64,000 bases of DNA from the NCBI GenBank assembly GCA_004010935.1, contig CP026511.1:4154001-4218000 (forward strand). Reading direction: 5' to 3'. A model generated the notes under the pieces. That model saw nothing but the letters and a program-made list of their open reading frames with translations. It was not told the origin of the DNA and ran no database searches. A program made the translations under genes and the position numbers. Below, in pieces: positions 1-64,000 of this stretch. How positions within the stretch are numbered: the stretch's first letter is position 1; each line of letters begins with the position of its first letter. This DNA comes from Pseudomonadaceae bacterium SI-3 (lineage in GTDB: Bacteria; Pseudomonadota; Gammaproteobacteria; Pseudomonadales; Pseudomonadaceae).

Positions 1-45
1 TCGGGGGAAGGTCAGAAAGCCGTATCCACCCTTAGGCTTTGAGCC

Positions 46-1186
46 TGCGACGTAGATAGCGCTGCGGCCTTCCATACTCACTCTTACAGCTCGAACGGTA
101 TCCAGAGCCCGCCTCCGGCGAGAGCTCGCATCAGCAAGGTAGAGCTGAGTGAAGTGTTGATCTTTCTGAACCAGCAGGAGGAGTTCTTATGCCCAGCGTC
201 ATCGGCATCGATATCGCCAAACGCACGTTCGACATCGCCACCCAGCAACCCAATGGCAAGTACCGCACCAAGGCCAAATTGCCAAACGAGGTGGCCGGTT
301 TCGAAGCGCTCCAGCAGTGGCTGCTCAAGCACGCCAATGCCCAAGCCTGGATCGTGATGGAAGCGACCGGCGCTTACCATGAAGCGCTCGCGACCTGGTT
401 TCACGATAAAGGCTATCAGGTCTGCGTGCTCAATCCTGCACAGGTCGCCTATTACGCCCGAAGCCAGCTCCAGCGCGTAAAGACCGACAAAGTCGACGCC
501 AAACTCATCGCTGAGTATGGCGAGCGGCACCAGAGCGATCTGCGGGCCTGGCAGCCTGAGCCTCCCGCCGTCCGGCGCTTGAAAGCATTAGTGCGGCGCT
601 TGGAGGATCTGCAGGAGATCCAACAAATGGAACGCAACCGCCTGGATCTGGCCGACGCTAGTGTGCAGGCTTCAATCTACTCAGTGCTGCACCATGTCGA
701 GCGGCAGATCGGAGAGACGCTCCGTGCGATCCGAGACCACATCGATGATGACCCGGACCTGCGCAACAAACGCGACCTGCTGACCAGCATTGATGGCATC
801 GGCGAGCGTTCCGCAGCCCTGTTGCTGGCTGAGCTGGGCGATCCGTTACGCTTCGCCAGCTCACGCGCGATAACCGCTTATGCCGGGCTGAACCCCCGCC
901 TTCAGGAGTCTGGCTCCTACAAAGGCCAGACGCGCATATCCCGCACAGGATCGTCTCGCTTGAGGGCTGGGCTCTACATGCCGGCGGTCTGCTCGCTCAC
1001 ACACAACCCGGCCATTAGTGCTCTACGCGAGCGTCTGAGTGCAAAAGGAAAATCCGGAAAACAAATCGTCTGTGCAGCGATGCGCAAGCTGCTGCACATC
1101 GCCTATGGGGTACTTAAATCGGGCCAGCGTTTCGACCCTCAACTGGCCCTTGCTCGGTAATGGGGAAGACGGTATCTACGACGTAG
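46..1186 (+). mobile_element. IS110-family (IS621-like) insertion sequence, ends provisional
   Basis: The element carries one transposase gene (189-1160) and sits 41 bp from the thiC stop. Imperfect inverted sequences, each containing the 8-mer CGTAGATA or its complement, lie at about 46-63 and 1168-1186 and were used as provisional limits. IS110 elements often lack clear terminal repeats, so the true left end may lie further left, even outside the window. In the IS110 subgroup the long non-coding left end encodes a bridge RNA, so part of 1-188 may be that RNA. No target duplication could be recognised. Confidence 0.4.
189..1160 (+). CDS. IS110-family transposase (DEDD recombinase)
   Basis: 323-residue transposase. 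The N-terminal RuvC-like domain shows the DEDD acid set at D8 (GIDIAK), E58 (MEATGAY), D100 and D103 (KTDKVDAK). The C-terminal Transposase_20 domain includes the helix-hairpin-helix stretch SIDGIGERSAALL, the conserved ESGSYKGQTRISRTG segment that carries the serine in this family, and the typical end MRKLLHIAYGVLKSG. The overall pattern resembles IS621 of the IS110 subgroup, not IS1111. The ORF looks intact. An AGGAGGAG Shine-Dalgarno sequence stands a few bases before ATG 189. It is the only transposase in the window. Enzymes of this family excise a circle and insert it at a target chosen by a bridge RNA; this function is taken from the family. Confidence 0.9.
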   Translation: MPSVIGIDIAKRTFDIATQQPNGKYRTKAKLPNEVAGFEALQQWLLKHANAQAWIVMEATGAYHEALATWFHDKGYQVCVLNPAQVAYYARSQLQRVKTDKVDAKLIAEYGERHQSDLRAWQPEPPAVRRLKALVRRLEDLQEIQQMERNRLDLADASVQASIYSVLHHVERQIGETLRAIRDHIDDDPDLRNKRDLLTSIDGIGERSAALLLAELGDPLRFASSRAITAYAGLNPRLQESGSYKGQTRISRTGSSRLRAGLYMPAVCSLTHNPAISALRERLSAKGKSGKQIVCAAMRKLLHIAYGVLKSGQRFDPQLALAR

Positions 1187-1201
1187 TGGCCGACCCGGCC
1201 G

Positions 1202-3290
<2,089 letters not shown>

Positions 3291-3484
3291 GGGCCGAGTC
3301 TAATCAAGAGTGGCTGGGAATACCATGCCGATGGCAGCCGCCACGACCGCCGGGTCATATCCATCCCCGCCCTCTGATGCTTGATCGCCTCCAACAAGGG
3401 CCCGACCACCCTGCTCAAGCGCCTTGACCGTCTGCATGCCCGCGCATAGCCTTGCCCATCACTTCGCTTCAGGGAAAGACGCAC

Positions 3485-4936
3485 ATGCTGCGCAGACTCA
3501 CGTTGGCACTCGCCGTGACCGCCGCCTCGTCCGGGCTGACTTGGGCCGAGACAGCACCTCCACTTTCCGCCCGGACCGACCTAGTTAGCGTCTACCGACA
3601 GGCTGTCGAAAACAACGCCGACCTCGCTGCGGCACGCGCGCAATTCAAGGCGATCCAGGAAGTCGTGCCGCAAGCGCGTGCGGGCCTGCTACCGAACCTC
3701 AGCGGCGGTGCGGAGCTCAGCAATACCCGCACTGATGTCGATACGTCCATGGGGTCGCGCTCACTGTCCCGCAGCGGCACTGTCTATCAGGCGACCCTCA
3801 GCCAGCCGATTTTTCGACCTGAACGCTGGTTCCAGTTGCAGGCGGCCGAAGCCATCAGCGAACAGGCCGCGCTGGAGTACTCGATCGCCGAACAGGACTT
3901 GATTCGCCTCACCGCGCAAGCTTACTTCGCCGTGTTACGTGCCCAAGACAATCTGGCCGCAGCCAAGGCCGAAGAGTCGGCCTTTCAACGTCAGCTCGAC
4001 CAGGCTGACGAGCGCTTCGAAGTTGGTTTGTCCGACCGTACCGATGTGCTCGAAGCTCAGGCGGGTTTCGATACAGCGCGCGCCAACCGACTGCTTACAC
4101 AACGGCAAGTGGACGATGCGTTCCAGGCGCTGTTCACCCTGACCAACCGTGAGTATCTGGCACTGGAAGGCATCGAGCACAGTTTGCCGGTGCTGCCGCC
4201 CATCCCCAATGACGCCAGCGCTTGGGTAAACACCGCCACGCAGCAGAACCTCGACCTGTTGGCCAGTAATCAGGCCGTCAACGCTGCCGAGGAAACGCTG
4301 CGCCAGCGTCGTTCTGGGCATGCGCCAACCCTCGACGCGGTGGCGCGCTACAGTAAGGGCGACAACGACAGCCTCGGCTTCACCAACACGGGTAGCGAAG
4401 CGGTGACTGGCATCCCCCGCTACACCGGCGACGTTGAGCAGCGCAGCATCGGCCTGCAGCTGAACATCCCGCTATACAGCGGCGGGCTGATCAGCTCCCA
4501 GCGCCGCGAAGCCTTCCACCAGCTGACCCAGACCGAGCAACAGCGTGAAAGCTTGCGGCGTCAGGTGGTCGAAACCACGCGCAACCTTTATCGAGCGGTC
4601 AATACCGATGTGGAACAGGTGCAGGCACGGCGGCAGTCGATCGTTTCCAACCAGAGCGCCCTGGAGGCGACCGATATCGGCTACCAGGTCGGCACCCGCA
4701 ACATCGTCGACGTGCTCGACACGCAGCGCCGCCTGTTCGCTTCGGTCCGCGACTACAACAATGCCCGCTACGACTACATCATCGACAGTCTGCGCCTGAA
4801 ACAGGCGGCCGGAACGCTCAACCCGGGCGACCTGGAAGATCTGCAGCGTTATCTGAAAACCGACTACGACCCGGACACTGACTTCCTGCCGCCAGATCTG
4901 TCCGAGAACTTCGCCCGCCCGGTGCGCATCGAGTAG
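3485..4936 (+). CDS. tolC: TolC-family outer membrane efflux channel
   Basis: Outer membrane factor of type I secretion and RND/MFS efflux systems. 483 residues from ATG 3485 (preceded by AGGGAAAG). The start gives a clean signal peptide, MLRRLTLALAVTAASSGLTWA. Two OEP repeats follow: an alanine/glutamine-rich helical half (about 45-230) with the ADERFEVGLSDRTDVLEAQA motif, and a second half with LNIPLYSGGLISSQ and GYQVGTRNIVDVLDTQRRL. Both GLSDRTDVLEAQ and GTRNIVDVLDTQ are the TolC hallmark repeated at equivalent positions. No pump genes adjoin it, as is usual for a shared TolC. Confidence 0.93.
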   Translation: MLRRLTLALAVTAASSGLTWAETAPPLSARTDLVSVYRQAVENNADLAAARAQFKAIQEVVPQARAGLLPNLSGGAELSNTRTDVDTSMGSRSLSRSGTVYQATLSQPIFRPERWFQLQAAEAISEQAALEYSIAEQDLIRLTAQAYFAVLRAQDNLAAAKAEESAFQRQLDQADERFEVGLSDRTDVLEAQAGFDTARANRLLTQRQVDDAFQALFTLTNREYLALEGIEHSLPVLPPIPNDASAWVNTATQQNLDLLASNQAVNAAEETLRQRRSGHAPTLDAVARYSKGDNDSLGFTNTGSEAVTGIPRYTGDVEQRSIGLQLNIPLYSGGLISSQRREAFHQLTQTEQQRESLRRQVVETTRNLYRAVNTDVEQVQARRQSIVSNQSALEATDIGYQVGTRNIVDVLDTQRRLFASVRDYNNARYDYIIDSLRLKQAAGTLNPGDLEDLQRYLKTDYDPDTDFLPPDLSENFARPVRIE

Positions 4937-5081
4937 TTGGCATCGCCGGACGGGCTACCGCTACGTTCAGCTGGAAGAAATTCCAAGGATCGTCAGGCCT
5001 GCAACGGGCCTGGCGGAACACCACTATTTCTGAGGCAGATTTTCGGTCACCGGGAGCGTTCGCAAACAGGCTGATACCCGG

Positions 5082-6350
5082 CTAACCGAGTAAAGCCCCA
5101 ATCCCCTTCAGCAAACGGCCCAACGCGCCCTGATTGTTCTTCAGCACTGTCAAGCCTGCGCTGCGCGCTTGCTCGGCGCGCGAGGGATCGACCCAGAATG
5201 CCTCTACTGTAGATGCCAGCTCAGGTGCAGTGCCGACTTCGGCAAGCGCACCGGCATCGCGTAGCTGCGCGGCGATATCGAGAAAGTTGAACAGGTGCGG
5301 TCCCGTCAGCACGGGTTTGCCCAATGCGGCAGGCTCCAACAGGTTGTGCCCGCCGGTCGGCACCAGGCTGCCGCCAACAAAAGCAACATCGGCGAGTGCA
5401 AACAGAAACAGCAGTTCACCCATGGTGTCGCCAAGTACCACTTGGGTATCGGCCTGCGGCGGCTCCGCTAGCGACCGCCGAACCGTAGCGAAGCCCTGTT
5501 TTCGGCACAGCTCATACACCGAGCCGAAGCGCTCCGGATGGCGCGGCACCAGAATCAGCAACGCGTCAGGGTGCTCTGCTAACAGCTGGCGATGGGCAGC
5601 CAGCAGAACTTCGTCCTCCCCCGCGTGCGTGCTAGCGCCAATCCAGATCGGCCGGGATGCGGCGCACCATTGCGTACGGAGTTGAGCGGCGCGCTCAGGC
5701 AGCGCCGGGTCGATGTTCAGGTCGAACTTGATCGAGCCAGTGACCCGCACGCTGGGCTCACGGGCACCAAGCTGGCGAAAGCGAACGGCCTCGGCTTCGG
5801 TCTGCGCCGCGATCAGGCTCAGCTCGGCCAGCATCGGCGCGGTCAGCCGGGCGAAGCGTGCATAGCCGCGTGCCGAGCGCTCGGAGAGCCGAGCATTGGC
5901 CAGCGTCACCGGGATGCCGCGACGCGCGCACTGGTGAATGTGGTTAGGCCATAATTCGGTTTCCATCACGACCGCCAGCTTCGGCCGCAGACGCTCTAGA
6001 AAGCGCGATGCCGCCCAGGGCAGATCGTAAGGCAGATAGCAGTGCTGCACGGTGTCGCCAAACAACGCCTTGATGCGCTCTGAGCCAGTCGGCGTCATGC
6101 AGGTCACGGTGATCGGCAGCTGTGGACAGCGCTCCTTGAGCGCCCGAATCATCGGCGCCGCAGCAATGCTTTCGCCGACCGACACCGCATGCACCCAGAT
6201 GCCACCCGGCTGAAACTCCGGCAACCCGACAGCGAAGCGCTCGCCGATGCGCGTTCGATAAGCCGGCGCTCGACGGGCGCGCCAAAACAAACGAACCACG
6301 ATCAGTGGCAAAGCTAGATGAAACAGCAGGGTATAGAGGGCACGATTCAT
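5082..6350 (-). CDS. waaA: 3-deoxy-D-manno-octulosonic acid (Kdo) transferase
   Basis: Transfers Kdo from CMP-Kdo to lipid IVA, starting the LPS core on the inner face of the inner membrane. 422 residues from ATG 6350 (MNRALYTLLFHLALPL). A single N-terminal membrane anchor is followed by a GT30 domain with the HAVSVGE motif carrying the catalytic Glu near residue 60, and a GT-B C-terminal half with LLILVPRHPERF and GGHNLLEPAALGKPVLTGP. The usual length is about 425. It is divergent from the SMR gene and stands alone, away from the core cluster further along the window. Confidence 0.95.
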   Translation of the reverse strand: MNRALYTLLFHLALPLIVVRLFWRARRAPAYRTRIGERFAVGLPEFQPGGIWVHAVSVGESIAAAPMIRALKERCPQLPITVTCMTPTGSERIKALFGDTVQHCYLPYDLPWAASRFLERLRPKLAVVMETELWPNHIHQCARRGIPVTLANARLSERSARGYARFARLTAPMLAELSLIAAQTEAEAVRFRQLGAREPSVRVTGSIKFDLNIDPALPERAAQLRTQWCAASRPIWIGASTHAGEDEVLLAAHRQLLAEHPDALLILVPRHPERFGSVYELCRKQGFATVRRSLAEPPQADTQVVLGDTMGELLFLFALADVAFVGGSLVPTGGHNLLEPAALGKPVLTGPHLFNFLDIAAQLRDAGALAEVGTAPELASTVEAFWVDPSRAEQARSAGLTVLKNNQGALGRLLKGIGALLG

Positions 6351-6494
6351 GGGCGCGGAGCTTAGCAAAGGGGCGAATGCAACGGCCACAGCGAAGCGCG
6401 AAGCGAAATCCGCTACCGTTGCGCAGAACTTGCCCGTTCCGCGGGAGCCGAATGAACGCAGCGCAGACCGGCACTGCCCGCAACCGGAGACCGT

Positions 6495-6827
6495 ATGACT
6501 GGCTATTTCTATCTCGCCATCGCTATCACCGCCGAAGTGATTGCCACCACGTCCATGAAGTCGCTGGCGGGCTTCAGTCGCCCGCTACCGCTGTTTCTGG
6601 TGATCGCGGGCTACAGCCTGTCGTTCTGGATGCTTGCCCTGGTGGTCAAGACCATCCCTGTGGGAATCGCCTACGCCATCTGGGCCGGCCTGGGCATCGT
6701 CCTGGTAAGCATCGCAGCGGCTGTCATCTACCAACAGAAGCTCGACCTTCCGGCAGTGCTCGGCATGGCGCTGATCGTGGCTGGCGTCGTGGTGATTCAG
6801 CTGTTTTCCGGCAGCACGGGACATTAG
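6495..6827 (+). CDS. small multidrug resistance (SMR/EmrE-type) transporter
   Basis: 110-residue, four-helix membrane protein. The proton/drug-binding Glu14 (ITAEVIATTSMK) and Trp63 (GIAYAIWAGLG) are at the exact EmrE positions, so this is a drug-exporting SMR and not a SugE-type guanidinium exporter, although substrate cannot be read from sequence. These proteins act as antiparallel dimers that exchange protons for cationic drugs. CGGAGACCGT precedes ATG 6495. The same gene order (SMR, FAD oxidoreductase, aldo-keto reductase) is remembered from P. aeruginosa near PA4990-PA4992. Confidence 0.93.
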   Translation: MTGYFYLAIAITAEVIATTSMKSLAGFSRPLPLFLVIAGYSLSFWMLALVVKTIPVGIAYAIWAGLGIVLVSIAAAVIYQQKLDLPAVLGMALIVAGVVVIQLFSGSTGH

Positions 6828-6894
6828 CCAGATCGGCTGAAGCTGACAGGTGAGCGGTTATACTGCGCGCCTGATTTCTCTATGAGGCCCGCCC

Positions 6895-8067
6895 ATGTCC
6901 GATTCACTCAGCACCGATGTTTTGATCGTTGGCGGCGGAGTCGCCGGCCTGTGGCTGAACGCACGCCTGCGCCGGCTGGGCTATTCGACTCTGCTGGTGG
7001 ACAAAGGCGTGCTCGGCGGCGGGCAGAGCGTCAAGTCACAAGGCATCATCCACGGCGGAACCAAGTACGCATTGAGCGGCGCGCTGACCGGCGCATCCGA
7101 AGCCATCGCCGATATGCCGCGACGCTGGCGCGAGGCGCTTGCCGGCAACGGAGAACTGGACCTTTCCGGCGTACGCCTGCTCTCCGACGCGCATTATCTG
7201 TGGTCTCCAGGCACGCTGACCGGCAACCTCACCAGCTTCTTTGCCAGCAAAGCCGTCCGCTCACGCGTTGGTCAGGTCAAGGGGAGCGAACTCCCACCAG
7301 CGCTGCAGGATCCTCGCTTCAAAGGCAAGGTTTACCGCCTTAGCGAGCTGGTGCTGGATGTCCCTAGCCTGATCCAGCGACTCGCTGAATTATCTGGCCC
7401 GGGCCTGCTTAAAGCCGAACGAATCGAGCCACTACGGGAAAACGGCGAACTGACGGGGCTAGTCGTCGACGGTCGCTCGATACGCGCTCAACGCATTGTG
7501 CTGACGGCAGGCGCGGGCAATGCCGAACTGCTGAATGCCTTGGGGCTCGCCCAACCGGCGATGCAGAAGCGTCCGTTGCACATGGTCATCGTCAAGGCGC
7601 CTACATTGAAGCCGCTTTACGCACATTGCCTTGGCGGCGGCTCCAAACCTCGCATCACTGTCACCAGCCACCCGGCTGAAGATGGTGAATGGGTGTGGTA
7701 CCTGGGCGGCGATCTGGCCGAAGCGGGCGGGGTGGCGCGCGATGAGGCGGCGCAGATTGCGGCTGCGAAGAAAGAACTGGCCGAGCTGGTGCCTTGGATC
7801 GATCTGTCCGCGGCGAAATGGGCAACGCTGCGCATCGATCGAGCTGAGCCGGCGCAATCGGCATTGGCGAGACCGGACAACGCCTTTCTCGCGGAACAGG
7901 GCCGTCTGCTGGTTGGCTGGCCGACCAAACTGGCGTTGTCGCCGGATTTCGCTGATCGCGTCGAAGGCGCTTTGGTCCGAGACGGCATCCAACCGCAACC
8001 GCTGGCGCCACTGCCTGAACTGCCCCGCCCTGCGATCACCGGGCCATTCTGGGAAGGTTTGGTCTGA
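6895..8067 (+). CDS. FAD-dependent oxidoreductase, DAO/GlpD-like
   Basis: 390 residues. An N-terminal Rossmann FAD-binding motif, DVLIVGGGVAGLWLNARL, is followed by the DAO-family substrate half. The segment QSVKSQGIIHGGTKYALSG resembles the flavin-contact region of glycerol-3-phosphate dehydrogenases and 2-hydroxyglutarate oxidases. No membrane segment or signal peptide is seen. The stop overlaps the next start (TGATG at 8065-8069), so it is translationally coupled to the aldo-keto reductase. A TATACT hexamer at 6859-6864 could be a -10 box. The substrate is unknown; the coupling suggests that the two redox enzymes act on one metabolite. Confidence 0.85.
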   Translation: MSDSLSTDVLIVGGGVAGLWLNARLRRLGYSTLLVDKGVLGGGQSVKSQGIIHGGTKYALSGALTGASEAIADMPRRWREALAGNGELDLSGVRLLSDAHYLWSPGTLTGNLTSFFASKAVRSRVGQVKGSELPPALQDPRFKGKVYRLSELVLDVPSLIQRLAELSGPGLLKAERIEPLRENGELTGLVVDGRSIRAQRIVLTAGAGNAELLNALGLAQPAMQKRPLHMVIVKAPTLKPLYAHCLGGGSKPRITVTSHPAEDGEWVWYLGGDLAEAGGVARDEAAQIAAAKKELAELVPWIDLSAAKWATLRIDRAEPAQSALARPDNAFLAEQGRLLVGWPTKLALSPDFADRVEGALVRDGIQPQPLAPLPELPRPAITGPFWEGLV

Positions 8068-8879
8068 TGGAAACGACCCTCCATCACCTGCATCGCCCGC
8101 TCGGCAGCACCGGCCTGAATGTATCGCCACTGGGCCTGGGCACCGTCAAGCTGGGCCGTGACCAGGGCGTGAAGTACCCCAACGGCTTTCGAATTCCCGA
8201 CGACGCGCAGGCGCGACAACTGCTTGCTCTAGCACGCGATCTGGGGATCAACCTGATCGACACCGCGCCCGCCTACGGGGTCAGTGAGCAGCGTCTGGGC
8301 CCGCTGCTGCAAGGCCAGCGCGACCATTGGGTGGTGGTCAGCAAGGTCGGCGAGGAATTCGCCGACGGTCGTTCGCATTTCGATTTCTCACCAGCCCATA
8401 CCCGCTTTTCCGTCGAGCGCAGCCTAAAGCGGCTGAAAACCGACCGCATCGACCTGGTACTGGTGCACTCGGACGGGCGCGACCTGGAAATTCTGCAGGA
8501 CAGTGGCGCTTACGAAACGCTCGCGGAGCTCAAGCGCGAGGGCAAGATCCTCGGCTACGGCCTGTCGGGCAAGACGGTGGAAGGCGGATTGTTCGCCCTT
8601 GAGCATGGCGACTGTGCGATGGTCACCTACAACCTCAACGAGCAGGCCGAACGGCCGGTGCTCGACTACGCTCAGGCACACGCCAAGGGCATCCTGGTCA
8701 AGAAGGCGCTCGCCAGCGGCCATGTTTGCCTGACGCCAGACGAGGATCCCGTACGGCTCAGCTTCGAGTTGCTGTTCAGCCACCCCGGCGTCGGAGCGGC
8801 CATCATTGGCACCATCAACCCGCAACACTTGTCAGATAACGTGCGTACCGCCGCAGCCGTTTTATCCCAACAACAATAA
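8067..8879 (+). CDS. aldo/keto reductase
   Basis: 270-residue NADPH-dependent TIM-barrel reductase. The start shows the family pattern LGSTGLNVSPLGLGTVKLG. The catalytic-tetrad region INLIDTAPAYGVSEQRLG contains the Asp and Tyr, with Lys in VVVSKVG and His in LVLVHSDG. The C-terminal cofactor motif is GVGAAIIGTINPQHLSDN. At 270 residues it is at the short end for the family. Substrate unknown. It is coupled to the preceding flavoprotein and followed after 37 bp by the unknown gene at 8917. Confidence 0.9.
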   Translation: METTLHHLHRPLGSTGLNVSPLGLGTVKLGRDQGVKYPNGFRIPDDAQARQLLALARDLGINLIDTAPAYGVSEQRLGPLLQGQRDHWVVVSKVGEEFADGRSHFDFSPAHTRFSVERSLKRLKTDRIDLVLVHSDGRDLEILQDSGAYETLAELKREGKILGYGLSGKTVEGGLFALEHGDCAMVTYNLNEQAERPVLDYAQAHAKGILVKKALASGHVCLTPDEDPVRLSFELLFSHPGVGAAIIGTINPQHLSDNVRTAAAVLSQQQ

Positions 8880-8916
8880 ACACGGCCAAACGGCCGCCTA
8901 CTGCCAGGAGGAGCCG

Positions 8917-9804
8917 ATGCCGCGTGTGCTGATCCGCAAGAATCCCACAGCCTTCAAGACGCTGCCGCTGCTCGTCGAAGCGAGCCCGGAAGGCTTGCGC
9001 TACCAAAGCCTCGGACGGCCACTCAATTTCAGCGAGATGTTGGAGCGCCGCCGGCCAGTGACTGTCGATGATCCAAGCCGCTTCAAGGTCGAACTGGCAA
9101 ACCTAGGCGTCTCGGTACGCCTGACCCTCTGCTGGCAGGGTCAGGAATACTGGGTACTGGTGCGCCAGCAACGCCAGGACCGGGGCGACGTGGTGCTCAA
9201 GTTGATCTCTGGCTACGTCCCCGCTCATGAGCTCAGCCTGCCGCTGCTAACCGCGATCCAGGAAGTCGCCGAAGAGTGCTTGATGGAGACGCCTGAAGGT
9301 TGGCTCGCGGGGCGCTTCGGTGATACTTGGCTGCCAGCGCCTTATCAGGGCAGCTTGCGCTATCGCGAGGCGGTGCACTTCAACCTCGCCTCGCTTTCCG
9401 GCTCGGCCAGACCGATTCAATGTGGCCAGATGACCTTGATGGAGCGGCCGCGCGCCTATGTCCATCTGCCTACTGCTTCGCTGCAGTTGGTCTACGACAT
9501 GCGCCTTGAGTTGCCGAAGGAAACCCGCGAGCTCAGCCTGTTCCACGTTGACGAACGCCTGGACGACGGCAAGCTCGTCGCAGAGTTATCTCGCAGCAGA
9601 CCCGATCTCTATCTGGTTCCGCTGCTACAGGGCCGCCCGACCGCCGCGCTGTTCACCTTACGCAAGGGTCAGCCCGTTCCGGCCAGCACGCGCGGGTTGT
9701 GGCTGTCGGAAAGTTTTGCCAGCCAGGACGAATGGGTCGTGCGAGAAGAGCGAATCAGCTGGCGTGACTGGATCAAGACCAACACCTTGGCGGCATCCGG
9801 TTGA
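8917..9804 (+). CDS. conserved protein of unknown function, weak Nudix-like helix
   Basis: 295 residues from ATG 8917, which has a strong CAGGAGGAG Shine-Dalgarno sequence; an upstream in-frame start at 8806 would overlap the previous gene by 74 bp and lacks support. No signal peptide or membrane segment. Residues around 108-130 (LLTAIQEVAEECLMETPEG) resemble the REXXEE helix of Nudix hydrolases, but the full Nudix box is not met. It probably corresponds to the P. aeruginosa PA4993-type protein downstream of the same aldo-keto reductase. I do not recognise a function. Confidence 0.8.
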   Translation: MPRVLIRKNPTAFKTLPLLVEASPEGLRYQSLGRPLNFSEMLERRRPVTVDDPSRFKVELANLGVSVRLTLCWQGQEYWVLVRQQRQDRGDVVLKLISGYVPAHELSLPLLTAIQEVAEECLMETPEGWLAGRFGDTWLPAPYQGSLRYREAVHFNLASLSGSARPIQCGQMTLMERPRAYVHLPTASLQLVYDMRLELPKETRELSLFHVDERLDDGKLVAELSRSRPDLYLVPLLQGRPTAALFTLRKGQPVPASTRGLWLSESFASQDEWVVREERISWRDWIKTNTLAASG

Positions 9805-9816
9805 AGTGAAGAGATA

Positions 9817-9848
9817 GCCTGCCCAGCGAGGTTGGCTGGGCGGTAGGC
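9817..9848. terminator. hairpin between convergent genes
   Basis: GCCTGCCCAGC and GCTGGGCGGTAGGC form a GC-rich stem with a bulge and a 7-base loop between the stops of the unknown gene (+) and hldE (-). No clear U-tract follows on either strand, so intrinsic termination is only suggested by position. Confidence 0.4.
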
Positions 9849-9853
9849 GCTAG

Positions 9854-11275
9854 TTATCGCTTGCGGATTTTCTCGACAATGGCCGTGGTAGAGCTGTTCT
9901 CTACGAGCCCCAGTACCTTGACCTCACCGCCATAGGCGGTGACCAGGTCCGCGCCCACAACCTGATCGACACCGTAGTCACCGCCCTTGACTAACACATC
10001 CGGTTTGACCTCAGCGAGTAGATTCTCCGGTGTGTCTTCTGCGAAGCACACGACCCAATCGACTGCGCCGAGGCCAGCCAGCACCGCCATGCGTCGATCA
10101 ACCGAGTTGATTGGCCGGCCCGGACCCTTCAGGCGACTCACCGAACCATCATCGTTCACGGCGACGATCAAGCGATCTCCCTGGGCACGCGCCTGCTCCA
10201 GATAGGACACATGGCCGGCATGCAGAATGTCGAAACAGCCATTGGTGAAGACGATCTTTTCGCCTTCGGCGCGAGCATCTTCGATCACCGTCAGCAGCTG
10301 CTCCAGTGTCATCACACCTCGCTCGGAACCCTGCTCGCGCTGCACCGCGCGGCGCAGTTCCGGGGCACTGATACAAGCGGTTCCAAGCTTGCCGACGACA
10401 ATGCCGGCGGCGAGATTGGCGAGGGCCACGGCCTGCGGTAATTCCTCGCCTGCAGCTATAGCGGCGGCCAGGGTAGAAATGACAGTGTCGCCAGCACCGG
10501 TGACGTCGAACACTTCGCGAGCCCGAGCAGGCAGGTGCAACGGCGAATGCTCCGGACGCAGCAACGTCATGCCATGCTCGCCGCGAGTCACCAGCAGAGC
10601 ACCGAGCTCAAGGCTGTGCATCAGCTCGGCCCCCTTGGCCACCAGCTCGGCTTCGTCCGTGCAATGTCCAACGATGGCCTCGAACTCGCCGAGATTCGGC
10701 GTAATCACCGATGCTCCCCGGTAAATCTCAAAATTCTTTCCCTTGGGATCGGCCAGCACAGGGATACCGCGCTGGCGAGCCGCCTGAATCAATGCCTGGT
10801 GGTTGCGCAGCGCGCCCTTGCCGTAATCGGACAGAATCAACACTTTGACGCCGTCCAGCAGCGCCTCGACCTGACTCAGCAACGCGGCGGGATCCGTATC
10901 GAAGGGTTCTTCGAAATCCATTCGCAGCAGCTGCTGATGGCGACTCATCACCCGCAGCTTGATGATCGTGGGCTGATGCTCGATGGATTGGAAGTAGGCC
11001 CCAATCCCCGCAGCAGTAAGGCTATCGGTCAGGCTCTGCTGCGCCTCGTCGACCCCGGTAACCCCGACCAGCGCCGCCGGCGCACCAAGCGCTGCAATAT
11101 TCAGCGCAACGTTCGCCGCCCCACCCGGCCGATCCTCGACATGCTCGACCTTGACCACCGGCACCGGCGCCTCAGGCGATATCCGCGAAGTACCGCCATG
11201 CCAGTAACGATCGAGCATGACGTCACCGACCACCAAAACGGCGGCTTGGTCGAATCGGGGCATGGATAGTTTCAT
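9854..11275 (-). CDS. hldE: bifunctional heptose-7-phosphate kinase / heptose-1-phosphate adenylyltransferase
   Basis: Makes ADP-D-glycero-D-manno-heptose for the LPS inner core. 473 residues from ATG 11275 (MKLSMPRFDQ). The N-terminal ribokinase-like domain (about 1-320) carries VVGDVMLDRYWHGGTSRISPE, RPGGAANVALNIAALGA and the GAGDTVIST anion hole. The C-terminal nucleotidyltransferase domain (about 340-473) has TNGCFDILHAGHVSYL. The usual length is about 474. It lies 25 bp downstream of msbA and is likely co-transcribed with it, matching the pseudomonad arrangement. Confidence 0.96.
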   Translation of the reverse strand: MKLSMPRFDQAAVLVVGDVMLDRYWHGGTSRISPEAPVPVVKVEHVEDRPGGAANVALNIAALGAPAALVGVTGVDEAQQSLTDSLTAAGIGAYFQSIEHQPTIIKLRVMSRHQQLLRMDFEEPFDTDPAALLSQVEALLDGVKVLILSDYGKGALRNHQALIQAARQRGIPVLADPKGKNFEIYRGASVITPNLGEFEAIVGHCTDEAELVAKGAELMHSLELGALLVTRGEHGMTLLRPEHSPLHLPARAREVFDVTGAGDTVISTLAAAIAAGEELPQAVALANLAAGIVVGKLGTACISAPELRRAVQREQGSERGVMTLEQLLTVIEDARAEGEKIVFTNGCFDILHAGHVSYLEQARAQGDRLIVAVNDDGSVSRLKGPGRPINSVDRRMAVLAGLGAVDWVVCFAEDTPENLLAEVKPDVLVKGGDYGVDQVVGADLVTAYGGEVKVLGLVENSSTTAIVEKIRKR

Positions 11276-11300
11276 AAGGGGCTCCGCAGTAAATACCTGA

Positions 11301-13109
11301 TTAATCAATTGTCTCAGCGGGGCCATCCAGACCCAACGCATGGAGCCTGGCGTAATAGCCATTCATTGCGAGTAACTCACCGTGAGAGCCGCGCTCAACA
11401 ATTCGCCCCTGATCCATTACGAGGATCAAGTCTGCTTTTTCGATGGTGGAAAGCCGATGTGCAATAACCAACGTGGTGCGGCCCTTCATGACCTGATCAA
11501 GAGCGGCCTGAATATGCCGCTCAGACTCGGTATCGAGAGCGGAAGTCGCCTCGTCTAGTACCAGCACCGGTGAATCCTTGAGCAGTGCCCGTGCGATCGC
11601 AAGCCGTTGACGTTGCCCACCGGAAAGCAATACACCGTTCTCACCAACCTGAGTGTCCAACCCCTGAGGGAGCTGGTCGATGAATTCTTTTGCGTAAGCG
11701 GCTTCGACAGCCCGCTCGATATCCTCACGTGGCGCACCCGCGAGATCACCGTACGCAATGTTGTTGGCTACGCTGTCGTTGAACAGGTTGACCTGCTGCG
11801 TCACCAAAGCAATATGCCTACGAAGGTTCCGCAGAGTGAAGCGCTCCACATCGACGTCGTCGAGCAGTATCTGCCCATCGCTGTGATGATAAAAACGCGG
11901 TATCAGATTAGCCAAAGTCGACTTGCCGCTGCCAGAGCGACCAACGAGTGCGATCATCTGACCGGGACTGGCACTGAAGGAAATATCCTGGAGTACCTGC
12001 TTCTGTGTACCAGGGTATGTAAAGCTAAGGCCGCTTACTTGCAACCGCCCGCTAACGCGATCCAGTTCTACAGTACCCTCGTCGAGCTCCGGCGGCTCGT
12101 CGAGCTGCTCAAACACGCTTTCTGCGCCAGCCACCCCTTTTTGAACGGTGGAACTGACCTCGGAGAGCTGACGAATTGGCTTCGGAAGCAATCCTGCAGC
12201 GGTTATATACGCCACCAAATCACCGGCTGTTGCCTCACCGCGCAGCAGAAGCACCAGAAACAGCAGCACAGCCATCGCGGTGTAAATCACAAGCTGCAAC
12301 ATCGGCGTATAAACCGCGCCCGTCTTGGTCATGCGCAGCTGCTTTTCCGTATTGTCGCTACTAGCCGCTGCGAAACGCGTTGATTCATACGTCTCGCCAC
12401 CAAAACTGCGAACGACTCGATAGCCCTGAATAGTCTCCGAAGCCACGTGAGTCACGTCGCCCATTGCCACCTGAATTTTGCTGCTCTGTTTACGGAATTT
12501 CTTGCTGGCACTGCTAACCATGACCGCAATGACTGGAAGGATTGCCAGCATCACAAGCGTCAACTTCCAGTTCATCCACAACAGATACCCGAACAGAAAT
12601 ACAACTGTTAGGCCCTCACGGATCACAACCTTGATCGCATCGGTAGCGGCGCCAGTCACCATGGTCACGTTGAACGTAATGCGAGAAATCAAATGGCCCG
12701 AGTTATGGTTGTCAAAATAAGGGTTCGGCAGCCTAAGCAAGCTGTCGAATAGCGCCATCCGCAAGTCATGGACCAGGCCAAGCGATACCTTCGCCAAGTA
12801 AAAGTTACCCAAATAAGAGCCGACGCCCTGCCAAAGTGCGATCAGAACTACAAGCAACGGGACGATTTGCAGCAACTGAAGGTCGCGCAAAAAGGGAACC
12901 GTAGGAAACGCAACTGCCTGCGGGTCGGCGAGCCCATCAACAAAATACTTCAGGATTCCGGCAAGCATTGGCTGCGATGAAGCGAAAATGACATAGCCGA
13001 CGATGCTGAGCGCGAAGTAGCCAACGTACGGCCTTACGTACCCAAGCAGCCGGAGATAGATCTTCAAGCTGGAAGACGACTGAGCTTCGGTTTGATCGAT
13101 TTTGCTCAT
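11301..13109 (-). CDS. msbA: lipid A/LPS export ATP-binding permease MsbA
   Basis: Flips core-lipid A across the inner membrane. 602 residues from ATG 13109 (MSKIDQTEAQ); an in-frame ATG 16 codons upstream is possible and neither has a strong ribosome site. Six-helix ABC transmembrane domain (about 25-325), then the nucleotide-binding domain with Walker A GRSGSGKSTL, signature LSGGQRQRLAIARALL and Walker B VLVLDEATSALD. The 5' half uses visibly more AT-ending codons than hldE, marking the edge of the lower-GC LPS region. Confidence 0.94.
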   Translation of the reverse strand: MSKIDQTEAQSSSSLKIYLRLLGYVRPYVGYFALSIVGYVIFASSQPMLAGILKYFVDGLADPQAVAFPTVPFLRDLQLLQIVPLLVVLIALWQGVGSYLGNFYLAKVSLGLVHDLRMALFDSLLRLPNPYFDNHNSGHLISRITFNVTMVTGAATDAIKVVIREGLTVVFLFGYLLWMNWKLTLVMLAILPVIAVMVSSASKKFRKQSSKIQVAMGDVTHVASETIQGYRVVRSFGGETYESTRFAAASSDNTEKQLRMTKTGAVYTPMLQLVIYTAMAVLLFLVLLLRGEATAGDLVAYITAAGLLPKPIRQLSEVSSTVQKGVAGAESVFEQLDEPPELDEGTVELDRVSGRLQVSGLSFTYPGTQKQVLQDISFSASPGQMIALVGRSGSGKSTLANLIPRFYHHSDGQILLDDVDVERFTLRNLRRHIALVTQQVNLFNDSVANNIAYGDLAGAPREDIERAVEAAYAKEFIDQLPQGLDTQVGENGVLLSGGQRQRLAIARALLKDSPVLVLDEATSALDTESERHIQAALDQVMKGRTTLVIAHRLSTIEKADLILVMDQGRIVERGSHGELLAMNGYYARLHALGLDGPAETID

Positions 13110-13269
13110 CAGCGACTGGATATCCAGAGGTAAAGGCGGCGATTCTAGCATGAGCATTTCAAGCTATTTCGCCCGACAGAAAAGAGCTCAATCACTAGCG
13201 GTACCGAAACACGCCTGTCGCTTAGGGTAAACTGCGCTCCGCCAAATACAGCTCGGTGCCGCCCCAGAG

Positions 13270-13917
13270 ATGACCCCGCTTTCCCATGATCAATACCGCA
13301 CACTGCGTGCTGATGCCCAAGTCATCGAAGCTGACGGGCACGGAGAGAAGGTGTTGCGCTTGGCAGACGGCACGTTCCTCAAACTGTTCCGGCGCAAGCG
13401 ACTCGTTTCGTCTGCTCTGCTCTACCCCTACGCCAAACGCTTTGCCGATAACATCGAAGCGCTCAAAAGCCGAGGCATCGCCTGCCCGAGCGTGATTGGC
13501 GTGTATCGCATCGCAATGCTTCAGCGGGACCTTGTGCACTATGCGCCGCTGCAGGGAAAGACGCTGCGTCAGATAGATGACCCGACCGAACGCCTGGCGT
13601 TACGTGCCCGCTTCGGCGCGTTCGTCGCCGAGTTGCACAATAAAGGAATCTATTTCCGCTCACTGCATTTGGGCAATGTCGTTTTGGGTGAAAACGGTGT
13701 ACTGGGCCTAATTGATATAGCCGACCTTAGCGCAGACAGAAGAACGCTCAGCAAGCGTAAGCGACTACGTAACTTCCGACATATCCTCCGCTATCCAGAA
13801 GACAGACACTGGCTAATCGATAACGGCGACCGCGTTTTCTTCGACAGCTATGTCCTTCATGCCAAACCAGCTGTCGCGATGTTCGAGCTAACTCAACTAC
13901 TTCCAGACCCTCTGTAA
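13270..13917 (+). CDS. LPS-locus kinase-like protein (PA4998-type)
   Basis: 215 residues. The kinase-like fold signature is FRSLHLGNVVL (position of the catalytic loop) and LGLIDIADLS (position of the metal-binding DFG). A classical HxD is replaced by SLHLGN, so phosphotransfer is uncertain. The homologous position next to msbA and the O-antigen ligase in P. aeruginosa (PA4998) suggests a role in LPS core modification. Its stop overlaps the next start (TAATG at 13915-13919), coupling it to the ligase. Divergent from msbA. Confidence 0.75.
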   Translation: MTPLSHDQYRTLRADAQVIEADGHGEKVLRLADGTFLKLFRRKRLVSSALLYPYAKRFADNIEALKSRGIACPSVIGVYRIAMLQRDLVHYAPLQGKTLRQIDDPTERLALRARFGAFVAELHNKGIYFRSLHLGNVVLGENGVLGLIDIADLSADRRTLSKRKRLRNFRHILRYPEDRHWLIDNGDRVFFDSYVLHAKPAVAMFELTQLLPDPL

Positions 13918-15152
13918 TGTTTAACCCTTTGACTTCGCGCATCATCATTAGCCCCGAAACTCGAGCCGTGCGAGCATCCCGATGGATCATCCGTCTGGTC
14001 CTACCAGTGGGCTGGCTAGCATTGCTAACCGGACTATTTTGGATCGGCGACCGATCACTCTTTCACAAGCTCTATTACGCGCTGATCGCAACTCCTGCTT
14101 TGATTTCACTGATAATGCAGCCAACACTTAGCGCCCGGCTGCTACGCCATCCAATTCTGATTGCCTACATCGCATTCGCCAGTTACATGTGTCTTACACT
14201 TTTATGGACAGATAGCGATACGTCAGCCCAGTCTCTGATCAAACGGCCGGTCTATGTGCTGGTACTCTTGCTCTCAGCGGCGCTGATGGCTTCGGATCAA
14301 GCGCACTTGCTATCAAGAACGTTAAGAGTGGCAGGGGTAGCAGCCGCAATTAGCGGAGCACTTTCATATGGTTATTTCCTATATAGCGGCCACGGCATAC
14401 TTGGTAACGAGCGGTTCAGTGGATACGGCGCCCTGTACAATCCGCTACTTAGCGCGCATGTCTACGGTTTCTTCGCAGCGTTCTGGCTCGCCTCGTGGTT
14501 TGCTGCTCGAGAGAGTTCGGCAGCGCCGCTGATCTGCCTGGCCTTTCTCAGCGTTGTGATTATAGCTACCGGCTCACGCACTCCGCTTCTCGCGCTTTCG
14601 ACTACTGCATTGTGGCTCTGCATGCTGAACGTGAACCGCCGGAGTCTAATGGTGATTTTGATAGGGCTGATGTTAGGGGCTGTTCTTTTATATCTCTACC
14701 CATCGGCAATCATGTCGAGAGGGCTATCTTATCGTCCCGACATTTGGATCGAAGCTCTGAAGCTTGCAAACGAGCAGCCCTTGTTCGGCTATGGCTACGA
14801 GCACCAATTATTGCTGGAACTCAAAGGCTCGGATCTTATTTTTAACGACCCCCACAACATTGAGTTGGCGGTGCTGCTAGCGGGTGGACTAGTGGGGCTG
14901 GTGCTGTGGACAGTGTTGTACACCATCGCGCTCGTTTACAGCTGGCGCAACCGGAGCAATCCCGCGGTAGTGATTGCTTCGGCGCTGTTGATCTTTGGCT
15001 TGGTAGCCGGGCTCACTGAGGGACGCGACTTCCTGTCTCGCCCGAAAGAGCACTGGTTTCTGATTTGGATTCCGCTTGCATTGACCATCAGCGCATGGAT
15101 CGGCGCGAGCAGTGGAAAGGGTAACGGCCTTGAAAGTTCTCAAAGGGTTTGA
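13917..15152 (+). CDS. waaL: O-antigen ligase family protein
   Basis: 411-residue polytopic membrane protein with about 10-12 hydrophobic segments. Family features are ATGSRTPLLALSTTALWL, the large periplasmic region after RPDIWIEAL, and DPHNIELAVLLAGG containing the conserved His of the Wzy_C/WaaL fold. It would join undecaprenyl-linked O antigen to the lipid A-core at the periplasmic face. The gene name rests on position beside msbA and the core genes; a polymerase (Wzy) has the same fold. Base composition is clearly lower in GC than in the flanking housekeeping genes, as usual for this locus. Confidence 0.8.
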   Translation: MFNPLTSRIIISPETRAVRASRWIIRLVLPVGWLALLTGLFWIGDRSLFHKLYYALIATPALISLIMQPTLSARLLRHPILIAYIAFASYMCLTLLWTDSDTSAQSLIKRPVYVLVLLLSAALMASDQAHLLSRTLRVAGVAAAISGALSYGYFLYSGHGILGNERFSGYGALYNPLLSAHVYGFFAAFWLASWFAARESSAAPLICLAFLSVVIIATGSRTPLLALSTTALWLCMLNVNRRSLMVILIGLMLGAVLLYLYPSAIMSRGLSYRPDIWIEALKLANEQPLFGYGYEHQLLLELKGSDLIFNDPHNIELAVLLAGGLVGLVLWTVLYTIALVYSWRNRSNPAVVIASALLIFGLVAGLTEGRDFLSRPKEHWFLIWIPLALTISAWIGASSGKGNGLESSQRV

Positions 15153-15783
15153 GCGGCGCCTGCGCAAAATAATAAAAAACTTGCGGGGACGCCCAGAGAT
15201 ACCGAGATTTTTACGACCCCAGGTACGCTTTCGTGAACGTTATCCAAACTATGAGATAGGTCTGGGAAGTTATGGCATGCCGTGCGTGCACGACTGGGAC
15301 GAAGGCAGTACGTTACGCATCGGCAGTTATTGCTCGATTGCTGACAACGTGCAGATATTTCTCGGTGGCCATCATCGTGCCGACTGGGTAAGCACCTATC
15401 CCTTCCCCGCGTATCTACCGGAAGCTAGCGATATACGCGAATACGGTGGCACCCGAGGCGATGTGGTGATCGGCAGCGATGTCTGGATCTGCGCCAATAG
15501 CACCATTCTTTCCGGCGTGAACATCGGGCATGGCGCAGTCATTGCGAACGGCGCGGTCGTCAGTCGTGATGTCGAACCCTACGCTATTGTTGCTGGCAAC
15601 CCAGCCGCAAGAATACGCTGGCGCTTCGATGAGCATATTCGGAACGAACTGCTAAACACTGCTTGGTGGGAATGGCCTGAGGAGGAGATACGCCGAACAG
15701 TACCGCTGCTATGCAGCAATGATTTGGCAGGTTTCCTGCGTTATGCACGATCACGTCCCGATGATGGCAGTAGCAAACGGTAA
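15112..15783 (+). CDS. CatB-like hexapeptide-repeat acetyltransferase
   Basis: Left-handed beta-helix acyltransferase of 223 residues if ATG 15112 is used. That start overlaps waaL by 41 bp. TTG 15130 (LKVLKGFERRL), 8 bases after a GGAAAGGG, is an equally good start. Hexapeptide repeats are seen in LRIGSYCSIADNVQIFLGG and in VVIGSDVWICANSTILSGVNIG, GAVIANGAVVSRDV and YAIVAGNPAARIRWRF, with the catalytic His in GGHHRADW. Probably O-acetylates a core or O-antigen sugar. It ends inside the 3' end of the opposing glycosyltransferase gene (43 bp overlap). Confidence 0.85.
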   Translation: MERVTALKVLKGFERRLRKIIKNLRGRPEIPRFLRPQVRFRERYPNYEIGLGSYGMPCVHDWDEGSTLRIGSYCSIADNVQIFLGGHHRADWVSTYPFPAYLPEASDIREYGGTRGDVVIGSDVWICANSTILSGVNIGHGAVIANGAVVSRDVEPYAIVAGNPAARIRWRFDEHIRNELLNTAWWEWPEEEIRRTVPLLCSNDLAGFLRYARSRPDDGSSKR

Positions 15784-16637
15784 AGCCCACGTAATGTTTT
15801 TCCATCCCATGCGCTTAGCGGCAGTTGGCTCAATAACCGACGGGCAAGAGCCTTGTCTCGCCGCGCACACTTCAGAAACATCGAATTGCGGTAGTTGTTG
15901 CAGACTTGCTCGTATGCGGGGTGATCGCTGAAACGGGAAAACGTCCGCAGTACATTGTCGACCATGAACGGGTAATTCTTGTAAGTGTTGGTAGCATGAA
16001 CCCGGTAGAGCGCCATTACCTCCTCAAGCACATCGATGAACCAACCGGCACGTGTGATTTTTAGCTCAATAATAAGATCTTCAAGGCGCACCTCAGGATC
16101 AAACCCGCCCACCGCCTCTAGCGCCTCACGGCGAAACAGGAGAGTTGCAGCTGGCGAGCCGGGTTTGCGATTGAGAAAAATATCCTCGAAATCCAATCGG
16201 CGCCATGAGGGAGGCTTGTCGTTGCCAAGCGGCGTACCATCCGGACCGATGCTCGTAACGGAACCGGCGCAAATACCAACCTCTGGTTTATCGCGCATGT
16301 ATTCGACCTGTGTTGCTAGCCGGCCTGGCAACATGACGTCATCAGAGCCGAACGGCGCAACGTACTCACCGGTACTCCGCGCGATTGCAGCATTGAGCGT
16401 TCGAGATAGGCCTTGATTTGTCTGAACCTTGAAATCGAAGCTGAACTCTTTTTGCAAACGCTCTATAACCGCAACGCTGTCATCGGCTGATCCATCATCC
16501 ACCACGAGTAGCTCAACGTTAGGATAAGTCTGGGCAATCACGCTGCGAATAGAAGCCTCTATATAAGGCTCATGGTTATAGGAAGCGATGATTACGCTGA
16601 CTTTAGGAAAAGGATCGTTGCTTACCAAAATTTCCAC
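15741..16637 (-). CDS. glycosyltransferase family 2
   Basis: 298 residues, GT-A fold. The N-terminal nucleotide-sugar motif is VSVIIASYNHEPYIEASIRS and VELLVVDDGSADDS; the metal-binding DXD equivalent is GSDDVMLPGR. The acceptor region contains GGFDPEVRLEDLIIELKI. Its start lies 16 bp inside the preceding glycosyltransferase gene and it is the last gene of the minus-strand LPS operon. It likely adds one outer-core sugar; donor and acceptor cannot be read. Its 3' end overlaps the facing acetyltransferase. Confidence 0.87.
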   Translation of the reverse strand: MEILVSNDPFPKVSVIIASYNHEPYIEASIRSVIAQTYPNVELLVVDDGSADDSVAVIERLQKEFSFDFKVQTNQGLSRTLNAAIARSTGEYVAPFGSDDVMLPGRLATQVEYMRDKPEVGICAGSVTSIGPDGTPLGNDKPPSWRRLDFEDIFLNRKPGSPAATLLFRREALEAVGGFDPEVRLEDLIIELKITRAGWFIDVLEEVMALYRVHATNTYKNYPFMVDNVLRTFSRFSDHPAYEQVCNNYRNSMFLKCARRDKALARRLLSQLPLSAWDGKTLRGLYRLLLPSSGRDRA

Positions 16638-17560
16638 CAGGGTTGCGAAGATACGTTAGTAAAAGGTACGGAGACGACATCGTTGATCTCACGTGCAAGT
16701 TTGTCGTAGGCATTCCGCGCCAATACCTGCTCACGTCCCCTGACTGCAATCGATTGAGCGAGGCCAGGATGCTCGCGAGCCCATTCCAGGCGTTCCAGCA
16801 ACGACGCAAGATCATCATATAGCAGTAGATTTACGCCATCCTCCAGGCCTAACGCCTCCTCCTCTCCCCGGCCCTGACGCTTGGCCAAAAGCAGGCATCC
16901 GCAGGCCATGGCCTCAAAATTTTTCGCCATGTATTCGCTTAGTCCGACATCGGCACTGATGAAGATATTGATGCGGTTGAGTGTTTCTACGTATTCGTTT
17001 GCAGTGTGGGTACGCATAATTTCTAGCGGCTCCACTTTCGCGAGCGTTTCGAGCAGCGTTCGCCGGGCCGAGTACGCGGCGCTGCCAAGCCGCCCGATGA
17101 ACCCTAATTCAATATCGCGTTTTTGATTCTGCAGAACCATACGAGCAGGGTCGAACCCCTTTGGGACGAAATGGGCGTCGACTCCCGCAGCACGTAGATG
17201 ATTAGTAACGGCAAACCCCGTGCTGATTACCCGCACTCCTGGCAACTGTCGGTAGAAGCGTACAAACGCGCCGCTCCATCGGGATCCAGGCATGAAGTCA
17301 AGATAGGCGTCTTCCTCGTACAAGGTCAGCGCCGGCAGGGTGCGCAGAAATCGGCTCTGAGTGCGAACATGCTTGAACATCAGGTCAAGGATGACACGCT
17401 CATATTTATCAATCGCTATGTCGACAAAGTAGCGCCGCAAGCAACGCTGCTGGCCCTTTTCGAGAAAGCGCACATCAACTTGGGCGCCATCCTGTAACGA
17501 TGACCACAACGTGCGGTTATCCAATGCGCGGTCGGCACTGCTAAGCACAAGCACCCGCAT
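16622..17560 (-). CDS. glycosyltransferase with GT-B/CgeB-type C-terminal domain
   Basis: 312 residues. The C-terminal half has the donor-binding pattern of GT-B enzymes: NIFISADVGLSEYMAKNFEAMACGCLLLAKRQGRGEE is split here by EYMAKNFEAMACGC, the glutamate region, followed by the GLEDGVNLLLYDDLASLLERL segment typical of spore-coat CgeB-like transferases. The N-terminal half (MRVLVLSSADRALDNRTLW) begins with a Rossmann strand. Probably the P. aeruginosa PA5004 (wapH)-type outer-core transferase by position, but this is an inference from order. One base separates it from the upstream gene stop. Confidence 0.75.
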   Translation of the reverse strand: MRVLVLSSADRALDNRTLWSSLQDGAQVDVRFLEKGQQRCLRRYFVDIAIDKYERVILDLMFKHVRTQSRFLRTLPALTLYEEDAYLDFMPGSRWSGAFVRFYRQLPGVRVISTGFAVTNHLRAAGVDAHFVPKGFDPARMVLQNQKRDIELGFIGRLGSAAYSARRTLLETLAKVEPLEIMRTHTANEYVETLNRINIFISADVGLSEYMAKNFEAMACGCLLLAKRQGRGEEEALGLEDGVNLLLYDDLASLLERLEWAREHPGLAQSIAVRGREQVLARNAYDKLAREINDVVSVPFTNVSSQPWWKFW

Positions 17561-17561
17561 T

Positions 17562-18500
17562 TCAAACTCTCCAGATCGAACGCAACAATTTGCGGGTATA
17601 AGACCAGTTAAATATCACCTTCCAGTCATACCGCAGCGCTTCGCGGTAGAAATGTCGAGCCTCGTTCAGTGCCCCGGCACTCTGGAAAGTTCGAAACAGG
17701 GATAAGCAGCGTTGCGCCGCAAAGGGTCTTTTAAACACCTGCATTGATGCCGGCATACGCCTCTCTGCAAACACCTCATCGACCAGCCTTAGCTGCGCTG
17801 TTCGGGCATGTATAAGGCTATGTCGCAAGCTGGTGTCATGTTTGTGAATCAGCGCCAACGGATGATTCAGTACAGAGCAGGGGTAGCGAGCAAGCGCCTG
17901 AGCAAAGACGGGGATGTCTTCGCTACTGCGCAACGCTTCCGGATAATTACCCGCCGCAAATACATCGCGATGCATGGCGCACGCGCCATTAGACAGCGCA
18001 ATAGTCTTATCAAGTAAATAAGCTCGAACACGGTCATAAGCAGTTTCCGGCAACGGATGCACCGGATGCCTGCGCTGGCGACCATCTGCTGAAACCGAAC
18101 AATGTTCGCCTATGATCATCCTGGCGTCTGGATAGCGGCCAATGTGAGCGACCAGCTGTTGTAATGCATCAGGCACCAGCTCGTCATCGGCATCCAAGAA
18201 TAAAAGGTAGCGCCCCCGCGTCTGGGCTATCCCCAAATTCCGTACCGAGGCAGGACCGCCGTTCTCTTTATAAATTACCCGCATGGCCGTACCGGCTTCG
18301 GCCAGCAGACTTTCCAAAACGGCACGTGTGTCATCGGTAGAACCGTCATCAATCACCAGCAACTCAGCGGCAGACGCCTGGAGTTGAGGTAGCACTGACC
18401 TCACGGCACGCGGCAAGGTATGCGCATAGTTGTAGGCCGGAATGACAACCGAAATGAGCGGTTGCCCACAATCGTCCTGCTGAGTCTGCGGGCCAGCCAT
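17562..18500 (-). CDS. glycosyltransferase family 2
   Basis: 312 residues from ATG 18500, which overlaps the previous stop as TGATG; this coupling decides the start over a longer in-frame reading. GT-A motifs are ISVVIPAYNYAHTLPRAVRS, LLVIDDGSTDDT and the DXD-type LLFLDADDELVPD. A C-terminal helical tail has several Arg/Lys-rich segments, consistent with association with the inner membrane. Presumably adds an outer-core sugar; specificity is unknown. Confidence 0.88.
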   Translation of the reverse strand: MAGPQTQQDDCGQPLISVVIPAYNYAHTLPRAVRSVLPQLQASAAELLVIDDGSTDDTRAVLESLLAEAGTAMRVIYKENGGPASVRNLGIAQTRGRYLLFLDADDELVPDALQQLVAHIGRYPDARMIIGEHCSVSADGRQRRHPVHPLPETAYDRVRAYLLDKTIALSNGACAMHRDVFAAGNYPEALRSSEDIPVFAQALARYPCSVLNHPLALIHKHDTSLRHSLIHARTAQLRLVDEVFAERRMPASMQVFKRPFAAQRCLSLFRTFQSAGALNEARHFYREALRYDWKVIFNWSYTRKLLRSIWRV

Positions 18501-19558
18501 CACGAGACGCTCTGATGCTGTCGGGCTAGCAGCCTGAACGCCTTTTCGACTCGCCCGACGCTGAGAAAGCGCTTCCAGCTGTTCCTGAACGCACCTACCG
18601 AAATGACAGGCCGAACTACGACGTTTCGGCCCCACCCCGGCCGCCAGCAAAAGCCATCGCGCCGTTTGCGAAACAGCGTTAGTACTGGCACCCCGATCGC
18701 GGAGGCCAAATGGCCTACGCCCGAGTCGTTACCAACTACATAGCCTGACTCATACAAATACGCCGCGAGCTCACACGCATTTGCGAAGCGGGGAATAGGA
18801 AACTCCTCACCCAGTCGGGGCGCCCAGAGCGCGAACTCCTTCGGTGAGATAACGAACTGGGGGTCATAGCCGTTTTGCCGCAATCGTCGCGCCAAGTTCA
18901 GATATTTCTGGTGGGGCCAATTCTTCTTTTCGTTGTACGACGTAGGGTGCAACATCACCCTAAAGGGGTGACGTCTGGGTATCAGTGTATGGGGCATGAC
19001 AAAGCCCGGATCAGCGGAGGCATTGCCCAGCCCCAGTTTCAACTGACAGAAAGCTACTGCCTGATCCACCATCGATACGCTGTCATCGTTTAACACGCGC
19101 ATCGGCCCAGCGCAGGTCGCAATCCGCGACATCACACTCGCCGTGTCAGCGCCAACTCGTTGTTTTAGCCGAGGTAGGTGATCATGAACATACGCCGTGT
19201 CGACTCGAAGCGTACCCACAAATACAAAACGCTCGGCAAGCCTCGCCTTATCGGAGGCAGCGCTGGTGACGATGCTGCCGCAGTCCGATATGACCAGATC
19301 GTATGCATCGGCTATGCCGAGCGTGTCTTCAACTTCGGGAAACGGCAACATCTCTAGGGCTGGCAACCAAGGAGCGAAGTGCGCCAAGTGGTTGCTAAGC
19401 ATCGTTACCCTATAGCCAGCACGCGCCAAGTTGTTGGCTATCACTAGGTAGATCAGGCTGTCGCCTAACCCCATCGATGGCACTACCGCAATGCGGCAAC
19501 TGTTGCGCCCGGACTCATCTGCCGATGGCGCATCGCCCGAAATCAACGTCAAGACCAT
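18500..19558 (-). CDS. glycosyltransferase family 9 (heptosyltransferase-like)
   Basis: 352 residues from ATG 19558, preceded by GTGGAG. The N-terminal GT9 loop is AVVPSMGLGDSLIYLVIANNL and the donor-binding signature is YVVGNDSGVGHLASAIGVPVLTLF, as in WaaC/WaaF/WaaQ. Since both standard heptosyltransferases are encoded at 26.3-28.3 kb, this one probably adds a different outer-core residue. It lies 31 bp after the carbamoyltransferase gene and is coupled to the following family 2 transferase. Confidence 0.87.
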   Translation of the reverse strand: MVLTLISGDAPSADESGRNSCRIAVVPSMGLGDSLIYLVIANNLARAGYRVTMLSNHLAHFAPWLPALEMLPFPEVEDTLGIADAYDLVISDCGSIVTSAASDKARLAERFVFVGTLRVDTAYVHDHLPRLKQRVGADTASVMSRIATCAGPMRVLNDDSVSMVDQAVAFCQLKLGLGNASADPGFVMPHTLIPRRHPFRVMLHPTSYNEKKNWPHQKYLNLARRLRQNGYDPQFVISPKEFALWAPRLGEEFPIPRFANACELAAYLYESGYVVGNDSGVGHLASAIGVPVLTLFRKRRDGFCWRPGWGRNVVVRPVISVGAFRNSWKRFLSVGRVEKAFRLLARQHQSVS

Positions 19559-19589
19559 GCTTGCTCCACCCACTCTTATTGTTGTCAGG

Positions 19590-21320
19590 TCACTGCTTAA
19601 CGACCAGAACATCTTCCATGATCAAGTACTGCAAGTCCGAGCCATAAAACATATTCAATGCATCGGTTGGCGAACAGATCATCGGCTCGCCGCGGCGATT
19701 AAGCGAGGTGTTAAGAGAGACGCCGTTGCCGGTGAGTTTCTCCAACTCCAGCATCAGGTCGTACCAGCGCGGGTTGTGCTTGCGCTCCAGGACCTGGGCG
19801 CGAGAGGTGCCGTCCTCGTGCACCACTTCACCGACGCGTTCCTTCCAGCCCTCGTTGACCTCGAAGGTGAAGGTCATGAACGGGCTCGGATGGTCGACTT
19901 TGAGCATCTGAGACGCAACGCTATCGAGCATCGATGGGCAGAAAGGCCTCCAGCGCTCGCGGAACTTTATCTGCTCGTTGATCCGATTGGCCACACCTGG
20001 AACGCTCGGACAACCAATGATCGAGCGGCCGCCAAGCGCGCGCGGGCCAAACTCCATGCGGCCCTGGAACCACGCTACCGGATTGCCGTCGACCATGATC
20101 TGCGCGATCCGCTGCGGCATGTTGTCGATCTGCTGCCAGGACGGCTTGCTCGGATGGCGCGCACAGGCTGCGATGATGTCTTCGTTCGAGTAAGACGGTC
20201 CGAGATAGACATGCTCCATTTTCTCGACAGGCACGCCGCGCTGATGCGAAACATAGGCCGCCGCGCCTACCGCTGTACCTGCATCGCCTGAAGCGGGCTG
20301 GACGAAGAGCTCTTTAACCTCATCGCGGGCGATGATTTTCTGGTTGAGCTTGACGTTCAACGCACAACCACCCGCGAAGGCGACCTTGCCGGTTTCGCGA
20401 ATGATGTCGCCCAGGTAGTGATCCATCATCTGCAGCGCCAGCTTCTCGAACAGGGCTTGCATGGCAGCGGCATAGTGGATGTAGGGATCGTCGGCGATAT
20501 CGCCTTCACGCTTGGGCCCCAGCCACTCGATCAACTTGGGCGAGAAGTAATAGCCCTTGCCCTTTTCCTTGTAGCGGCGGAAGCCGATCACGTTGGCGTA
20601 ATCAGTATTGATGACCAGCTCGCCATCCTCGAATTTGGCCAGGCGAGAAAAATCATATTTGGCAGCATCGCCATACGGCGCCATGCCCATCACCTTGAAC
20701 TCGCCATCGAGCATCTCGAAGCCGAGGAACTCGGTAATCGCGCCGTAGAGCCCGCCCAGTGAATCCGGATCGTAAAACTCTTTTATCTTGTGGATGCGGC
20801 CGTTCTCGCCATAGCCGAAAAATGTCGTGGCGTACTCGCCCTTGCCATCGATACCCAGGATGGCTGTCTTTTCCGCGAAGCCCGAGCAGTGATAGGCGCT
20901 CGATGCATGGGCCAGGTGATGCTCAACCGGCTCGATTTTTATCTTCTTCAGATCGAAACCCAGTTGCTGCAGGCACCACTGGATGCGCCTGTGGTAGCGC
21001 TCGTAGCGGCGATTACCAAACAGAATGGCATCCAATGCGCGATCCGGCGCGTACCAGTACCGCTTGGCATAATGCCAGCGAGCCTTCTCGAGGATGCTGA
21101 TTGGCGCAAAAGGAATGGCAACCACATCGACATCGGCGGGTTTGATGCCAGCATATTCCAGACAAAACTTGGCTGATTCGTAAGGCATACGATTCTTCGC
21201 ATGTTTATCGCGCACGAACCGCTCTTCTTCAGCTGCGGCGATCAGCTTACCGTCGATATATAGAGCGGCGGATGGGTCATGACTGAGGGCGCCGGAAAGG
21301 CCGAGAATTGTCAGTGCCAC
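19590..21320 (-). CDS. carbamoyltransferase, NodU/CmcH family
   Basis: 576 residues from GTG 21320 (read VALTILGLSG), preceded by AGAGG; a longer frame would add unrelated residues. The N-terminal half is ASKHA-like and holds LSGALSHDPSAALYIDGKLIA is the family start, EEERFVRDKHAKN, and the HHLAHASSAYHCSGF histidine cluster. The C-terminal YrdC-like half has NPVAWFQGRMEFGPRALGGRS. The homologous gene PA5005 (wapO) in P. aeruginosa carbamoylates inner-core heptose with carbamoyl phosphate; same position and role are inferred. It is separated from the upstream kinase operon by 114 bp holding a repeat. Confidence 0.92.
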   Translation of the reverse strand: MALTILGLSGALSHDPSAALYIDGKLIAAAEEERFVRDKHAKNRMPYESAKFCLEYAGIKPADVDVVAIPFAPISILEKARWHYAKRYWYAPDRALDAILFGNRRYERYHRRIQWCLQQLGFDLKKIKIEPVEHHLAHASSAYHCSGFAEKTAILGIDGKGEYATTFFGYGENGRIHKIKEFYDPDSLGGLYGAITEFLGFEMLDGEFKVMGMAPYGDAAKYDFSRLAKFEDGELVINTDYANVIGFRRYKEKGKGYYFSPKLIEWLGPKREGDIADDPYIHYAAAMQALFEKLALQMMDHYLGDIIRETGKVAFAGGCALNVKLNQKIIARDEVKELFVQPASGDAGTAVGAAAYVSHQRGVPVEKMEHVYLGPSYSNEDIIAACARHPSKPSWQQIDNMPQRIAQIMVDGNPVAWFQGRMEFGPRALGGRSIIGCPSVPGVANRINEQIKFRERWRPFCPSMLDSVASQMLKVDHPSPFMTFTFEVNEGWKERVGEVVHEDGTSRAQVLERKHNPRWYDLMLELEKLTGNGVSLNTSLNRRGEPMICSPTDALNMFYGSDLQYLIMEDVLVVKQ

Positions 21321-21365
21321 TGTAAAAAAGCCTCTTAAAAAAACGGTCTGGAGCTTAAAGCCGGA

Positions 21366-21440
21366 AGCTAGAAGCAATAGCGCGTATGTAGTACTCGCCC
21401 GAGGGCTTCTCTCCCAGCTTCAAGCGTCCTGCTTCTAGCT
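21366..21440. repeat. inverted repeat AGCTAGAAGCA / TGCTTCTAGCT
   Basis: A perfect 11-base inverted pair (21366-21376 and 21430-21440) is embedded in AGCTT/GAAGC-rich sequence between the double-kinase gene and the carbamoyltransferase. The right copy includes the TAG stop of the kinase gene. Similar GCTTGAAGC-type intergenic repeats are common in pseudomonads. It could act as an RNA hairpin that trims or separates the operon message. Confidence 0.6.
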
Positions 21441-22856
21441 GCCTTTCGGTAAACGTATATCTAGCAAACGGTACAAAGTACTGCCTGCAGGCCAGTTGCA
21501 CAGCAACCGCTCACGGTCCTTGGCAAAGGCCTGATGGAATCGAGCAGGGCTACGGTGCTGCTGCAGTGAGTCCAGGTCGATAAGCGCCCAGCTGCCGTCC
21601 CGCCATAGCACATTGGTGCCCTTCAGATCGCCATGACTAATTCGCTCACGAATAAGCGCCGCAAATAGCTGCTCCAGCGCCAGCAGCTCATGTTCTGGGG
21701 GGGCACCATCCACGTACGGGGCGAAACGGGCGATTATATCCTGGCCTTCAACGTAGTCGGTAATCAGATAGCTGCGTCCTCGAAGGCCGAGACGGCGAAC
21801 TTCGATCATGGCCAGCGGCTGCGGCGTAGCGATGCCCAGCACCTCCAGGCGATGCGCTTCAACCCAGCTGTGCCAGGCGCGAGATGGCCTCCAGAAGCGC
21901 TTGAGCCAGTGCAATACGCCCTTGATGTTGTAGCGTTTGATTACCAAGGGTCCTGCTTGAACATCTACCCTGGCAACCGTTGCACTGCCTCCCCGCTTGA
22001 GCGCCGCACCGGCTGCGATGTACCCGTCGGGATCTCTGAGTACGTCGCGCAAGCCGGCCTCTCGCTCGCGACGCACGGCGACCAGCCCGACCTGATCGTG
22101 GCGCACACTGAACGTCGTGCAGTCGCGCCCGATCTTTTTGAGGTACCTGGCGAGTCGCTGATGGCGGGCCACACGAGTCTTGTCCAGGAGCGCCTCGAGC
22201 GGAAGGGCATGCGCACTGTTGACCAACAGGTAGCTAACCAGCAGTTCTTCCACGAAGGGCTCAAGGACCGTGGGCAGCTGGGCAAAGAAAACAGCCAGGT
22301 TTTCCAGCACGCGCTCCCGCGATAACGGCTGGCCGGGGGTCTCGGCACGAATGCCACCGCCATCGATAAGGTAGAGCCGCTGCTTGTGGCGCATCAGGTT
22401 GTCGAGATGCAGGTCGCTTTGCCAGAGCCCTTTGGCATGCAGGTTTGCGATTTCGGCCAGCGCACAGCCAAGAACCTCCTGCTGGTTTGCGCTTAAGGGC
22501 ACCTCACACGCCACACCGAGCCAAGCATCTTGCAGGCTCTGCGCGCCTTCAAGATATTCGAATAGCAGCCATCCTCCTGCCTCGCCGAAACCCTGATCCA
22601 GAAGGGCCGGCGTGTTCAGCTGCTGCGCAGCGAGCTGCTGTGCTCCTGCAAGTTCACGATCGAAATGACGGCGGGCGCGATCACCGACCATGAGCTTGGC
22701 AAGCACCTGGACTCCTCGCCACTGCGCACGGGCCACGTAGCGCTGTCCCGGCAACACACGCAACCACTGCATGACATGCAGCTCATCGGCACCCAGCGCG
22801 ACGATCATCGGAAGAGAGGGAGTGCGCCCGGCCGAGCGCAGCTGCGCCAACTTCAT
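21435..22856 (-). CDS. LPS core double kinase-like protein (PA5006-type)
   Basis: 473 residues containing two kinase-like folds. The first half ends in LWQSDLHLDNLMR and LYLIDGGG, the second in ISHGDLKGTNVLW and WALIDLDSL. The second keeps the HGDxxxxN catalytic loop and IDLD metal site; the first has QSDLHLDN and IDGGG, so it may be a regulatory or altered copy. No membrane segment. It starts within the preceding kinase gene as ATGA (22853-22856) and closes the overlapping block of LPS kinase genes. It probably phosphorylates or otherwise modifies core heptose; no substrate can be read. Confidence 0.8.
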   Translation of the reverse strand: MKLAQLRSAGRTPSLPMIVALGADELHVMQWLRVLPGQRYVARAQWRGVQVLAKLMVGDRARRHFDRELAGAQQLAAQQLNTPALLDQGFGEAGGWLLFEYLEGAQSLQDAWLGVACEVPLSANQQEVLGCALAEIANLHAKGLWQSDLHLDNLMRHKQRLYLIDGGGIRAETPGQPLSRERVLENLAVFFAQLPTVLEPFVEELLVSYLLVNSAHALPLEALLDKTRVARHQRLARYLKKIGRDCTTFSVRHDQVGLVAVRREREAGLRDVLRDPDGYIAAGAALKRGGSATVARVDVQAGPLVIKRYNIKGVLHWLKRFWRPSRAWHSWVEAHRLEVLGIATPQPLAMIEVRRLGLRGRSYLITDYVEGQDIIARFAPYVDGAPPEHELLALEQLFAALIRERISHGDLKGTNVLWRDGSWALIDLDSLQQHRSPARFHQAFAKDRERLLCNWPAGSTLYRLLDIRLPKGS

Positions 22857-23605
22857 GCCTGGGCCGCTTTGTATTGATGCCGCGCCTCGATACGACGCAG
22901 CCAGGTTTCAATCATGCGGCTGCTGGAGTCCTTTTCTAGGTAGGCCGCAAACAGGCAACGCAACTCATCTTCGCTCCAAAACCCAACGCGGCGGATCAAT
23001 GCCTCCAAATCGCGTATACGGTCTTTGCGCCCCAGCAATATGCGTGTCTTTTCCAGGTCGATCAAACATGCCTCGTAGCCGCTGAGGTGCTCGCGCAAGA
23101 AAATATGTTTGGGATAAAAACATCCATGGACTTCGCCAGCACAATGTAGCTGACGGGCCAGCCGTCCGCAGGAAGCGAGTACCGCCTGGCGGCTTGCCAT
23201 TCCTAGATCTGACCACCGGCAAAGCAGACTGCTCAGGTCCTGCCAACCATCCAGCGCCCGAGTCAGCAGAACGGCGTTGACCGCACCTCGGGTACGGCGC
23301 TGCGCAAAGAATGCAGCTTCCAGTGTGGGAATATGCTTGTGCTGATAGCGGCGAATATTACGAAACTCAGCAGCAAAGGTCGGCTCACCGAACGGGTGAC
23401 GCCAGCTACGCGACAGGTAGTTACTTTGCCGTTTAAGGTAATAACCGACACCACCGATATCGAGCCGGTATACGCTGCTCCAACCGCCGTCGACGGCGTT
23501 AGGCACATCGACGGCGTCAAGCTCCAACCTCCATAACGTATCGAAGCTATCCAGGCTTGCGCTACGCAATGAACCGGCATGCGCTGGCGAAAGGAAATCC
23601 CTCAT
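22853..23605 (-). CDS. InaA-type LPS kinase family protein
   Basis: 250 residues from ATG 23605, coupled to the upstream gene by ATGA (23602-23605). The kinase-like signature is VHGCFYPKHIFL and ACLIDLEKTR, the InaA-family version in which Cys stands where the catalytic Asp of HxD is expected. The N-lobe has VGYYLKRQSNYLSR with a likely nucleotide-contact Lys. The order corresponds to wapQ (PA5007) of P. aeruginosa. It belongs to the heptose-phosphorylation operon; catalytic competence is uncertain from sequence. Confidence 0.8.
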   Translation of the reverse strand: MRDFLSPAHAGSLRSASLDSFDTLWRLELDAVDVPNAVDGGWSSVYRLDIGGVGYYLKRQSNYLSRSWRHPFGEPTFAAEFRNIRRYQHKHIPTLEAAFFAQRRTRGAVNAVLLTRALDGWQDLSSLLCRWSDLGMASRQAVLASCGRLARQLHCAGEVHGCFYPKHIFLREHLSGYEACLIDLEKTRILLGRKDRIRDLEALIRRVGFWSEDELRCLFAAYLEKDSSSRMIETWLRRIEARHQYKAAQA

Positions 23606-24336
23606 TCGCGTCCCTCGAAATAGGTCAGTATCTTCCTGATAAGCGCTTTGTCGTCCGCGCCGAGCCTCGCCCGCTGCCGATAGAGCAGAAAGAAACGCAG
23701 CCGCTGAGTGCGGGACAAGGTGCACCTGGCTACCTTATCCAGGCAAGCTAGGTCCTTAATGATGCGATGCCTCAGAACCGGCCCCCACCAGAAGTCACCT
23801 GAGGGGCAGTCAATCAGGTACAGCTTGCCCGCTTCGTCGACCAGCAGGTTGCGCCATTTCAAGTCGTTATGAGCGAACCGGTGAGCATGAAGAGTGCGCG
23901 TCGCGCTTGCCAATTGCTCACTGAGCTGGCGAACCCACAGCGGGTCCGCCAGGCGTGCATCTCCATCCTTAGCCATGGCAGCCATATCTTGAGTGCCGGG
24001 TACTTCCAGGGTGACCAAGGCACCCCGCTGAAAGAATCCCGCACGGCGCTGCTGCCCCCAGGCAACCAGTGGAGCGACGGCGACTCCCCATTCCTGAAAG
24101 TGCTGCAAATTCTGCCACTCAGCTTCGACGCGTGGACGCCCGATGAAACGCCGCACGCCTTTACCCGCCGCCCAGTAGCGTTTCACGTAGTAACGTTGTT
24201 CACCGATGCTGACACGAACCACCTCGGATAGCGGGTCACGCGTGATTGGCTCGCCATTCAGCGCGAACACAGCCTCGAGACTGGCGAACGCACGCTCCGC
24301 ATCGGAGTTGATTCCGTCAACGGTCCGCCAACGCAT
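23602..24336 (-). CDS. LPS core kinase family protein (WapP-type)
   Basis: 244 residues from ATG 24336, which overlaps the waaP stop as TGATG. It has an N-lobe RYYVKRYW lysine, the catalytic loop FAHNDLKWRNLL and the metal site LYLIDCPSGDFWWG. The following HRIIKDLACLDKVA is typical of the Kdo/heptose kinase family. By position it matches wapP (PA5008), which together with waaP phosphorylates inner-core heptose in P. aeruginosa. Cytoplasmic or membrane-peripheral; no signal peptide. Confidence 0.83.
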   Translation of the reverse strand: MRWRTVDGINSDAERAFASLEAVFALNGEPITRDPLSEVVRVSIGEQRYYVKRYWAAGKGVRRFIGRPRVEAEWQNLQHFQEWGVAVAPLVAWGQQRRAGFFQRGALVTLEVPGTQDMAAMAKDGDARLADPLWVRQLSEQLASATRTLHAHRFAHNDLKWRNLLVDEAGKLYLIDCPSGDFWWGPVLRHRIIKDLACLDKVARCTLSRTQRLRFFLLYRQRARLGADDKALIRKILTYFEGRE

Positions 24337-25151
24337 CACTGGTGGGCACCTGACGCATACTTGCGCAGGAAGCGGCTCTGCAGCCTTTCGGACTTGCGCT
24401 GCAGCCAAGTCAACAACGAAGCCTCGTCACGCAAGACATCCCGTAATGGCCGTTGGAAATAGACCTGGAGAAAACGCAGCTTGTCACGGTGCGTCAGGCC
24501 GATGCCCAACGCCGAGAAATACAACCCGGCCAGATCCTTGTTGCGCCAGCGGCGTGGCGTCTGAGCGCGGGTCTGGGCGCGGTGAAGGTCGATGAGCGAC
24601 AGACGAAAATCATGCGCTGTCACCGGCTTGTCGGTATGCAGCAGAAAATGGCAGATGTAGAAGTCGCGGTGATTGACTCCCGCACGGTGCATGTTCCCAG
24701 CCATGCGAGCGACTTCCTCAATCAGCGCGCGCTTGATCGCAGGCTCCGGCGGTTGTTCACGCCAGTTTGCGGCGAAGTCCTCGAGGCTGACCGTCGGCGC
24801 CAGCTCTTCGGTGATGATGAACGAATGCTGGGTGGCGGGATTGTTGCCGCGCTCGCCATAGGCGACGGCAGTCATGGTCGGTACGCCGACCTCGTGTAAC
24901 CGTTGAATGGCCCGCCACTCCTGCCCGGCGCCGAGGACTGGCAGCTTGGCGGTGCTGAGGTTCTTGACAATCTCGCCCCAACCAATGCCGCGATGAATCT
25001 TGACGAAATAACCGCGCCCGTGGATTTCGGTGCGCAGGGTGCGCCGACCTTCGAGCTCGCGGTAAACCTTCCCCTGCAGCTGCTCGACCGCCTCGAACGG
25101 ATCGCGACCGGCCCAGAGGGTTTTGAAGGGCTCTGTGACGATCAGTTTCAT
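24336..25151 (-). CDS. waaP: LPS core heptose(I) kinase WaaP/RfaP
   Basis: Phosphorylates heptose I of the inner core, an essential step in P. aeruginosa. 271 residues from ATG 25151, coupled to waaG by ATGA. The eukaryote-like kinase fold has YFVKIHRGIGWGEIVKNL in the N-lobe and the catalytic HRDFYICHFLL with Asp163, the same number as the catalytic residue of P. aeruginosa WaaP, and LSLIDLHRAQTR as the metal site. RFLQVYFQRPLRDVL closes the C-lobe. The usual length is 268. Confidence 0.95.
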   Translation of the reverse strand: MKLIVTEPFKTLWAGRDPFEAVEQLQGKVYRELEGRRTLRTEIHGRGYFVKIHRGIGWGEIVKNLSTAKLPVLGAGQEWRAIQRLHEVGVPTMTAVAYGERGNNPATQHSFIITEELAPTVSLEDFAANWREQPPEPAIKRALIEEVARMAGNMHRAGVNHRDFYICHFLLHTDKPVTAHDFRLSLIDLHRAQTRAQTPRRWRNKDLAGLYFSALGIGLTHRDKLRFLQVYFQRPLRDVLRDEASLLTWLQRKSERLQSRFLRKYASGAHQ

Positions 25152-26269
25152 GGGCGCTCCGCGAGGATCACATCGGCTGCCCGCTCGGGCATGCTGTACA
25201 GATCGGCGCGTTCGGCAAAAGCGAGAGCGTTCTGCGACCACAGTGCGCGCTGCTCATTGCCCGCAAGCATCTCGGCCAGAAGCCGATCGAGATGGCCCTG
25301 CTCGAAAGGACTCGGCACCACGCGACCGCAATCGGCATCGGCGATGTAATGTGCATAGCCGCAGACATCCGTGACGAGCACTGGCAGCCCGGCGACCAGC
25401 GCTTCGAGCAACACAGTACCGGTATTCTCGTTGTAGGCAGGATGGATCAGCAGGTCAGCACCCAGCAGGAACCGCGGAACGTCACTGCGGCCTTCAAGGA
25501 AGACAACTTGCTCGGAAATGCCTAGATTCCGAGCCTGAAGTTGAAAGGACTTGGGGTCGTCCTGCCCAATGACGAACAAGCGAGTCCGTCGTTTCAGCTC
25601 TCGAGGCAGCGCAGCGACGGCTTTGAGGCTGCGGTCGAGTCCCTTGGTCTTGAAACCGGAACCGATCTGCACGAGCAGAAGAGCATCGCCCTGAAGCCCG
25701 AACTCCCGTCGGAACTCGGCCCGGATGTCGAGGGCATTGGACGGCGCCTTTCGATCCTGGGCAATGCCCGGCGGCAGCAGGTGAAAACGATCAGCCGGCG
25801 TCGCGTAGTGCTTGATGAACAGCGGCTGCTGCACCTCGGAAATCATCAGGATCTGCGTCTTCGCCTGCGGGGCGAACACCGCGCGTTCGTACTCGGCGAA
25901 ATGCTTGTAACGGCCCCAACGGCGATAGATCGGGTTGCGTAGGGTCTGGGCCTTATCTTCGAAACAAGGGTCGGCGGCGTAATACACATCCAGCCCTGGC
26001 ATCTTGTTGAAGCCGATCACCCGGTCAACCGGCCGCTTCGCCAGGTCGGCCTGGACCCAGGCGGTGAAGCGCTCGTTGCGGGTGTGGTTGAACAGTGCCT
26101 TGACCGGCGCAATCAGCACCTCGAAACCCTCGGGCACTTCGCCCTCCCAGATCATCGCGTACACGCGGATCTGGTGGCCGCGGCGCTGACACTCGAGCGC
26201 GATGCGCATGAAATCACGCTGCAACCCGCCAAAAGGAAAGTACTTATAGAGGATGAAGGCCAGTTGCAT
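25148..26269 (-). CDS. waaG: LPS core glycosyltransferase WaaG (GT4)
   Basis: Adds the first outer-core hexose/hexosamine to heptose II. 373 residues, the family length. The N-terminal motif LAFILYKYFPFGGLQRDFMRI and the C-terminal donor signature HPAYNENTGTVLLEALVAGLPVLVTD (EX7E type) are both present, as is YYAADPCFEDKA. Its start overlaps the waaC stop as TGATG. It acts at the cytoplasmic face of the inner membrane. Confidence 0.95.
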   Translation of the reverse strand: MQLAFILYKYFPFGGLQRDFMRIALECQRRGHQIRVYAMIWEGEVPEGFEVLIAPVKALFNHTRNERFTAWVQADLAKRPVDRVIGFNKMPGLDVYYAADPCFEDKAQTLRNPIYRRWGRYKHFAEYERAVFAPQAKTQILMISEVQQPLFIKHYATPADRFHLLPPGIAQDRKAPSNALDIRAEFRREFGLQGDALLLVQIGSGFKTKGLDRSLKAVAALPRELKRRTRLFVIGQDDPKSFQLQARNLGISEQVVFLEGRSDVPRFLLGADLLIHPAYNENTGTVLLEALVAGLPVLVTDVCGYAHYIADADCGRVVPSPFEQGHLDRLLAEMLAGNEQRALWSQNALAFAERADLYSMPERAADVILAERP

Positions 26270-27270
26270 CAGGGTGTCTCCGATGACCGCAACAGGGCCT
26301 TGAGTTCGCTTGCGACGTGCTCGGCTGATAGCCCGTCGAAGCAGGGTTTGTGGCGATCGCCTTTACCGGCGTTCGGCCCAGGCGCGCACAAGTGTACTTG
26401 GGAACGGCCATAGGCGCCGACTCGGCCAGGCAGCGTGGGGCCATAAAGCGAAATACTCGGAACGTCCAACGCTGCGGCAAGATGACCGAGCCCGGTGTCC
26501 ACCGCCACACAGGCACGTGCCCCAGCAACCACTTTGGCAACACCGCCCAGATTGAGCCTGGGCAATACCGAAGCGCTCGGCAGGCCTTGGGCGATTCGTT
26601 CAGCTCGGGCCTTTTCTTCTGCATTGCCCCAAGGCAGACGGATCGCCCAGCCGAACTCGCTCATACGCTCGGCCAGTTGGCGCCAGTAAGCCTCCGGCCA
26701 ATGCTTGCTCGGCCAGGTGGTGCCATGAAGGAAGAGTAAATAGGGCTGTTCGCCTGCTGTGGCCAGCTGACCGCGGTCCAGACCGTAGTCGGCAATCATC
26801 TCAGGAATCGAGTAGCCGAGCGCCTGGGCAAATAATTGACGCACCCGCTCGAGCGCATGCTGGTCCCGGGGCACGGCATAGCATCGATCATAGAAACGCG
26901 ACGCCAGCGGTTCGCGTATTGAATCACGATCAAACCCTGCAACCGTCGCCTTAACGTAACGTGTCAACCAAGCGCTCTTGAGCAGTCCTTGCGCATCGAT
27001 CACCAGGTCGTAACGGGTCTCGCGCAGCCGCGCCTTGAAGCGCCGCCACTCGCCGGTACGAAGGGTTTGCAGCGGATGCTTGCGCCAGCGGCGGATGGCC
27101 ACGGGAATTACCTGCGCAACCGCCGGATGCCAGGCAGGGATCTCAGCGAAACCCTCCTCCACCACCCAATCAAACTGAATACCGGGGATGGCGCGCTGCG
27201 CGTCGGTCAACGCCGGGAGCGTATGGATCACGTCACCCAGCGAAGAAGTCTTGACCAGCAACACCCTCAC
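26269..27270 (-). CDS. waaC: LPS heptosyltransferase I
   Basis: Transfers the first heptose to Kdo. 333 residues beginning at GTG 27270 directly after the waaF stop. GT9 motifs are VLLVKTSSLGDVIHTLPAL at the N-terminus, LLFLHGTTWPSKHWPE, and ACVAVDTGLGHLAAALDVP at the donor site. The GTG start and zero spacing imply translation coupled to waaF. Confidence 0.96.
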   Translation of the reverse strand: MRVLLVKTSSLGDVIHTLPALTDAQRAIPGIQFDWVVEEGFAEIPAWHPAVAQVIPVAIRRWRKHPLQTLRTGEWRRFKARLRETRYDLVIDAQGLLKSAWLTRYVKATVAGFDRDSIREPLASRFYDRCYAVPRDQHALERVRQLFAQALGYSIPEMIADYGLDRGQLATAGEQPYLLFLHGTTWPSKHWPEAYWRQLAERMSEFGWAIRLPWGNAEEKARAERIAQGLPSASVLPRLNLGGVAKVVAGARACVAVDTGLGHLAAALDVPSISLYGPTLPGRVGAYGRSQVHLCAPGPNAGKGDRHKPCFDGLSAEHVASELKALLRSSETP

Positions 27271-28305
27271 TCAACGCACCTCGACTGGCTGTGGAACCAG
27301 GCGCCCTAGCGCCTCGATGACAGGGCGCGGAGTCAGCTCACGCATGCAGTTGTTATGACCGAAACGGCAGGTGCGTTCGAAACAGGGACTGCAATCGAGC
27401 CCGAGACGCACGACCTCGACCTGATCGGACAACGGCGGGGTGAAGGCCGGTGACGTCGAACCATAGACCGACACCAGCGGCCGCCCGAGCGCAGCGGCGA
27501 CGTGCATCAGTCCCGAATCGTTGGAGACCACCGCTTCGGCGCAGGAAAGCAGATCGATGGCCTCGGCCAGACTGGTTTCGCCAGCCAGGTTCAGCGCCTC
27601 TTCTCGCAGCCCGGGGATCAACTGTTGCAGGATCTGCTCGCCGACAGCGTGGTCGTTTTTCGAGCCGAACAGCCAGACCTGCCAGCCCTCGCGAATTTTC
27701 ACCTCGGCAACCTTGGCGAAATGCTCGGCCGGCCAACGCTTGGACTCGCCGAACTCCGCTCCGGGGCAAAGCGCCAATACCGGGCGATCCAGTGAAAGCT
27801 CGAAACGCGTAAGCGCCGCATCGCGGCTGTGCTCAACGATGCGCAGCGCCGGCTTAGGATACGGGGCAGGCAACTCGGCACCCGGCTCGTAGGCCAATGC
27901 CATGAAGCGCTCGATCATCAGCGGATAGCGCTGCTTGTCCAGCTTGCGCATGTCGTTGATCAGACCGAAACGCATCTCGCCCCGCCAGCCGGTACGTTTG
28001 GGAATGCCGGCGAAGAACGGGACCAAGGCGGACTTCAGCGAGTTGGGCAGCAGGATCGCCTGCTCATACTTTCCCCGCAGTCCCTGGGCGATGTTGCGTC
28101 GGGTCGCCATGTCGAGCACACCATGCCCGACCGGAAAGCTTAGTGCCTGACGCACCTCGGGCATACGCTCGAGAATAGGGCGACTCCACTCCGGCGCGAG
28201 CACGTCGATCTGGCAATCGGGATGACGCTGTTTCAGACAGACAAACAGCGTCTGCGCCATCACCATGTCGCCGACCCAGCTGGGACCCACAATCAGAATA
28301 TTCAT
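27271..28305 (-). CDS. waaF: LPS heptosyltransferase II
   Basis: Adds the second inner-core heptose. 344 residues. N-terminal ILIVGPSWVGDMVMAQTLF, central LALCPGAEFGESKRWP and donor-site AVVSNDSGLMHVAAALGRP match WaaF closely. It is the first gene of the tightly packed waaF-waaC-waaG-waaP-kinase series; ilvE ends 82 bp upstream of it in the same direction. Confidence 0.96.
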   Translation of the reverse strand: MNILIVGPSWVGDMVMAQTLFVCLKQRHPDCQIDVLAPEWSRPILERMPEVRQALSFPVGHGVLDMATRRNIAQGLRGKYEQAILLPNSLKSALVPFFAGIPKRTGWRGEMRFGLINDMRKLDKQRYPLMIERFMALAYEPGAELPAPYPKPALRIVEHSRDAALTRFELSLDRPVLALCPGAEFGESKRWPAEHFAKVAEVKIREGWQVWLFGSKNDHAVGEQILQQLIPGLREEALNLAGETSLAEAIDLLSCAEAVVSNDSGLMHVAAALGRPLVSVYGSTSPAFTPPLSDQVEVVRLGLDCSPCFERTCRFGHNNCMRELTPRPVIEALGRLVPQPVEVR

Positions 28306-28387
28306 AAAGGCAGCTTCAGGCTTAGGGCTTCATGCCGCAAGCGCGAGCCGCCCGAGCGGCCCGTGTTCGCGGCAGCAACCCCTGCGC

Positions 28388-29311
28388 TTATTTGACCAGC
28401 GTACGCCACTCGGGGTGCGCCTCGGTCTTGCCGGACACCAAATCGAAGTAGGCTTTCTGCACTCGCTCGGTGACCGGCCCACGACGACCGATACCAATGT
28501 TGCGACCGTCCACTTCGCGGATCGGCGTGACTTCGGCGGCGGTGCCGGTGAAGAAGGCTTCGTCGGCGATGTAAACCTCGTCACGGGTGATGCGCTTTTC
28601 CACAACCTTGATGCCCAACTCGTCAGCCAGGGTCAACACGGTGCCGCGCGTGATGCCATTAAGGCAGGCGGTCACTTCAGGCGTGTAGATAACGCCGTCT
28701 TTGATAATGAAGATGTTCTCGCCCGAGCCTTCCGCTACATAGCCTTCCGGGTCCAGCATCAGCGCTTCGTCAGCGCCGCCAGATATCGCTTCCTGCAGAG
28801 CCAGCATCGAGTTGATGTAGGCGCCGTTGGATTTGGCGCGGGTCATGCTGATGTTGACGTGATGGCGGGTAAAGGAGCTGGTGCGCACCTTGATGCCCAC
28901 CTCCAGCGCTTCGTCACCCATGTAGGCGCCCCAGTGCCAGGCGGCAACGATCACGTGAACCTTCAGGCCGCTGGCGCGCAGACCCATGCCTTCGGATCCG
29001 TAGAAAACCATCGGGCGAATATAGGCGCTTTCCAGATTGTTCTCGCGTACGGCGGCGCGGGTGGCCTCGTTAATTTCCTCTTTCGAAAACGGCATCTTCA
29101 TATTCATGATGTGCGCCGAATCGAACAGGCGATCAGTGTGCGCCTGCAGGCGGAAGATAGCGGTGCCGGCCGGCGTGTTGTAGGCACGCACGCCTTCGAA
29201 AACGCCCATACCGTAATGCAGAGTGTGAGTCAGCACATGGGTGGTCGCATCGCGCCACTGCACCATCTCACCGTCATACCAGATCACGCCATCACGATCG
29301 GACATCGACAT
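28388..29311 (-). CDS. ilvE: branched-chain amino acid aminotransferase
   Basis: Last step of Leu/Ile/Val synthesis, PLP fold type IV. 307 residues from ATG 29311 (GAGGTG spaced 6 bases); a GTG three codons earlier is unnecessary. The PLP lysine is K160 in TRAKSNGAYINS, with HTLHYGMGVFEGVRAY near the start and EGSGENIFI downstream. 38 bp after glnE, so probably in the same transcript. Confidence 0.97.
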   Translation of the reverse strand: MSMSDRDGVIWYDGEMVQWRDATTHVLTHTLHYGMGVFEGVRAYNTPAGTAIFRLQAHTDRLFDSAHIMNMKMPFSKEEINEATRAAVRENNLESAYIRPMVFYGSEGMGLRASGLKVHVIVAAWHWGAYMGDEALEVGIKVRTSSFTRHHVNISMTRAKSNGAYINSMLALQEAISGGADEALMLDPEGYVAEGSGENIFIIKDGVIYTPEVTACLNGITRGTVLTLADELGIKVVEKRITRDEVYIADEAFFTGTAAEVTPIREVDGRNIGIGRRGPVTERVQKAYFDLVSGKTEAHPEWRTLVK

Positions 29312-29349
29312 TGTTGCCACCTCGAATTCGGTAAATGCTGTTTGACGAG

Positions 29350-32295
29350 TCAGCTAAGTCCCAGCTCGCGCCAGATGCGCATCACCGCGCGACGCTCGTC
29401 ATGAAATTGGTCTCCGCTCACAACGCCAGGCAGTTTCTGCAGTGATTGCCGGTGGGCCGCAGCGCGGTATGCCTTGTAGGCATCCTGCAGCAACCGAACC
29501 TCATCGCCGGTCATCAACCCGGCCTGCTCCAACCCATCGAGAATGCGGATATTGTCGGTATAGCGCAGCAGTTGCGGATGCTGGTGCGACCACGCCAAAG
29601 CCGCGTATTGCACCATAAATTCGATATCCACGATACCACCGGCGTCCTGCTTGAGATTGAACTCACCCTCCGCCAAAAAGGCTTTGTCAGCCGTGCCGGC
29701 CTGAGTGGAGCGGGTCCCGAGGTTGTCGCGCATCTTGGTGCGCATCTCGCTGACTTCGCCGCGCAGCTGTTCGAGATCGCGCGAGCGCCCGAGCACCGAA
29801 GCTCGGACGCTCTCGAAATCCTTTGCCAGCTGTGGACAGCCGACCAACACTCGGGCCCGCACCAACGCCTGATGCTCCCAGGTCCAGGCCTCCTCGCTCT
29901 GGTAGCGACTAAAGGCATTCAGCGAGCTGACAAGCAAGCCGGATACGCCCGACGGACGAAGGCGCATGTCGACCTCGTAGAGCTGGCCGGAGGTGGTCTG
30001 AGTGGTCAGCAGATGAATGATGCGCTGCCCCAGGCGGGTGAAGAACTGTGCGCCATCGATGGGCTTGGCACCGTCGGTTTCGGCGTTCGGGTCGCCGTCA
30101 TGGATGAACACCAGATCCAGATCAGAGCCATGGCCAAGCTCGATTCCACCAACCTTGCCATAGCCCAGGATGATAAAGGCCGGATCGCACAGCGAACCGT
30201 CGGCACGCCTCGGCTGGCCGTGCCGCGCGACGGTGTGGCGCCAAGCCAGGGCCAGCACCTCTTCGAGAATGGCCTCGGCGAGCCAGGTCAAGTAATCGCT
30301 GACCTTCATCAGCGGCAGCGTGCCGGCAATTTCCGACGCCGCGACACGTAAACGGTGCGCCAGCTTGAAGTGGCGCAATGCCTCCATTTGCTGCTCGAGA
30401 TCGTCCTCGGGAATGCGGGCCAGCCGCTCGCGCAATTCGGCGGCGAGTTCCGGCGCCAGCGGCGGGCTGAACAGCCGCCCCGCGTTGAGCAGCTCGTCGA
30501 GCAGCAACGGAAAGCGCGCGATCTGCTCGGCAATCCACGGACTGCCGGCACAAAGCTCGAGCAGACGCTGCAGGGCGCCGGGGTTTTCGGTCAGTAGCAC
30601 CAGATAGGCCGAGCGCCGGGCAACCGCCTCGACTAGCGGCAGCACACGCTCCAGCACCAAATCCGGATCATCCTGTTCAACCGCCTGAGCCAACAACCTA
30701 GGAATGAAGGCATCGAGACGCTCGCGGCCGAGGCGCTGCATGGTCCGCACCTGACTGCCGCTACGCAAAGCCGCGAGTCGCTGGCAGGCGGTCTGACCGT
30801 CGCGAAAACCCGCATCGCTCAACTGACGGCAGGCAAATTCCTCGTCCCAATCCTGCTCCCACAACGGCAGCCACTCGCCACCCACCAACGACTCGCCTTC
30901 GGCGTTCTCGTCTTCGTCGGGATCGGCGATCACCTGACGGAAATGCCAGTCGACTCGGCCACGCCAATGCAGAAGCTGCTGGTGGAAGGCTTCCCAGTCG
31001 CCGAAACCCATGATCAAGGCGACGCGATCACAATCGGCTTGATTGTCAGGCAGCATCTGCGTCTGGCGATCATCGATGGCCTGTAGCGCATGCTCGGTAT
31101 AACGCAGGAACTCATAGGCTTCGCGCAATTCCTCGACCGCAGCAGGCGGCAGATAGCCCTGCCCGGCCAGGGTTGTCAGCACCTTAAGCAAGGGCCGCTG
31201 CTGCAAGCTCAGGTCGCGCCCCCCGTGGATGAGCTGGAAAGCCTGAGCGATGAATTCCACCTCGCGAATGCCACCCGAGCCCAGCTTGATGTTGGCGGCC
31301 ATACCCTTGCGCCGTACTTCCTGCTGGATCAGCTGTTTCATCGTGCGCAGCGCATCGATCGCGGAAAAATCGAGGTAGCGCCGATAGACGAAGGGCCTGA
31401 GCATCTCCAGCAACTCCTTGCCGGCCGCTTCGCTGCCGCCGACCACCCGAGCCTTGATCATGGCGTAGCGTTCCCAGTCGCGCCCCTGGTCCTGGTAGTA
31501 CTGTTCCAGTGCATTGAAGCTCAGCACCAGCGAGCCGGACGAGCCATAAGGCCGCAAGCGCATGTCGACGCGAAAGACAAAGCCGTCCAGGGTCGGCGCA
31601 TCCAGCGCCTTGATCAGCCGCTGACCGAGGCGAATGAAGAATTCCTGGTTATCCAGCGAACGCTTGGTGCCGACAGTTTCGCCGCCTTCCGGATAACCGA
31701 AGATCAGATCGATATCGGATGACAGATTGAGCTCGCGCGCGCCCAGCTTGCCCATGCCAAGGATGACCATCTGCTGCGCTTCGCCGCTGCGCCGACCGGT
31801 CGGCACACCGAACTGCTCGCAATGGCGCTCATACAACCATTGATAGGCAAGATCGATACAGGCGTCAGCCATGTCGGACAAATCGCCGCAGGTCTCGGCG
31901 AGATCAGCCTGACGAGTAAGGTCACGCCAGATGATTCGTACCTGTTGGCGGTTGCGGAACCGGCGTAGCCGATTGGCCAGACTCTCTTCGTCCAGGCAGT
32001 CGCTGAGCAGCTCTGCGAGCACTGCACGCATTTCGCCCGCCTTCAACGATCGCTCCAGCAAGCCGCTCTCGGCCAACTGGAGCAGCAATTCAGGATCTCG
32101 GCTAACCTGTTCGCTGACGAAGTCGCTGGCGGCGCAAACCCGACCGAAAGCCTCACGACGCATCGTCGGCCATGCCAAGAACCGCTGTTCAGGCTGCTCC
32201 GAAGAGTCGCGCAGGGTGCCGAGGAACGTCTCCTCGGCACGGGTGACCAAAGATTCAAGCGACGGCGGCAGTGCAACCAGCGATGGCAAACTCAT
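29350..32295 (-). CDS. glnE: bifunctional glutamine synthetase adenylyltransferase/deadenylase
   Basis: 981 residues. Two nucleotidyltransferase domains in tandem: the N-terminal deadenylase half has ELNLSSDIDLIFGYPEGG and the C-terminal adenylylase half ELGHGSDLDLVFIHDGD, each with the paired Asp metal site. The linker and the second-half feature QDAGGIVDIEFMVQY are typical. Controls glutamine synthetase in response to PII. Head of the glnE-ilvE-waa series, divergent from aceE. Confidence 0.97.
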   Translation of the reverse strand: MSLPSLVALPPSLESLVTRAEETFLGTLRDSSEQPEQRFLAWPTMRREAFGRVCAASDFVSEQVSRDPELLLQLAESGLLERSLKAGEMRAVLAELLSDCLDEESLANRLRRFRNRQQVRIIWRDLTRQADLAETCGDLSDMADACIDLAYQWLYERHCEQFGVPTGRRSGEAQQMVILGMGKLGARELNLSSDIDLIFGYPEGGETVGTKRSLDNQEFFIRLGQRLIKALDAPTLDGFVFRVDMRLRPYGSSGSLVLSFNALEQYYQDQGRDWERYAMIKARVVGGSEAAGKELLEMLRPFVYRRYLDFSAIDALRTMKQLIQQEVRRKGMAANIKLGSGGIREVEFIAQAFQLIHGGRDLSLQQRPLLKVLTTLAGQGYLPPAAVEELREAYEFLRYTEHALQAIDDRQTQMLPDNQADCDRVALIMGFGDWEAFHQQLLHWRGRVDWHFRQVIADPDEDENAEGESLVGGEWLPLWEQDWDEEFACRQLSDAGFRDGQTACQRLAALRSGSQVRTMQRLGRERLDAFIPRLLAQAVEQDDPDLVLERVLPLVEAVARRSAYLVLLTENPGALQRLLELCAGSPWIAEQIARFPLLLDELLNAGRLFSPPLAPELAAELRERLARIPEDDLEQQMEALRHFKLAHRLRVAASEIAGTLPLMKVSDYLTWLAEAILEEVLALAWRHTVARHGQPRRADGSLCDPAFIILGYGKVGGIELGHGSDLDLVFIHDGDPNAETDGAKPIDGAQFFTRLGQRIIHLLTTQTTSGQLYEVDMRLRPSGVSGLLVSSLNAFSRYQSEEAWTWEHQALVRARVLVGCPQLAKDFESVRASVLGRSRDLEQLRGEVSEMRTKMRDNLGTRSTQAGTADKAFLAEGEFNLKQDAGGIVDIEFMVQYAALAWSHQHPQLLRYTDNIRILDGLEQAGLMTGDEVRLLQDAYKAYRAAAHRQSLQKLPGVVSGDQFHDERRAVMRIWRELGLS

Positions 32296-32394
32296 GAATG
32301 TTTCCTTAGCGCAAGAATGGCTAGAGGGGTAGCGAAAACGTCCGGATTAGAGCCCCTGACGCCGGAGCCAGCCAGCTAGGCCGGCTAGCGGCGA

Positions 32395-32409
32395 TGTAGT
32401 TTTACTACG
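32395..32409. promoter_or_regulatory. HexR-like operator 1 upstream of aceE
   Basis: TGTAGTTTTACTACG is a near-perfect palindrome (TGTAGT-N3-ACTACA type, last base mismatched) about 170 bp upstream of the aceE start. The pattern resembles the operator reported for HexR in pseudomonads. It is paired with a perfect copy centred 51 bp further on. Binding is inferred. Confidence 0.6.
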
Positions 32410-32445
32410 AAAGAATGTGACAGGGGGCTGAATCAGCCGCGGTTT

Positions 32446-32460
32446 TGTAGTAAAACTACA
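32446..32460. promoter_or_regulatory. HexR-like operator 2 upstream of aceE
   Basis: TGTAGTAAAACTACA is a perfect palindrome 111 bp before the aceE ATG. Two sites five helical turns apart suggest looping or double occupancy around the promoter of the pyruvate dehydrogenase operon. No convincing -35/-10 pair could be fixed between or after them. Confidence 0.65.
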
Positions 32461-32571
32461 GAGCCCGGCTCTACCCCCGGCAAACATCCAAGAACATATA
32501 CGCGCCGGCCCACAAAGCCGGCCGCGAAGCAGGCAACCGATTCTGGAAGCCTTTCCGCCCTGGAGCAAGCC

Positions 32572-35217
32572 ATGCAAGATCTCGATCCCGTCGAAACCCA
32601 GGAATGGCTGGACGCCCTCGAGTCAGTTCTCGACCGCGAAGGCGAAGACCGCGCCCATTATTTAATGACCCGGATGGGGGAGCTGGCCACCCGTAGCGGC
32701 ACACCGCTGCCCTACGGCATCACCACGCCGTACCGCAACACCATCCCCGTTACCCGCGAAGCCAAGATGCCCGGCGACCTGTTCATGGAACGCCGCATCC
32801 GCTCTTTGGTCCGCTGGAACGCGCTGGCAATGGTGATGCGCGCAAACATGAAGGACCCGGACCTGGGTGGACATATTTCCACCTTCGCCTCCAGTGCGAC
32901 GCTCTACGACATCGGCTTCAACTACTTCTTCCAGGCGCCTACTGAAGAGCATGGCGGCGACCTGATCTACTATCAGGGCCACGCCTCTCCTGGCATCTAT
33001 TCGCGTGCCTTCCTCGAAGGCCGCCTGAGCGAAGATCAGATGCTCAACTTCCGACAGGAAGTGGATGGCCAAGGTCTGTCGAGCTACCCGCACCCGCACC
33101 TGATGCCGGACTTCTGGCAGTTCCCCACCGTGTCCATGGGCCTGGGCCCGATCATGGCGATCTACCAGGCGCGCTTCATGAAGTACCTAGAAAACCGTGG
33201 CTTCATCCCGAAGGGCAAGCAGCGCGTCTGGTGCTTCATCGGCGACGGCGAGTGCGACGAGCCGGAAACCCTCGGTGCCATCTCCCTGGCTGGCCGCGAA
33301 AACCTCGACAACCTGGTATTCGTCATCAACTGCAACCTGCAGCGTCTGGACGGCCCGGTCCGCGGTAACAGCAAGATCATCCAAGAGTTGGAAGGCGTGT
33401 TCAAAGGCGCCAACTGGAACGTCAACAAGGTCGTCTGGGGCCGTCTGTGGGATCCGCTGTTCGCTGCCGATGAAGACGGCCGCATGCAGCGCCGCATGGA
33501 CGAAGCCATCGACGGCGAATACCAGAACTACAAGGCCAAAGACGGCGCCTATGTGCGCAAACACTTCTTTGGTGCTGACCCTGAACTGCTCAAGCGCGTC
33601 GAGAGCATGTCGGATGAGGAAGTCTGGAAGCTCAACCGCGGCGGCCACGACCCGTACAAGGTCTATGCAGCCTACCACCAGGCGGTCAACCACAAGGGTC
33701 AGCCGACGGTCATCCTAGCCAAGACCATCAAGGGCTACGGTACCGGTGCCGGTGAGGCGAAGAACATCGCCCACAACACCAAGAAAGTCGATATCGACAG
33801 CCTGAAGATGTTCCGCGATCGCTTCGACATCCCGGTCAACGATTCGCAGCTCGAAGAATTGCCGTTCTACCGCCCGGCCGAAGACAGCGCCGAGATGCGC
33901 TACCTGCGCAAGTGCCGCGAGAAGCTCGGTGGTTCCCTGCCGCAACGCCGACCGAAGAGCTTCAGCATCCCGACACCGCCGTTGGACACGCTGAAGGCTG
34001 TGCTGGACGGCTCGGGTGAGCGTGAAATCTCCACCACGATGGCGTTCGGCCGCATCCTCTCGCAACTGGTTAAAGACAAGGATCTGGGCAAGCGCATCGT
34101 GCCAATCCTCGCTGACGAGGCGCGTACCTTCGGCATGGAAGGCATGTTCCGCCAGCTGGGTATCTATTCCCCGGTGGGGCAGCTGTACGAGCCGGTCGAC
34201 CGTGACCAGGTGATGTACTACCGCGAAGAAAAGGACGGCCAGATCCTGCAGGAAGGCCTCAACGAGGCCGGCGCGTTCTCCTCGTTCATCGCGGCCGGTA
34301 CTGCCTACAGCAACTACAACCAGCCAATGCTGCCGGTCTACATCTTCTACTCGATGTTCGGTTTCCAGCGTATCGGCGATCTGGCCTGGGCAGCGGGCGA
34401 TGCACAGACCCGTGGCTTCCTGCTGGGCGGCACCGCCGGCCGTACCACGCTGAACGGCGAAGGTCTGCAGCACGAGGACGGCCACAGCCACATCCTCGCC
34501 AGCACCATCCCCAACTGCCGCAGCTATGACCCCACCTACGGCTACGAGCTGGCGGTGATCATGCATCACGGCATGCACGAGATGATGGAGCTGCAGAAGA
34601 GCGTCTACTACTACATCACAGTGATGAACGAGAACTACCAGCAGCCGGCCATGCCGCAGGGTGTCGAGGAAGGCATTCTCAAAGGCATGTACCTGCTTGA
34701 AGAAGCCAAGGGCGACTTCAAGCACCGCGTGCAGCTGTTGGGCTCGGGCACCATCCTGCGCGAGGTACGCGCCGCAGTGGACATCCTCGCCAAGATGGGC
34801 GTGGGTGCCGACGTCTGGAGCGTGACCAGCTTCAACGAGCTGCGCCGCGATGGCCTGGCCGTGGACCACTGGAACCGCTTGCACCCAACCGACGAACCGC
34901 GCAAGAGCTATGTTGAGCAGTGTCTGGAAGGTCGCGAAGGTCCGGTGATCGCCTCCACCGACTACATGAAGCTGTTCGCCGATCAGATTCGCCAGTGGGT
35001 TCCGTCGCGTGAATACCAGGTGTTGGGCACCGACGGCTTCGGCCGCAGCGACTCGCGCGCCAAGCTGCGCGACTTCTTCGAAGTCGACCGTCGCTGGGTC
35101 GCTGTCGCCGCCCTGCAGGCACTCGCCGCTCGCGGCGCCATCGAACGCACCGTGGTGGCCAACGCCATCACCGAGTTCGGTATCGACCCCGAGAAGCGCA
35201 ATCCGCTGGATTGCTGA
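32572..35217 (+). CDS. aceE: pyruvate dehydrogenase E1 component, homodimeric type
   Basis: Decarboxylates pyruvate and acetylates the E2 lipoyl group. 881 residues, the usual length for homodimeric alpha2 E1. The thiamine diphosphate motif is FIGDGECDEPETLGAISLA running to NCNLQRLDG. The central DEARTFGMEGMFRQLGIYS and GFQRIGDLAWAAGDA regions are typical. TGGAG precedes ATG 32572. It is followed after 24 bp by aceF. Confidence 0.97.
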   Translation: MQDLDPVETQEWLDALESVLDREGEDRAHYLMTRMGELATRSGTPLPYGITTPYRNTIPVTREAKMPGDLFMERRIRSLVRWNALAMVMRANMKDPDLGGHISTFASSATLYDIGFNYFFQAPTEEHGGDLIYYQGHASPGIYSRAFLEGRLSEDQMLNFRQEVDGQGLSSYPHPHLMPDFWQFPTVSMGLGPIMAIYQARFMKYLENRGFIPKGKQRVWCFIGDGECDEPETLGAISLAGRENLDNLVFVINCNLQRLDGPVRGNSKIIQELEGVFKGANWNVNKVVWGRLWDPLFAADEDGRMQRRMDEAIDGEYQNYKAKDGAYVRKHFFGADPELLKRVESMSDEEVWKLNRGGHDPYKVYAAYHQAVNHKGQPTVILAKTIKGYGTGAGEAKNIAHNTKKVDIDSLKMFRDRFDIPVNDSQLEELPFYRPAEDSAEMRYLRKCREKLGGSLPQRRPKSFSIPTPPLDTLKAVLDGSGEREISTTMAFGRILSQLVKDKDLGKRIVPILADEARTFGMEGMFRQLGIYSPVGQLYEPVDRDQVMYYREEKDGQILQEGLNEAGAFSSFIAAGTAYSNYNQPMLPVYIFYSMFGFQRIGDLAWAAGDAQTRGFLLGGTAGRTTLNGEGLQHEDGHSHILASTIPNCRSYDPTYGYELAVIMHHGMHEMMELQKSVYYYITVMNENYQQPAMPQGVEEGILKGMYLLEEAKGDFKHRVQLLGSGTILREVRAAVDILAKMGVGADVWSVTSFNELRRDGLAVDHWNRLHPTDEPRKSYVEQCLEGREGPVIASTDYMKLFADQIRQWVPSREYQVLGTDGFGRSDSRAKLRDFFEVDRRWVAVAALQALAARGAIERTVVANAITEFGIDPEKRNPLDC

Positions 35218-35241
35218 TGCGTGCGCACAGGAGAACCTATT

Positions 35242-37251
35242 GTGAGTGAAACCATACGCGTACCCGACATCGGCAGCGGTGAGGGTGAAGTAATCGAATT
35301 GTTCGTCAAGGTCGGCGACCGTATCGAAGCCGACCAGAGCATCCTGACGCTCGAATCCGACAAGGCCAGCATGGAGATCCCTGCGCCCAAGGCGGGCGTG
35401 GTGAAAGCCTTGAAGGTCAAGCTGGGCGACCGCCTGAAAGAAGGCGACGAACTGCTGGAGCTTGAGAGCGAGGAAGGACAGGAAAGCGACGCGCCGGCAG
35501 AAGCCGCGGACGAGCCTGCCGCTGCTAGCAGTGGCGGCCCGGCTGACGAAGCCGAAGCACCCACACCTCCAGGCGATGAAGCTCCGTCGGCATCAGCTGA
35601 GGATGGCGAATCGCAGGAGATCAAGGTCCCGGACATCGGATCGGACGGCAAGGCCAGCGTCATTGAAATTTCGGTCAAGGTCGGCGACACCATCGCCGCC
35701 GAGCAAGCGCTGATCACGCTGGAGTCCGACAAAGCCAGCATGGAGATACCCTCCCCGGCTGCCGGCGTGGTCGAGAGCATTTCGGTGAAGGTCGGCGACG
35801 AAGTTGGTACCGGTGATCTCATCCTGATCCTCAAGGGCGCCGCTTCGAGCAAGCCGGCAGCGGCCAGCGCCTCGGACAGCCAGGCACAAAGCCCGGCCAA
35901 GGAGAAACTGACCGAGCAGGCCGCAGAAGCACCAGCCGAAGCTGCAGGCGAGTCCGTGGAGGAGGTTCGTATTCCGGACATCGGCTCCAGCGGCAGCGCC
36001 AAGGTCATCGAAGTTATGATCAAGGCCGGCGACAGCGTCGAGGCGGATCAATCACTGATCACGCTGGAGTCGGACAAAGCCAGCATGGAGATCCCAGCGC
36101 CCAAGGCTGGTGTGGTGGAGTCGCTGTCGATCAAGGTCGGTGACGATGCCAAGACCGGCGACCTGATCCTGACCTTGAAGGTGGCTGGCGCAGCTCCGGC
36201 GAAGAAGGCCGAGCCGAAGCCGCAGCAGGAACCAGCGCCCCAGCAGCAGGCCGTTGCACCGAACAAGCAAGGCGTACCGGAGGCCAAGGCAGCCTCGACG
36301 CCAGCCCCGGCCGTGAGCGGGCCGAGCAAGGCCGGCACCAAGGTGCACGCTGGCCCAGCGGTGCGCATGACCGCACGGGAATTCGGCGTGGAATTGGCTG
36401 ATGTCACCGGAACAGGACCCAAGGGAAGGATTCTCAAGGAAGACGTTCAGGCCTACGTCAAGAACATGCTGCACAAGACCAAGCAGGCCTCGGCCGAAGG
36501 CGCTACGGGCGGTGCGGGCATCCCGCCGATCCCGACCATTGATTTCAGCCGCTTTGGTGAAATTGAAGAAGTGCCCATGAGCCGCCTGATGCAGGTCGGT
36601 GCTGCCAACTTGCATCGCAGCTGGCTGAACGTGCCGCACGTGACCCAGTTCGAGTCGGCTGACATCACCGAATTGGAAGCTTTCCGTGTCGCGCAGAAGG
36701 CGATCGCGGAAAAAGCCGGCGTCAAGCTGACCGTGCTGCCGTTGCTGCTCAAAGCGTGCGCGCATCTGCTTAAGGAGTTGCCGGAATTCAATGCTTCACT
36801 GTCACCAAGCGGCAAGTCAGTGATCCGCAAGAAGTACGTGCATGTCGGCTTCGCGGTCGACACTCCGGACGGCTTGATGGTCCCTGTGATACGCAACGTT
36901 GACCAGAAGAGCTTGTTGCAGTTGGCAGCCGAAGCGGCAGAGTTGGCTGAGAAGGCCCGCACCAAGAAGCTATCGCCAGATGCCATGCAAGGTGCCTGCT
37001 TCACTATCTCAAGTCTCGGCCACATTGGCGGCACCGGCTTTACGCCGATCGTCAACGCGCCGGAAGTGGCGATCCTCGGTGTATCCAAGGCGGCGATGCA
37101 GCCGGTTTGGGATGGCAAGGCCTTCCAGCCTCGCCTGATGTTGCCGCTATCGCTGTCCTATGACCACCGCGTCATCAACGGCGCCGCGGCCGCACGCTTC
37201 ACCAAGCGTCTGTCCGAGCTGCTGGCTGACATCCGCACCATGCTGTTGTGA
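35242..37251 (+). CDS. aceF: pyruvate dehydrogenase E2, dihydrolipoamide acetyltransferase
   Basis: 669 residues from GTG 35242, preceded by CAGGAGAACC; the reading from 35221 would place that ribosome site inside the protein. Three lipoyl domains have their attachment lysines at K41, K164 and K279, each in ESDKASME, joined by Ala/Pro/Glu-rich swinging linkers. The E3-binding domain is at about 370-406 (AGPAVRMTAREFGVELADV) and the catalytic domain at 440-669 with His642 in YDHRVINGAAAARF. Asn646 stands where E. coli has Asp; this matches what I recall for Azotobacter and Pseudomonas E2. No E3 gene follows. Confidence 0.97.
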   Translation: MSETIRVPDIGSGEGEVIELFVKVGDRIEADQSILTLESDKASMEIPAPKAGVVKALKVKLGDRLKEGDELLELESEEGQESDAPAEAADEPAAASSGGPADEAEAPTPPGDEAPSASAEDGESQEIKVPDIGSDGKASVIEISVKVGDTIAAEQALITLESDKASMEIPSPAAGVVESISVKVGDEVGTGDLILILKGAASSKPAAASASDSQAQSPAKEKLTEQAAEAPAEAAGESVEEVRIPDIGSSGSAKVIEVMIKAGDSVEADQSLITLESDKASMEIPAPKAGVVESLSIKVGDDAKTGDLILTLKVAGAAPAKKAEPKPQQEPAPQQQAVAPNKQGVPEAKAASTPAPAVSGPSKAGTKVHAGPAVRMTAREFGVELADVTGTGPKGRILKEDVQAYVKNMLHKTKQASAEGATGGAGIPPIPTIDFSRFGEIEEVPMSRLMQVGAANLHRSWLNVPHVTQFESADITELEAFRVAQKAIAEKAGVKLTVLPLLLKACAHLLKELPEFNASLSPSGKSVIRKKYVHVGFAVDTPDGLMVPVIRNVDQKSLLQLAAEAAELAEKARTKKLSPDAMQGACFTISSLGHIGGTGFTPIVNAPEVAILGVSKAAMQPVWDGKAFQPRLMLPLSLSYDHRVINGAAAARFTKRLSELLADIRTMLL

Positions 37252-37264
37252 TCGGATGAGCAAC

Positions 37265-37293
37265 AAAAAACCCGCCATCTGGCGGGTTTTTTT
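37265..37293. terminator. bidirectional intrinsic terminator
   Basis: CCCGCC-ATCT-GGCGGG stem with six A before it and seven T after it, between convergent aceF and the periplasmic-protein gene. It should work for both. Confidence 0.92.
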
Positions 37294-37319
37294 GTGCCAC
37301 CTAACACCGTGAGGCGCCA

Positions 37320-37847
37320 TCAGCCTTTCTGCAAATTGCGGAACAGGAATGAAAGAGCCTTCGCCAGCTCCTCGGCACCCTTGGGGTCGCGCAGGATGGT
37401 TAGCCAAGGATCGCCACCCGCCTTGCCAGCGAAGGTGCACACGACACCCAGCGGCGGGCATTGGTATTGGATGTAGGGGTCCATGCCGAACACCGAGAAA
37501 CCTCTATTACGCACGGCGACATTGCCGGACGCATCACGGCGCTCCTCGCGAATGCGCAACTCACCCGGAGCACCAACGCTGATCTGGTATTCGAGGTCCT
37601 CTGGGTTGGCCTGCCCCACTTGATAGGCCGCCCGCAATCCATAGGATTTGAGCAGTGCATTGCTATGAGCAAGCAGCGCTTTTCGTTCGTCCGTGGTCAG
37701 GTAAAGCGTCTTGAGCTCGGCCAGATATCGCGACGGTTCATCCGAGCCCAAGGTATTTGATTCGGCAGCTTTGAGCTGTCCGCTGGCGATCAGGAAGATC
37801 GAGATCAACAGTAACTTTGATAGCCGACTTGTCAGTCCCTGCTGCAT
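37320..37847 (-). CDS. periplasmic protein of unknown function
   Basis: 175 residues. The N-terminus has positive residues, a hydrophobic core LLLISIFLIASG and a cleavage-like LKAAES, so a Sec signal peptide of about 27 residues; no lipobox Cys. The mature part is polar with two Cys (CPPLGVVC) that could form a disulfide. No domain recognised. AAGGG precedes ATG 37847 and an AT-rich stretch TAATATTAATT upstream may hold its -10 region. It is divergent from the c-di-GMP gene. Confidence 0.75.
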   Translation of the reverse strand: MQQGLTSRLSKLLLISIFLIASGQLKAAESNTLGSDEPSRYLAELKTLYLTTDERKALLAHSNALLKSYGLRAAYQVGQANPEDLEYQISVGAPGELRIREERRDASGNVAVRNRGFSVFGMDPYIQYQCPPLGVVCTFAGKAGGDPWLTILRDPKGAEELAKALSFLFRNLQKG

Positions 37848-37957
37848 GATGCACCCTTGCGGTAATTAATATTATTTAGCCATCGCCGCGCTGTAAAAAG
37901 CGTCTAAGCTGCGGCTAACGAAGCGACTACCGCAGCATACTGGAAGCAAACCGCTCG

Positions 37958-40633
37958 ATGAAAATACATACCGATGCCGCCAGCCGTTTGGCGACCGAGG
38001 TTGTGACGCAGTTGCCAGTGCCTTCGAGGCTGGGCATGCTGCGCTTCGAGCGTTTGAATGAATCCAGCTGGGCGCTGCTGTTTCTAGACCCTGCCTGCGA
38101 ACGTTATCTAGGCCAGCCCGCGCAGGATCTCTGTTCCCTGATCGACTCGCCTTACGCCAGCCTCATGGAACCGCAGGTTCGCCTTAAGCTTCATGACGTT
38201 GTGCAAGCCCAGCTCGCAACGCTGGGCCACTATTCCATCCGGTATTGCCTGCACACCTGCGGTGGGCCGTTGGATATGTTGGAAATCGGTGAACTCTGCC
38301 AGCAGTATGGTCGAGATCTGGTCCGCGGCTACCTGATTGTCGAACCCCATGCAGCGGAAGCCTCCCCTGCGCTGGAAGCCGAAAATGCGAAGCTGCGGTC
38401 GACCCTGGAGTTTTATCAGCAGGCCCAGGATGAGCACCTCGAACACCTGATCCGCTCCCGTGCGCAGCAGAGTCTGATTGTGCGCCTGGCCCGGCACCGG
38501 TACAGCGCAGCCGACCCGCAGCTCGAGGCCGCCCAGCTGATCACCCAAGCCGCCAGCGAAGCCTACGGGATAGCACGCGCGTCGATATGGCATTTGAAGG
38601 GTAATCATCTAGAAGCCATCGCCGCCTACTGTCGCGATAGTGGCAGCCTCGAATACCCCTCATCGTTGGAAATGTCGGGCTGTCCGCGTTATATGGAGGC
38701 GCTGCACAGGGGGCGAGTGATCGATGTGCAAAACATCGCCGAAGACGCCCGGACCGTGGAACTTGCGCAAGCTTTTTTCAAACCACGGGGTATCACGTCG
38801 ATCCTTGACGCAACGATACGGGTTGGTGGTGAGGTGTTTGGCGTGCTCTGTCTAGAACACTCCGGTTGCGTCAGAATCTGGCATGCCGACGAGGTGGCGT
38901 TCGCTGGTGAACTGGCCGATCAGTATGCGCAGGTGCTAGCCAATCAGCAGCGCGTCAGTGCGACTTACACATTGCACCTCTTCCAGCGCGCGGTCGAACA
39001 GAGTGCTAGCGCGTTCATCCTGGTCGATCGTGATGGCATCGTCGAGTACGTGAATCCGAGCTTCACCTCTATCACTCAGTTTTCAGCCGATGAGGTCCGG
39101 GGCCGTCGCCTAGCCGAGCTTACCGCCTTGGAAAACCTCAGCGAATTGCTGTTCGATACCTCGTCGGCCTTGTCGCAGAGCAACAGCTGGCAGGGTGAAT
39201 TTCGCAGCCGCCGAAAGAATCTTGAGCCCTACTGGGGGCAGTTGTCGATTTCCAAGGTGTTCGGTGAGAGCGGTGAACTCACGCACTACATCGGCATTTA
39301 CGAAGACATCACGCAGAGCAAGTTGGCGCAGCAGCACATCGAGCGCCTGGCCTATACCGATAACCTGACCAGCCTCGGAAATCGGCCGTTTTTCATTCGC
39401 AGCATCGAAGAGCGCTTCGCCACCAACAAAGAACCGCAGCTGTGTTTGTTGCTGGTGGACATCGACAATTTCAAGCGCATCAATGACAGTCTTGGACACC
39501 AGACCGGCGACAAATTGCTGGCCAGCCTGGCTCGGCGTCTACGCAATAGCCTCAACCGAGACAGTGTGCTTGCACGCTTCGCCAGCAACGAGTTCGCCCT
39601 CCTGCTCGACAACATGGACCTGGAAGAAGGCCGGCTCCTGGCGCATCAAGTGCTGCGCATCCTCGACAAACCCCTGTTCGTCGACAAACAGCTGATCAGC
39701 GTCAGCGCCTCCCTGGGCCTGGCCTGTTCGCCGCTGCATGGCCGCGATCCCGAGACGCTGATGAAACACGCTGGCCAAGCCCTGCATAAAGCCAAGGCCA
39801 ACGGCAAGAATCAGGTCCAGGTGTTTACCGAAGCCTTGCACGCCGAGGCCAACTACAAGCTATTCGTCGAAAACAATCTGCGCCGTGCGCTGGTGCAGAA
39901 TGAGCTAGAAGTCTTCTATCAACCCAAGCTCTGCCTGCGCAGCGGTCGGCTGCAGGGACTGGAAGCGCTGCTGCGCTGGAACCACCCGGAAAAAGGCATG
40001 ATCCGCCCTGACCAATTCATCGGCGTTGCCGAGGAAACCGGGCTGATCATCCCGATAGGCAAGTGGGTAGCACGGGAGGCCTGTCGAATGGGCCTGCAGC
40101 TCGCAGCGCTGGGCATCGGCAATCCCCAGGTCGCGATCAACCTGTCGCCCAAACAATTTTCGGATCCCGACCTGGTCGGCTCAATCGCCGCCATTCTTTC
40201 CGAAGAGCAGCTACCACCCGACCGTCTTGAGCTGGAGCTGACTGAGAGCCTACTGCTCGAAGCGACCGAAGAGACCCGCCAGCAACTGATAGGGCTTAAG
40301 GCACTCGGGGTCACCCTGGCAATGGATGACTTCGGTACCGGTTATTCGTCGTTGAGCTATCTGAAGAAATTTCCCATCGATGTAATCAAAATCGACCGCA
40401 GCTTTATCAAGGACATCCCGGACAACCAGGACGATATCGAGATCACCTCAGCCGTTATCGCCATGGCCCGCAACCTCAATCTCAAGGTGGTTGCGGAAGG
40501 TATCGAGACAGTAGAACAACTGACCTTCCTACGCCATCAGCGCTGCGATATCGGGCAGGGTTACCTGTTCGACAAGCCCATCCCCGGCGACCAGCTACTG
40601 ACCTCGCTACGCCGATACCCGCACTGGCTCTAA
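37958..40633 (+). CDS. dipA: c-di-GMP phosphodiesterase, GAF-PAS-GGDEF(degenerate)-EAL (DipA-type)
   Basis: 891 residues. Order: an N-terminal sensory region (about 1-125), a short coiled coil, a GAF domain (about 180-340), a PAS domain (about 345-460), a GGDEF domain (about 465-625) whose signature is ASNEF in LARFASNEFALLL, and a full EAL domain (about 640-885). The EAL domain keeps LEALLRWNHPEKG, NLSPKQF, LELTESLL, DDFGTGYSSLSYLKKFPID and VVAEGIET. The catalytic set therefore predicts c-di-GMP hydrolysis without synthesis, as in P. aeruginosa DipA/PA5017, which is also next to msrA. Soluble, no membrane segments. Confidence 0.9.
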   Translation: MKIHTDAASRLATEVVTQLPVPSRLGMLRFERLNESSWALLFLDPACERYLGQPAQDLCSLIDSPYASLMEPQVRLKLHDVVQAQLATLGHYSIRYCLHTCGGPLDMLEIGELCQQYGRDLVRGYLIVEPHAAEASPALEAENAKLRSTLEFYQQAQDEHLEHLIRSRAQQSLIVRLARHRYSAADPQLEAAQLITQAASEAYGIARASIWHLKGNHLEAIAAYCRDSGSLEYPSSLEMSGCPRYMEALHRGRVIDVQNIAEDARTVELAQAFFKPRGITSILDATIRVGGEVFGVLCLEHSGCVRIWHADEVAFAGELADQYAQVLANQQRVSATYTLHLFQRAVEQSASAFILVDRDGIVEYVNPSFTSITQFSADEVRGRRLAELTALENLSELLFDTSSALSQSNSWQGEFRSRRKNLEPYWGQLSISKVFGESGELTHYIGIYEDITQSKLAQQHIERLAYTDNLTSLGNRPFFIRSIEERFATNKEPQLCLLLVDIDNFKRINDSLGHQTGDKLLASLARRLRNSLNRDSVLARFASNEFALLLDNMDLEEGRLLAHQVLRILDKPLFVDKQLISVSASLGLACSPLHGRDPETLMKHAGQALHKAKANGKNQVQVFTEALHAEANYKLFVENNLRRALVQNELEVFYQPKLCLRSGRLQGLEALLRWNHPEKGMIRPDQFIGVAEETGLIIPIGKWVAREACRMGLQLAALGIGNPQVAINLSPKQFSDPDLVGSIAAILSEEQLPPDRLELELTESLLLEATEETRQQLIGLKALGVTLAMDDFGTGYSSLSYLKKFPIDVIKIDRSFIKDIPDNQDDIEITSAVIAMARNLNLKVVAEGIETVEQLTFLRHQRCDIGQGYLFDKPIPGDQLLTSLRRYPHWL

Positions 40634-40727
40634 CGGTCTGCGCCTACCGTCCGGGCACATGCGCGTTGGATTTGTCAGCTTGGTAGCCTAGGCTAGCTGA
40701 AAACACGCCCCAGGCTCGAGGACCACA

Positions 40728-41375
40728 ATGACCCTGCGCTCGCAAATTCTCGTTCATAAACAAGCGCTACCCGATGCAGGACAAGCCCTGCCCGGACGCG
40801 CCACGCCAGTCCCGGTACCCGCAGCTCACTTCGTCAGCGGTAACCCGCTGCAGCCCCCTTTCCCGGAGCACCTGCAGCAGGCGATGTTTGCAATGGGTTG
40901 TTTCTGGGGGGCCGAACGCCGCTTTTGGGAGCATCCAGGTGTATGGACTACCGCGGTGGTCTATGCCGGAGGGCACACGCCAAACCCCACCTACGAAGAA
41001 GTCTGTTCCGGTCTTACAGGGCACACCGAAGCCGTGCTGGTGGTGTTTGACCCACAACAGATTTCTTACGACGACCTGCTCAGGCTGTTCTGGGAGGCGC
41101 ACAACCCGACCCAAGGCATGCGCCAAGGCAACGACATCGGCACCCAGTATCGCTCGGCAATCTACTGCTTTAGCGCCACGGAACTCGAAATGGCGCGCGA
41201 TAGCGAAGCGCGCTTCCAGACAGAGCTGAACAAGCACGGGCTTGGAGGCATCACCACGGAAATCGCCGACCTACCGGCTTTCTACTACGCAGAGGCCTAT
41301 CACCAGCAATATTTGGCGAAGAACCCTGGCGGATACTGTGGCCTTGGAGGCACAGGCGTCTGCATGCCAGCCTGA
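40728..41375 (+). CDS. msrA: peptide methionine sulfoxide reductase A
   Basis: Reduces S-methionine sulfoxide. 215 residues with the nucleophile Cys58 in [11 protein letters not shown] and C-terminal resolving cysteines in [14 protein letters not shown]. The N-terminal 50-residue extension with [15 protein letters not shown] is that of the long pseudomonad/E. coli form. It lies 94 bp after the DipA-type gene. A TTGGAT-17-TAGGCT pair at 40666-40694 might be its promoter. Confidence 0.96.
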
Positions 41376-41580
41376 AAACTGCACTGCGTCGATGCTGGGG
41401 CTAATCAGACGCTAGGGGAGGCAAGCACAGCCTACTCATGTCTTTTGCGGTGGCGTTGCGCCCGGACAGCTTCCCCAGCTTGTCCGCGCTCCGCCAACTT
41501 CATCTGGATCGAGCCGCAAAGCCGCCGCGGCACACAGACATCCATCTACCGGCCCGTAACGCCTGGCTTCTCTGCCCTTT

Positions 41581-41710
41581 AAAAAGAAAACCCCGCCGAA
41601 GCGGGGCCTTTGCAGACTGAAACTGACATCCGTGACTTACGCCTTCCTAGCGTCGTTCCGCTACGCGTCCGTTTTGTGTCTAAAGCGCTTCCCTACGCGG
41701 CGTCCATGGC
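41581..41710 (-). ncRNA. candidate Rsm-family (RsmX/Y/Z-like) regulatory RNA
   Basis: About 125-130 nt on the minus strand. Six GGA triplets, centred at 41704, 41691, 41669, 41658, 41646 and 41630, have ANGGA-like contexts (TAGGGAAG, ACGGACG, GCGGAAC, TAGGAAG, ACGGATG). Several fall in predicted hairpin loops, for example TAGCG-GAACGA-CGCTA. The 3' end is CCCCGC-TTCG-GCGGGG followed by TTTTCTTTTT (41581-41606). A GacA box is centred about 65 bp upstream of the estimated start; the 5' end near 41710 is set by a weak TAGTCT -10 at 41717-41722. Such RNAs sequester RsmA/CsrA. Which paralogue it is cannot be told. Confidence 0.78.
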
Positions 41711-41765
41711 GGCAAAGACTACCGATCGGCCTGGAAAACCTGTAGTAGCAGTTCGCACCACGGCT

Positions 41766-41783
41766 TGTAAGCATTCACTTACG
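41766..41783 (-). promoter_or_regulatory. GacA upstream activating sequence
   Basis: On the plus strand TGTAAG-CATTCA-CTTACG, 11 of 12 bases of the GacA consensus TGTAAG-N6-CTTACA. It lies upstream of the Rsm-like RNA on the minus strand at the expected distance. A weaker copy, TGTAAG-CAATTG-ACTACA, is at 41808-41825. Confidence 0.8.
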
Positions 41784-41914
41784 CACGAACCCTGCCTTGG
41801 TCCCGCGTGTAAGCAATTGACTACAAGCGATGCAGATCTATGACTGAACTGGTGGCGCATTGTTCCCTAAAGATGGCTAATTAATTTCATTATGCCTTCA
41901 CGGATGGATCTCTC

Positions 41915-43693
41915 TTAGAACTGCGCAGCATCGAGCAGATACAACGATTCGCTGCCGGCTCGGACCGAGGCGCTCAACGAGTGAATGCGAGGCAACAGAC
42001 GTGCGAAATAAAACCGCGCTGTGCCGAGCTTGCTGGCGTAGAAATCGTCTTGCTTTTCCTTGCCCAGCGCGGCTTCTGCCATTCTCGCCCACATATAGGC
42101 GTAGGCCGTGTAACCGAACACATGCAGGTATTCGACCGAGGCCGCGCCGATCTCGTTAGGGTTGCGCTTTGCGCTATCGATGACGAAGGCTGTGAGTCCA
42201 TCGAGACTCTCCAATGCCGCCTTCAGTGGAACAGTGAACTCACCAAGCTCACTGCCCGCAGCCGCACAGTAGCTTCGGATTTCCTCCGCAAACGCGTTGT
42301 ACAGCTCGCCACCACTGCCCACCACCTTGCGTCCGAGCAGGTCCAGCGCCTGGATGCCGTTGGTGCCTTCGTAGATCTGGGTGATCCGACAGTCGCGGAC
42401 CAGTTGCTCCTGCCCCCACTCCCGGATGAAGCCGTGGCCACCGAAGATCTGCTGACCATGGACAGTGGTTTCCAAACCCATGTCGGTGAGGAAGGCTTTG
42501 GCCACCGGCGTCAGCAGAGCCACCTGCGCCTCGGCACGCTGACGTGCTTCGGCATCATCACCGAACTTGGCGATGTCCAGCTGCAGGGCGACATAGCTGG
42601 AGAAGGCGCGCCCGCCTTCGTTCAGCGCTTTCATGGTCAGCAGCATGCGGCGCACGTCTGGATGCACGATGATCGGATCGGCGGCCTTGTCTTGCGATAC
42701 CGGCCCCGTCGGAGCGCGGCTCTGGATGCGCTCACGGGCGTACTCGATGGCACTCTGGTAAGAACGCTCGCCGGTGGAGAGCCCTTGGATGCCAACGCCC
42801 AGACGCTCGTAGTTCATCATGGTGAACATGGCGGCCAGTCCCTTGTTGGGCTCGCCGACCATCCAGCCCGTGGCGCCGTCGAAGTTCATCACGCAGGTGG
42901 CTGATGCCTGGATACCCATCTTGTGCTCGATGGAGCCGCAGCTCAGGCTGTTGCGCTCACCCAGGCTGCCGTCTTCATTGACCATCACCTTGGGCACCAG
43001 GAACAGCGAGATACCGCGCGAGCCGGCCGGTGCGTCGGGGAGCTTGGCCAATACCAGATGGATGATGTTATCGGTGAGATCGTGCTCGCCGCCGGTGATG
43101 AATATCTTGGTGCCGCTGACCTTGTAAGAGCCATCCGCCTGAGGCTCCGCCTTGGTTCGGATGATGCCCAAATCGGTCCCGGCGTGGGGCTCGGTCAGGC
43201 ACATGGAACCGGACCAGACACCGGCATACATGTTTGGCAGGTACTTCTGCTTCAGCTCTTCGCTGGCATGGGCGTAGATTGACAGGCAGGCTCCGGAAGT
43301 CAGCATTGGGTAGAGACCGAACGCCAAACTGGCAGAGTTCATCATTTCCTCGACCTGCGCCGAGATCGCTTTCGGCATGCCCATGCCGCCGTAGGCTGGG
43401 TCGCCGCCTACACCGACCCAGCCGCCTTCGGCGTAAAGGCGGTAGGCCTCTGGGTATCCAGCCGGAGTGGCTACCACGCCGTCGACCCAGCGACAGCCTT
43501 CCTCGTCACCGCTGCGGTTGAGCGGTGCGATGGAATTCGCTGTGATCTTGCCGGCCTCCTCGAGGATGGCTTCGGCGGTTTCCGCATCAACGACTTCCGC
43601 CAACGCTGGCATCGTCTGCCAGAGCTTCGGGGCGTCGAAGACTTCATTTAGGACGAAACGCATATCGCGCAGGGGTGCTTTGTAGTCAGCCAT
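41915..43693 (-). CDS. acyl-CoA dehydrogenase, long (about 600-residue) type
   Basis: 592 residues, first of three paralogues in this region. Acyl-CoA dehydrogenase N-terminal, middle and C-terminal domains plus a C-terminal extension typical of this family. Flavin/substrate motifs are MCLTEPHAGTDLGIIRTKAE and GTKIFITGGEHDLTD; the catalytic Glu is in [20 protein letters not shown]. The start [18 protein letters not shown] is shared by all three. Catalyses the first dehydrogenation of fatty acyl-CoA with FAD; chain length unknown. It ends 205 bp upstream of the Rsm-like RNA, in the same orientation. Confidence 0.93.
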   Translation of the reverse strand: MADYKAPLRDMRFVLNEVFDAPKLWQTMPALAEVVDAETAEAILEEAGKITANSIAPLNRSGDEEGCRWVDGVVATPAGYPEAYRLYAEGGWVGVGGDPAYGGMGMPKAISAQVEEMMNSASLAFGLYPMLTSGACLSIYAHASEELKQKYLPNMYAGVWSGSMCLTEPHAGTDLGIIRTKAEPQADGSYKVSGTKIFITGGEHDLTDNIIHLVLAKLPDAPAGSRGISLFLVPKVMVNEDGSLGERNSLSCGSIEHKMGIQASATCVMNFDGATGWMVGEPNKGLAAMFTMMNYERLGVGIQGLSTGERSYQSAIEYARERIQSRAPTGPVSQDKAADPIIVHPDVRRMLLTMKALNEGGRAFSSYVALQLDIAKFGDDAEARQRAEAQVALLTPVAKAFLTDMGLETTVHGQQIFGGHGFIREWGQEQLVRDCRITQIYEGTNGIQALDLLGRKVVGSGGELYNAFAEEIRSYCAAAGSELGEFTVPLKAALESLDGLTAFVIDSAKRNPNEIGAASVEYLHVFGYTAYAYMWARMAEAALGKEKQDDFYASKLGTARFYFARLLPRIHSLSASVRAGSESLYLLDAAQF

Positions 43694-43872
43694 GAAAAAG
43701 ACCTCGCAGAAAACATCTCACCCGGCCGATTGGCCGCAGCAGTTTCGCGAGTCTAACTGAAGACCAATCAGCGCCCGAAGCGTCTTTAAATGACTGACCG
43801 GTTCTCACTTCGACACTACAGGCCGCCACGCTTGCTCGCCCGGAATCCACAAGCCGCGACTGAGATCGCCCA

Positions 43873-43897
43873 CAAAAAAGCCCGCACGAGGCGGGCT
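43873..43897 (-). terminator. intrinsic terminator after the second acyl-CoA dehydrogenase
   Basis: Read on the minus strand, AGCCCGC-CTCGT-GCGGGCT is followed by TTTTTTG, starting 17 bp after the stop of the gene at 43914. It separates the second and first paralogues. Confidence 0.88.
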
Positions 43898-43913
43898 GTA
43901 AATTACCGGAGGG

Positions 43914-45707
43914 TCAGAAAGCGAATTGGTCAGCGGCCAGCTTCATCAGGCTTGCACTCCCGGCCTCGATGGCCGCTTTGTGGGCAGCGGTGCGCGGAAG
44001 CAGGCGAGCAAAGTAAAATTCGGCGGTGGTCAGCTTCGACTGGTAGAAAGCCGTGTCGCTGCCCGCCTCGTCCAGCTTGCTCTGAGCCACCACAGCCATG
44101 CGCAGCCAGAAATAGCCCAGGATCAGGTAACCGCAGTACATCAGGTAGTCCACCGAGGCTGCACCGACTTCGTCGGGATTCTTCATCGCTGCCATACCGA
44201 TTCGTGTGGTGATCTCGCCCAGCTCACGATTGAGGCCAGCCAGTTGTGTCACGTATTGCTGCAGCTGAGGATGCTGCCCGTTGGCCTCGCAGAACTTGTG
44301 CACCTGCTTGGTGAAACCGAGCATCAGCTTGCCCTGGCTGCCCAGTACCTTGCGCCCCAGCAGATCGAGCGCCTGGATGCCGTTGGTGCCCTCATAGATC
44401 GGGGCGATGCGGCAATCACGCACGAGCTGCTCCATACCCCACTCTCGGATATAGCCGTGGCCGCCAAACACCTGCATGCCGAGGTTAGTCACCTCCAGCC
44501 CGGTTTCGGTCATGAAGGCCTTACAGATCGGCGTGAGGAAGGCGAGCAGGTCCTCGGCTTCCTTGCGCTTGTCGGCGTCGGGGCTGTGTATCTGATCGAG
44601 CAACTGTGCGGTGAAGTACGCCAGGGCACGGTTGCCCTCGTTGAAAGCCTTCATCGTCAATAGCATGCGCCGCACATCAGGGTGCACGATGATCGGGTCG
44701 GCCGCTTTCTCAGGAAACTTCGCGCCGGTCAGCGCACGCATTTGCAAACGCTCGTTGGCGTACTGGATCGCGCCCTGAAAGCTCGCCTCGCCACTGCATA
44801 GCCCCTGCATGCCAGTACCCAGCCGGGCATGGTTCATCATCGTGAACATGCAGTTGAGACCTTTGTTGGGCTCACCGATGAGGAAACCCGTGGCGCCGTC
44901 GAAGTTGATGACGCAGGTCGCCGAGGCCTTGATCCCCATCTTGTGCTCGATGGAGCCGCAGGCAACAGCATTGCGCTCGCCCGCTTCGCCGGCGGCATCA
45001 GGCAGGAACTTAGGCACGATGAACAGCGAAATCCCCTTGGTGCCAGCCGGGGCATCGGGGAGTTTGGCCAGAACCAGATGCACGATGTTCTCGCTCATGT
45101 CGTGCTCGCCGGCCGAGATGAAGATCTTCGTGCCGCTGATCGCGTAGCTGCCGTCAGCCTGCGGTACCGCGCGAGTCTTGATGATCCCCAGATCCGTGCC
45201 GCAGTGGGATTCGGTGAGGCACATGGTGCCGGTCCAGCGGCCCTCGGTCATCCGGGTCAGGTAGGCTTGTTTCTGCTCATCGGTGCCGTGAGCCCCGATT
45301 GCGGCCATGGCACCATGGGTCAGTCCGGGATACATACCAAAGGAGGTGTTCGCCGAGCCGACCATCTCGCCAACGACCAGCCCCAGCGAGTGCGGCAGGC
45401 CCTGTCCGCCATAGGCAGGATCCGAGGCCAGCCCCATCCAGCCACCTTCGGCGTACTGCGCGAAGGCCTCCTTGAAGCCTTTCGGGGTGACGACCACGCC
45501 GTCATCGAAATGGCACCCCTCCTCGTCACCGCTGCGGTTGAGCGGCGCCAGAACCTGTTCGCAGAACTTGGCGCCCTCCTCGAGAATCGCGCTGACCGTG
45601 TCTGGCGTGGCGTCTTCGGCACCATTGGCCGCATAGCTGCCATGAAAGTCGAACACTTCGTCGATCAGGAAGCGCATATCGCGCAGGGGAGCTTTGTAAG
45701 CGGGCAT
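43914..45707 (-). CDS. acyl-CoA dehydrogenase, long type (second paralogue)
   Basis: 597 residues from ATG 45707, preceded by CTGGAGATCG; the in-frame extension upstream is not conserved in the paralogues. Same domain order as its neighbours, with [35 protein letters not shown] and the catalytic Glu in [20 protein letters not shown]. It has its own terminator at 43873-43897, so the first paralogue must be transcribed from its own promoter in 43694-43872. Confidence 0.93.
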   Translation of the reverse strand: MPAYKAPLRDMRFLIDEVFDFHGSYAANGAEDATPDTVSAILEEGAKFCEQVLAPLNRSGDEEGCHFDDGVVVTPKGFKEAFAQYAEGGWMGLASDPAYGGQGLPHSLGLVVGEMVGSANTSFGMYPGLTHGAMAAIGAHGTDEQKQAYLTRMTEGRWTGTMCLTESHCGTDLGIIKTRAVPQADGSYAISGTKIFISAGEHDMSENIVHLVLAKLPDAPAGTKGISLFIVPKFLPDAAGEAGERNAVACGSIEHKMGIKASATCVINFDGATGFLIGEPNKGLNCMFTMMNHARLGTGMQGLCSGEASFQGAIQYANERLQMRALTGAKFPEKAADPIIVHPDVRRMLLTMKAFNEGNRALAYFTAQLLDQIHSPDADKRKEAEDLLAFLTPICKAFMTETGLEVTNLGMQVFGGHGYIREWGMEQLVRDCRIAPIYEGTNGIQALDLLGRKVLGSQGKLMLGFTKQVHKFCEANGQHPQLQQYVTQLAGLNRELGEITTRIGMAAMKNPDEVGAASVDYLMYCGYLILGYFWLRMAVVAQSKLDEAGSDTAFYQSKLTTAEFYFARLLPRTAAHKAAIEAGSASLMKLAADQFAF

Positions 45708-45864
45708 ATCGATCTCCAGGACGGCACTGTGCATTGTTATGCCCGCCACGCTACTGGCAGATCGACCCGCTCGCCATCACATTGCAGGCGCTGAATGCGC
45801 CACCATAACCACCGGCTGCCCGACCGGTTCGCACGGCCAACGCCGGAAGGTTTTCAGCCGCGCG

Positions 45865-47202
45865 CTAAGCGTCGGTGGTCACCTCTTTCAACGTACGCAT
45901 TGCACCGCGGCGGTTCTCCCCATGCGCGCGGATGCAGTTACGCCCCGCTCCCTTGGCGCTATAGAGCGCCTGATCGGCCTTCTTAATGACCTCCTCGGGG
46001 CTGCGCTGCGTTATCAGTCGCTCGGCGACGCCGATACTGATGGTCACCGAGACCGCGGCTGCCGAAGCAACACCGCGGCGCTGCCGCCCCTGCTCCGCAT
46101 CCTTTGGCCGGCTGGACTTGTCACGCAACTGCAACGGATAACTCTCGACAGCCTGCCGTACGGCTTCCAGATGCGGCAGGCAATGCGTCAGATCACGCCC
46201 CGGAAATACCAACGCAAATTCTTCACCACCGTAACGATAGGCACGCCCACCGCCACCAACTTTGCGTAGCCGGCTTGCGACGAGGCGCAGTACCTCGTCA
46301 CCCACGTCGTGCCCATGGGTATCGTTGAAGGCCTTGAACCGATCCACGTCGGCCATCGCAATCACGTATTGACGGCCCAGACGCTGCAACCGCTCGTTAA
46401 GAGCACGACGGCCAGGCAGGCCGGTCAGCTCGTCACGGAAAGCCATCTGATAGGCCTCTTGTGCAATCGAAACCACCAGCACCAGCATCATCAAGCTGCT
46501 CAAGACGTTGAGTGCACCCGGACGACTGAATACCTGCGGCAGCATCAAGAACAGCCCTACCAGCGCAACCAACTGCGCCGCATGCACTGGTCGAGGCCGC
46601 CGTAGGTATTGCGCCAGCACTCCGAGTATCGCGATTAGAAATACTGGATAGGCCAGCTGGATCAATTGCAGCCAGTCGGCCTGCAATGACGGCCAGCGAA
46701 TCTCAGTCAGCCAGTCGAGCACACCCACGGGGAAGCGTCGCGCCAGAGCCAGCGCCAAGACCGACACAACAAACACAACAGCAAGCCGTGCCAGACCGTC
46801 CTGCAACAGATGTGCACGCTCTTGCCAAAGGGCATAGAGCCCATAGAGCGCCGGCAAAATCAGGCTACACAGGTGGAAGGTCAGCGCGGCCTCTGGCAGT
46901 AGCGAGCCCGTGAGCCGGTAGTGATCGACCTGGGTATCGAGTAGGAAATAGACGATATAAACCGTCAGCAGCAAAAAGGTCTCACGGACCCGGCCATAGG
47001 CGATGCAGAAGGCCCCCCCGAGCAACAGCAGCACGGTAGGCAGCACGTTGAACAGCGAAGTGAAGAACTCGTTCAGGGTAGGTTGACGCGCAGCCACAAG
47101 CCCTCCGGTCAACAACGCCAGGGGAGCATAGAAATGACTGAAGCGAGCAGGACTCAGACGGGGCACGGCGGCTCCGGTAACGGCCGTGAGGAAAGTAGGC
47201 AT
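45865..47202 (-). CDS. membrane-bound diguanylate cyclase
   Basis: 445 residues from ATG 47202 (MPTFLTAVTG); a GTG nine codons upstream is possible. About seven to eight hydrophobic segments occupy residues 25-260, then a GGDEF domain with RDELTGLPGRRALNERL, MADVDRFKAFNDTHGHDVGDEVLR and an intact active site YRYGGEEFALVFPGR. A region rich in Lys/Arg/Ser (KSSRPKDAEQGRQRR) interrupts the domain after the active site. No RxxD inhibitory site is obvious. Makes c-di-GMP. Sits between two acyl-CoA dehydrogenase genes, an order I do not recall from P. aeruginosa. Confidence 0.9.
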   Translation of the reverse strand: MPTFLTAVTGAAVPRLSPARFSHFYAPLALLTGGLVAARQPTLNEFFTSLFNVLPTVLLLLGGAFCIAYGRVRETFLLLTVYIVYFLLDTQVDHYRLTGSLLPEAALTFHLCSLILPALYGLYALWQERAHLLQDGLARLAVVFVVSVLALALARRFPVGVLDWLTEIRWPSLQADWLQLIQLAYPVFLIAILGVLAQYLRRPRPVHAAQLVALVGLFLMLPQVFSRPGALNVLSSLMMLVLVVSIAQEAYQMAFRDELTGLPGRRALNERLQRLGRQYVIAMADVDRFKAFNDTHGHDVGDEVLRLVASRLRKVGGGGRAYRYGGEEFALVFPGRDLTHCLPHLEAVRQAVESYPLQLRDKSSRPKDAEQGRQRRGVASAAAVSVTISIGVAERLITQRSPEEVIKKADQALYSAKGAGRNCIRAHGENRRGAMRTLKEVTTDA

Positions 47203-47271
47203 TCTGCCTGCACTTGGTGACAGGTTCACCTATAGGGGTGCAAAACAATGACTGGCATGGCGGAAAACAGG

Positions 47272-47298
47272 CAAAAAAAACCGCTGCCGTAGCAGCGG
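47272..47298 (-). terminator. intrinsic terminator after the third acyl-CoA dehydrogenase
   Basis: On the minus strand CCGCTGC-TACG-GCAGCGG is followed by eight T. It lies 21 bp past the stop of the gene at 47319 and before the diguanylate cyclase start. Confidence 0.92.
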
Positions 47299-47318
47299 TT
47301 TCTTTTCTTGCGGAGGCC

Positions 47319-49124
47319 TTAGTAGGCCAGCTCGAAGTGCGCCTCATCCATGTCCATCAGGTTGTCAGCACCGGACAGCATGGCTTCAACGTGGGTACGC
47401 GTACGCGGCAGGATGCGCTGGAAGTAGAAGCGTGCGGTCTGCACCTTGGCGGTGTAGAAGCCGTCCGCATCTTCGCCCGCAGCGATCTTCTCCGACGCCA
47501 GGCGTGCCATGTCCGCCCAGAAGTAGGCCAGGCAGGCGTAACCGCAGTACATCAGGTAATCCACCGAAGCGGCGCCGACTTCTTCGCGGTTCTTCATCGC
47601 AGCCATACCGACCTTCATGGTCAGATCGCCCCACTCCTTGTTCAGCTTGGCCAGAGGCTCGACGAACTGCTTGACCGGCTCGTTGCCTTCGTTGGCTTGG
47701 CAGAACTTGTGCACCACCTTGGTGAAGCCTTTCAGCGCCTCGCCCTGAGTCATCAGGACTTTACGGCCCAGCAGGTCAAGAGCCTGGATGCCGGTGGTGC
47801 CTTCGTACAGGCAGGAAATACGGCTGTCGCGAACGTTTTGCTCCATGCCCCACTCAGCGATGAAACCGTGGCCGCCGTAGATCTGCACGCCGTGGTTGGC
47901 CGCCTCGAAACCGACTTCGGTCATGAACGCCTTGGCGATCGGGGTCAGGAACGCCAGCATCGCGTCGGCGGCTTTGCGCTCGGCTTCATCCTTGCTGCGC
48001 TGGACGATGTCGACCTGCTTGGCTGCGAAATACATCATCGCCCGGTTGCCTTCGGCAAAGGCCTTCATAGTCAGCAGCATGCGGCGTACGTCAGGATGCA
48101 CGATGATCGGGTCAGCAGCCTTTTCGGGCGCCTTCGGACCGGTCAGCGAACGCATCTGCAGACGCTCCCGCGCATACTTGATACCGCCCTGGAAGCCGAT
48201 TTCCGCGTGTGCCAGGCCCTGCAGCGCAGTACCCAGACGCGCCGTGTTCATGAAGGTGAACATGCAGTTCAGACCCTTGTTCGGCGGGCCGATCAGGAAG
48301 CCAGTGGCGCCATCGAAGTTCATCACGCAGGTGGCGTTGCCGTGGATACCCATCTTGTGTTCCAGGGAGCCGCAAGACACGCCATTGCGCTCGCCTACGC
48401 CGCCTTCAGCGTTCGGCAGGAATTTCGGAACGATGAACAGGGAGATGCCCTTGGTGCCAGCCGGCGCATCGGGCAGACGAGCCAGAACGATATGGACGAT
48501 GTTATCGGCCATGTCGTGCTCACCCGCAGAGATGAAGATCTTGGTGCCGGATACCTTGTAGCTGCCATCGGCCTGAGGCTCGGCCTTGGTGCGCAGCATG
48601 CCCAGGTCGGTGCCGCAATGCGGCTCGGTCAGGCACATGGTGCCGGTCCACTCACCGGAAACAAGCTTGGTCAGGTAGGCCTGCTGCTGCTCAGGCGTGC
48701 CGTGCTCATGCAGGGTGTTCATTGCGCCGTGAGAGAGGCCGGGATACATGCCCCAGGACCAGTTGGCTTCACCGATCATTTCGCTGATTGCCAGGCCCAG
48801 CGATTCTGGCAGGCCTTGGCCACCATGCTCAACGTCATGGGCCAGGCTCGGCCAGCCACCTTCTACAAACTGCTGGTAAGCCTCTTTAAAGCCGGTCGGC
48901 GTCTTCACGCCGCTTTCGCTCCAGGTGCAACCCTCGATGTCGCCCACACGGTTCAGAGGCGCGATGACCTGCTCACAGAACTTCGCGCCTTCATCGAGGA
49001 TGGCATTGACCATGTCCGGGGTGGCGTCTTCACAACCCGGAAGGCTCTGATAGTGCGCTTCGTAGCCGAGCAATTCGTCACGTACAAAGCGGATATCGCG
49101 CAAGGGGGCCTTGTAGTCAGGCAT
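47319..49124 (-). CDS. acyl-CoA dehydrogenase, long type (third paralogue, PA0506-type)
   Basis: 601 residues with the family start [20 protein letters not shown]. Motifs [36 protein letters not shown] and catalytic Glu in [20 protein letters not shown]. Two adjoining PsrA-type operators lie 95-121 bp upstream, and it stands next to the 84-residue PA0505-like gene, so it is most likely the counterpart of PA0506. Codon use is strongly biased towards preferred codons, suggesting high expression. Confidence 0.94.
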
Positions 49125-49218
49125 ATCGTAAACCTCAGCAGTGGGTTCTTGATTCAGGTGACTGACGGGTCAGCCACGCTTGATTTTGAATGGACCATCC
49201 GGCATAGCCCCGGCAGGT

Positions 49219-49245
49219 CAAACAGGCGTTTGAAACATACGTTTA
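49219..49245. promoter_or_regulatory. tandem PsrA-like operators
   Basis: CAAAC-AGGC-GTTTG (49219-49232) shares its last base with GAAAC-ATAC-GTTTA (49232-49245). Both fit the PsrA pattern C/GAAAC-N4-GTTTG/C, the first perfectly and the second with one mismatch. PsrA is the fatty-acid-responsive TetR-family regulator of pseudomonads, so de-repression of the acyl-CoA dehydrogenase by long-chain fatty acids is expected. Confidence 0.65.
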
Positions 49246-49363
49246 GGCCTGTTCGATGTCAAGCAGCGACCATGACGCCATTCGTCGGCATCTGAACAAT
49301 CATGGGCAGGGATCAGGGTGCCCGGAATCGGGCGAGGCGGCCGGCCAGAAAGGCCGGCGCAGG

Positions 49364-49618
49364 TCAGGCTTTGGTGTTGACCAATGTACCGAGCACTTCG
49401 TCGGCAGTCTGCAGGAGGCGCACGCCAGCGTTGGCCTGATGCTCACCCACTTTCATCTGAACCAGTTGCTCGGTCAGCTCGACCGTATCGGCCATTGCCT
49501 GAGAGGTTTCGGCAGCAGGCAGCGTGCGATCAGCCACGACAGCGCTGGCTTGGTCAACCCGCTGCTGGCCGGCTTGGTACGCTCCAAGGCCGGCAGATAG
49601 AAGACTGTTGATTTGCAT
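49364..49618 (-). CDS. small putative motility protein with flagellar-axial-like C-terminus (PA0505-type)
   Basis: 84 residues, no signal peptide. Two Ala/Gln/Leu-rich helical stretches; residues 40-84 (TSQAMADTVELTEQLVQMKV, then ANAGVRLLQTADEVLGTLV) resemble the C-terminal coiled-coil of rod/hook proteins such as FlgE and FlgG. GTGGGG lies upstream of ATG 49618. Located between bioD and an acyl-CoA dehydrogenase, as PA0505 is in P. aeruginosa. Function unknown; the YjfB-type 'putative motility protein' family is the nearest name I can give. Confidence 0.8.
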   Translation of the reverse strand: MQINSLLSAGLGAYQAGQQRVDQASAVVADRTLPAAETSQAMADTVELTEQLVQMKVGEHQANAGVRLLQTADEVLGTLVNTKA

Positions 49619-49740
49619 GATTCAAACCCCACTGAAGTCGCTTAGCTATCATTGATAGCAGAGCCGTTCCGCTGACGCCAGCGCCACGCCGCTATCAGCT
49701 GCATTCAAGCACATGATCGAATGATGCCTGCCCGCCGTCT

Positions 49741-50439
49741 TCAAGTCCTGAGCGGCAAAATCTTGAGCGGTGCCAGGTCGAGGTAGTGTGCTACCGCTGC
49801 CGGGCTTGCGGTCGGCAAGCGCGGCACCCGACCAAGGCATGGGGCCTCAAGCCGCTCATTCAACGTCGCGAGGTTTTCCTGCAATCGTGAGGTTGCAGGA
49901 TCAACGATGTTGGCGACCCAGCCGGCCAACCTCAATCCGTCGCGCTCGATGGCCTCGGCGCTGAGCAGCGCATGGTTGATACAGCCAAGCCGCACGCCGA
50001 CTACCAGAATCACCGGCAGCCCGAGCTCTATGGCGAGATCGGAAAGCGTTTCGTCTCCAGCCAGCGGCACGCGCCAGCCACCTGCGCCCTCCACCAGCGA
50101 GAACTGAGCCTGCAGTGCCAGCACTTGCCGAACCGGCTCGGCCAGCGACGTTACAGTCAGCTCAACACCCGCCTCACGGGCGGCCAGGTGTGGGGCGATT
50201 GCCGGCTCGAAGGCCAACGGGTTGACCTGCTCGTAGCGTAGCGGCAGCGTGCACTCGCCGAGCAGCGCCAGTGCGTCGCTGTTGCGCAGGCCTTCGGCGG
50301 TAATTTCGCAACCAGATGCGACCGGCTTCGCTGCTGCCGTGCTGAGCCCGGCCAGCCGCGCGGCGTGCAGGAGTCCGGCAGCGATAGTGGTCTTGCCGAC
50401 TTCGGTGTCTGTACCGGTGACGAAATAAGCCGCGGTCAT
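49741..50439 (-). CDS. bioD: dethiobiotin synthetase
   Basis: ATP-dependent closure of the ureido ring. 232 residues from ATG 50439, coupled to bioC by ATGA and preceded by AAGGAG inside bioC. P-loop [16 protein letters not shown] and [12 protein letters not shown] are diagnostic. Last gene of the bioB-F-H-C-D run. Confidence 0.96.
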
Positions 50440-51260
50440 GTCAACTCCTTGCACAACACGCCATACACCACCTGATAGGTCGCCGGGAGCCCGCTCGGCG
50501 TGCGGAACTGCTCGTAGGCATCGATCAGCGCTCGAATCCGAGCACGGCCGGTAAGCCCGCCCGGGCGGCCAGGGTTCAGGTTATGCGCGCCGAGCGCCTT
50601 GAGTTCGCTGGTCAGCTGACGCAGCTCGGCGAAATGCAGCACCTCGGGCTCGACCTCTAACCGCTCCAGCTGCAAACCACCGGCGGCGCAGTACTGCTGA
50701 TAGGCGCTGAACGGGCGAAAGCGATTCACATGGGCAAAACCGTCCACCGCCTGCCAGCTGTCGCGCAGCTCCTGCAGAGTCCCGCTGCAGAGGCTGCTGA
50801 AGGCGAACACACCACCAGGACGGAGTACCCGCTTCGCCTCGCTCAGCACGGCGGGGAAATCCTCACACCACTGCAGCGCCAGACTGGAAAAAATCAGATC
50901 CACCGACGCATCACGCAGCGGCAAGCACTCAGCATCGCCAGCGATGAAGCTGCCCGCGCCGCCCTGGGGCCGGGCATGGCGTAGCATGCCTTCGGCGATA
51001 TCCAGCGCGACGCCTTCACCAGCCGGAAAGCGGTTCGCCAGGACTCGGGAGAAATAGCCGGTGCCGCAACCCAGATCCAGCCAGCGCGCCGACGTCAACC
51101 CAAGGGGCAGACGCTCGATCAGCGCGTTGCCGACGGTGCGCTGCAGCTCGGCCACACCATCGTAACTAGATGCCGCACGGGAAAACGACGCAGCAACCTG
51201 ACGCTTGTCAGGCAGGCCGCTTTTCGTATCCGGTGCTAGTGCCGCGACCGCGTCCGTCAT
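50436..51260 (-). CDS. bioC: malonyl-ACP O-methyltransferase
   Basis: Methylates malonyl-ACP so that fatty acid synthase can build the pimeloyl chain. 274 residues, class I SAM methyltransferase with [30 protein letters not shown] and [14 protein letters not shown]. Coupled to bioH by ATGA at 51257-51260. Confidence 0.95.
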
Positions 51261-51979
51261 TCCGCCTTGCTCTTGATGAAAGCCGCGATGGTTGCGGCCA
51301 CGTCGTCCGGCCGCTCCAAAGGGAGCGCGTGGCTTGTCGAGGCGATCAGCTCGGCTTCGACCCCAGGCATCCAGCGCCGAAGCGCATCACAGGCAGTCGA
51401 AGGCACCAGCGCGTCGCCACCGGCAAACAGGTGCAATTGCGGCCCGAAATAGCCATGCAGCGCGCCACGTCCGTCCAGCTCAGCGAGTAATCGCAAGCCG
51501 GCTTCAAGCACGGTCGACGTCGAATCAGATTGGCTGACTTCCAGCTGGCGGGCCAGCGTTCGCGGATCGTAGCCACCGCGGCTACAGAGCAGACGGAAAC
51601 GCTTGAGCGTTTCCTCGGGATCAAGCCTGAACGCCTCTTGAAAAGCATCGAAGATCTCCGCTGCCATCGCTTCGGGCCACTGAGGGCGGGCACGGAAGCA
51701 GGGGTTGCTGGCGATGGTGACCAGTCCACGGCAGGAATCCAAGCGCCGCGCGGCGAGCTGGGCCGCCAGCATACCGCCCAGCGACCAACCGGCCAGCCAG
51801 CTGTCATCGGGTAAACGGCGGTCGAGTTCATCCAGCCAGGCTTCGGGATCGGCAAGCTCGGGCAAGGACTCGATGACCACGTCAAGATCCTGATCGAGTT
51901 CTGTCAAAGCCTCACACAAAGGCTGCAAAGCAGCCGGGCCATACGCCCAACCGGGTAGCAAAATCAGCTGATCACGCAT
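51257..51979 (-). CDS. bioH: pimeloyl-ACP methyl ester carboxylesterase
   Basis: Removes the methyl ester from pimeloyl-ACP. 240-residue alpha/beta hydrolase. Oxyanion segment LLPGWAYG, nucleophile Ser in [13 protein letters not shown], and catalytic His in [15 protein letters not shown]. The start overlaps the bioF stop by 8 bp. The start ATG 51979 gives the usual short N-terminus ([11 protein letters not shown]). Confidence 0.93.
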
Positions 51980-53153
51980 CCGCTTCAGGCTCCTCGGCCA
52001 TTCGATTCCAGCATTCGGCCAGGATATCCAGCAGTCGTTCCACCTGCGCTTCGCTATGCGACGCGCTGAAGGTCACTCGCAGCCGCGCGCTGCCGGTTGG
52101 CACTGTCGGCGGGCGGATGGCACCGACCAGAATTCCACGCTCACGCAGCGCCGCAGAGAGTCTCAGGGCGCGCTCGCTGCTACCGACCAGAATCGGCTGG
52201 ATCGGCGTCGGGCTATCCATCAAGGTCAGACCGATCTCGCTCGCACCCTGACGGAAACGTGCGATCAGACTGTTCAGGTGATCTCGGCGCCAGCTCTCAC
52301 TGCGGAGTAGCTCCAGGCTTTTGAGGGTGGCGCAGGCGACAGCCGGTGGCTGGCTGGTCGTATAGATGTAAGGCCGAGCGAACTGGATCAGCGTCTCGAT
52401 CAGTTCCTCGCTGCCAGCCACAAAGGCCCCAGCGGTGCCGAAGGCTTTGCCGAGCGTGCCGACCAGGACCGGCACGTCATCTATCCCCAAGCCGAAATGC
52501 TCGACGATGCCGCCGCCGGTTTTGCCCAACGGGCCGAAGCCGTGTGCGTCATCGACCATGACCCAGGCATTTTTGACTTTCGCAGTGGCGCAGAGCGCTG
52601 GCAGGTTGGCCAGATCGCCATCCATGCTGAATACGCCATCGGTAACCACCAGCGTATCGCCGGCGGCCTTGTCCAGGCGCTTGGCCAGGCTGTCGACGTC
52701 GTTGTGCAGGTAACGCGAGAAGCGCGCGCCACTGAGCAGACCGGCATCGAGCAGCGAAGCGTGATTGATACGGTCTTCCAGCACTGTATCGCCCTGCCCC
52801 ACCAGCGCTGTAACGGCTGCGAGGTTGGCCATGTAACCGGTGGAGAACAACAATGCTCGCGGCCGGCCGGTGAACTCAGCCAGGGCCTCCTCAAGCTGGT
52901 GATGCGGTGTACTGTGCCCCATGACCAGATGCGATGCACCGCCGCCGACACCCCAGCGCGCAGCACCCTGCTGCATGGCGCGGACGACGTCGGGGTGGCT
53001 AGCCAGCCCCAGATAGTCGTTGGAGCAGAACGCCAACAACTGTTCGCCATCAACCGTCACCTCCGGCTGCTGCGGTGTTTCCAGCAATGGGCGACGGCGA
53101 TAGAGGTGGGCGGCGCGGCGCTCAGCGAGACGAGACGCAAGATCGAAAGGCAT
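51972..53153 (-). CDS. bioF: 8-amino-7-oxononanoate synthase
   Basis: PLP enzyme condensing pimeloyl-ACP with L-alanine. 393 residues. [16 protein letters not shown] near the start, [32 protein letters not shown], and the PLP-lysine site [17 protein letters not shown]. It follows bioB after 98 bp that hold a palindromic repeat. Confidence 0.96.
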
Positions 53154-53164
53154 AGTTCAATACC

Positions 53165-53243
53165 CTAAGGAGCGAGCTTGCTCGCGAACGGGAGAACGCG
53201 AAAGCTTCGCGAGCAAGGACTAGGCGTCCCCCTCGCTCCTACT
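53165..53243. repeat. REP-type palindromic element between bioB and bioF
   Basis: Two inverted REP-like units. The left one is AAGGAGCGAGCTTGCTCGCG, and the right one contains GCGAAAGCTTCGCGAGCAAG; the outer arms AGGAGCGAG / CTCGCTCCT also pair. This GTAGGAGCGAGCTTGCTCGC pattern is the common extragenic palindrome of several Pseudomonas groups. In the transcript it would fold and may lower bioF relative to bioB expression. Confidence 0.8.
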
Positions 53244-53251
53244 GAGGTTGC

Positions 53252-54307
53252 TTAGGCAGTGGCGTCGTAAAACAGTTTGCTGTCACGCTGCTCGACCAGG
53301 GCCTGCTCGATGGCGGCCTGATGCACTTCGTCATCGTGCTCTTCGCGGGCTTCCGGCTGGATCCCCAGACGCTTGAACAGCAGCATGTCCTTGTCGGCCT
53401 GCGGGTTGCCGGTGGTCAGCAACTTTTCGCCGTAAAAGATCGAGTTGGCGCCAGCGAGGAAGGCCAGCGCCTGCATCTGCTCGTTCATCTGCTCGCGACC
53501 GGCCGACAGGCGCACATGGGATTTCGGCATCATGATCCGCGCCACGGCGAGCATACGGATGAAGTCAAAAGGATCGACGTCCTGCTCTTCGGCCAGCGGT
53601 GTGCCCTTGACCTTGACCAGCATGTTGATCGGCACCGATTCCGGATGCTCGGGCAGGTTGGCCAGTTGAATCAGCAGGCCGGCGCGGTCATTCAGCGACT
53701 CACCCATGCCAAGAATGCCACCGGAGCAGATCTTCATGCCCGACTCGCGGACATAGCTCAGCGTCTCCAACCGGTCGGCGTAGGTGCGGGTGGTGATGAT
53801 GCTGCCGTAGAACTCCGGCGAGGTGTCCAGGTTGTGGTTGTAGTAGTCCAGCCCCGCGGCTGCCAACGCTTTGGTCTGCTCCTGATCGAGCTTGCCGAGG
53901 GTCATGCAGGTTTCCAGTCCCAGTGCTTTCACGCCTTCGACCATTTTCAGCACGTAAGGCATGTCCTTGGCGGACGGGTGCTTCCAGGCGGCGCCCATGC
54001 AGAAGCGCGTCGAACCAATGGCCTTGGCTTCGGCCGCAGCCTCCAGCACCTTCTGCACTTCCATCAACTTTTCTTTATCGAGGCCGGTGTTGTAGTGGCC
54101 TGATTGGGGGCAGTACTTGCAATCTTCCGGGCAGGCGCCCGTTTTGATCGACAGCAACGTCGAAACCTGGACGCGGTTGGCATCGAAGTGCTGGCGGTGC
54201 ACGCCTTGAGCCTGGAAGATCAGGTCATTGAAGGGTTGTTCGAAGAGCGCCTTGACTTCGGCGAGGCTCCAGTCGTGACGGGTAACGGAAGCGGCGGTGG
54301 CGCTCAT
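53252..54307 (-). CDS. bioB: biotin synthase
   Basis: Radical-SAM enzyme inserting sulfur into dethiobiotin. 351 residues from ATG 54307 with AAGGATT upstream; a TTG two codons earlier is not needed. The SAM-cluster motif CX3CX2C is in [17 protein letters not shown]. Other motifs are [12 protein letters not shown] and [17 protein letters not shown]. First gene of the bio run, divergent from comF over 93 bp. Confidence 0.97.
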
Positions 54308-54400
54308 GGGCAATCCTTGTAATTAATAGCGGCTCGGCGGCCAGGCACGGATGCGAAATGGTTAGCCAAGGCCGAGGCGCTGTCAACCAGGAAAGGAATC

Positions 54401-55126
54401 ATGGTTTACAACTGGCTAAATATTGAACACTACTGTTCGCTTTGTGATGAGCGCTGCGAAACACGGCAATCGGTTTGCGGCGCCTGCGAAGCAGAGCTGC
54501 CCTGGCTGGGCGAGCACTGTTCTGTATGCGCCCTACCGTTGCCGGCGTCCGGCCTGATCTGCGGCGAATGTCTCAAGCGGCCGCCCGCGTTCGATCAGGT
54601 TACCGTGCCGTGGCGCTTCGCCTTTCCGGTAGACACCCTGATCAGCCGTTTTAAACACCAATCTCAATGGCCGCTCGGCAGGCTGCTGGCGGAGCAGCTG
54701 TCGCGCCATTTGCAGCACGCGTTCGATGAAGGTTTGCTACGCCCCGACGCCTTGTTGCCGGTGCCCCTGGCCCGCAAGCGGTTGCGTCAACGCGGCTTCA
54801 ATCAGGCGCAAATGCTAGCTGATTGGCTGAGCACAGCACTGTCGATCCCCGTCGATACGAAGCTCTTAACACGGGTTCAGGACACCCAGTCGCAGCAGGA
54901 GCTCGATGCGGCCAGTCGGCGACGAAATCTGCGCCAGGCGTTTGCGCTTATTGATGATCGGAGCCTGACCGGACGTCACCTGGCAATCATCGACGATGTG
55001 CTGACAACGGGCGCAACCGCGGAGGCGTTGGCCCGTCTGCTTAAGCGAGCCGGCGCGGCACGCGTTGACGTCTATTGCCTGGCGCGCACACCGAAACCCG
55101 GCGAGTCGCCAGGCGCGGTTGTGTAA
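54401..55126 (+). CDS. comF: ComF-family phosphoribosyltransferase
   Basis: 241 residues. The N-terminal double zinc ribbon has CSLC, CGAC, CSVC and CGEC pairs within the first 70 residues. The C-terminal type I PRTase domain carries the PRPP motif IIDDVLTTGAT and LARKRLRQRGFNQAQMLADW, the ComF signature. Links to DNA uptake come from ComF/GntX relatives and are not shown here. GAAAGGAATC precedes ATG 54401. Confidence 0.92.
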   Translation: MVYNWLNIEHYCSLCDERCETRQSVCGACEAELPWLGEHCSVCALPLPASGLICGECLKRPPAFDQVTVPWRFAFPVDTLISRFKHQSQWPLGRLLAEQLSRHLQHAFDEGLLRPDALLPVPLARKRLRQRGFNQAQMLADWLSTALSIPVDTKLLTRVQDTQSQQELDAASRRRNLRQAFALIDDRSLTGRHLAIIDDVLTTGATAEALARLLKRAGAARVDVYCLARTPKPGESPGAVV

Positions 55127-55170
55127 ACACGCCAGTGCAATACACTGGGTACCCGTCCACGGAGCCGACC

Positions 55171-56145
55171 ATGAGCCACCCCTTCGACACGCTTACGCCT
55201 GACCTTGTGCTCGATGCGGTGGAAAGCACCGGCTTCATCAGCGACGCTCGCGTGCTGGCATTGAACAGCTACGAAAACCGCGTTTACCAGGTGGGCATCG
55301 AGGACGAAACGCCGATCGTTGCGAAGTTCTACCGCCCTGGCCGCTGGAGCAACGAATCCATTCTCGAAGAGCATCAGTTCTCCAAGGAGCTGGCCGATCG
55401 CGAAATCCCGGTCGTGGCGCCATTCGAGCGCGACGGCAAAACCCTGTTCGAACACGCCGGTTTTCGCTTCGCGCTCTTTCCTCGCCGCGGCGGTCGCGCG
55501 CCGGAGCCGGGCAATTTGGATCAGCTCTATCGACTCGGCCAGTTGCTGGGCCGCATGCATGCGGTCAGCGCCAGCCGGCCCTTCGAGCATCGGGAAACAC
55601 TCAATGCCCAGCATTTCGGCCATGAGTCGCTGGCGACGCTGCTCGAAGGTAATTTCGTGCCCAAGAGCCTGCTGCCTGCTTACGAGTCAGTGGCGCGCGA
55701 CCTGCTGAAGCGCGTCGATGATGTCTTCGCCCGCACAGACTTCCAGCCGATCCGCCTGCATGGCGACTGCCATCCCGGCAATATCCTCGCCCGTGACGAT
55801 GCGTTCCACCTGGTCGATCTGGACGATTGCCGGATGGGGCCGTCGGTGCAGGACATCTGGATGATGCTGGCGGGCGAACGTCACGAGCGCCTCGGGCAGC
55901 TGTCCGAACTGGTCGATGGCTACAGCGAATTCCACGACTTCGCCCCGCGAGAACTCCCGCTGATCGAAGCGCTTCGCGCTCTACGTCTGATGCACTACAG
56001 CGCCTGGCTTGCCCGCCGCTGGGATGACCCGGCCTTCCCCATGAGCTTTCCCTGGTTCGGCACCGAACGGTACTGGGGCGATCAGGTGCTGATCTTGCGT
56101 GAGCAGATGTCCGCGCTGCAGGAAGAGCCGTTGAAGCTCTTTTAG
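55171..56145 (+). CDS. srkA: stress-response serine/threonine kinase SrkA (YihE)
   Basis: 324 residues from ATG 55171 (GGAGCCGACC upstream); an in-frame start at 55075 would overlap comF. Aminoglycoside-phosphotransferase-like kinase fold with VAKFYRPGRWSNESILEEH (Lys of the N-lobe), catalytic RLHGDCHPGNILA and metal site HLVDLDDCRMGPSVQDIW. YihE kinases protect against envelope/Cpx-type stress death in enterics; the same role here is inferred. 44 bp after comF. Confidence 0.94.
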   Translation: MSHPFDTLTPDLVLDAVESTGFISDARVLALNSYENRVYQVGIEDETPIVAKFYRPGRWSNESILEEHQFSKELADREIPVVAPFERDGKTLFEHAGFRFALFPRRGGRAPEPGNLDQLYRLGQLLGRMHAVSASRPFEHRETLNAQHFGHESLATLLEGNFVPKSLLPAYESVARDLLKRVDDVFARTDFQPIRLHGDCHPGNILARDDAFHLVDLDDCRMGPSVQDIWMMLAGERHERLGQLSELVDGYSEFHDFAPRELPLIEALRALRLMHYSAWLARRWDDPAFPMSFPWFGTERYWGDQVLILREQMSALQEEPLKLF

Positions 56146-56206
56146 CTGGAAGTTCGGAAGGGAGCGGGGGGCCATCGGAGCCCCGACGGTCTAGCGCTGG
56201 CCTGCT

Positions 56207-56347
56207 CGGTGGGCTGAAGCCCACCCTACGACTCATGCAAAGCGTTGCCGGCCATACCTACTCGCTGCCTACATGTTCCCCGGAGCACGCTCGCCCTACC
56301 CTACGACCTCAAGACTGACTAACCGTAGGGTGGGCTTTAGCCCCACC
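56207..56347. repeat. inverted pair of REP-like units
   Basis: CGGTGGGCTGAAGCCCACCC at 56207 and its inverted relative CGTAGGGTGGGCTTTAGCCC at 56324 lie about 95 bp apart between convergent srkA and rlmJ; each is itself a hairpin. The GTAGGGTGGGCTT-type repeat is frequent in the P. stutzeri group. The arrangement resembles a REP doublet. Confidence 0.75.
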
Positions 56348-56372
56348 AGTCGCACACGCATCTACGTCGCGG

Positions 56373-57212
56373 TCAGGCCTCCTCAATCAACCAGTCCAGC
56401 CGCCAGCCGCCTTCGCTCTGCCCCAGCAGCTTAGCCAGCCAGGGCAACAGTTCGCGCAGCTCTTCCTCCAGCCCCCACGGCGGGTTGCTGATAGCCAGGC
56501 CCGAGCCGTTCAGCCGCAGCGCCTCGTCGGTGGGGTGGACGTACAGCTCAGCGCGCAGCAATTTGGGTGCACCGCTGCGCGACAGGTCCTGATAGAAGCG
56601 CTTGAGCTGCCGCTCATCCTTGATGGGATACCAGATCACACCGATGGTCTGGCGCATGCGTCCCAGCGCTTCCTTCAACGCCGTCACGCAGCGGCTCAGC
56701 TCGTCGGCCTGCTCGAATGGCGGGTCGATGAGCAGGACAACGCGTTTTTCGTGCGTCGGCATCAAGGCGCGCGGCACGTGCCAGCCCTCGCCCAGGTGCA
56801 CCGCAACACGGTGGTCACCGGACATGTTGTCCTTGAGCAGGCGGCCGTCCTCAGGGTGCTTTTCGTTGAGTTGCAGGCGATCCTGCGGGCGCGTCAGCTG
56901 GCGCGCCAGCTCCGGCGAGCCGGGGTAGTAACGCAGCTGACCGCTTGGATTGAGCGCACGGATCACATCCAGATACCCCTGCGCCATTGCCGGGACATCC
57001 TCTGCCTGCCACAGCCGCGCGATGCCCTGCAGCCACTCGCCGGTGCGGCTGGCCTGGTCACCGGCCAAGTCATACAGGCCGACGCCGGCATGGCTGTCGA
57101 GATAGGCGAACGGCGCCTCCTTGCGCGCCAGCATGGCGAACAGACGGGACAAGACGAGGTGTTTGAAGACGTCGGCGTGATTGCCGGCGTGAAAAGCGTG
57201 GCGGTAATTCAT
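56373..57212 (-). CDS. rlmJ: 23S rRNA (adenine-2030-N6)-methyltransferase RlmJ
   Basis: 279 residues. N-terminal MNYRHAFHAGNHADVFKHLV and FAYLDSHAGVGLYDL form the SAM site; the catalytic tetrapeptide is DPPF in LLIDPPFEQ. Typical RlmJ length is 280. Convergent with srkA, divergent from the nitronate monooxygenase-type gene. Confidence 0.95.
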   Translation of the reverse strand: MNYRHAFHAGNHADVFKHLVLSRLFAMLARKEAPFAYLDSHAGVGLYDLAGDQASRTGEWLQGIARLWQAEDVPAMAQGYLDVIRALNPSGQLRYYPGSPELARQLTRPQDRLQLNEKHPEDGRLLKDNMSGDHRVAVHLGEGWHVPRALMPTHEKRVVLLIDPPFEQADELSRCVTALKEALGRMRQTIGVIWYPIKDERQLKRFYQDLSRSGAPKLLRAELYVHPTDEALRLNGSGLAISNPPWGLEEELRELLPWLAKLLGQSEGGWRLDWLIEEA

Positions 57213-57354
57213 CGGGCACTCCTGAAGAGCGCACAGTCTAACTGCGCCGAGCCGCGATTCGCAGAGCCTGGACGAAACACCCGTTGACCAGGGGTACGAA
57301 ATCTCGACAAACGGCTGCTACAGTGACCCACCGCTATCCAACCAGGACGCCCCG

Positions 57355-58398
57355 ATGGACATTCGCGACCTCTTGCAGATCACCCTACCCATCATCCAGG
57401 CGCCGATGGCCGGCTCGCAGAACCATCAACTCGCCGCCGCAGTTTCCGAGGCCGGTGGACTGGGCTCGATCCCTGCGGGGATGCTCAACCCCGAGACCCT
57501 GGACGCCGAGCTGACCGCCATGGCCGCGCTGACGCGCAAGCCCTACAACGTCAATTTTTTCTGCCATCAGACACCCGCCGAGGACGCCGCGCGTACTGAA
57601 GCCTGGCTGGCCTTGCTGGCGCCTTTCCTGAAAGAACTCGGGATCGACCCGGCGAGCATTCCCGGCGGCGCAACCCGTCACCCTTTCGACGCCGCGATGG
57701 CCGAAGTGGTGGAGCGGCACCGTCCACCGGTGGTCAGCTTTCATTTCGGCCTGCCTGCGCGGGACCTGCTAGAGCGAGTCAAAGGGAGCGGCGCGAAAAT
57801 CCTCTCCAGCGCCACGACGCTGGAAGAAGGTCGCTGGTTGCAGGCGCAAGGTGTCGATGCGGTGATTGCCCAGGGCGTCGAAGCCGGGGGCCATCGCGGC
57901 ATGTTTCTAAGCGATGACATCAATGGTCAGGTCGGCACCTTTGCCTTGCTGCCGCAGCTGGTTGCCGCACTGGACGTGCCCGTGATCGCCGCCGGCGGGA
58001 TTGCCGATGCCCGCTGCGTATCCGCCGCGCAGGCGCTGGGCGCAGCGGGAGTGCAGGTCGGCACCGCTTATCTGCTATGCGACGAAAGCCGCGCCAGTCA
58101 GCTGCACCGCCAAGCCTTGCAGAGCCCCTCCGCCGAGCACACTGTGTTGACCACCTTGTTCTCCGGACGGCCAGCGCGCGGCATCGTCAATCGCCTCATC
58201 CGCGAACTGGGCGCTCGGCCAGAGGCCGTGCCGGCGTTTCCGCTGGCAGGCAATGCCATCGGCAGCCTGCGCGCCGCAGCCGAGCGTCAGGGCATCGATC
58301 ATTTCTCACCCCTATGGGCGGGGCAGAACGTCAGCGGTTGCCAGCCGATTCTGGCGGCGCGATTGACCGAGGCGCTGGCAGCCGGCTGGAAGAATTAA
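57355..58398 (+). CDS. nitronate monooxygenase family FMN protein
   Basis: 347-residue TIM barrel. The FMN/substrate start is LPIIQAPMAGSQNHQLAAAV, the catalytic-region His is in QGVEAGGHRGMFLSDD, and the phosphate-binding loop AAGGIADARCVSAAQALGA is followed by GVQVGTAYLLCDES. Class I nitronate monooxygenases detoxify propionate-3-nitronate; some relatives have other substrates. The N-terminal QAPMAG and GGHRG motifs favour class I. Confidence 0.88.
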   Translation: MDIRDLLQITLPIIQAPMAGSQNHQLAAAVSEAGGLGSIPAGMLNPETLDAELTAMAALTRKPYNVNFFCHQTPAEDAARTEAWLALLAPFLKELGIDPASIPGGATRHPFDAAMAEVVERHRPPVVSFHFGLPARDLLERVKGSGAKILSSATTLEEGRWLQAQGVDAVIAQGVEAGGHRGMFLSDDINGQVGTFALLPQLVAALDVPVIAAGGIADARCVSAAQALGAAGVQVGTAYLLCDESRASQLHRQALQSPSAEHTVLTTLFSGRPARGIVNRLIRELGARPEAVPAFPLAGNAIGSLRAAAERQGIDHFSPLWAGQNVSGCQPILAARLTEALAAGWKN

Positions 58399-58490
58399 GC
58401 GACAATCAGGGCTGCGCCAGGCGTCGGACTGGGTCCATTGTCGCGGCGTAGCGCGTAAACTGGCCCGACCTGCAGATGAGCGGATCGGAT

Positions 58491-59024
58491 ATGACCGTGC
58501 TGACAAACACACTGGTATTTCTCGCCACCCTGGCCGGTATGGAGCTGTTCGCCTGGTGGGCGCACAAGCATGTGATGCATGGCTGGGGTTGGGGCTGGCA
58601 CAAGTCGCACCATGAGCCGCGCACCGGCTGGTTCGAGAAGAATGATCTGTATGCAGTGGTATTTGCCGGGGTCGCGATCCTGCTGATCGCGCTGGGCACA
58701 GCGGGCTACGGCCCGCTGGAATGGATCGGCGCCGGCATGACGGCCTATGGCTTTCTATATTTCGTCGCCCATGACGGCCTGGTCCACCACCGCTGGCCGC
58801 TGCGCTACGTACCGCGCAAGGGCTACCTCAAGCGTCTCTATCAGGCCCACCGCCTGCACCATGCGGTGGAAGGCAAGGAGCGCTGCGTGTCCTTCGGCTT
58901 CCTCTACGCGCCGCCGCTGCCGGTGCTCAAGCAGCAGCTGCGCGAGCTGCATGATGGTCCGTTGCACAAGACAAACGCTAAGCCCGACGGGGACGTTTCC
59001 AGAGGGAATCAGGGCGCGGCGTGA
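58491..59024 (+). CDS. crtZ: beta-carotene hydroxylase
   Basis: Hydroxylates both beta-rings to zeaxanthin. 177 residues from ATG 58491, which aligns with the Pantoea CrtZ start (ATG 58476 would add five). Histidine clusters of the di-iron hydroxylase are HKHVMHG, HKSHHEP, HDGLVHHRW and HRLHHAV, over four predicted membrane helices. The only crt gene on the plus strand; its last 47 bp overlap the 3' end of crtB. Confidence 0.95.
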   Translation: MTVLTNTLVFLATLAGMELFAWWAHKHVMHGWGWGWHKSHHEPRTGWFEKNDLYAVVFAGVAILLIALGTAGYGPLEWIGAGMTAYGFLYFVAHDGLVHHRWPLRYVPRKGYLKRLYQAHRLHHAVEGKERCVSFGFLYAPPLPVLKQQLRELHDGPLHKTNAKPDGDVSRGNQGAA

Positions 59025-59910
59025 GCTGCATCCGACGCGAAGCCAGCGCCAGCAGTCCTCCGCCTAGCAGAAACTGCAATTTCTGCGCACTCGTCGTCGA
59101 CACCCGCGTGTCCCAGGCCGCCGCGCCGCGCGCTTTCACCTCCACACCGATCTGCCGATAGACCCCATGCGCCGTTGCAATGGACCAGGCCGAACGCAGT
59201 GGCAGGTCGCGCAAACCCTGCGAGGCCGACAGGTAGTAAGGCTCGGCTAGATCGACCAGACGGGCCGCCAACAGCGCCAGCGCAGGCCGGTTGTGCGGCA
59301 GGCCGATCTCATCGGCCGGAATGCCTGCTTCCGCGAGCCAGTCGGCCGGCAGATAGACGCGACCGATCTCCGCATCCTCGACGATATCGCGAGCGATATT
59401 GGTCAGCTGGAACGCCAGCCCCAGGTCACATGCCCGGTCCAGCGTCGCCTCCGCTTCGGCGCCCATCACTTTCGCCATCATCAGGCCCACCACCCCGGCA
59501 ACGCGGTAGCAGTACAGCAGCGTGTCCTCGAGAGTCTGGTAGCGATACTCCTGCACATCCATGCGGAAGCCCGCCAGATGTTCCAATGGGTATTCTCGTG
59601 GTATCTGGTGGCGCTGAACCACTTGCTGGAATGCCGCAAAGGCCGGATCGCTCATCGGCTCCCCGGCATAGGCGCGCTCGGTCAGGTCCACCAACTCGGC
59701 CAGCCGCGCTTCACCGGTGGAGCGATCACCCTCGACCTGGCCGTGCCCCAGCGTCTGGCCATCGATCACGTCATCGCAATGCCGGCACCAGGCATAGAGC
59801 ATCACCGCGCTCTGACGGGTGCGTTCGTCGAACAGCTTCGCCGCTGCCGCAAAGCTCTTGGAGCCGACATTGATCGCCTGCGTCGAGTGATCGATGACCT
59901 GGTCGTTCAT
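58978..59910 (-). CDS. crtB: phytoene synthase
   Basis: Condenses two GGPP to phytoene. 310 residues. First Asp-rich motif in RHCDDVIDG, second in LGLAFQLTNIARDIVEDAEI, with RVYLPADWLAEAG between. Coupled to crtI by ATGA at 59907-59910. Convergent overlap with crtZ. Confidence 0.96.
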   Translation of the reverse strand: MNDQVIDHSTQAINVGSKSFAAAAKLFDERTRQSAVMLYAWCRHCDDVIDGQTLGHGQVEGDRSTGEARLAELVDLTERAYAGEPMSDPAFAAFQQVVQRHQIPREYPLEHLAGFRMDVQEYRYQTLEDTLLYCYRVAGVVGLMMAKVMGAEAEATLDRACDLGLAFQLTNIARDIVEDAEIGRVYLPADWLAEAGIPADEIGLPHNRPALALLAARLVDLAEPYYLSASQGLRDLPLRSAWSIATAHGVYRQIGVEVKARGAAAWDTRVSTTSAQKLQFLLGGGLLALASRRMQLTPRPDSLWKRPRRA

Positions 59911-61427
59911 CCGGCCCGCTCCTCCAACAAGAAATCCTCCAGCATCAGGCCGGCCGTGGCCTTGGCCGAACCCACCACACCCGGCACGCCTGCACCGGGA
60001 TGAGTGCCGGCACCAACGATATAAAGGTTTGGAATCACATCATCGCGGTTATGCGGGCGGAACCACGCGCTCTGGGTGAGGATCGGCTCCAGCGAAAATG
60101 CCGAGCCCAGATGGGCATTGAGCTCGTCACGAAAATCGTGCGGCGTGAAGATCCGGTGGGTAACCAGATCGTCGCGCAAGCCCGGAATGTAGTGACGCTC
60201 GAGGTATTCAAAGATGCGGTCGCGGTACTTCGGCCCTTCCACTGCCCAGTCGATATCCGCCGTGCCCAGGTGCGGCACCGGGGCCAACACGTAATGGCTG
60301 GCACAACCTTCCGGCGCCAATGATGGATCGGTCACGCAAGGCGCGTGCAGGTACAGGGAGAAGTCATCGGCCAGGGTTTCGCGCTTGAAGATCTCGTCAA
60401 TCAGCTCACGGTAACGTGGACCGAAACACACCGTGTGATGCTGTAGGTGCTCATGACGGCGCTTGAGGCCGAAATGAATGACGAACAGTGACATGGAGAA
60501 GCGTTTGCCGGAGAGCCGCTTGGCCTCGTCCCGACCACGTTGTTCGTGGCCGAGCAGCCGCTTGTAGGTGTTGACCACATCGGCGTTGGAGGCCACCGCA
60601 TCGGTATCGAAGCGACGGCCGTCTCGCGTAGTCACGGCTTTAGCTCGTCCATCCGCCAGTTCGATGCGTGCCACTTCGGCGTTCAGCTCCAGCTTGCCGC
60701 CCAGGTCTTCGAATAGCCGGACCATACCCTGCACCAGCGCTCCGGTGCCGCCGCGTGGAAACCAGACGCCACCCTGCCGTTCCAGCGCATGGATCAATGC
60801 GTAGATCGACGAGGTTTCAAAGGGGTTGCCACCGACCAGCAACGAATGAAAAGACAGCGCCTGCCGCAGCCGGTCGTTCTCCACGAACTTCGAAACCATG
60901 CTGTATACGTTGCGCCAGGCCTGCAATTTGGCCAGCTGCGGCGCGACGCCGATCATGCTGCGAAACGACAGGAAGGGCACGGTGCCGAGCTTGACGTAAC
61001 CTTCCTCATACACCGCACGGGAATAGGCAAGAAAGCGCTGGTAGCCTGCGACATCCTTTGGATTTAACGCATGAATCTGCCGGTCCAGTTCGACCTGATC
61101 GTTGACGTAATCGAAGCTGTAGCCATCCTCCCAGCACAGCCGATAAAACGGGCTGACCGGCAACAGCTCGACGTAATCGGCCATGCGCTTGCCCGCACCG
61201 GTAAACAGCTCGTCCAGCGCCGGAGGGTCGGTGATCACCGTCGGGCCGGCGTCAAAGGTGAAGCCCTGATCGTGATAGACGTAGGCGCGGCCGCCCGGCT
61301 TGTCGCGCTTCTCCAACACGGTGGTCTGAATGCCGGCACGCTGCAGCCGAATCGCCAGCGCCAGCCCACCGAAACCGGCACCAATCACCACAGCCCGCCT
61401 CACACCGCCTGTTTGTTCGTTCATCAT
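59907..61427 (-). CDS. crtI: phytoene desaturase (lycopene-forming)
   Basis: 506 residues, bacterial CrtI. FAD motif VVIGAGFGGLALAIRLQRAG at the N-terminus and the closing signature LYIVGAGTHPGAGVPGVVGS. The start overlaps the crtY stop (ATGA, 61424-61427). Four desaturations from phytoene to lycopene are expected since crtY follows in the pathway. Confidence 0.96.
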   Translation of the reverse strand: MMNEQTGGVRRAVVIGAGFGGLALAIRLQRAGIQTTVLEKRDKPGGRAYVYHDQGFTFDAGPTVITDPPALDELFTGAGKRMADYVELLPVSPFYRLCWEDGYSFDYVNDQVELDRQIHALNPKDVAGYQRFLAYSRAVYEEGYVKLGTVPFLSFRSMIGVAPQLAKLQAWRNVYSMVSKFVENDRLRQALSFHSLLVGGNPFETSSIYALIHALERQGGVWFPRGGTGALVQGMVRLFEDLGGKLELNAEVARIELADGRAKAVTTRDGRRFDTDAVASNADVVNTYKRLLGHEQRGRDEAKRLSGKRFSMSLFVIHFGLKRRHEHLQHHTVCFGPRYRELIDEIFKRETLADDFSLYLHAPCVTDPSLAPEGCASHYVLAPVPHLGTADIDWAVEGPKYRDRIFEYLERHYIPGLRDDLVTHRIFTPHDFRDELNAHLGSAFSLEPILTQSAWFRPHNRDDVIPNLYIVGAGTHPGAGVPGVVGSAKATAGLMLEDFLLEERAG

Positions 61428-62587
61428 TTGTCCTTGTGGTGCAGGTTGCCGGCGGCGAGCGCACGCAGCGCTTCACCCACCGGCACGGGAGGTTTGCCCG
61501 AGACGATGCGCAAGCGGTCCCAGGTGGTCAGGTTGGCCGCGTAGAAGCGCTGAATCAGCGGTTCACGCAGGAGGTAGAAACGCTGCATGACCGCCCAGCG
61601 GCGATCCGCTGGTCCAGCCATGAACAGCATGCGATTGAGCAATCTGAAGAACCCACGTTGACGCCACTGCTGCAGCGAATAGCCGCGAATCGCGGCGAAC
61701 AGGCTGTCTGCATCCCAGCGATTCAGTGCGACCAGGTGATCGGCGAGGCGTACCGCATCAGGCAGTGAATAGCCTGTAGTCGGATGAAACAGAGCAGCAG
61801 ACAGCCCCGTCTGCGGCACGCCACGCGCCTCGTCCCAGAACGCCGGCACATCACCGGAGAGCACGATGGGCAGCACGCCCTGTTCTTCTCGCAACAATTC
61901 GGCGATGACCCAGCCACGCTCGCTGGCATAGCGGGTAATGTTGTCGCGCAACGCACCAAGCGAAACGGCATCGCCATCGGCGTAGTAGGTGTCTTCGATC
62001 AACAGGGTGTCGGCGCTGAGCGGCAGCACATAGACAAACCGGTAGCCATCCTGCTGAGCGACGCTGGCGTCCATGATGATCGGCTCCAGCAAGCCGTGCG
62101 GCTGATGCAGGCGTAGTTCCTGGCCAAGGAATTTCTGGAAGCCCAATGCCAGCTGATCGCTTCGACGTACCCCTCGGCCGTCGATTACCGCGCCAGCCCG
62201 CAACACTTTGCCGCACGCCAGCCGCACCTGCCGGGGCTCTACCTGCGTGACGGTGGCGTTCAGACTTACGCCGTCAGCCAGCTCCGACATCAGCAACTGA
62301 TGGAAGCGATGGGAAAAGATGCTGGCATAGCCGCTGCCCAAACGGCGTTGAAGATCCGGGAAAATCACCTCGTAGCCAGGCCAGCGATTGCCCACCAGCG
62401 GCTCCAGCCAGGTCTGTTGGGCTGGCGTCAGGTCGTGCTCATGAAAGGACCAGGTATGGTTGCCGCCGAGGGTTTCGCCCTGCTCGATGACCAGCAACCG
62501 CAAATCTGGACGCGCCTGCCGCAGGCGCAGGGCCAGCAGCCCGTTGGCCAGGCCGCCGCCGACGAGGATCAGGTCCGCATCAGCCAT
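61424..62587 (-). CDS. crtY: lycopene beta-cyclase
   Basis: 387 residues from ATG 62587, which overlaps the crtX stop by 8 bp; a longer reading adds 12 unrelated residues. FAD/NAD motif ADLILVGGGLANGLLALRL, then GGNHTWSFHEHDL, VIDGRG and FLGQELRLHQPHGL typical of the CrtY class. Cyclises both ends of lycopene to beta-carotene. Confidence 0.95.
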   Translation of the reverse strand: MADADLILVGGGLANGLLALRLRQARPDLRLLVIEQGETLGGNHTWSFHEHDLTPAQQTWLEPLVGNRWPGYEVIFPDLQRRLGSGYASIFSHRFHQLLMSELADGVSLNATVTQVEPRQVRLACGKVLRAGAVIDGRGVRRSDQLALGFQKFLGQELRLHQPHGLLEPIIMDASVAQQDGYRFVYVLPLSADTLLIEDTYYADGDAVSLGALRDNITRYASERGWVIAELLREEQGVLPIVLSGDVPAFWDEARGVPQTGLSAALFHPTTGYSLPDAVRLADHLVALNRWDADSLFAAIRGYSLQQWRQRGFFRLLNRMLFMAGPADRRWAVMQRFYLLREPLIQRFYAANLTTWDRLRIVSGKPPVPVGEALRALAAGNLHHKDK

Positions 62588-63869
62588 GTTCGGCCCTCTG
62601 CAACGCCGGCGATTCGACGCCAAGTGCTGCCTCGATCAGCTGCGCTGCCCGCGGCGCCCCACCGGCAGCACGAACCTCATTGCCCAGAAGTCGGGCACGC
62701 TGAGCGAAATCGGACTCGCGCAACAATCGACGCAGGCCCTGCACGATCCGTCGGCGACTGGCCAGACGCGGATCGAGCTTCAAGCCAACACCTGCATGCA
62801 CCACCCGAGCGGCTACGCCGGGCTGATCGAAGGCAATCGGCAACGCCAGGCTCGGCACACCCGCTTCCAGCGCGTCGAGTACGGTGTTGAGCCCGGCATG
62901 GGTGACTACGGCATCGGCTCGCGCCAGCACTGCACGCTGGGGTGCGAAATCGGTGACCCAGCTGGCGCCGGCCTTGAGTAGTCGTTGCTCCTGGCGCCGA
63001 TCAAGCCGCCCACAATGCGCGATCAGCAGTTGTACATCGAGGTCGCGGCACGCCTCGGCTATCCGCTGGAACAGGCCGAAGCGATCGCCTTGCAGGGTGC
63101 CCAGCGAGGCGAACACGAATGGCCTGCCGGTAGCGACCGGAATAGCCATCGCTGGTTCGTCAGTCAACGCCGAGCGCAGCGGGCCGATGCCGTGGAAGTA
63201 GTCAGGCAGGGCGGAACGTGGAAAATCGAAACTGGGTGTGGTCTGGCTCAACTGCAACAAAGGCGACAGGCATTCATCGAGGCGCTGCCGAGGTGGCAGA
63301 CCGAACGCGGCTGCATGGCGCGAGATAACGCTGGCGTGCGCCTGCATCGCCCGGTCATAGACGCCACTGCTGTGCAGATTCAACTGCTCGCCCCAGGGCG
63401 TCGCACGATAGCGCCAAGGCATGACCGGCAGCGGCACCAGCGCCTCACGGTTGACTGGCAAGGCACAGGCCACCGACACGAACGGCAGCCCCAGGTACTC
63501 GGCGACAAGCCCACCACCCGGCTCCATCTGGTCTGCAATGACGCAGTCTGCGCCGATGGAGCGAAGCACGGCAGGTGCCTCTCGGCAAAACATATCGGTT
63601 GCCGAAGCCATATCGGCGATCACCCGGCGTATGCCCCAGGGCCCGCCGGGGCGTGCCGCACGGTCGATCACCGCCCTGAGCGAGCCAGGCGGATGCGAGC
63701 CCGCGCCGACCTGGGCAAAACCCAGTCGAGGGTGGCGCAATATTCCGGCCACATCGGCCTGCTGCACGACTGTCACACGGTGCCCGCGCGCCAACAACTC
63801 AGAGGCGAGCGCTTCCATCGCCCGCACGTGGCTGTGGAAAGGCGGTGCGATCACGGCGAAATGAGTCAT
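62580..63869 (-). CDS. crtX: zeaxanthin glucosyltransferase
   Basis: 429 residues from ATG 63869. GT1 fold: acceptor half begins THFAVIAPPFHSHVRAMEAL; donor signature is VVTHAGLNTVLDALEAGVPS followed by LPIAFDQPGVAARVVHAGVG. Transfers glucose from UDP-glucose to zeaxanthin hydroxyls, giving a polar membrane carotenoid. GCGAGGTT precedes the start. 46 bp after the partial isomerase gene, whose order matches the Pantoea cluster. Confidence 0.93.
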   Translation of the reverse strand: MTHFAVIAPPFHSHVRAMEALASELLARGHRVTVVQQADVAGILRHPRLGFAQVGAGSHPPGSLRAVIDRAARPGGPWGIRRVIADMASATDMFCREAPAVLRSIGADCVIADQMEPGGGLVAEYLGLPFVSVACALPVNREALVPLPVMPWRYRATPWGEQLNLHSSGVYDRAMQAHASVISRHAAAFGLPPRQRLDECLSPLLQLSQTTPSFDFPRSALPDYFHGIGPLRSALTDEPAMAIPVATGRPFVFASLGTLQGDRFGLFQRIAEACRDLDVQLLIAHCGRLDRRQEQRLLKAGASWVTDFAPQRAVLARADAVVTHAGLNTVLDALEAGVPSLALPIAFDQPGVAARVVHAGVGLKLDPRLASRRRIVQGLRRLLRESDFAQRARLLGNEVRAAGGAPRAAQLIEAALGVESPALQRAEHG

Positions 63870-63915
63870 TGAAACGAACCTCGCCGGCTGGCAGAGCAGC
63901 AAACCTGACGACACA

Positions 63916-64000
63916 TCACAGCTTGGACGGGTCGAACGGGGTCAGGAGCGGCGCTTTGGCCAGCTCCGCCAGATTGGCCGAGCCCGTACAGAAGCAGGCA
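63916..64000 (-). CDS. fni: 3' end of a probable type II isopentenyl-diphosphate isomerase gene (partial)
   Basis: Only the last 27 codons are in the window, ending at TGA 63918-63916. They read ACFCTGSANLAELAKAPLL and end in PFDPSKL. The pattern CTGSANLAELxxAPL is like the C-terminus of type II IPP isomerases, and in Pantoea-type clusters such a gene stands between crtE and crtX. The identity rests on this short piece and on context. Confidence 0.6.
   Translation of the reverse strand, partial: ACFCTGSANLAELAKAPLLTPFDPSKL

Follow-up and report, generated by a model that had tools for sequence, protein, structure and literature searches.

An ordinary RsmY small RNA locus with a putative second GacA box kept across most of Stutzerimonas

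Judged by its sequence, the minus-strand locus analysed here is the RsmY orthologue itself, ordinary as a small RNA and in its usual chromosomal place, and its promoter carries, 42 bp upstream of the GacA box already recognized, a second GacA-like box (41808-41825) that the initial annotation had overlooked. This second box is best described as a modest promoter variant, kept across most of the genus, with a putative role. Coordinates within the window, by which we mean the whole 64 kb stretch of DNA analysed, and those of the three rsmX copies are collected in Table 1.

Table 1. Features of the window and the rsmX copies of the same genome
Feature	Position	Strand	Basis
thiC	1202-3142	minus	NCBIfam NF006763 over cut-off
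msrA, peptide methionine sulfoxide reductase	40728..41375	plus, convergent with rsmY	PF01625; TIGR00401 above cut-off
Intrinsic terminator hairpin and U-run, RsmY 3' end	41587..41610	minus	Rfam alignment and minimum-free-energy fold
RsmY small RNA, six GGA	41587..41707	minus	RF00195 model, 121 nt; GGA count
-10-like TAGTCT	41716..41721	minus	sequence; TA.TCT in the 90% consensus of 55 aligned genus promoters
Proximal GacA box CGTAAG-N6-CTTACA	41766..41783	minus	11/12 half-site positions
Distal GacA-like box TGTAGT-N6-CTTACA	41808..41825	minus	10/12; half-site control; genus conservation
Acyl-CoA dehydrogenase gene, upstream neighbour of rsmY, marks usual site	41915..43693	minus, same strand	Pfam
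Three RsmX, on locus L105	2923-3031, 5261-5370, 5848-5956	minus in own genome	RF02144

Only two Rfam matches over cut-off were found in the window, RsmY and a TPP riboswitch. The RsmY match (minus strand, 41707-41587) is full length, spanning positions 1-121 of the 121 of the RF00195 model with a score of 76.4 bits, where the gathering threshold is 57 (E 2.6e-16 in the scan of the 64 kb window), and is the sole RF00195 match over cut-off in the whole genome (4.84 Mb, one contig, C1), whose genus we take to be Stutzerimonas. The initial annotation had read here an Rsm-family small RNA, one of the RsmX/Y/Z group preceded by a GacA box of its own, naming the covariance models as a check, and this is borne out by the RF00195 score and by a box matching at 11 of 12 positions. 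It had also put the RNA at about 125 nt with six GGA, in agreement with the 121 nt of the model and our count of six, and had described the terminator correctly, as a CCCCGC-TTCG-GCGGGG hairpin followed by a U-run that ends at 41587. Its view that several GGA lie in small hairpin loops holds in part: of the two of six GGA scored in the minimum-free-energy fold, the second occupies a hexaloop and the first the unpaired 5' tail. The single-sequence fold is itself unremarkable against dinucleotide shuffles (z -0.70; 47 of 200 shuffles equally or more stable). The TPP riboswitch (RF00059; 3186-3292, minus, 84.8 bits) lies directly upstream of thiC, a standard arrangement, and weak Rfam matches nearby (istR, mir-8303, rimP, Leu_leader, TCL6_1), all below their gathering scores, were taken as chance or terminator hits. 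A distant search of a plasmid collection with 41540-41860 gave no match, records very near the host genome possibly having been excluded.

Over the whole genome, Rfam gave five Rsm RNAs over cut-off, one RsmY, one RsmZ and three RsmX, and because the last two kinds lie elsewhere the locus is the RsmY orthologue. RsmZ (RF00166; 90.2 bits) maps to C1:1441500-1441635, the only match listed in that search and hence none at the RsmY locus, while the three RsmX (RF02144; 91.9, 76.2 and 63.0 bits) fall within about 3 kb on the minus strand at C1:4552922-4555955, and the five places listed in the RsmX search, run at E up to 0.01, do not include 41587-41707. RsmX and RsmZ are thus of the same functional class and in the same genome, but belong to different families and places. 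The alternative that the locus is not RsmY and instead represents a further, new paralogue resembling RsmX or RsmZ derives some appeal from the likeness of the Rsm families, the three rsmX copies scoring 41-43 bits with the RsmY model (cut-off 57). We consider it highly improbable and rejected it after the whole-genome RsmY, RsmZ and RsmX searches, given that no other RF00195 match exceeds the cut-off, that rsmZ and the three rsmX are accounted for at other sites and that the flanking gene is common to the RsmY of other Pseudomonas. Of the 'RsmX/Y/Z paralogue' first proposed, the Rsm kind therefore survives and the extra paralogue does not.

RsmY is conserved throughout the genus, being over cut-off in 56/56 genomes (RsmX, 46/56), and in 108 of 148 genomes of the family; at E 0.001 or better the family count rises to 141/148, some of the best matches possibly being other Rsm RNAs. 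The match in the present genome, although full length, scores 76.4 bits compared with up to 128.8 in several other family genomes. In one genus of the family (g6; G138, G145 and G157) the RsmY model gave nine, eleven and ten matches, with two or three over cut-off among the matches listed, and in this lineage Rsm-like RNAs appear strongly amplified.

The chromosomal setting is shared widely. The acyl-CoA dehydrogenase gene was matched at 55/55 rsmY loci of the genus, and an msrA match lay within the fetched stretch at 49 of the 55, a count that includes partial matches and the window itself. Among 80 named loci (the best 80 of at least 587 relatives of the dehydrogenase, P. aeruginosa not being among the 80), a profile of RsmY sequences placed RsmY downstream of the dehydrogenase gene, on the same strand, in 56, so that the neighbourhood is not unusual; some of the 24 loci without RsmY lie at contig ends or hold a second dehydrogenase gene from a strain already listed. 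The dehydrogenase-adjoining site is thus a common place of RsmY in Pseudomonas, and we rejected the reading of an unusual location. The initial annotation had contrasted the site with that of rsmZ near rpoS in P. aeruginosa, a comparison with a different gene, which in this genome has its own place as given above. In 43 of the 56 named loci with RsmY, the RNA starts 91-134 bp after the dehydrogenase gene, compared with 201-213 bp in the six Stutzerimonas loci. The locus is also flanked by a gene for a GAF-PAS-GGDEF-EAL protein (37958-40633, plus; the 'dipA' of the initial annotation) and by one for a GGDEF protein (45865-47229, minus), in which the domain match falls into two separate stretches; both are c-di-GMP genes, as predicted from their domains.

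The regulators expected to act on and through RsmY have homologues in the genome. A UvrY/GacA homologue is encoded at C1:2460783-2461415 (59% identity, 257 bits; next best, 140 bits), and one PF02599 match represents CsrA/RsmA in a search for that domain, divergent homologues such as RsmN falling outside its scope. A weak RF00195 match (C1:2456905-2457024, plus, 28.5 bits, below cut-off), situated some 4 kb from the gene of the UvrY/GacA homologue, is probably due to chance.

At the promoter, the GacA box of the TGTAAG-N6-CTTACG type first noted was found at 41766-41783 as TGTAAGCATTCACTTACG, which on the RNA strand reads CGTAAG-N6-CTTACA, with one mismatch from the consensus, and lies 59-76 nt upstream of the RsmY RNA; the weak -10 element noted with it corresponds to the -10-like TAGTCT read at 41721-41716. 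Across the 55 genus promoters, 54 have a best proximal score of 11/12 or 12/12. Taken alone, the box is not rare by count: the pattern occurred in the window, at up to three mismatches, 10 times compared with 9.5 expected, and genome-wide, at up to one mismatch, at 2 places compared with 5 for the reversed control pattern. Both of these genome-wide places are rsm promoters, those of rsmY and rsmZ.

In this genome the distal box departs from the consensus in its left half, TGTAGT, which matches at 4/6 positions. Among the Stutzerimonas promoters (55 of the 56 genomes, leaving aside G022 and the second RsmY match of G005, on C31), a distal box of at least 9/12 was present 38-42 bp upstream of the proximal one in 50, at a spacing of 41 bp in 32, 42 bp in 15, 40 bp in 1 and 38 bp in 2, and one of at least 10/12 in 48; base-shuffled promoters reached 10 in 5 of 11,000 cases. 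Mean identity over 42 distinct two-box promoters was 0.857 in the distal half-sites, a value that is partly circular because these promoters were selected by their score there, compared with 0.512 in the spacer and 0.433 and 0.398 in the flanks. Since the members of the genus are related and their promoters hence are not independent samples, other palindromic half-sites were scored at the distal position as a second control. TGTAAG gave a mean best score of 10.36 over 47 distinct promoters, taken without selection by score, compared with a best of 9.17 for 600 sampled half-sites (TGTAAG excluded), reached by one that differs from TGTAAG at a single base, and of 8.28 for its 89 other permutations. 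Because 5 of the 55 promoters score below 9, the distal box is not indispensable; three of them (G012, G013 and G052) score 8/12, and as the other two (G009 and G024) score 5/12, with no box-like sequence there, any effect of the box is likely to be quantitative.

Outside the genus, a match of at least 9/12 at -121 to -111 was found in one of 49 family promoters (29 best scorers and 20 chosen by genus from the 148 genomes searched), that of L203 in genus g11 (10/12 at -119). Elsewhere in this set, a 9/12 match in L051 precedes the box by 29 bp, the proximal match of L202 reaches only 8/12, and in three promoters of genus g17 the only match lies 273-287 bp upstream. In the named set, the distal box is shared by all six Stutzerimonas loci, which are already within the genus set. 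Of the 50 RsmY loci from outside Stutzerimonas, some of which overlap the 49 (L177 is L051, and L186 is L049), not one shows a second match 38-42 bp upstream; that of L177, at 9/12, lies at 29 bp. The rsmY of P. fluorescens, P. koreensis, P. brassicacearum and other Pseudomonas thus shares the dehydrogenase neighbour and a proximal box near -76 with that of Stutzerimonas, but is without the second box at this spacing.

Nor does the tandem box appear, by what was seen at rsmZ and at the rsmX copies of this genome, to be a general feature of the Gac promoters of the genus. At rsmZ (30 loci fetched, 3 too short) the best box lies 181-191 bp upstream in 27/27, unlike the RsmY proximal box at -76; five loci (L213, L214, L218, L227 and L239) have a weaker second match of 9-10/12 at 23 bp downstream of the main box, and one of the 27 has a second box-like match at -109. 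Two of the three rsmX copies show no match of at least 8/12 within 300 bp, and the third has two 8/12 matches, at -72 and -249. The UAS and linker of the rsm promoters have been the subject of earlier work. In the literature covered (main texts of papers free of subscription), we found no account of a pair of GacA boxes at rsmY, and none is given in the accessible portions of PMC2375449, PMC4353343, PMC7911923, PMC7366521, PMC8249394 and PMC2904497.

Other explanations of the distal box can be weighed against these data. It might be a leftover of a promoter-region duplication, without present function, and its left half-site has indeed drifted in part of the genus (to TGTAGT or TGTAGC), besides the five promoters in which it scores low; we nevertheless regard this as unlikely, given half-sites conserved well above spacer and flanks in the 42 distinct promoters, a spacing of 41-42 bp in 47/50 and the finding that TGTAAG fits the distal position best among all half-sites tested. 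Less likely still is that the box serves as the UAS of a second upstream start, at about -41, yielding a longer RsmY, rather than as a helper of the main promoter. With the main box at a nearly constant distance from the RNA, about 76, the start belonging to a box at -117 would indeed be expected near -41, but by eye no -10-like element is conserved at the position required, and the conserved block nearby, GCTACTACAGG, sits further downstream. Equally improbable in our estimate is a role for another response regulator of the same DNA-binding family, which would bring a second signal to rsmY: several further regulators of this genome match UvrY over nearly the whole length, but both boxes resemble the same half-site and nothing points to another protein.

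RsmY has been described in a close relative, P. stutzeri A1501, a different strain, and presumably a different species, from the present one, and the small RNA found here is thus in itself ordinary. According to the accessible portion of PMC8249394, which concerns the same gene, A1501 RsmY and RsmZ bind RsmA with Kd of 55 nM and 320 nM, mutation of GGA abolishes RsmA binding by the A1501 RNAs, and expression of both RNAs is strongly down in a gacA mutant; the same portion suggests that no additional Rsm RNAs act in A1501 biofilm activation, and a table in PMC7911923 gives P. stutzeri 'A150' (so printed) two rsmX in tandem. By analogy with A1501, GacA dependence and RsmA binding may be expected for the RsmY of the present genome; that its own rsmY copy is transcribed, and that the distal box has any function, we infer.

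Taken as a whole, the data are best explained by a Stutzerimonas rsmY that is activated by GacA, through the proximal and by inference the distal box, and whose RNA sequesters RsmA, an account we hold with high confidence. Phosphorylated GacA would bind the proximal box at -76 and also, perhaps cooperatively, the distal box at -118, on nearly the same DNA face, and so activate a sigma-70-type rsmY promoter. The resulting RNA of about 121 nt would end at its own terminator and present several GGA motifs, and its sequestration of RsmA would relieve RsmA-repressed mRNAs. A distance of about four helical turns between the boxes suggests that two GacA dimers sit on almost the same side of the helix, and we tentatively propose, at somewhat less than even confidence, that in the two-box promoter of Stutzerimonas two dimers act together and make the dependence of RsmY on GacA phosphorylation steeper than it is with one box, as at the rsmY of other Pseudomonas. 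As a small RNA RsmY is known, and its finding here adds little. If the two-box reading is true, one arm of the Gac/Rsm switch would have been retuned genus-wide. The conserved double box offers a natural comparison, with the same RNA and the same regulator and one box against two, for the study of promoter activation by GacA.
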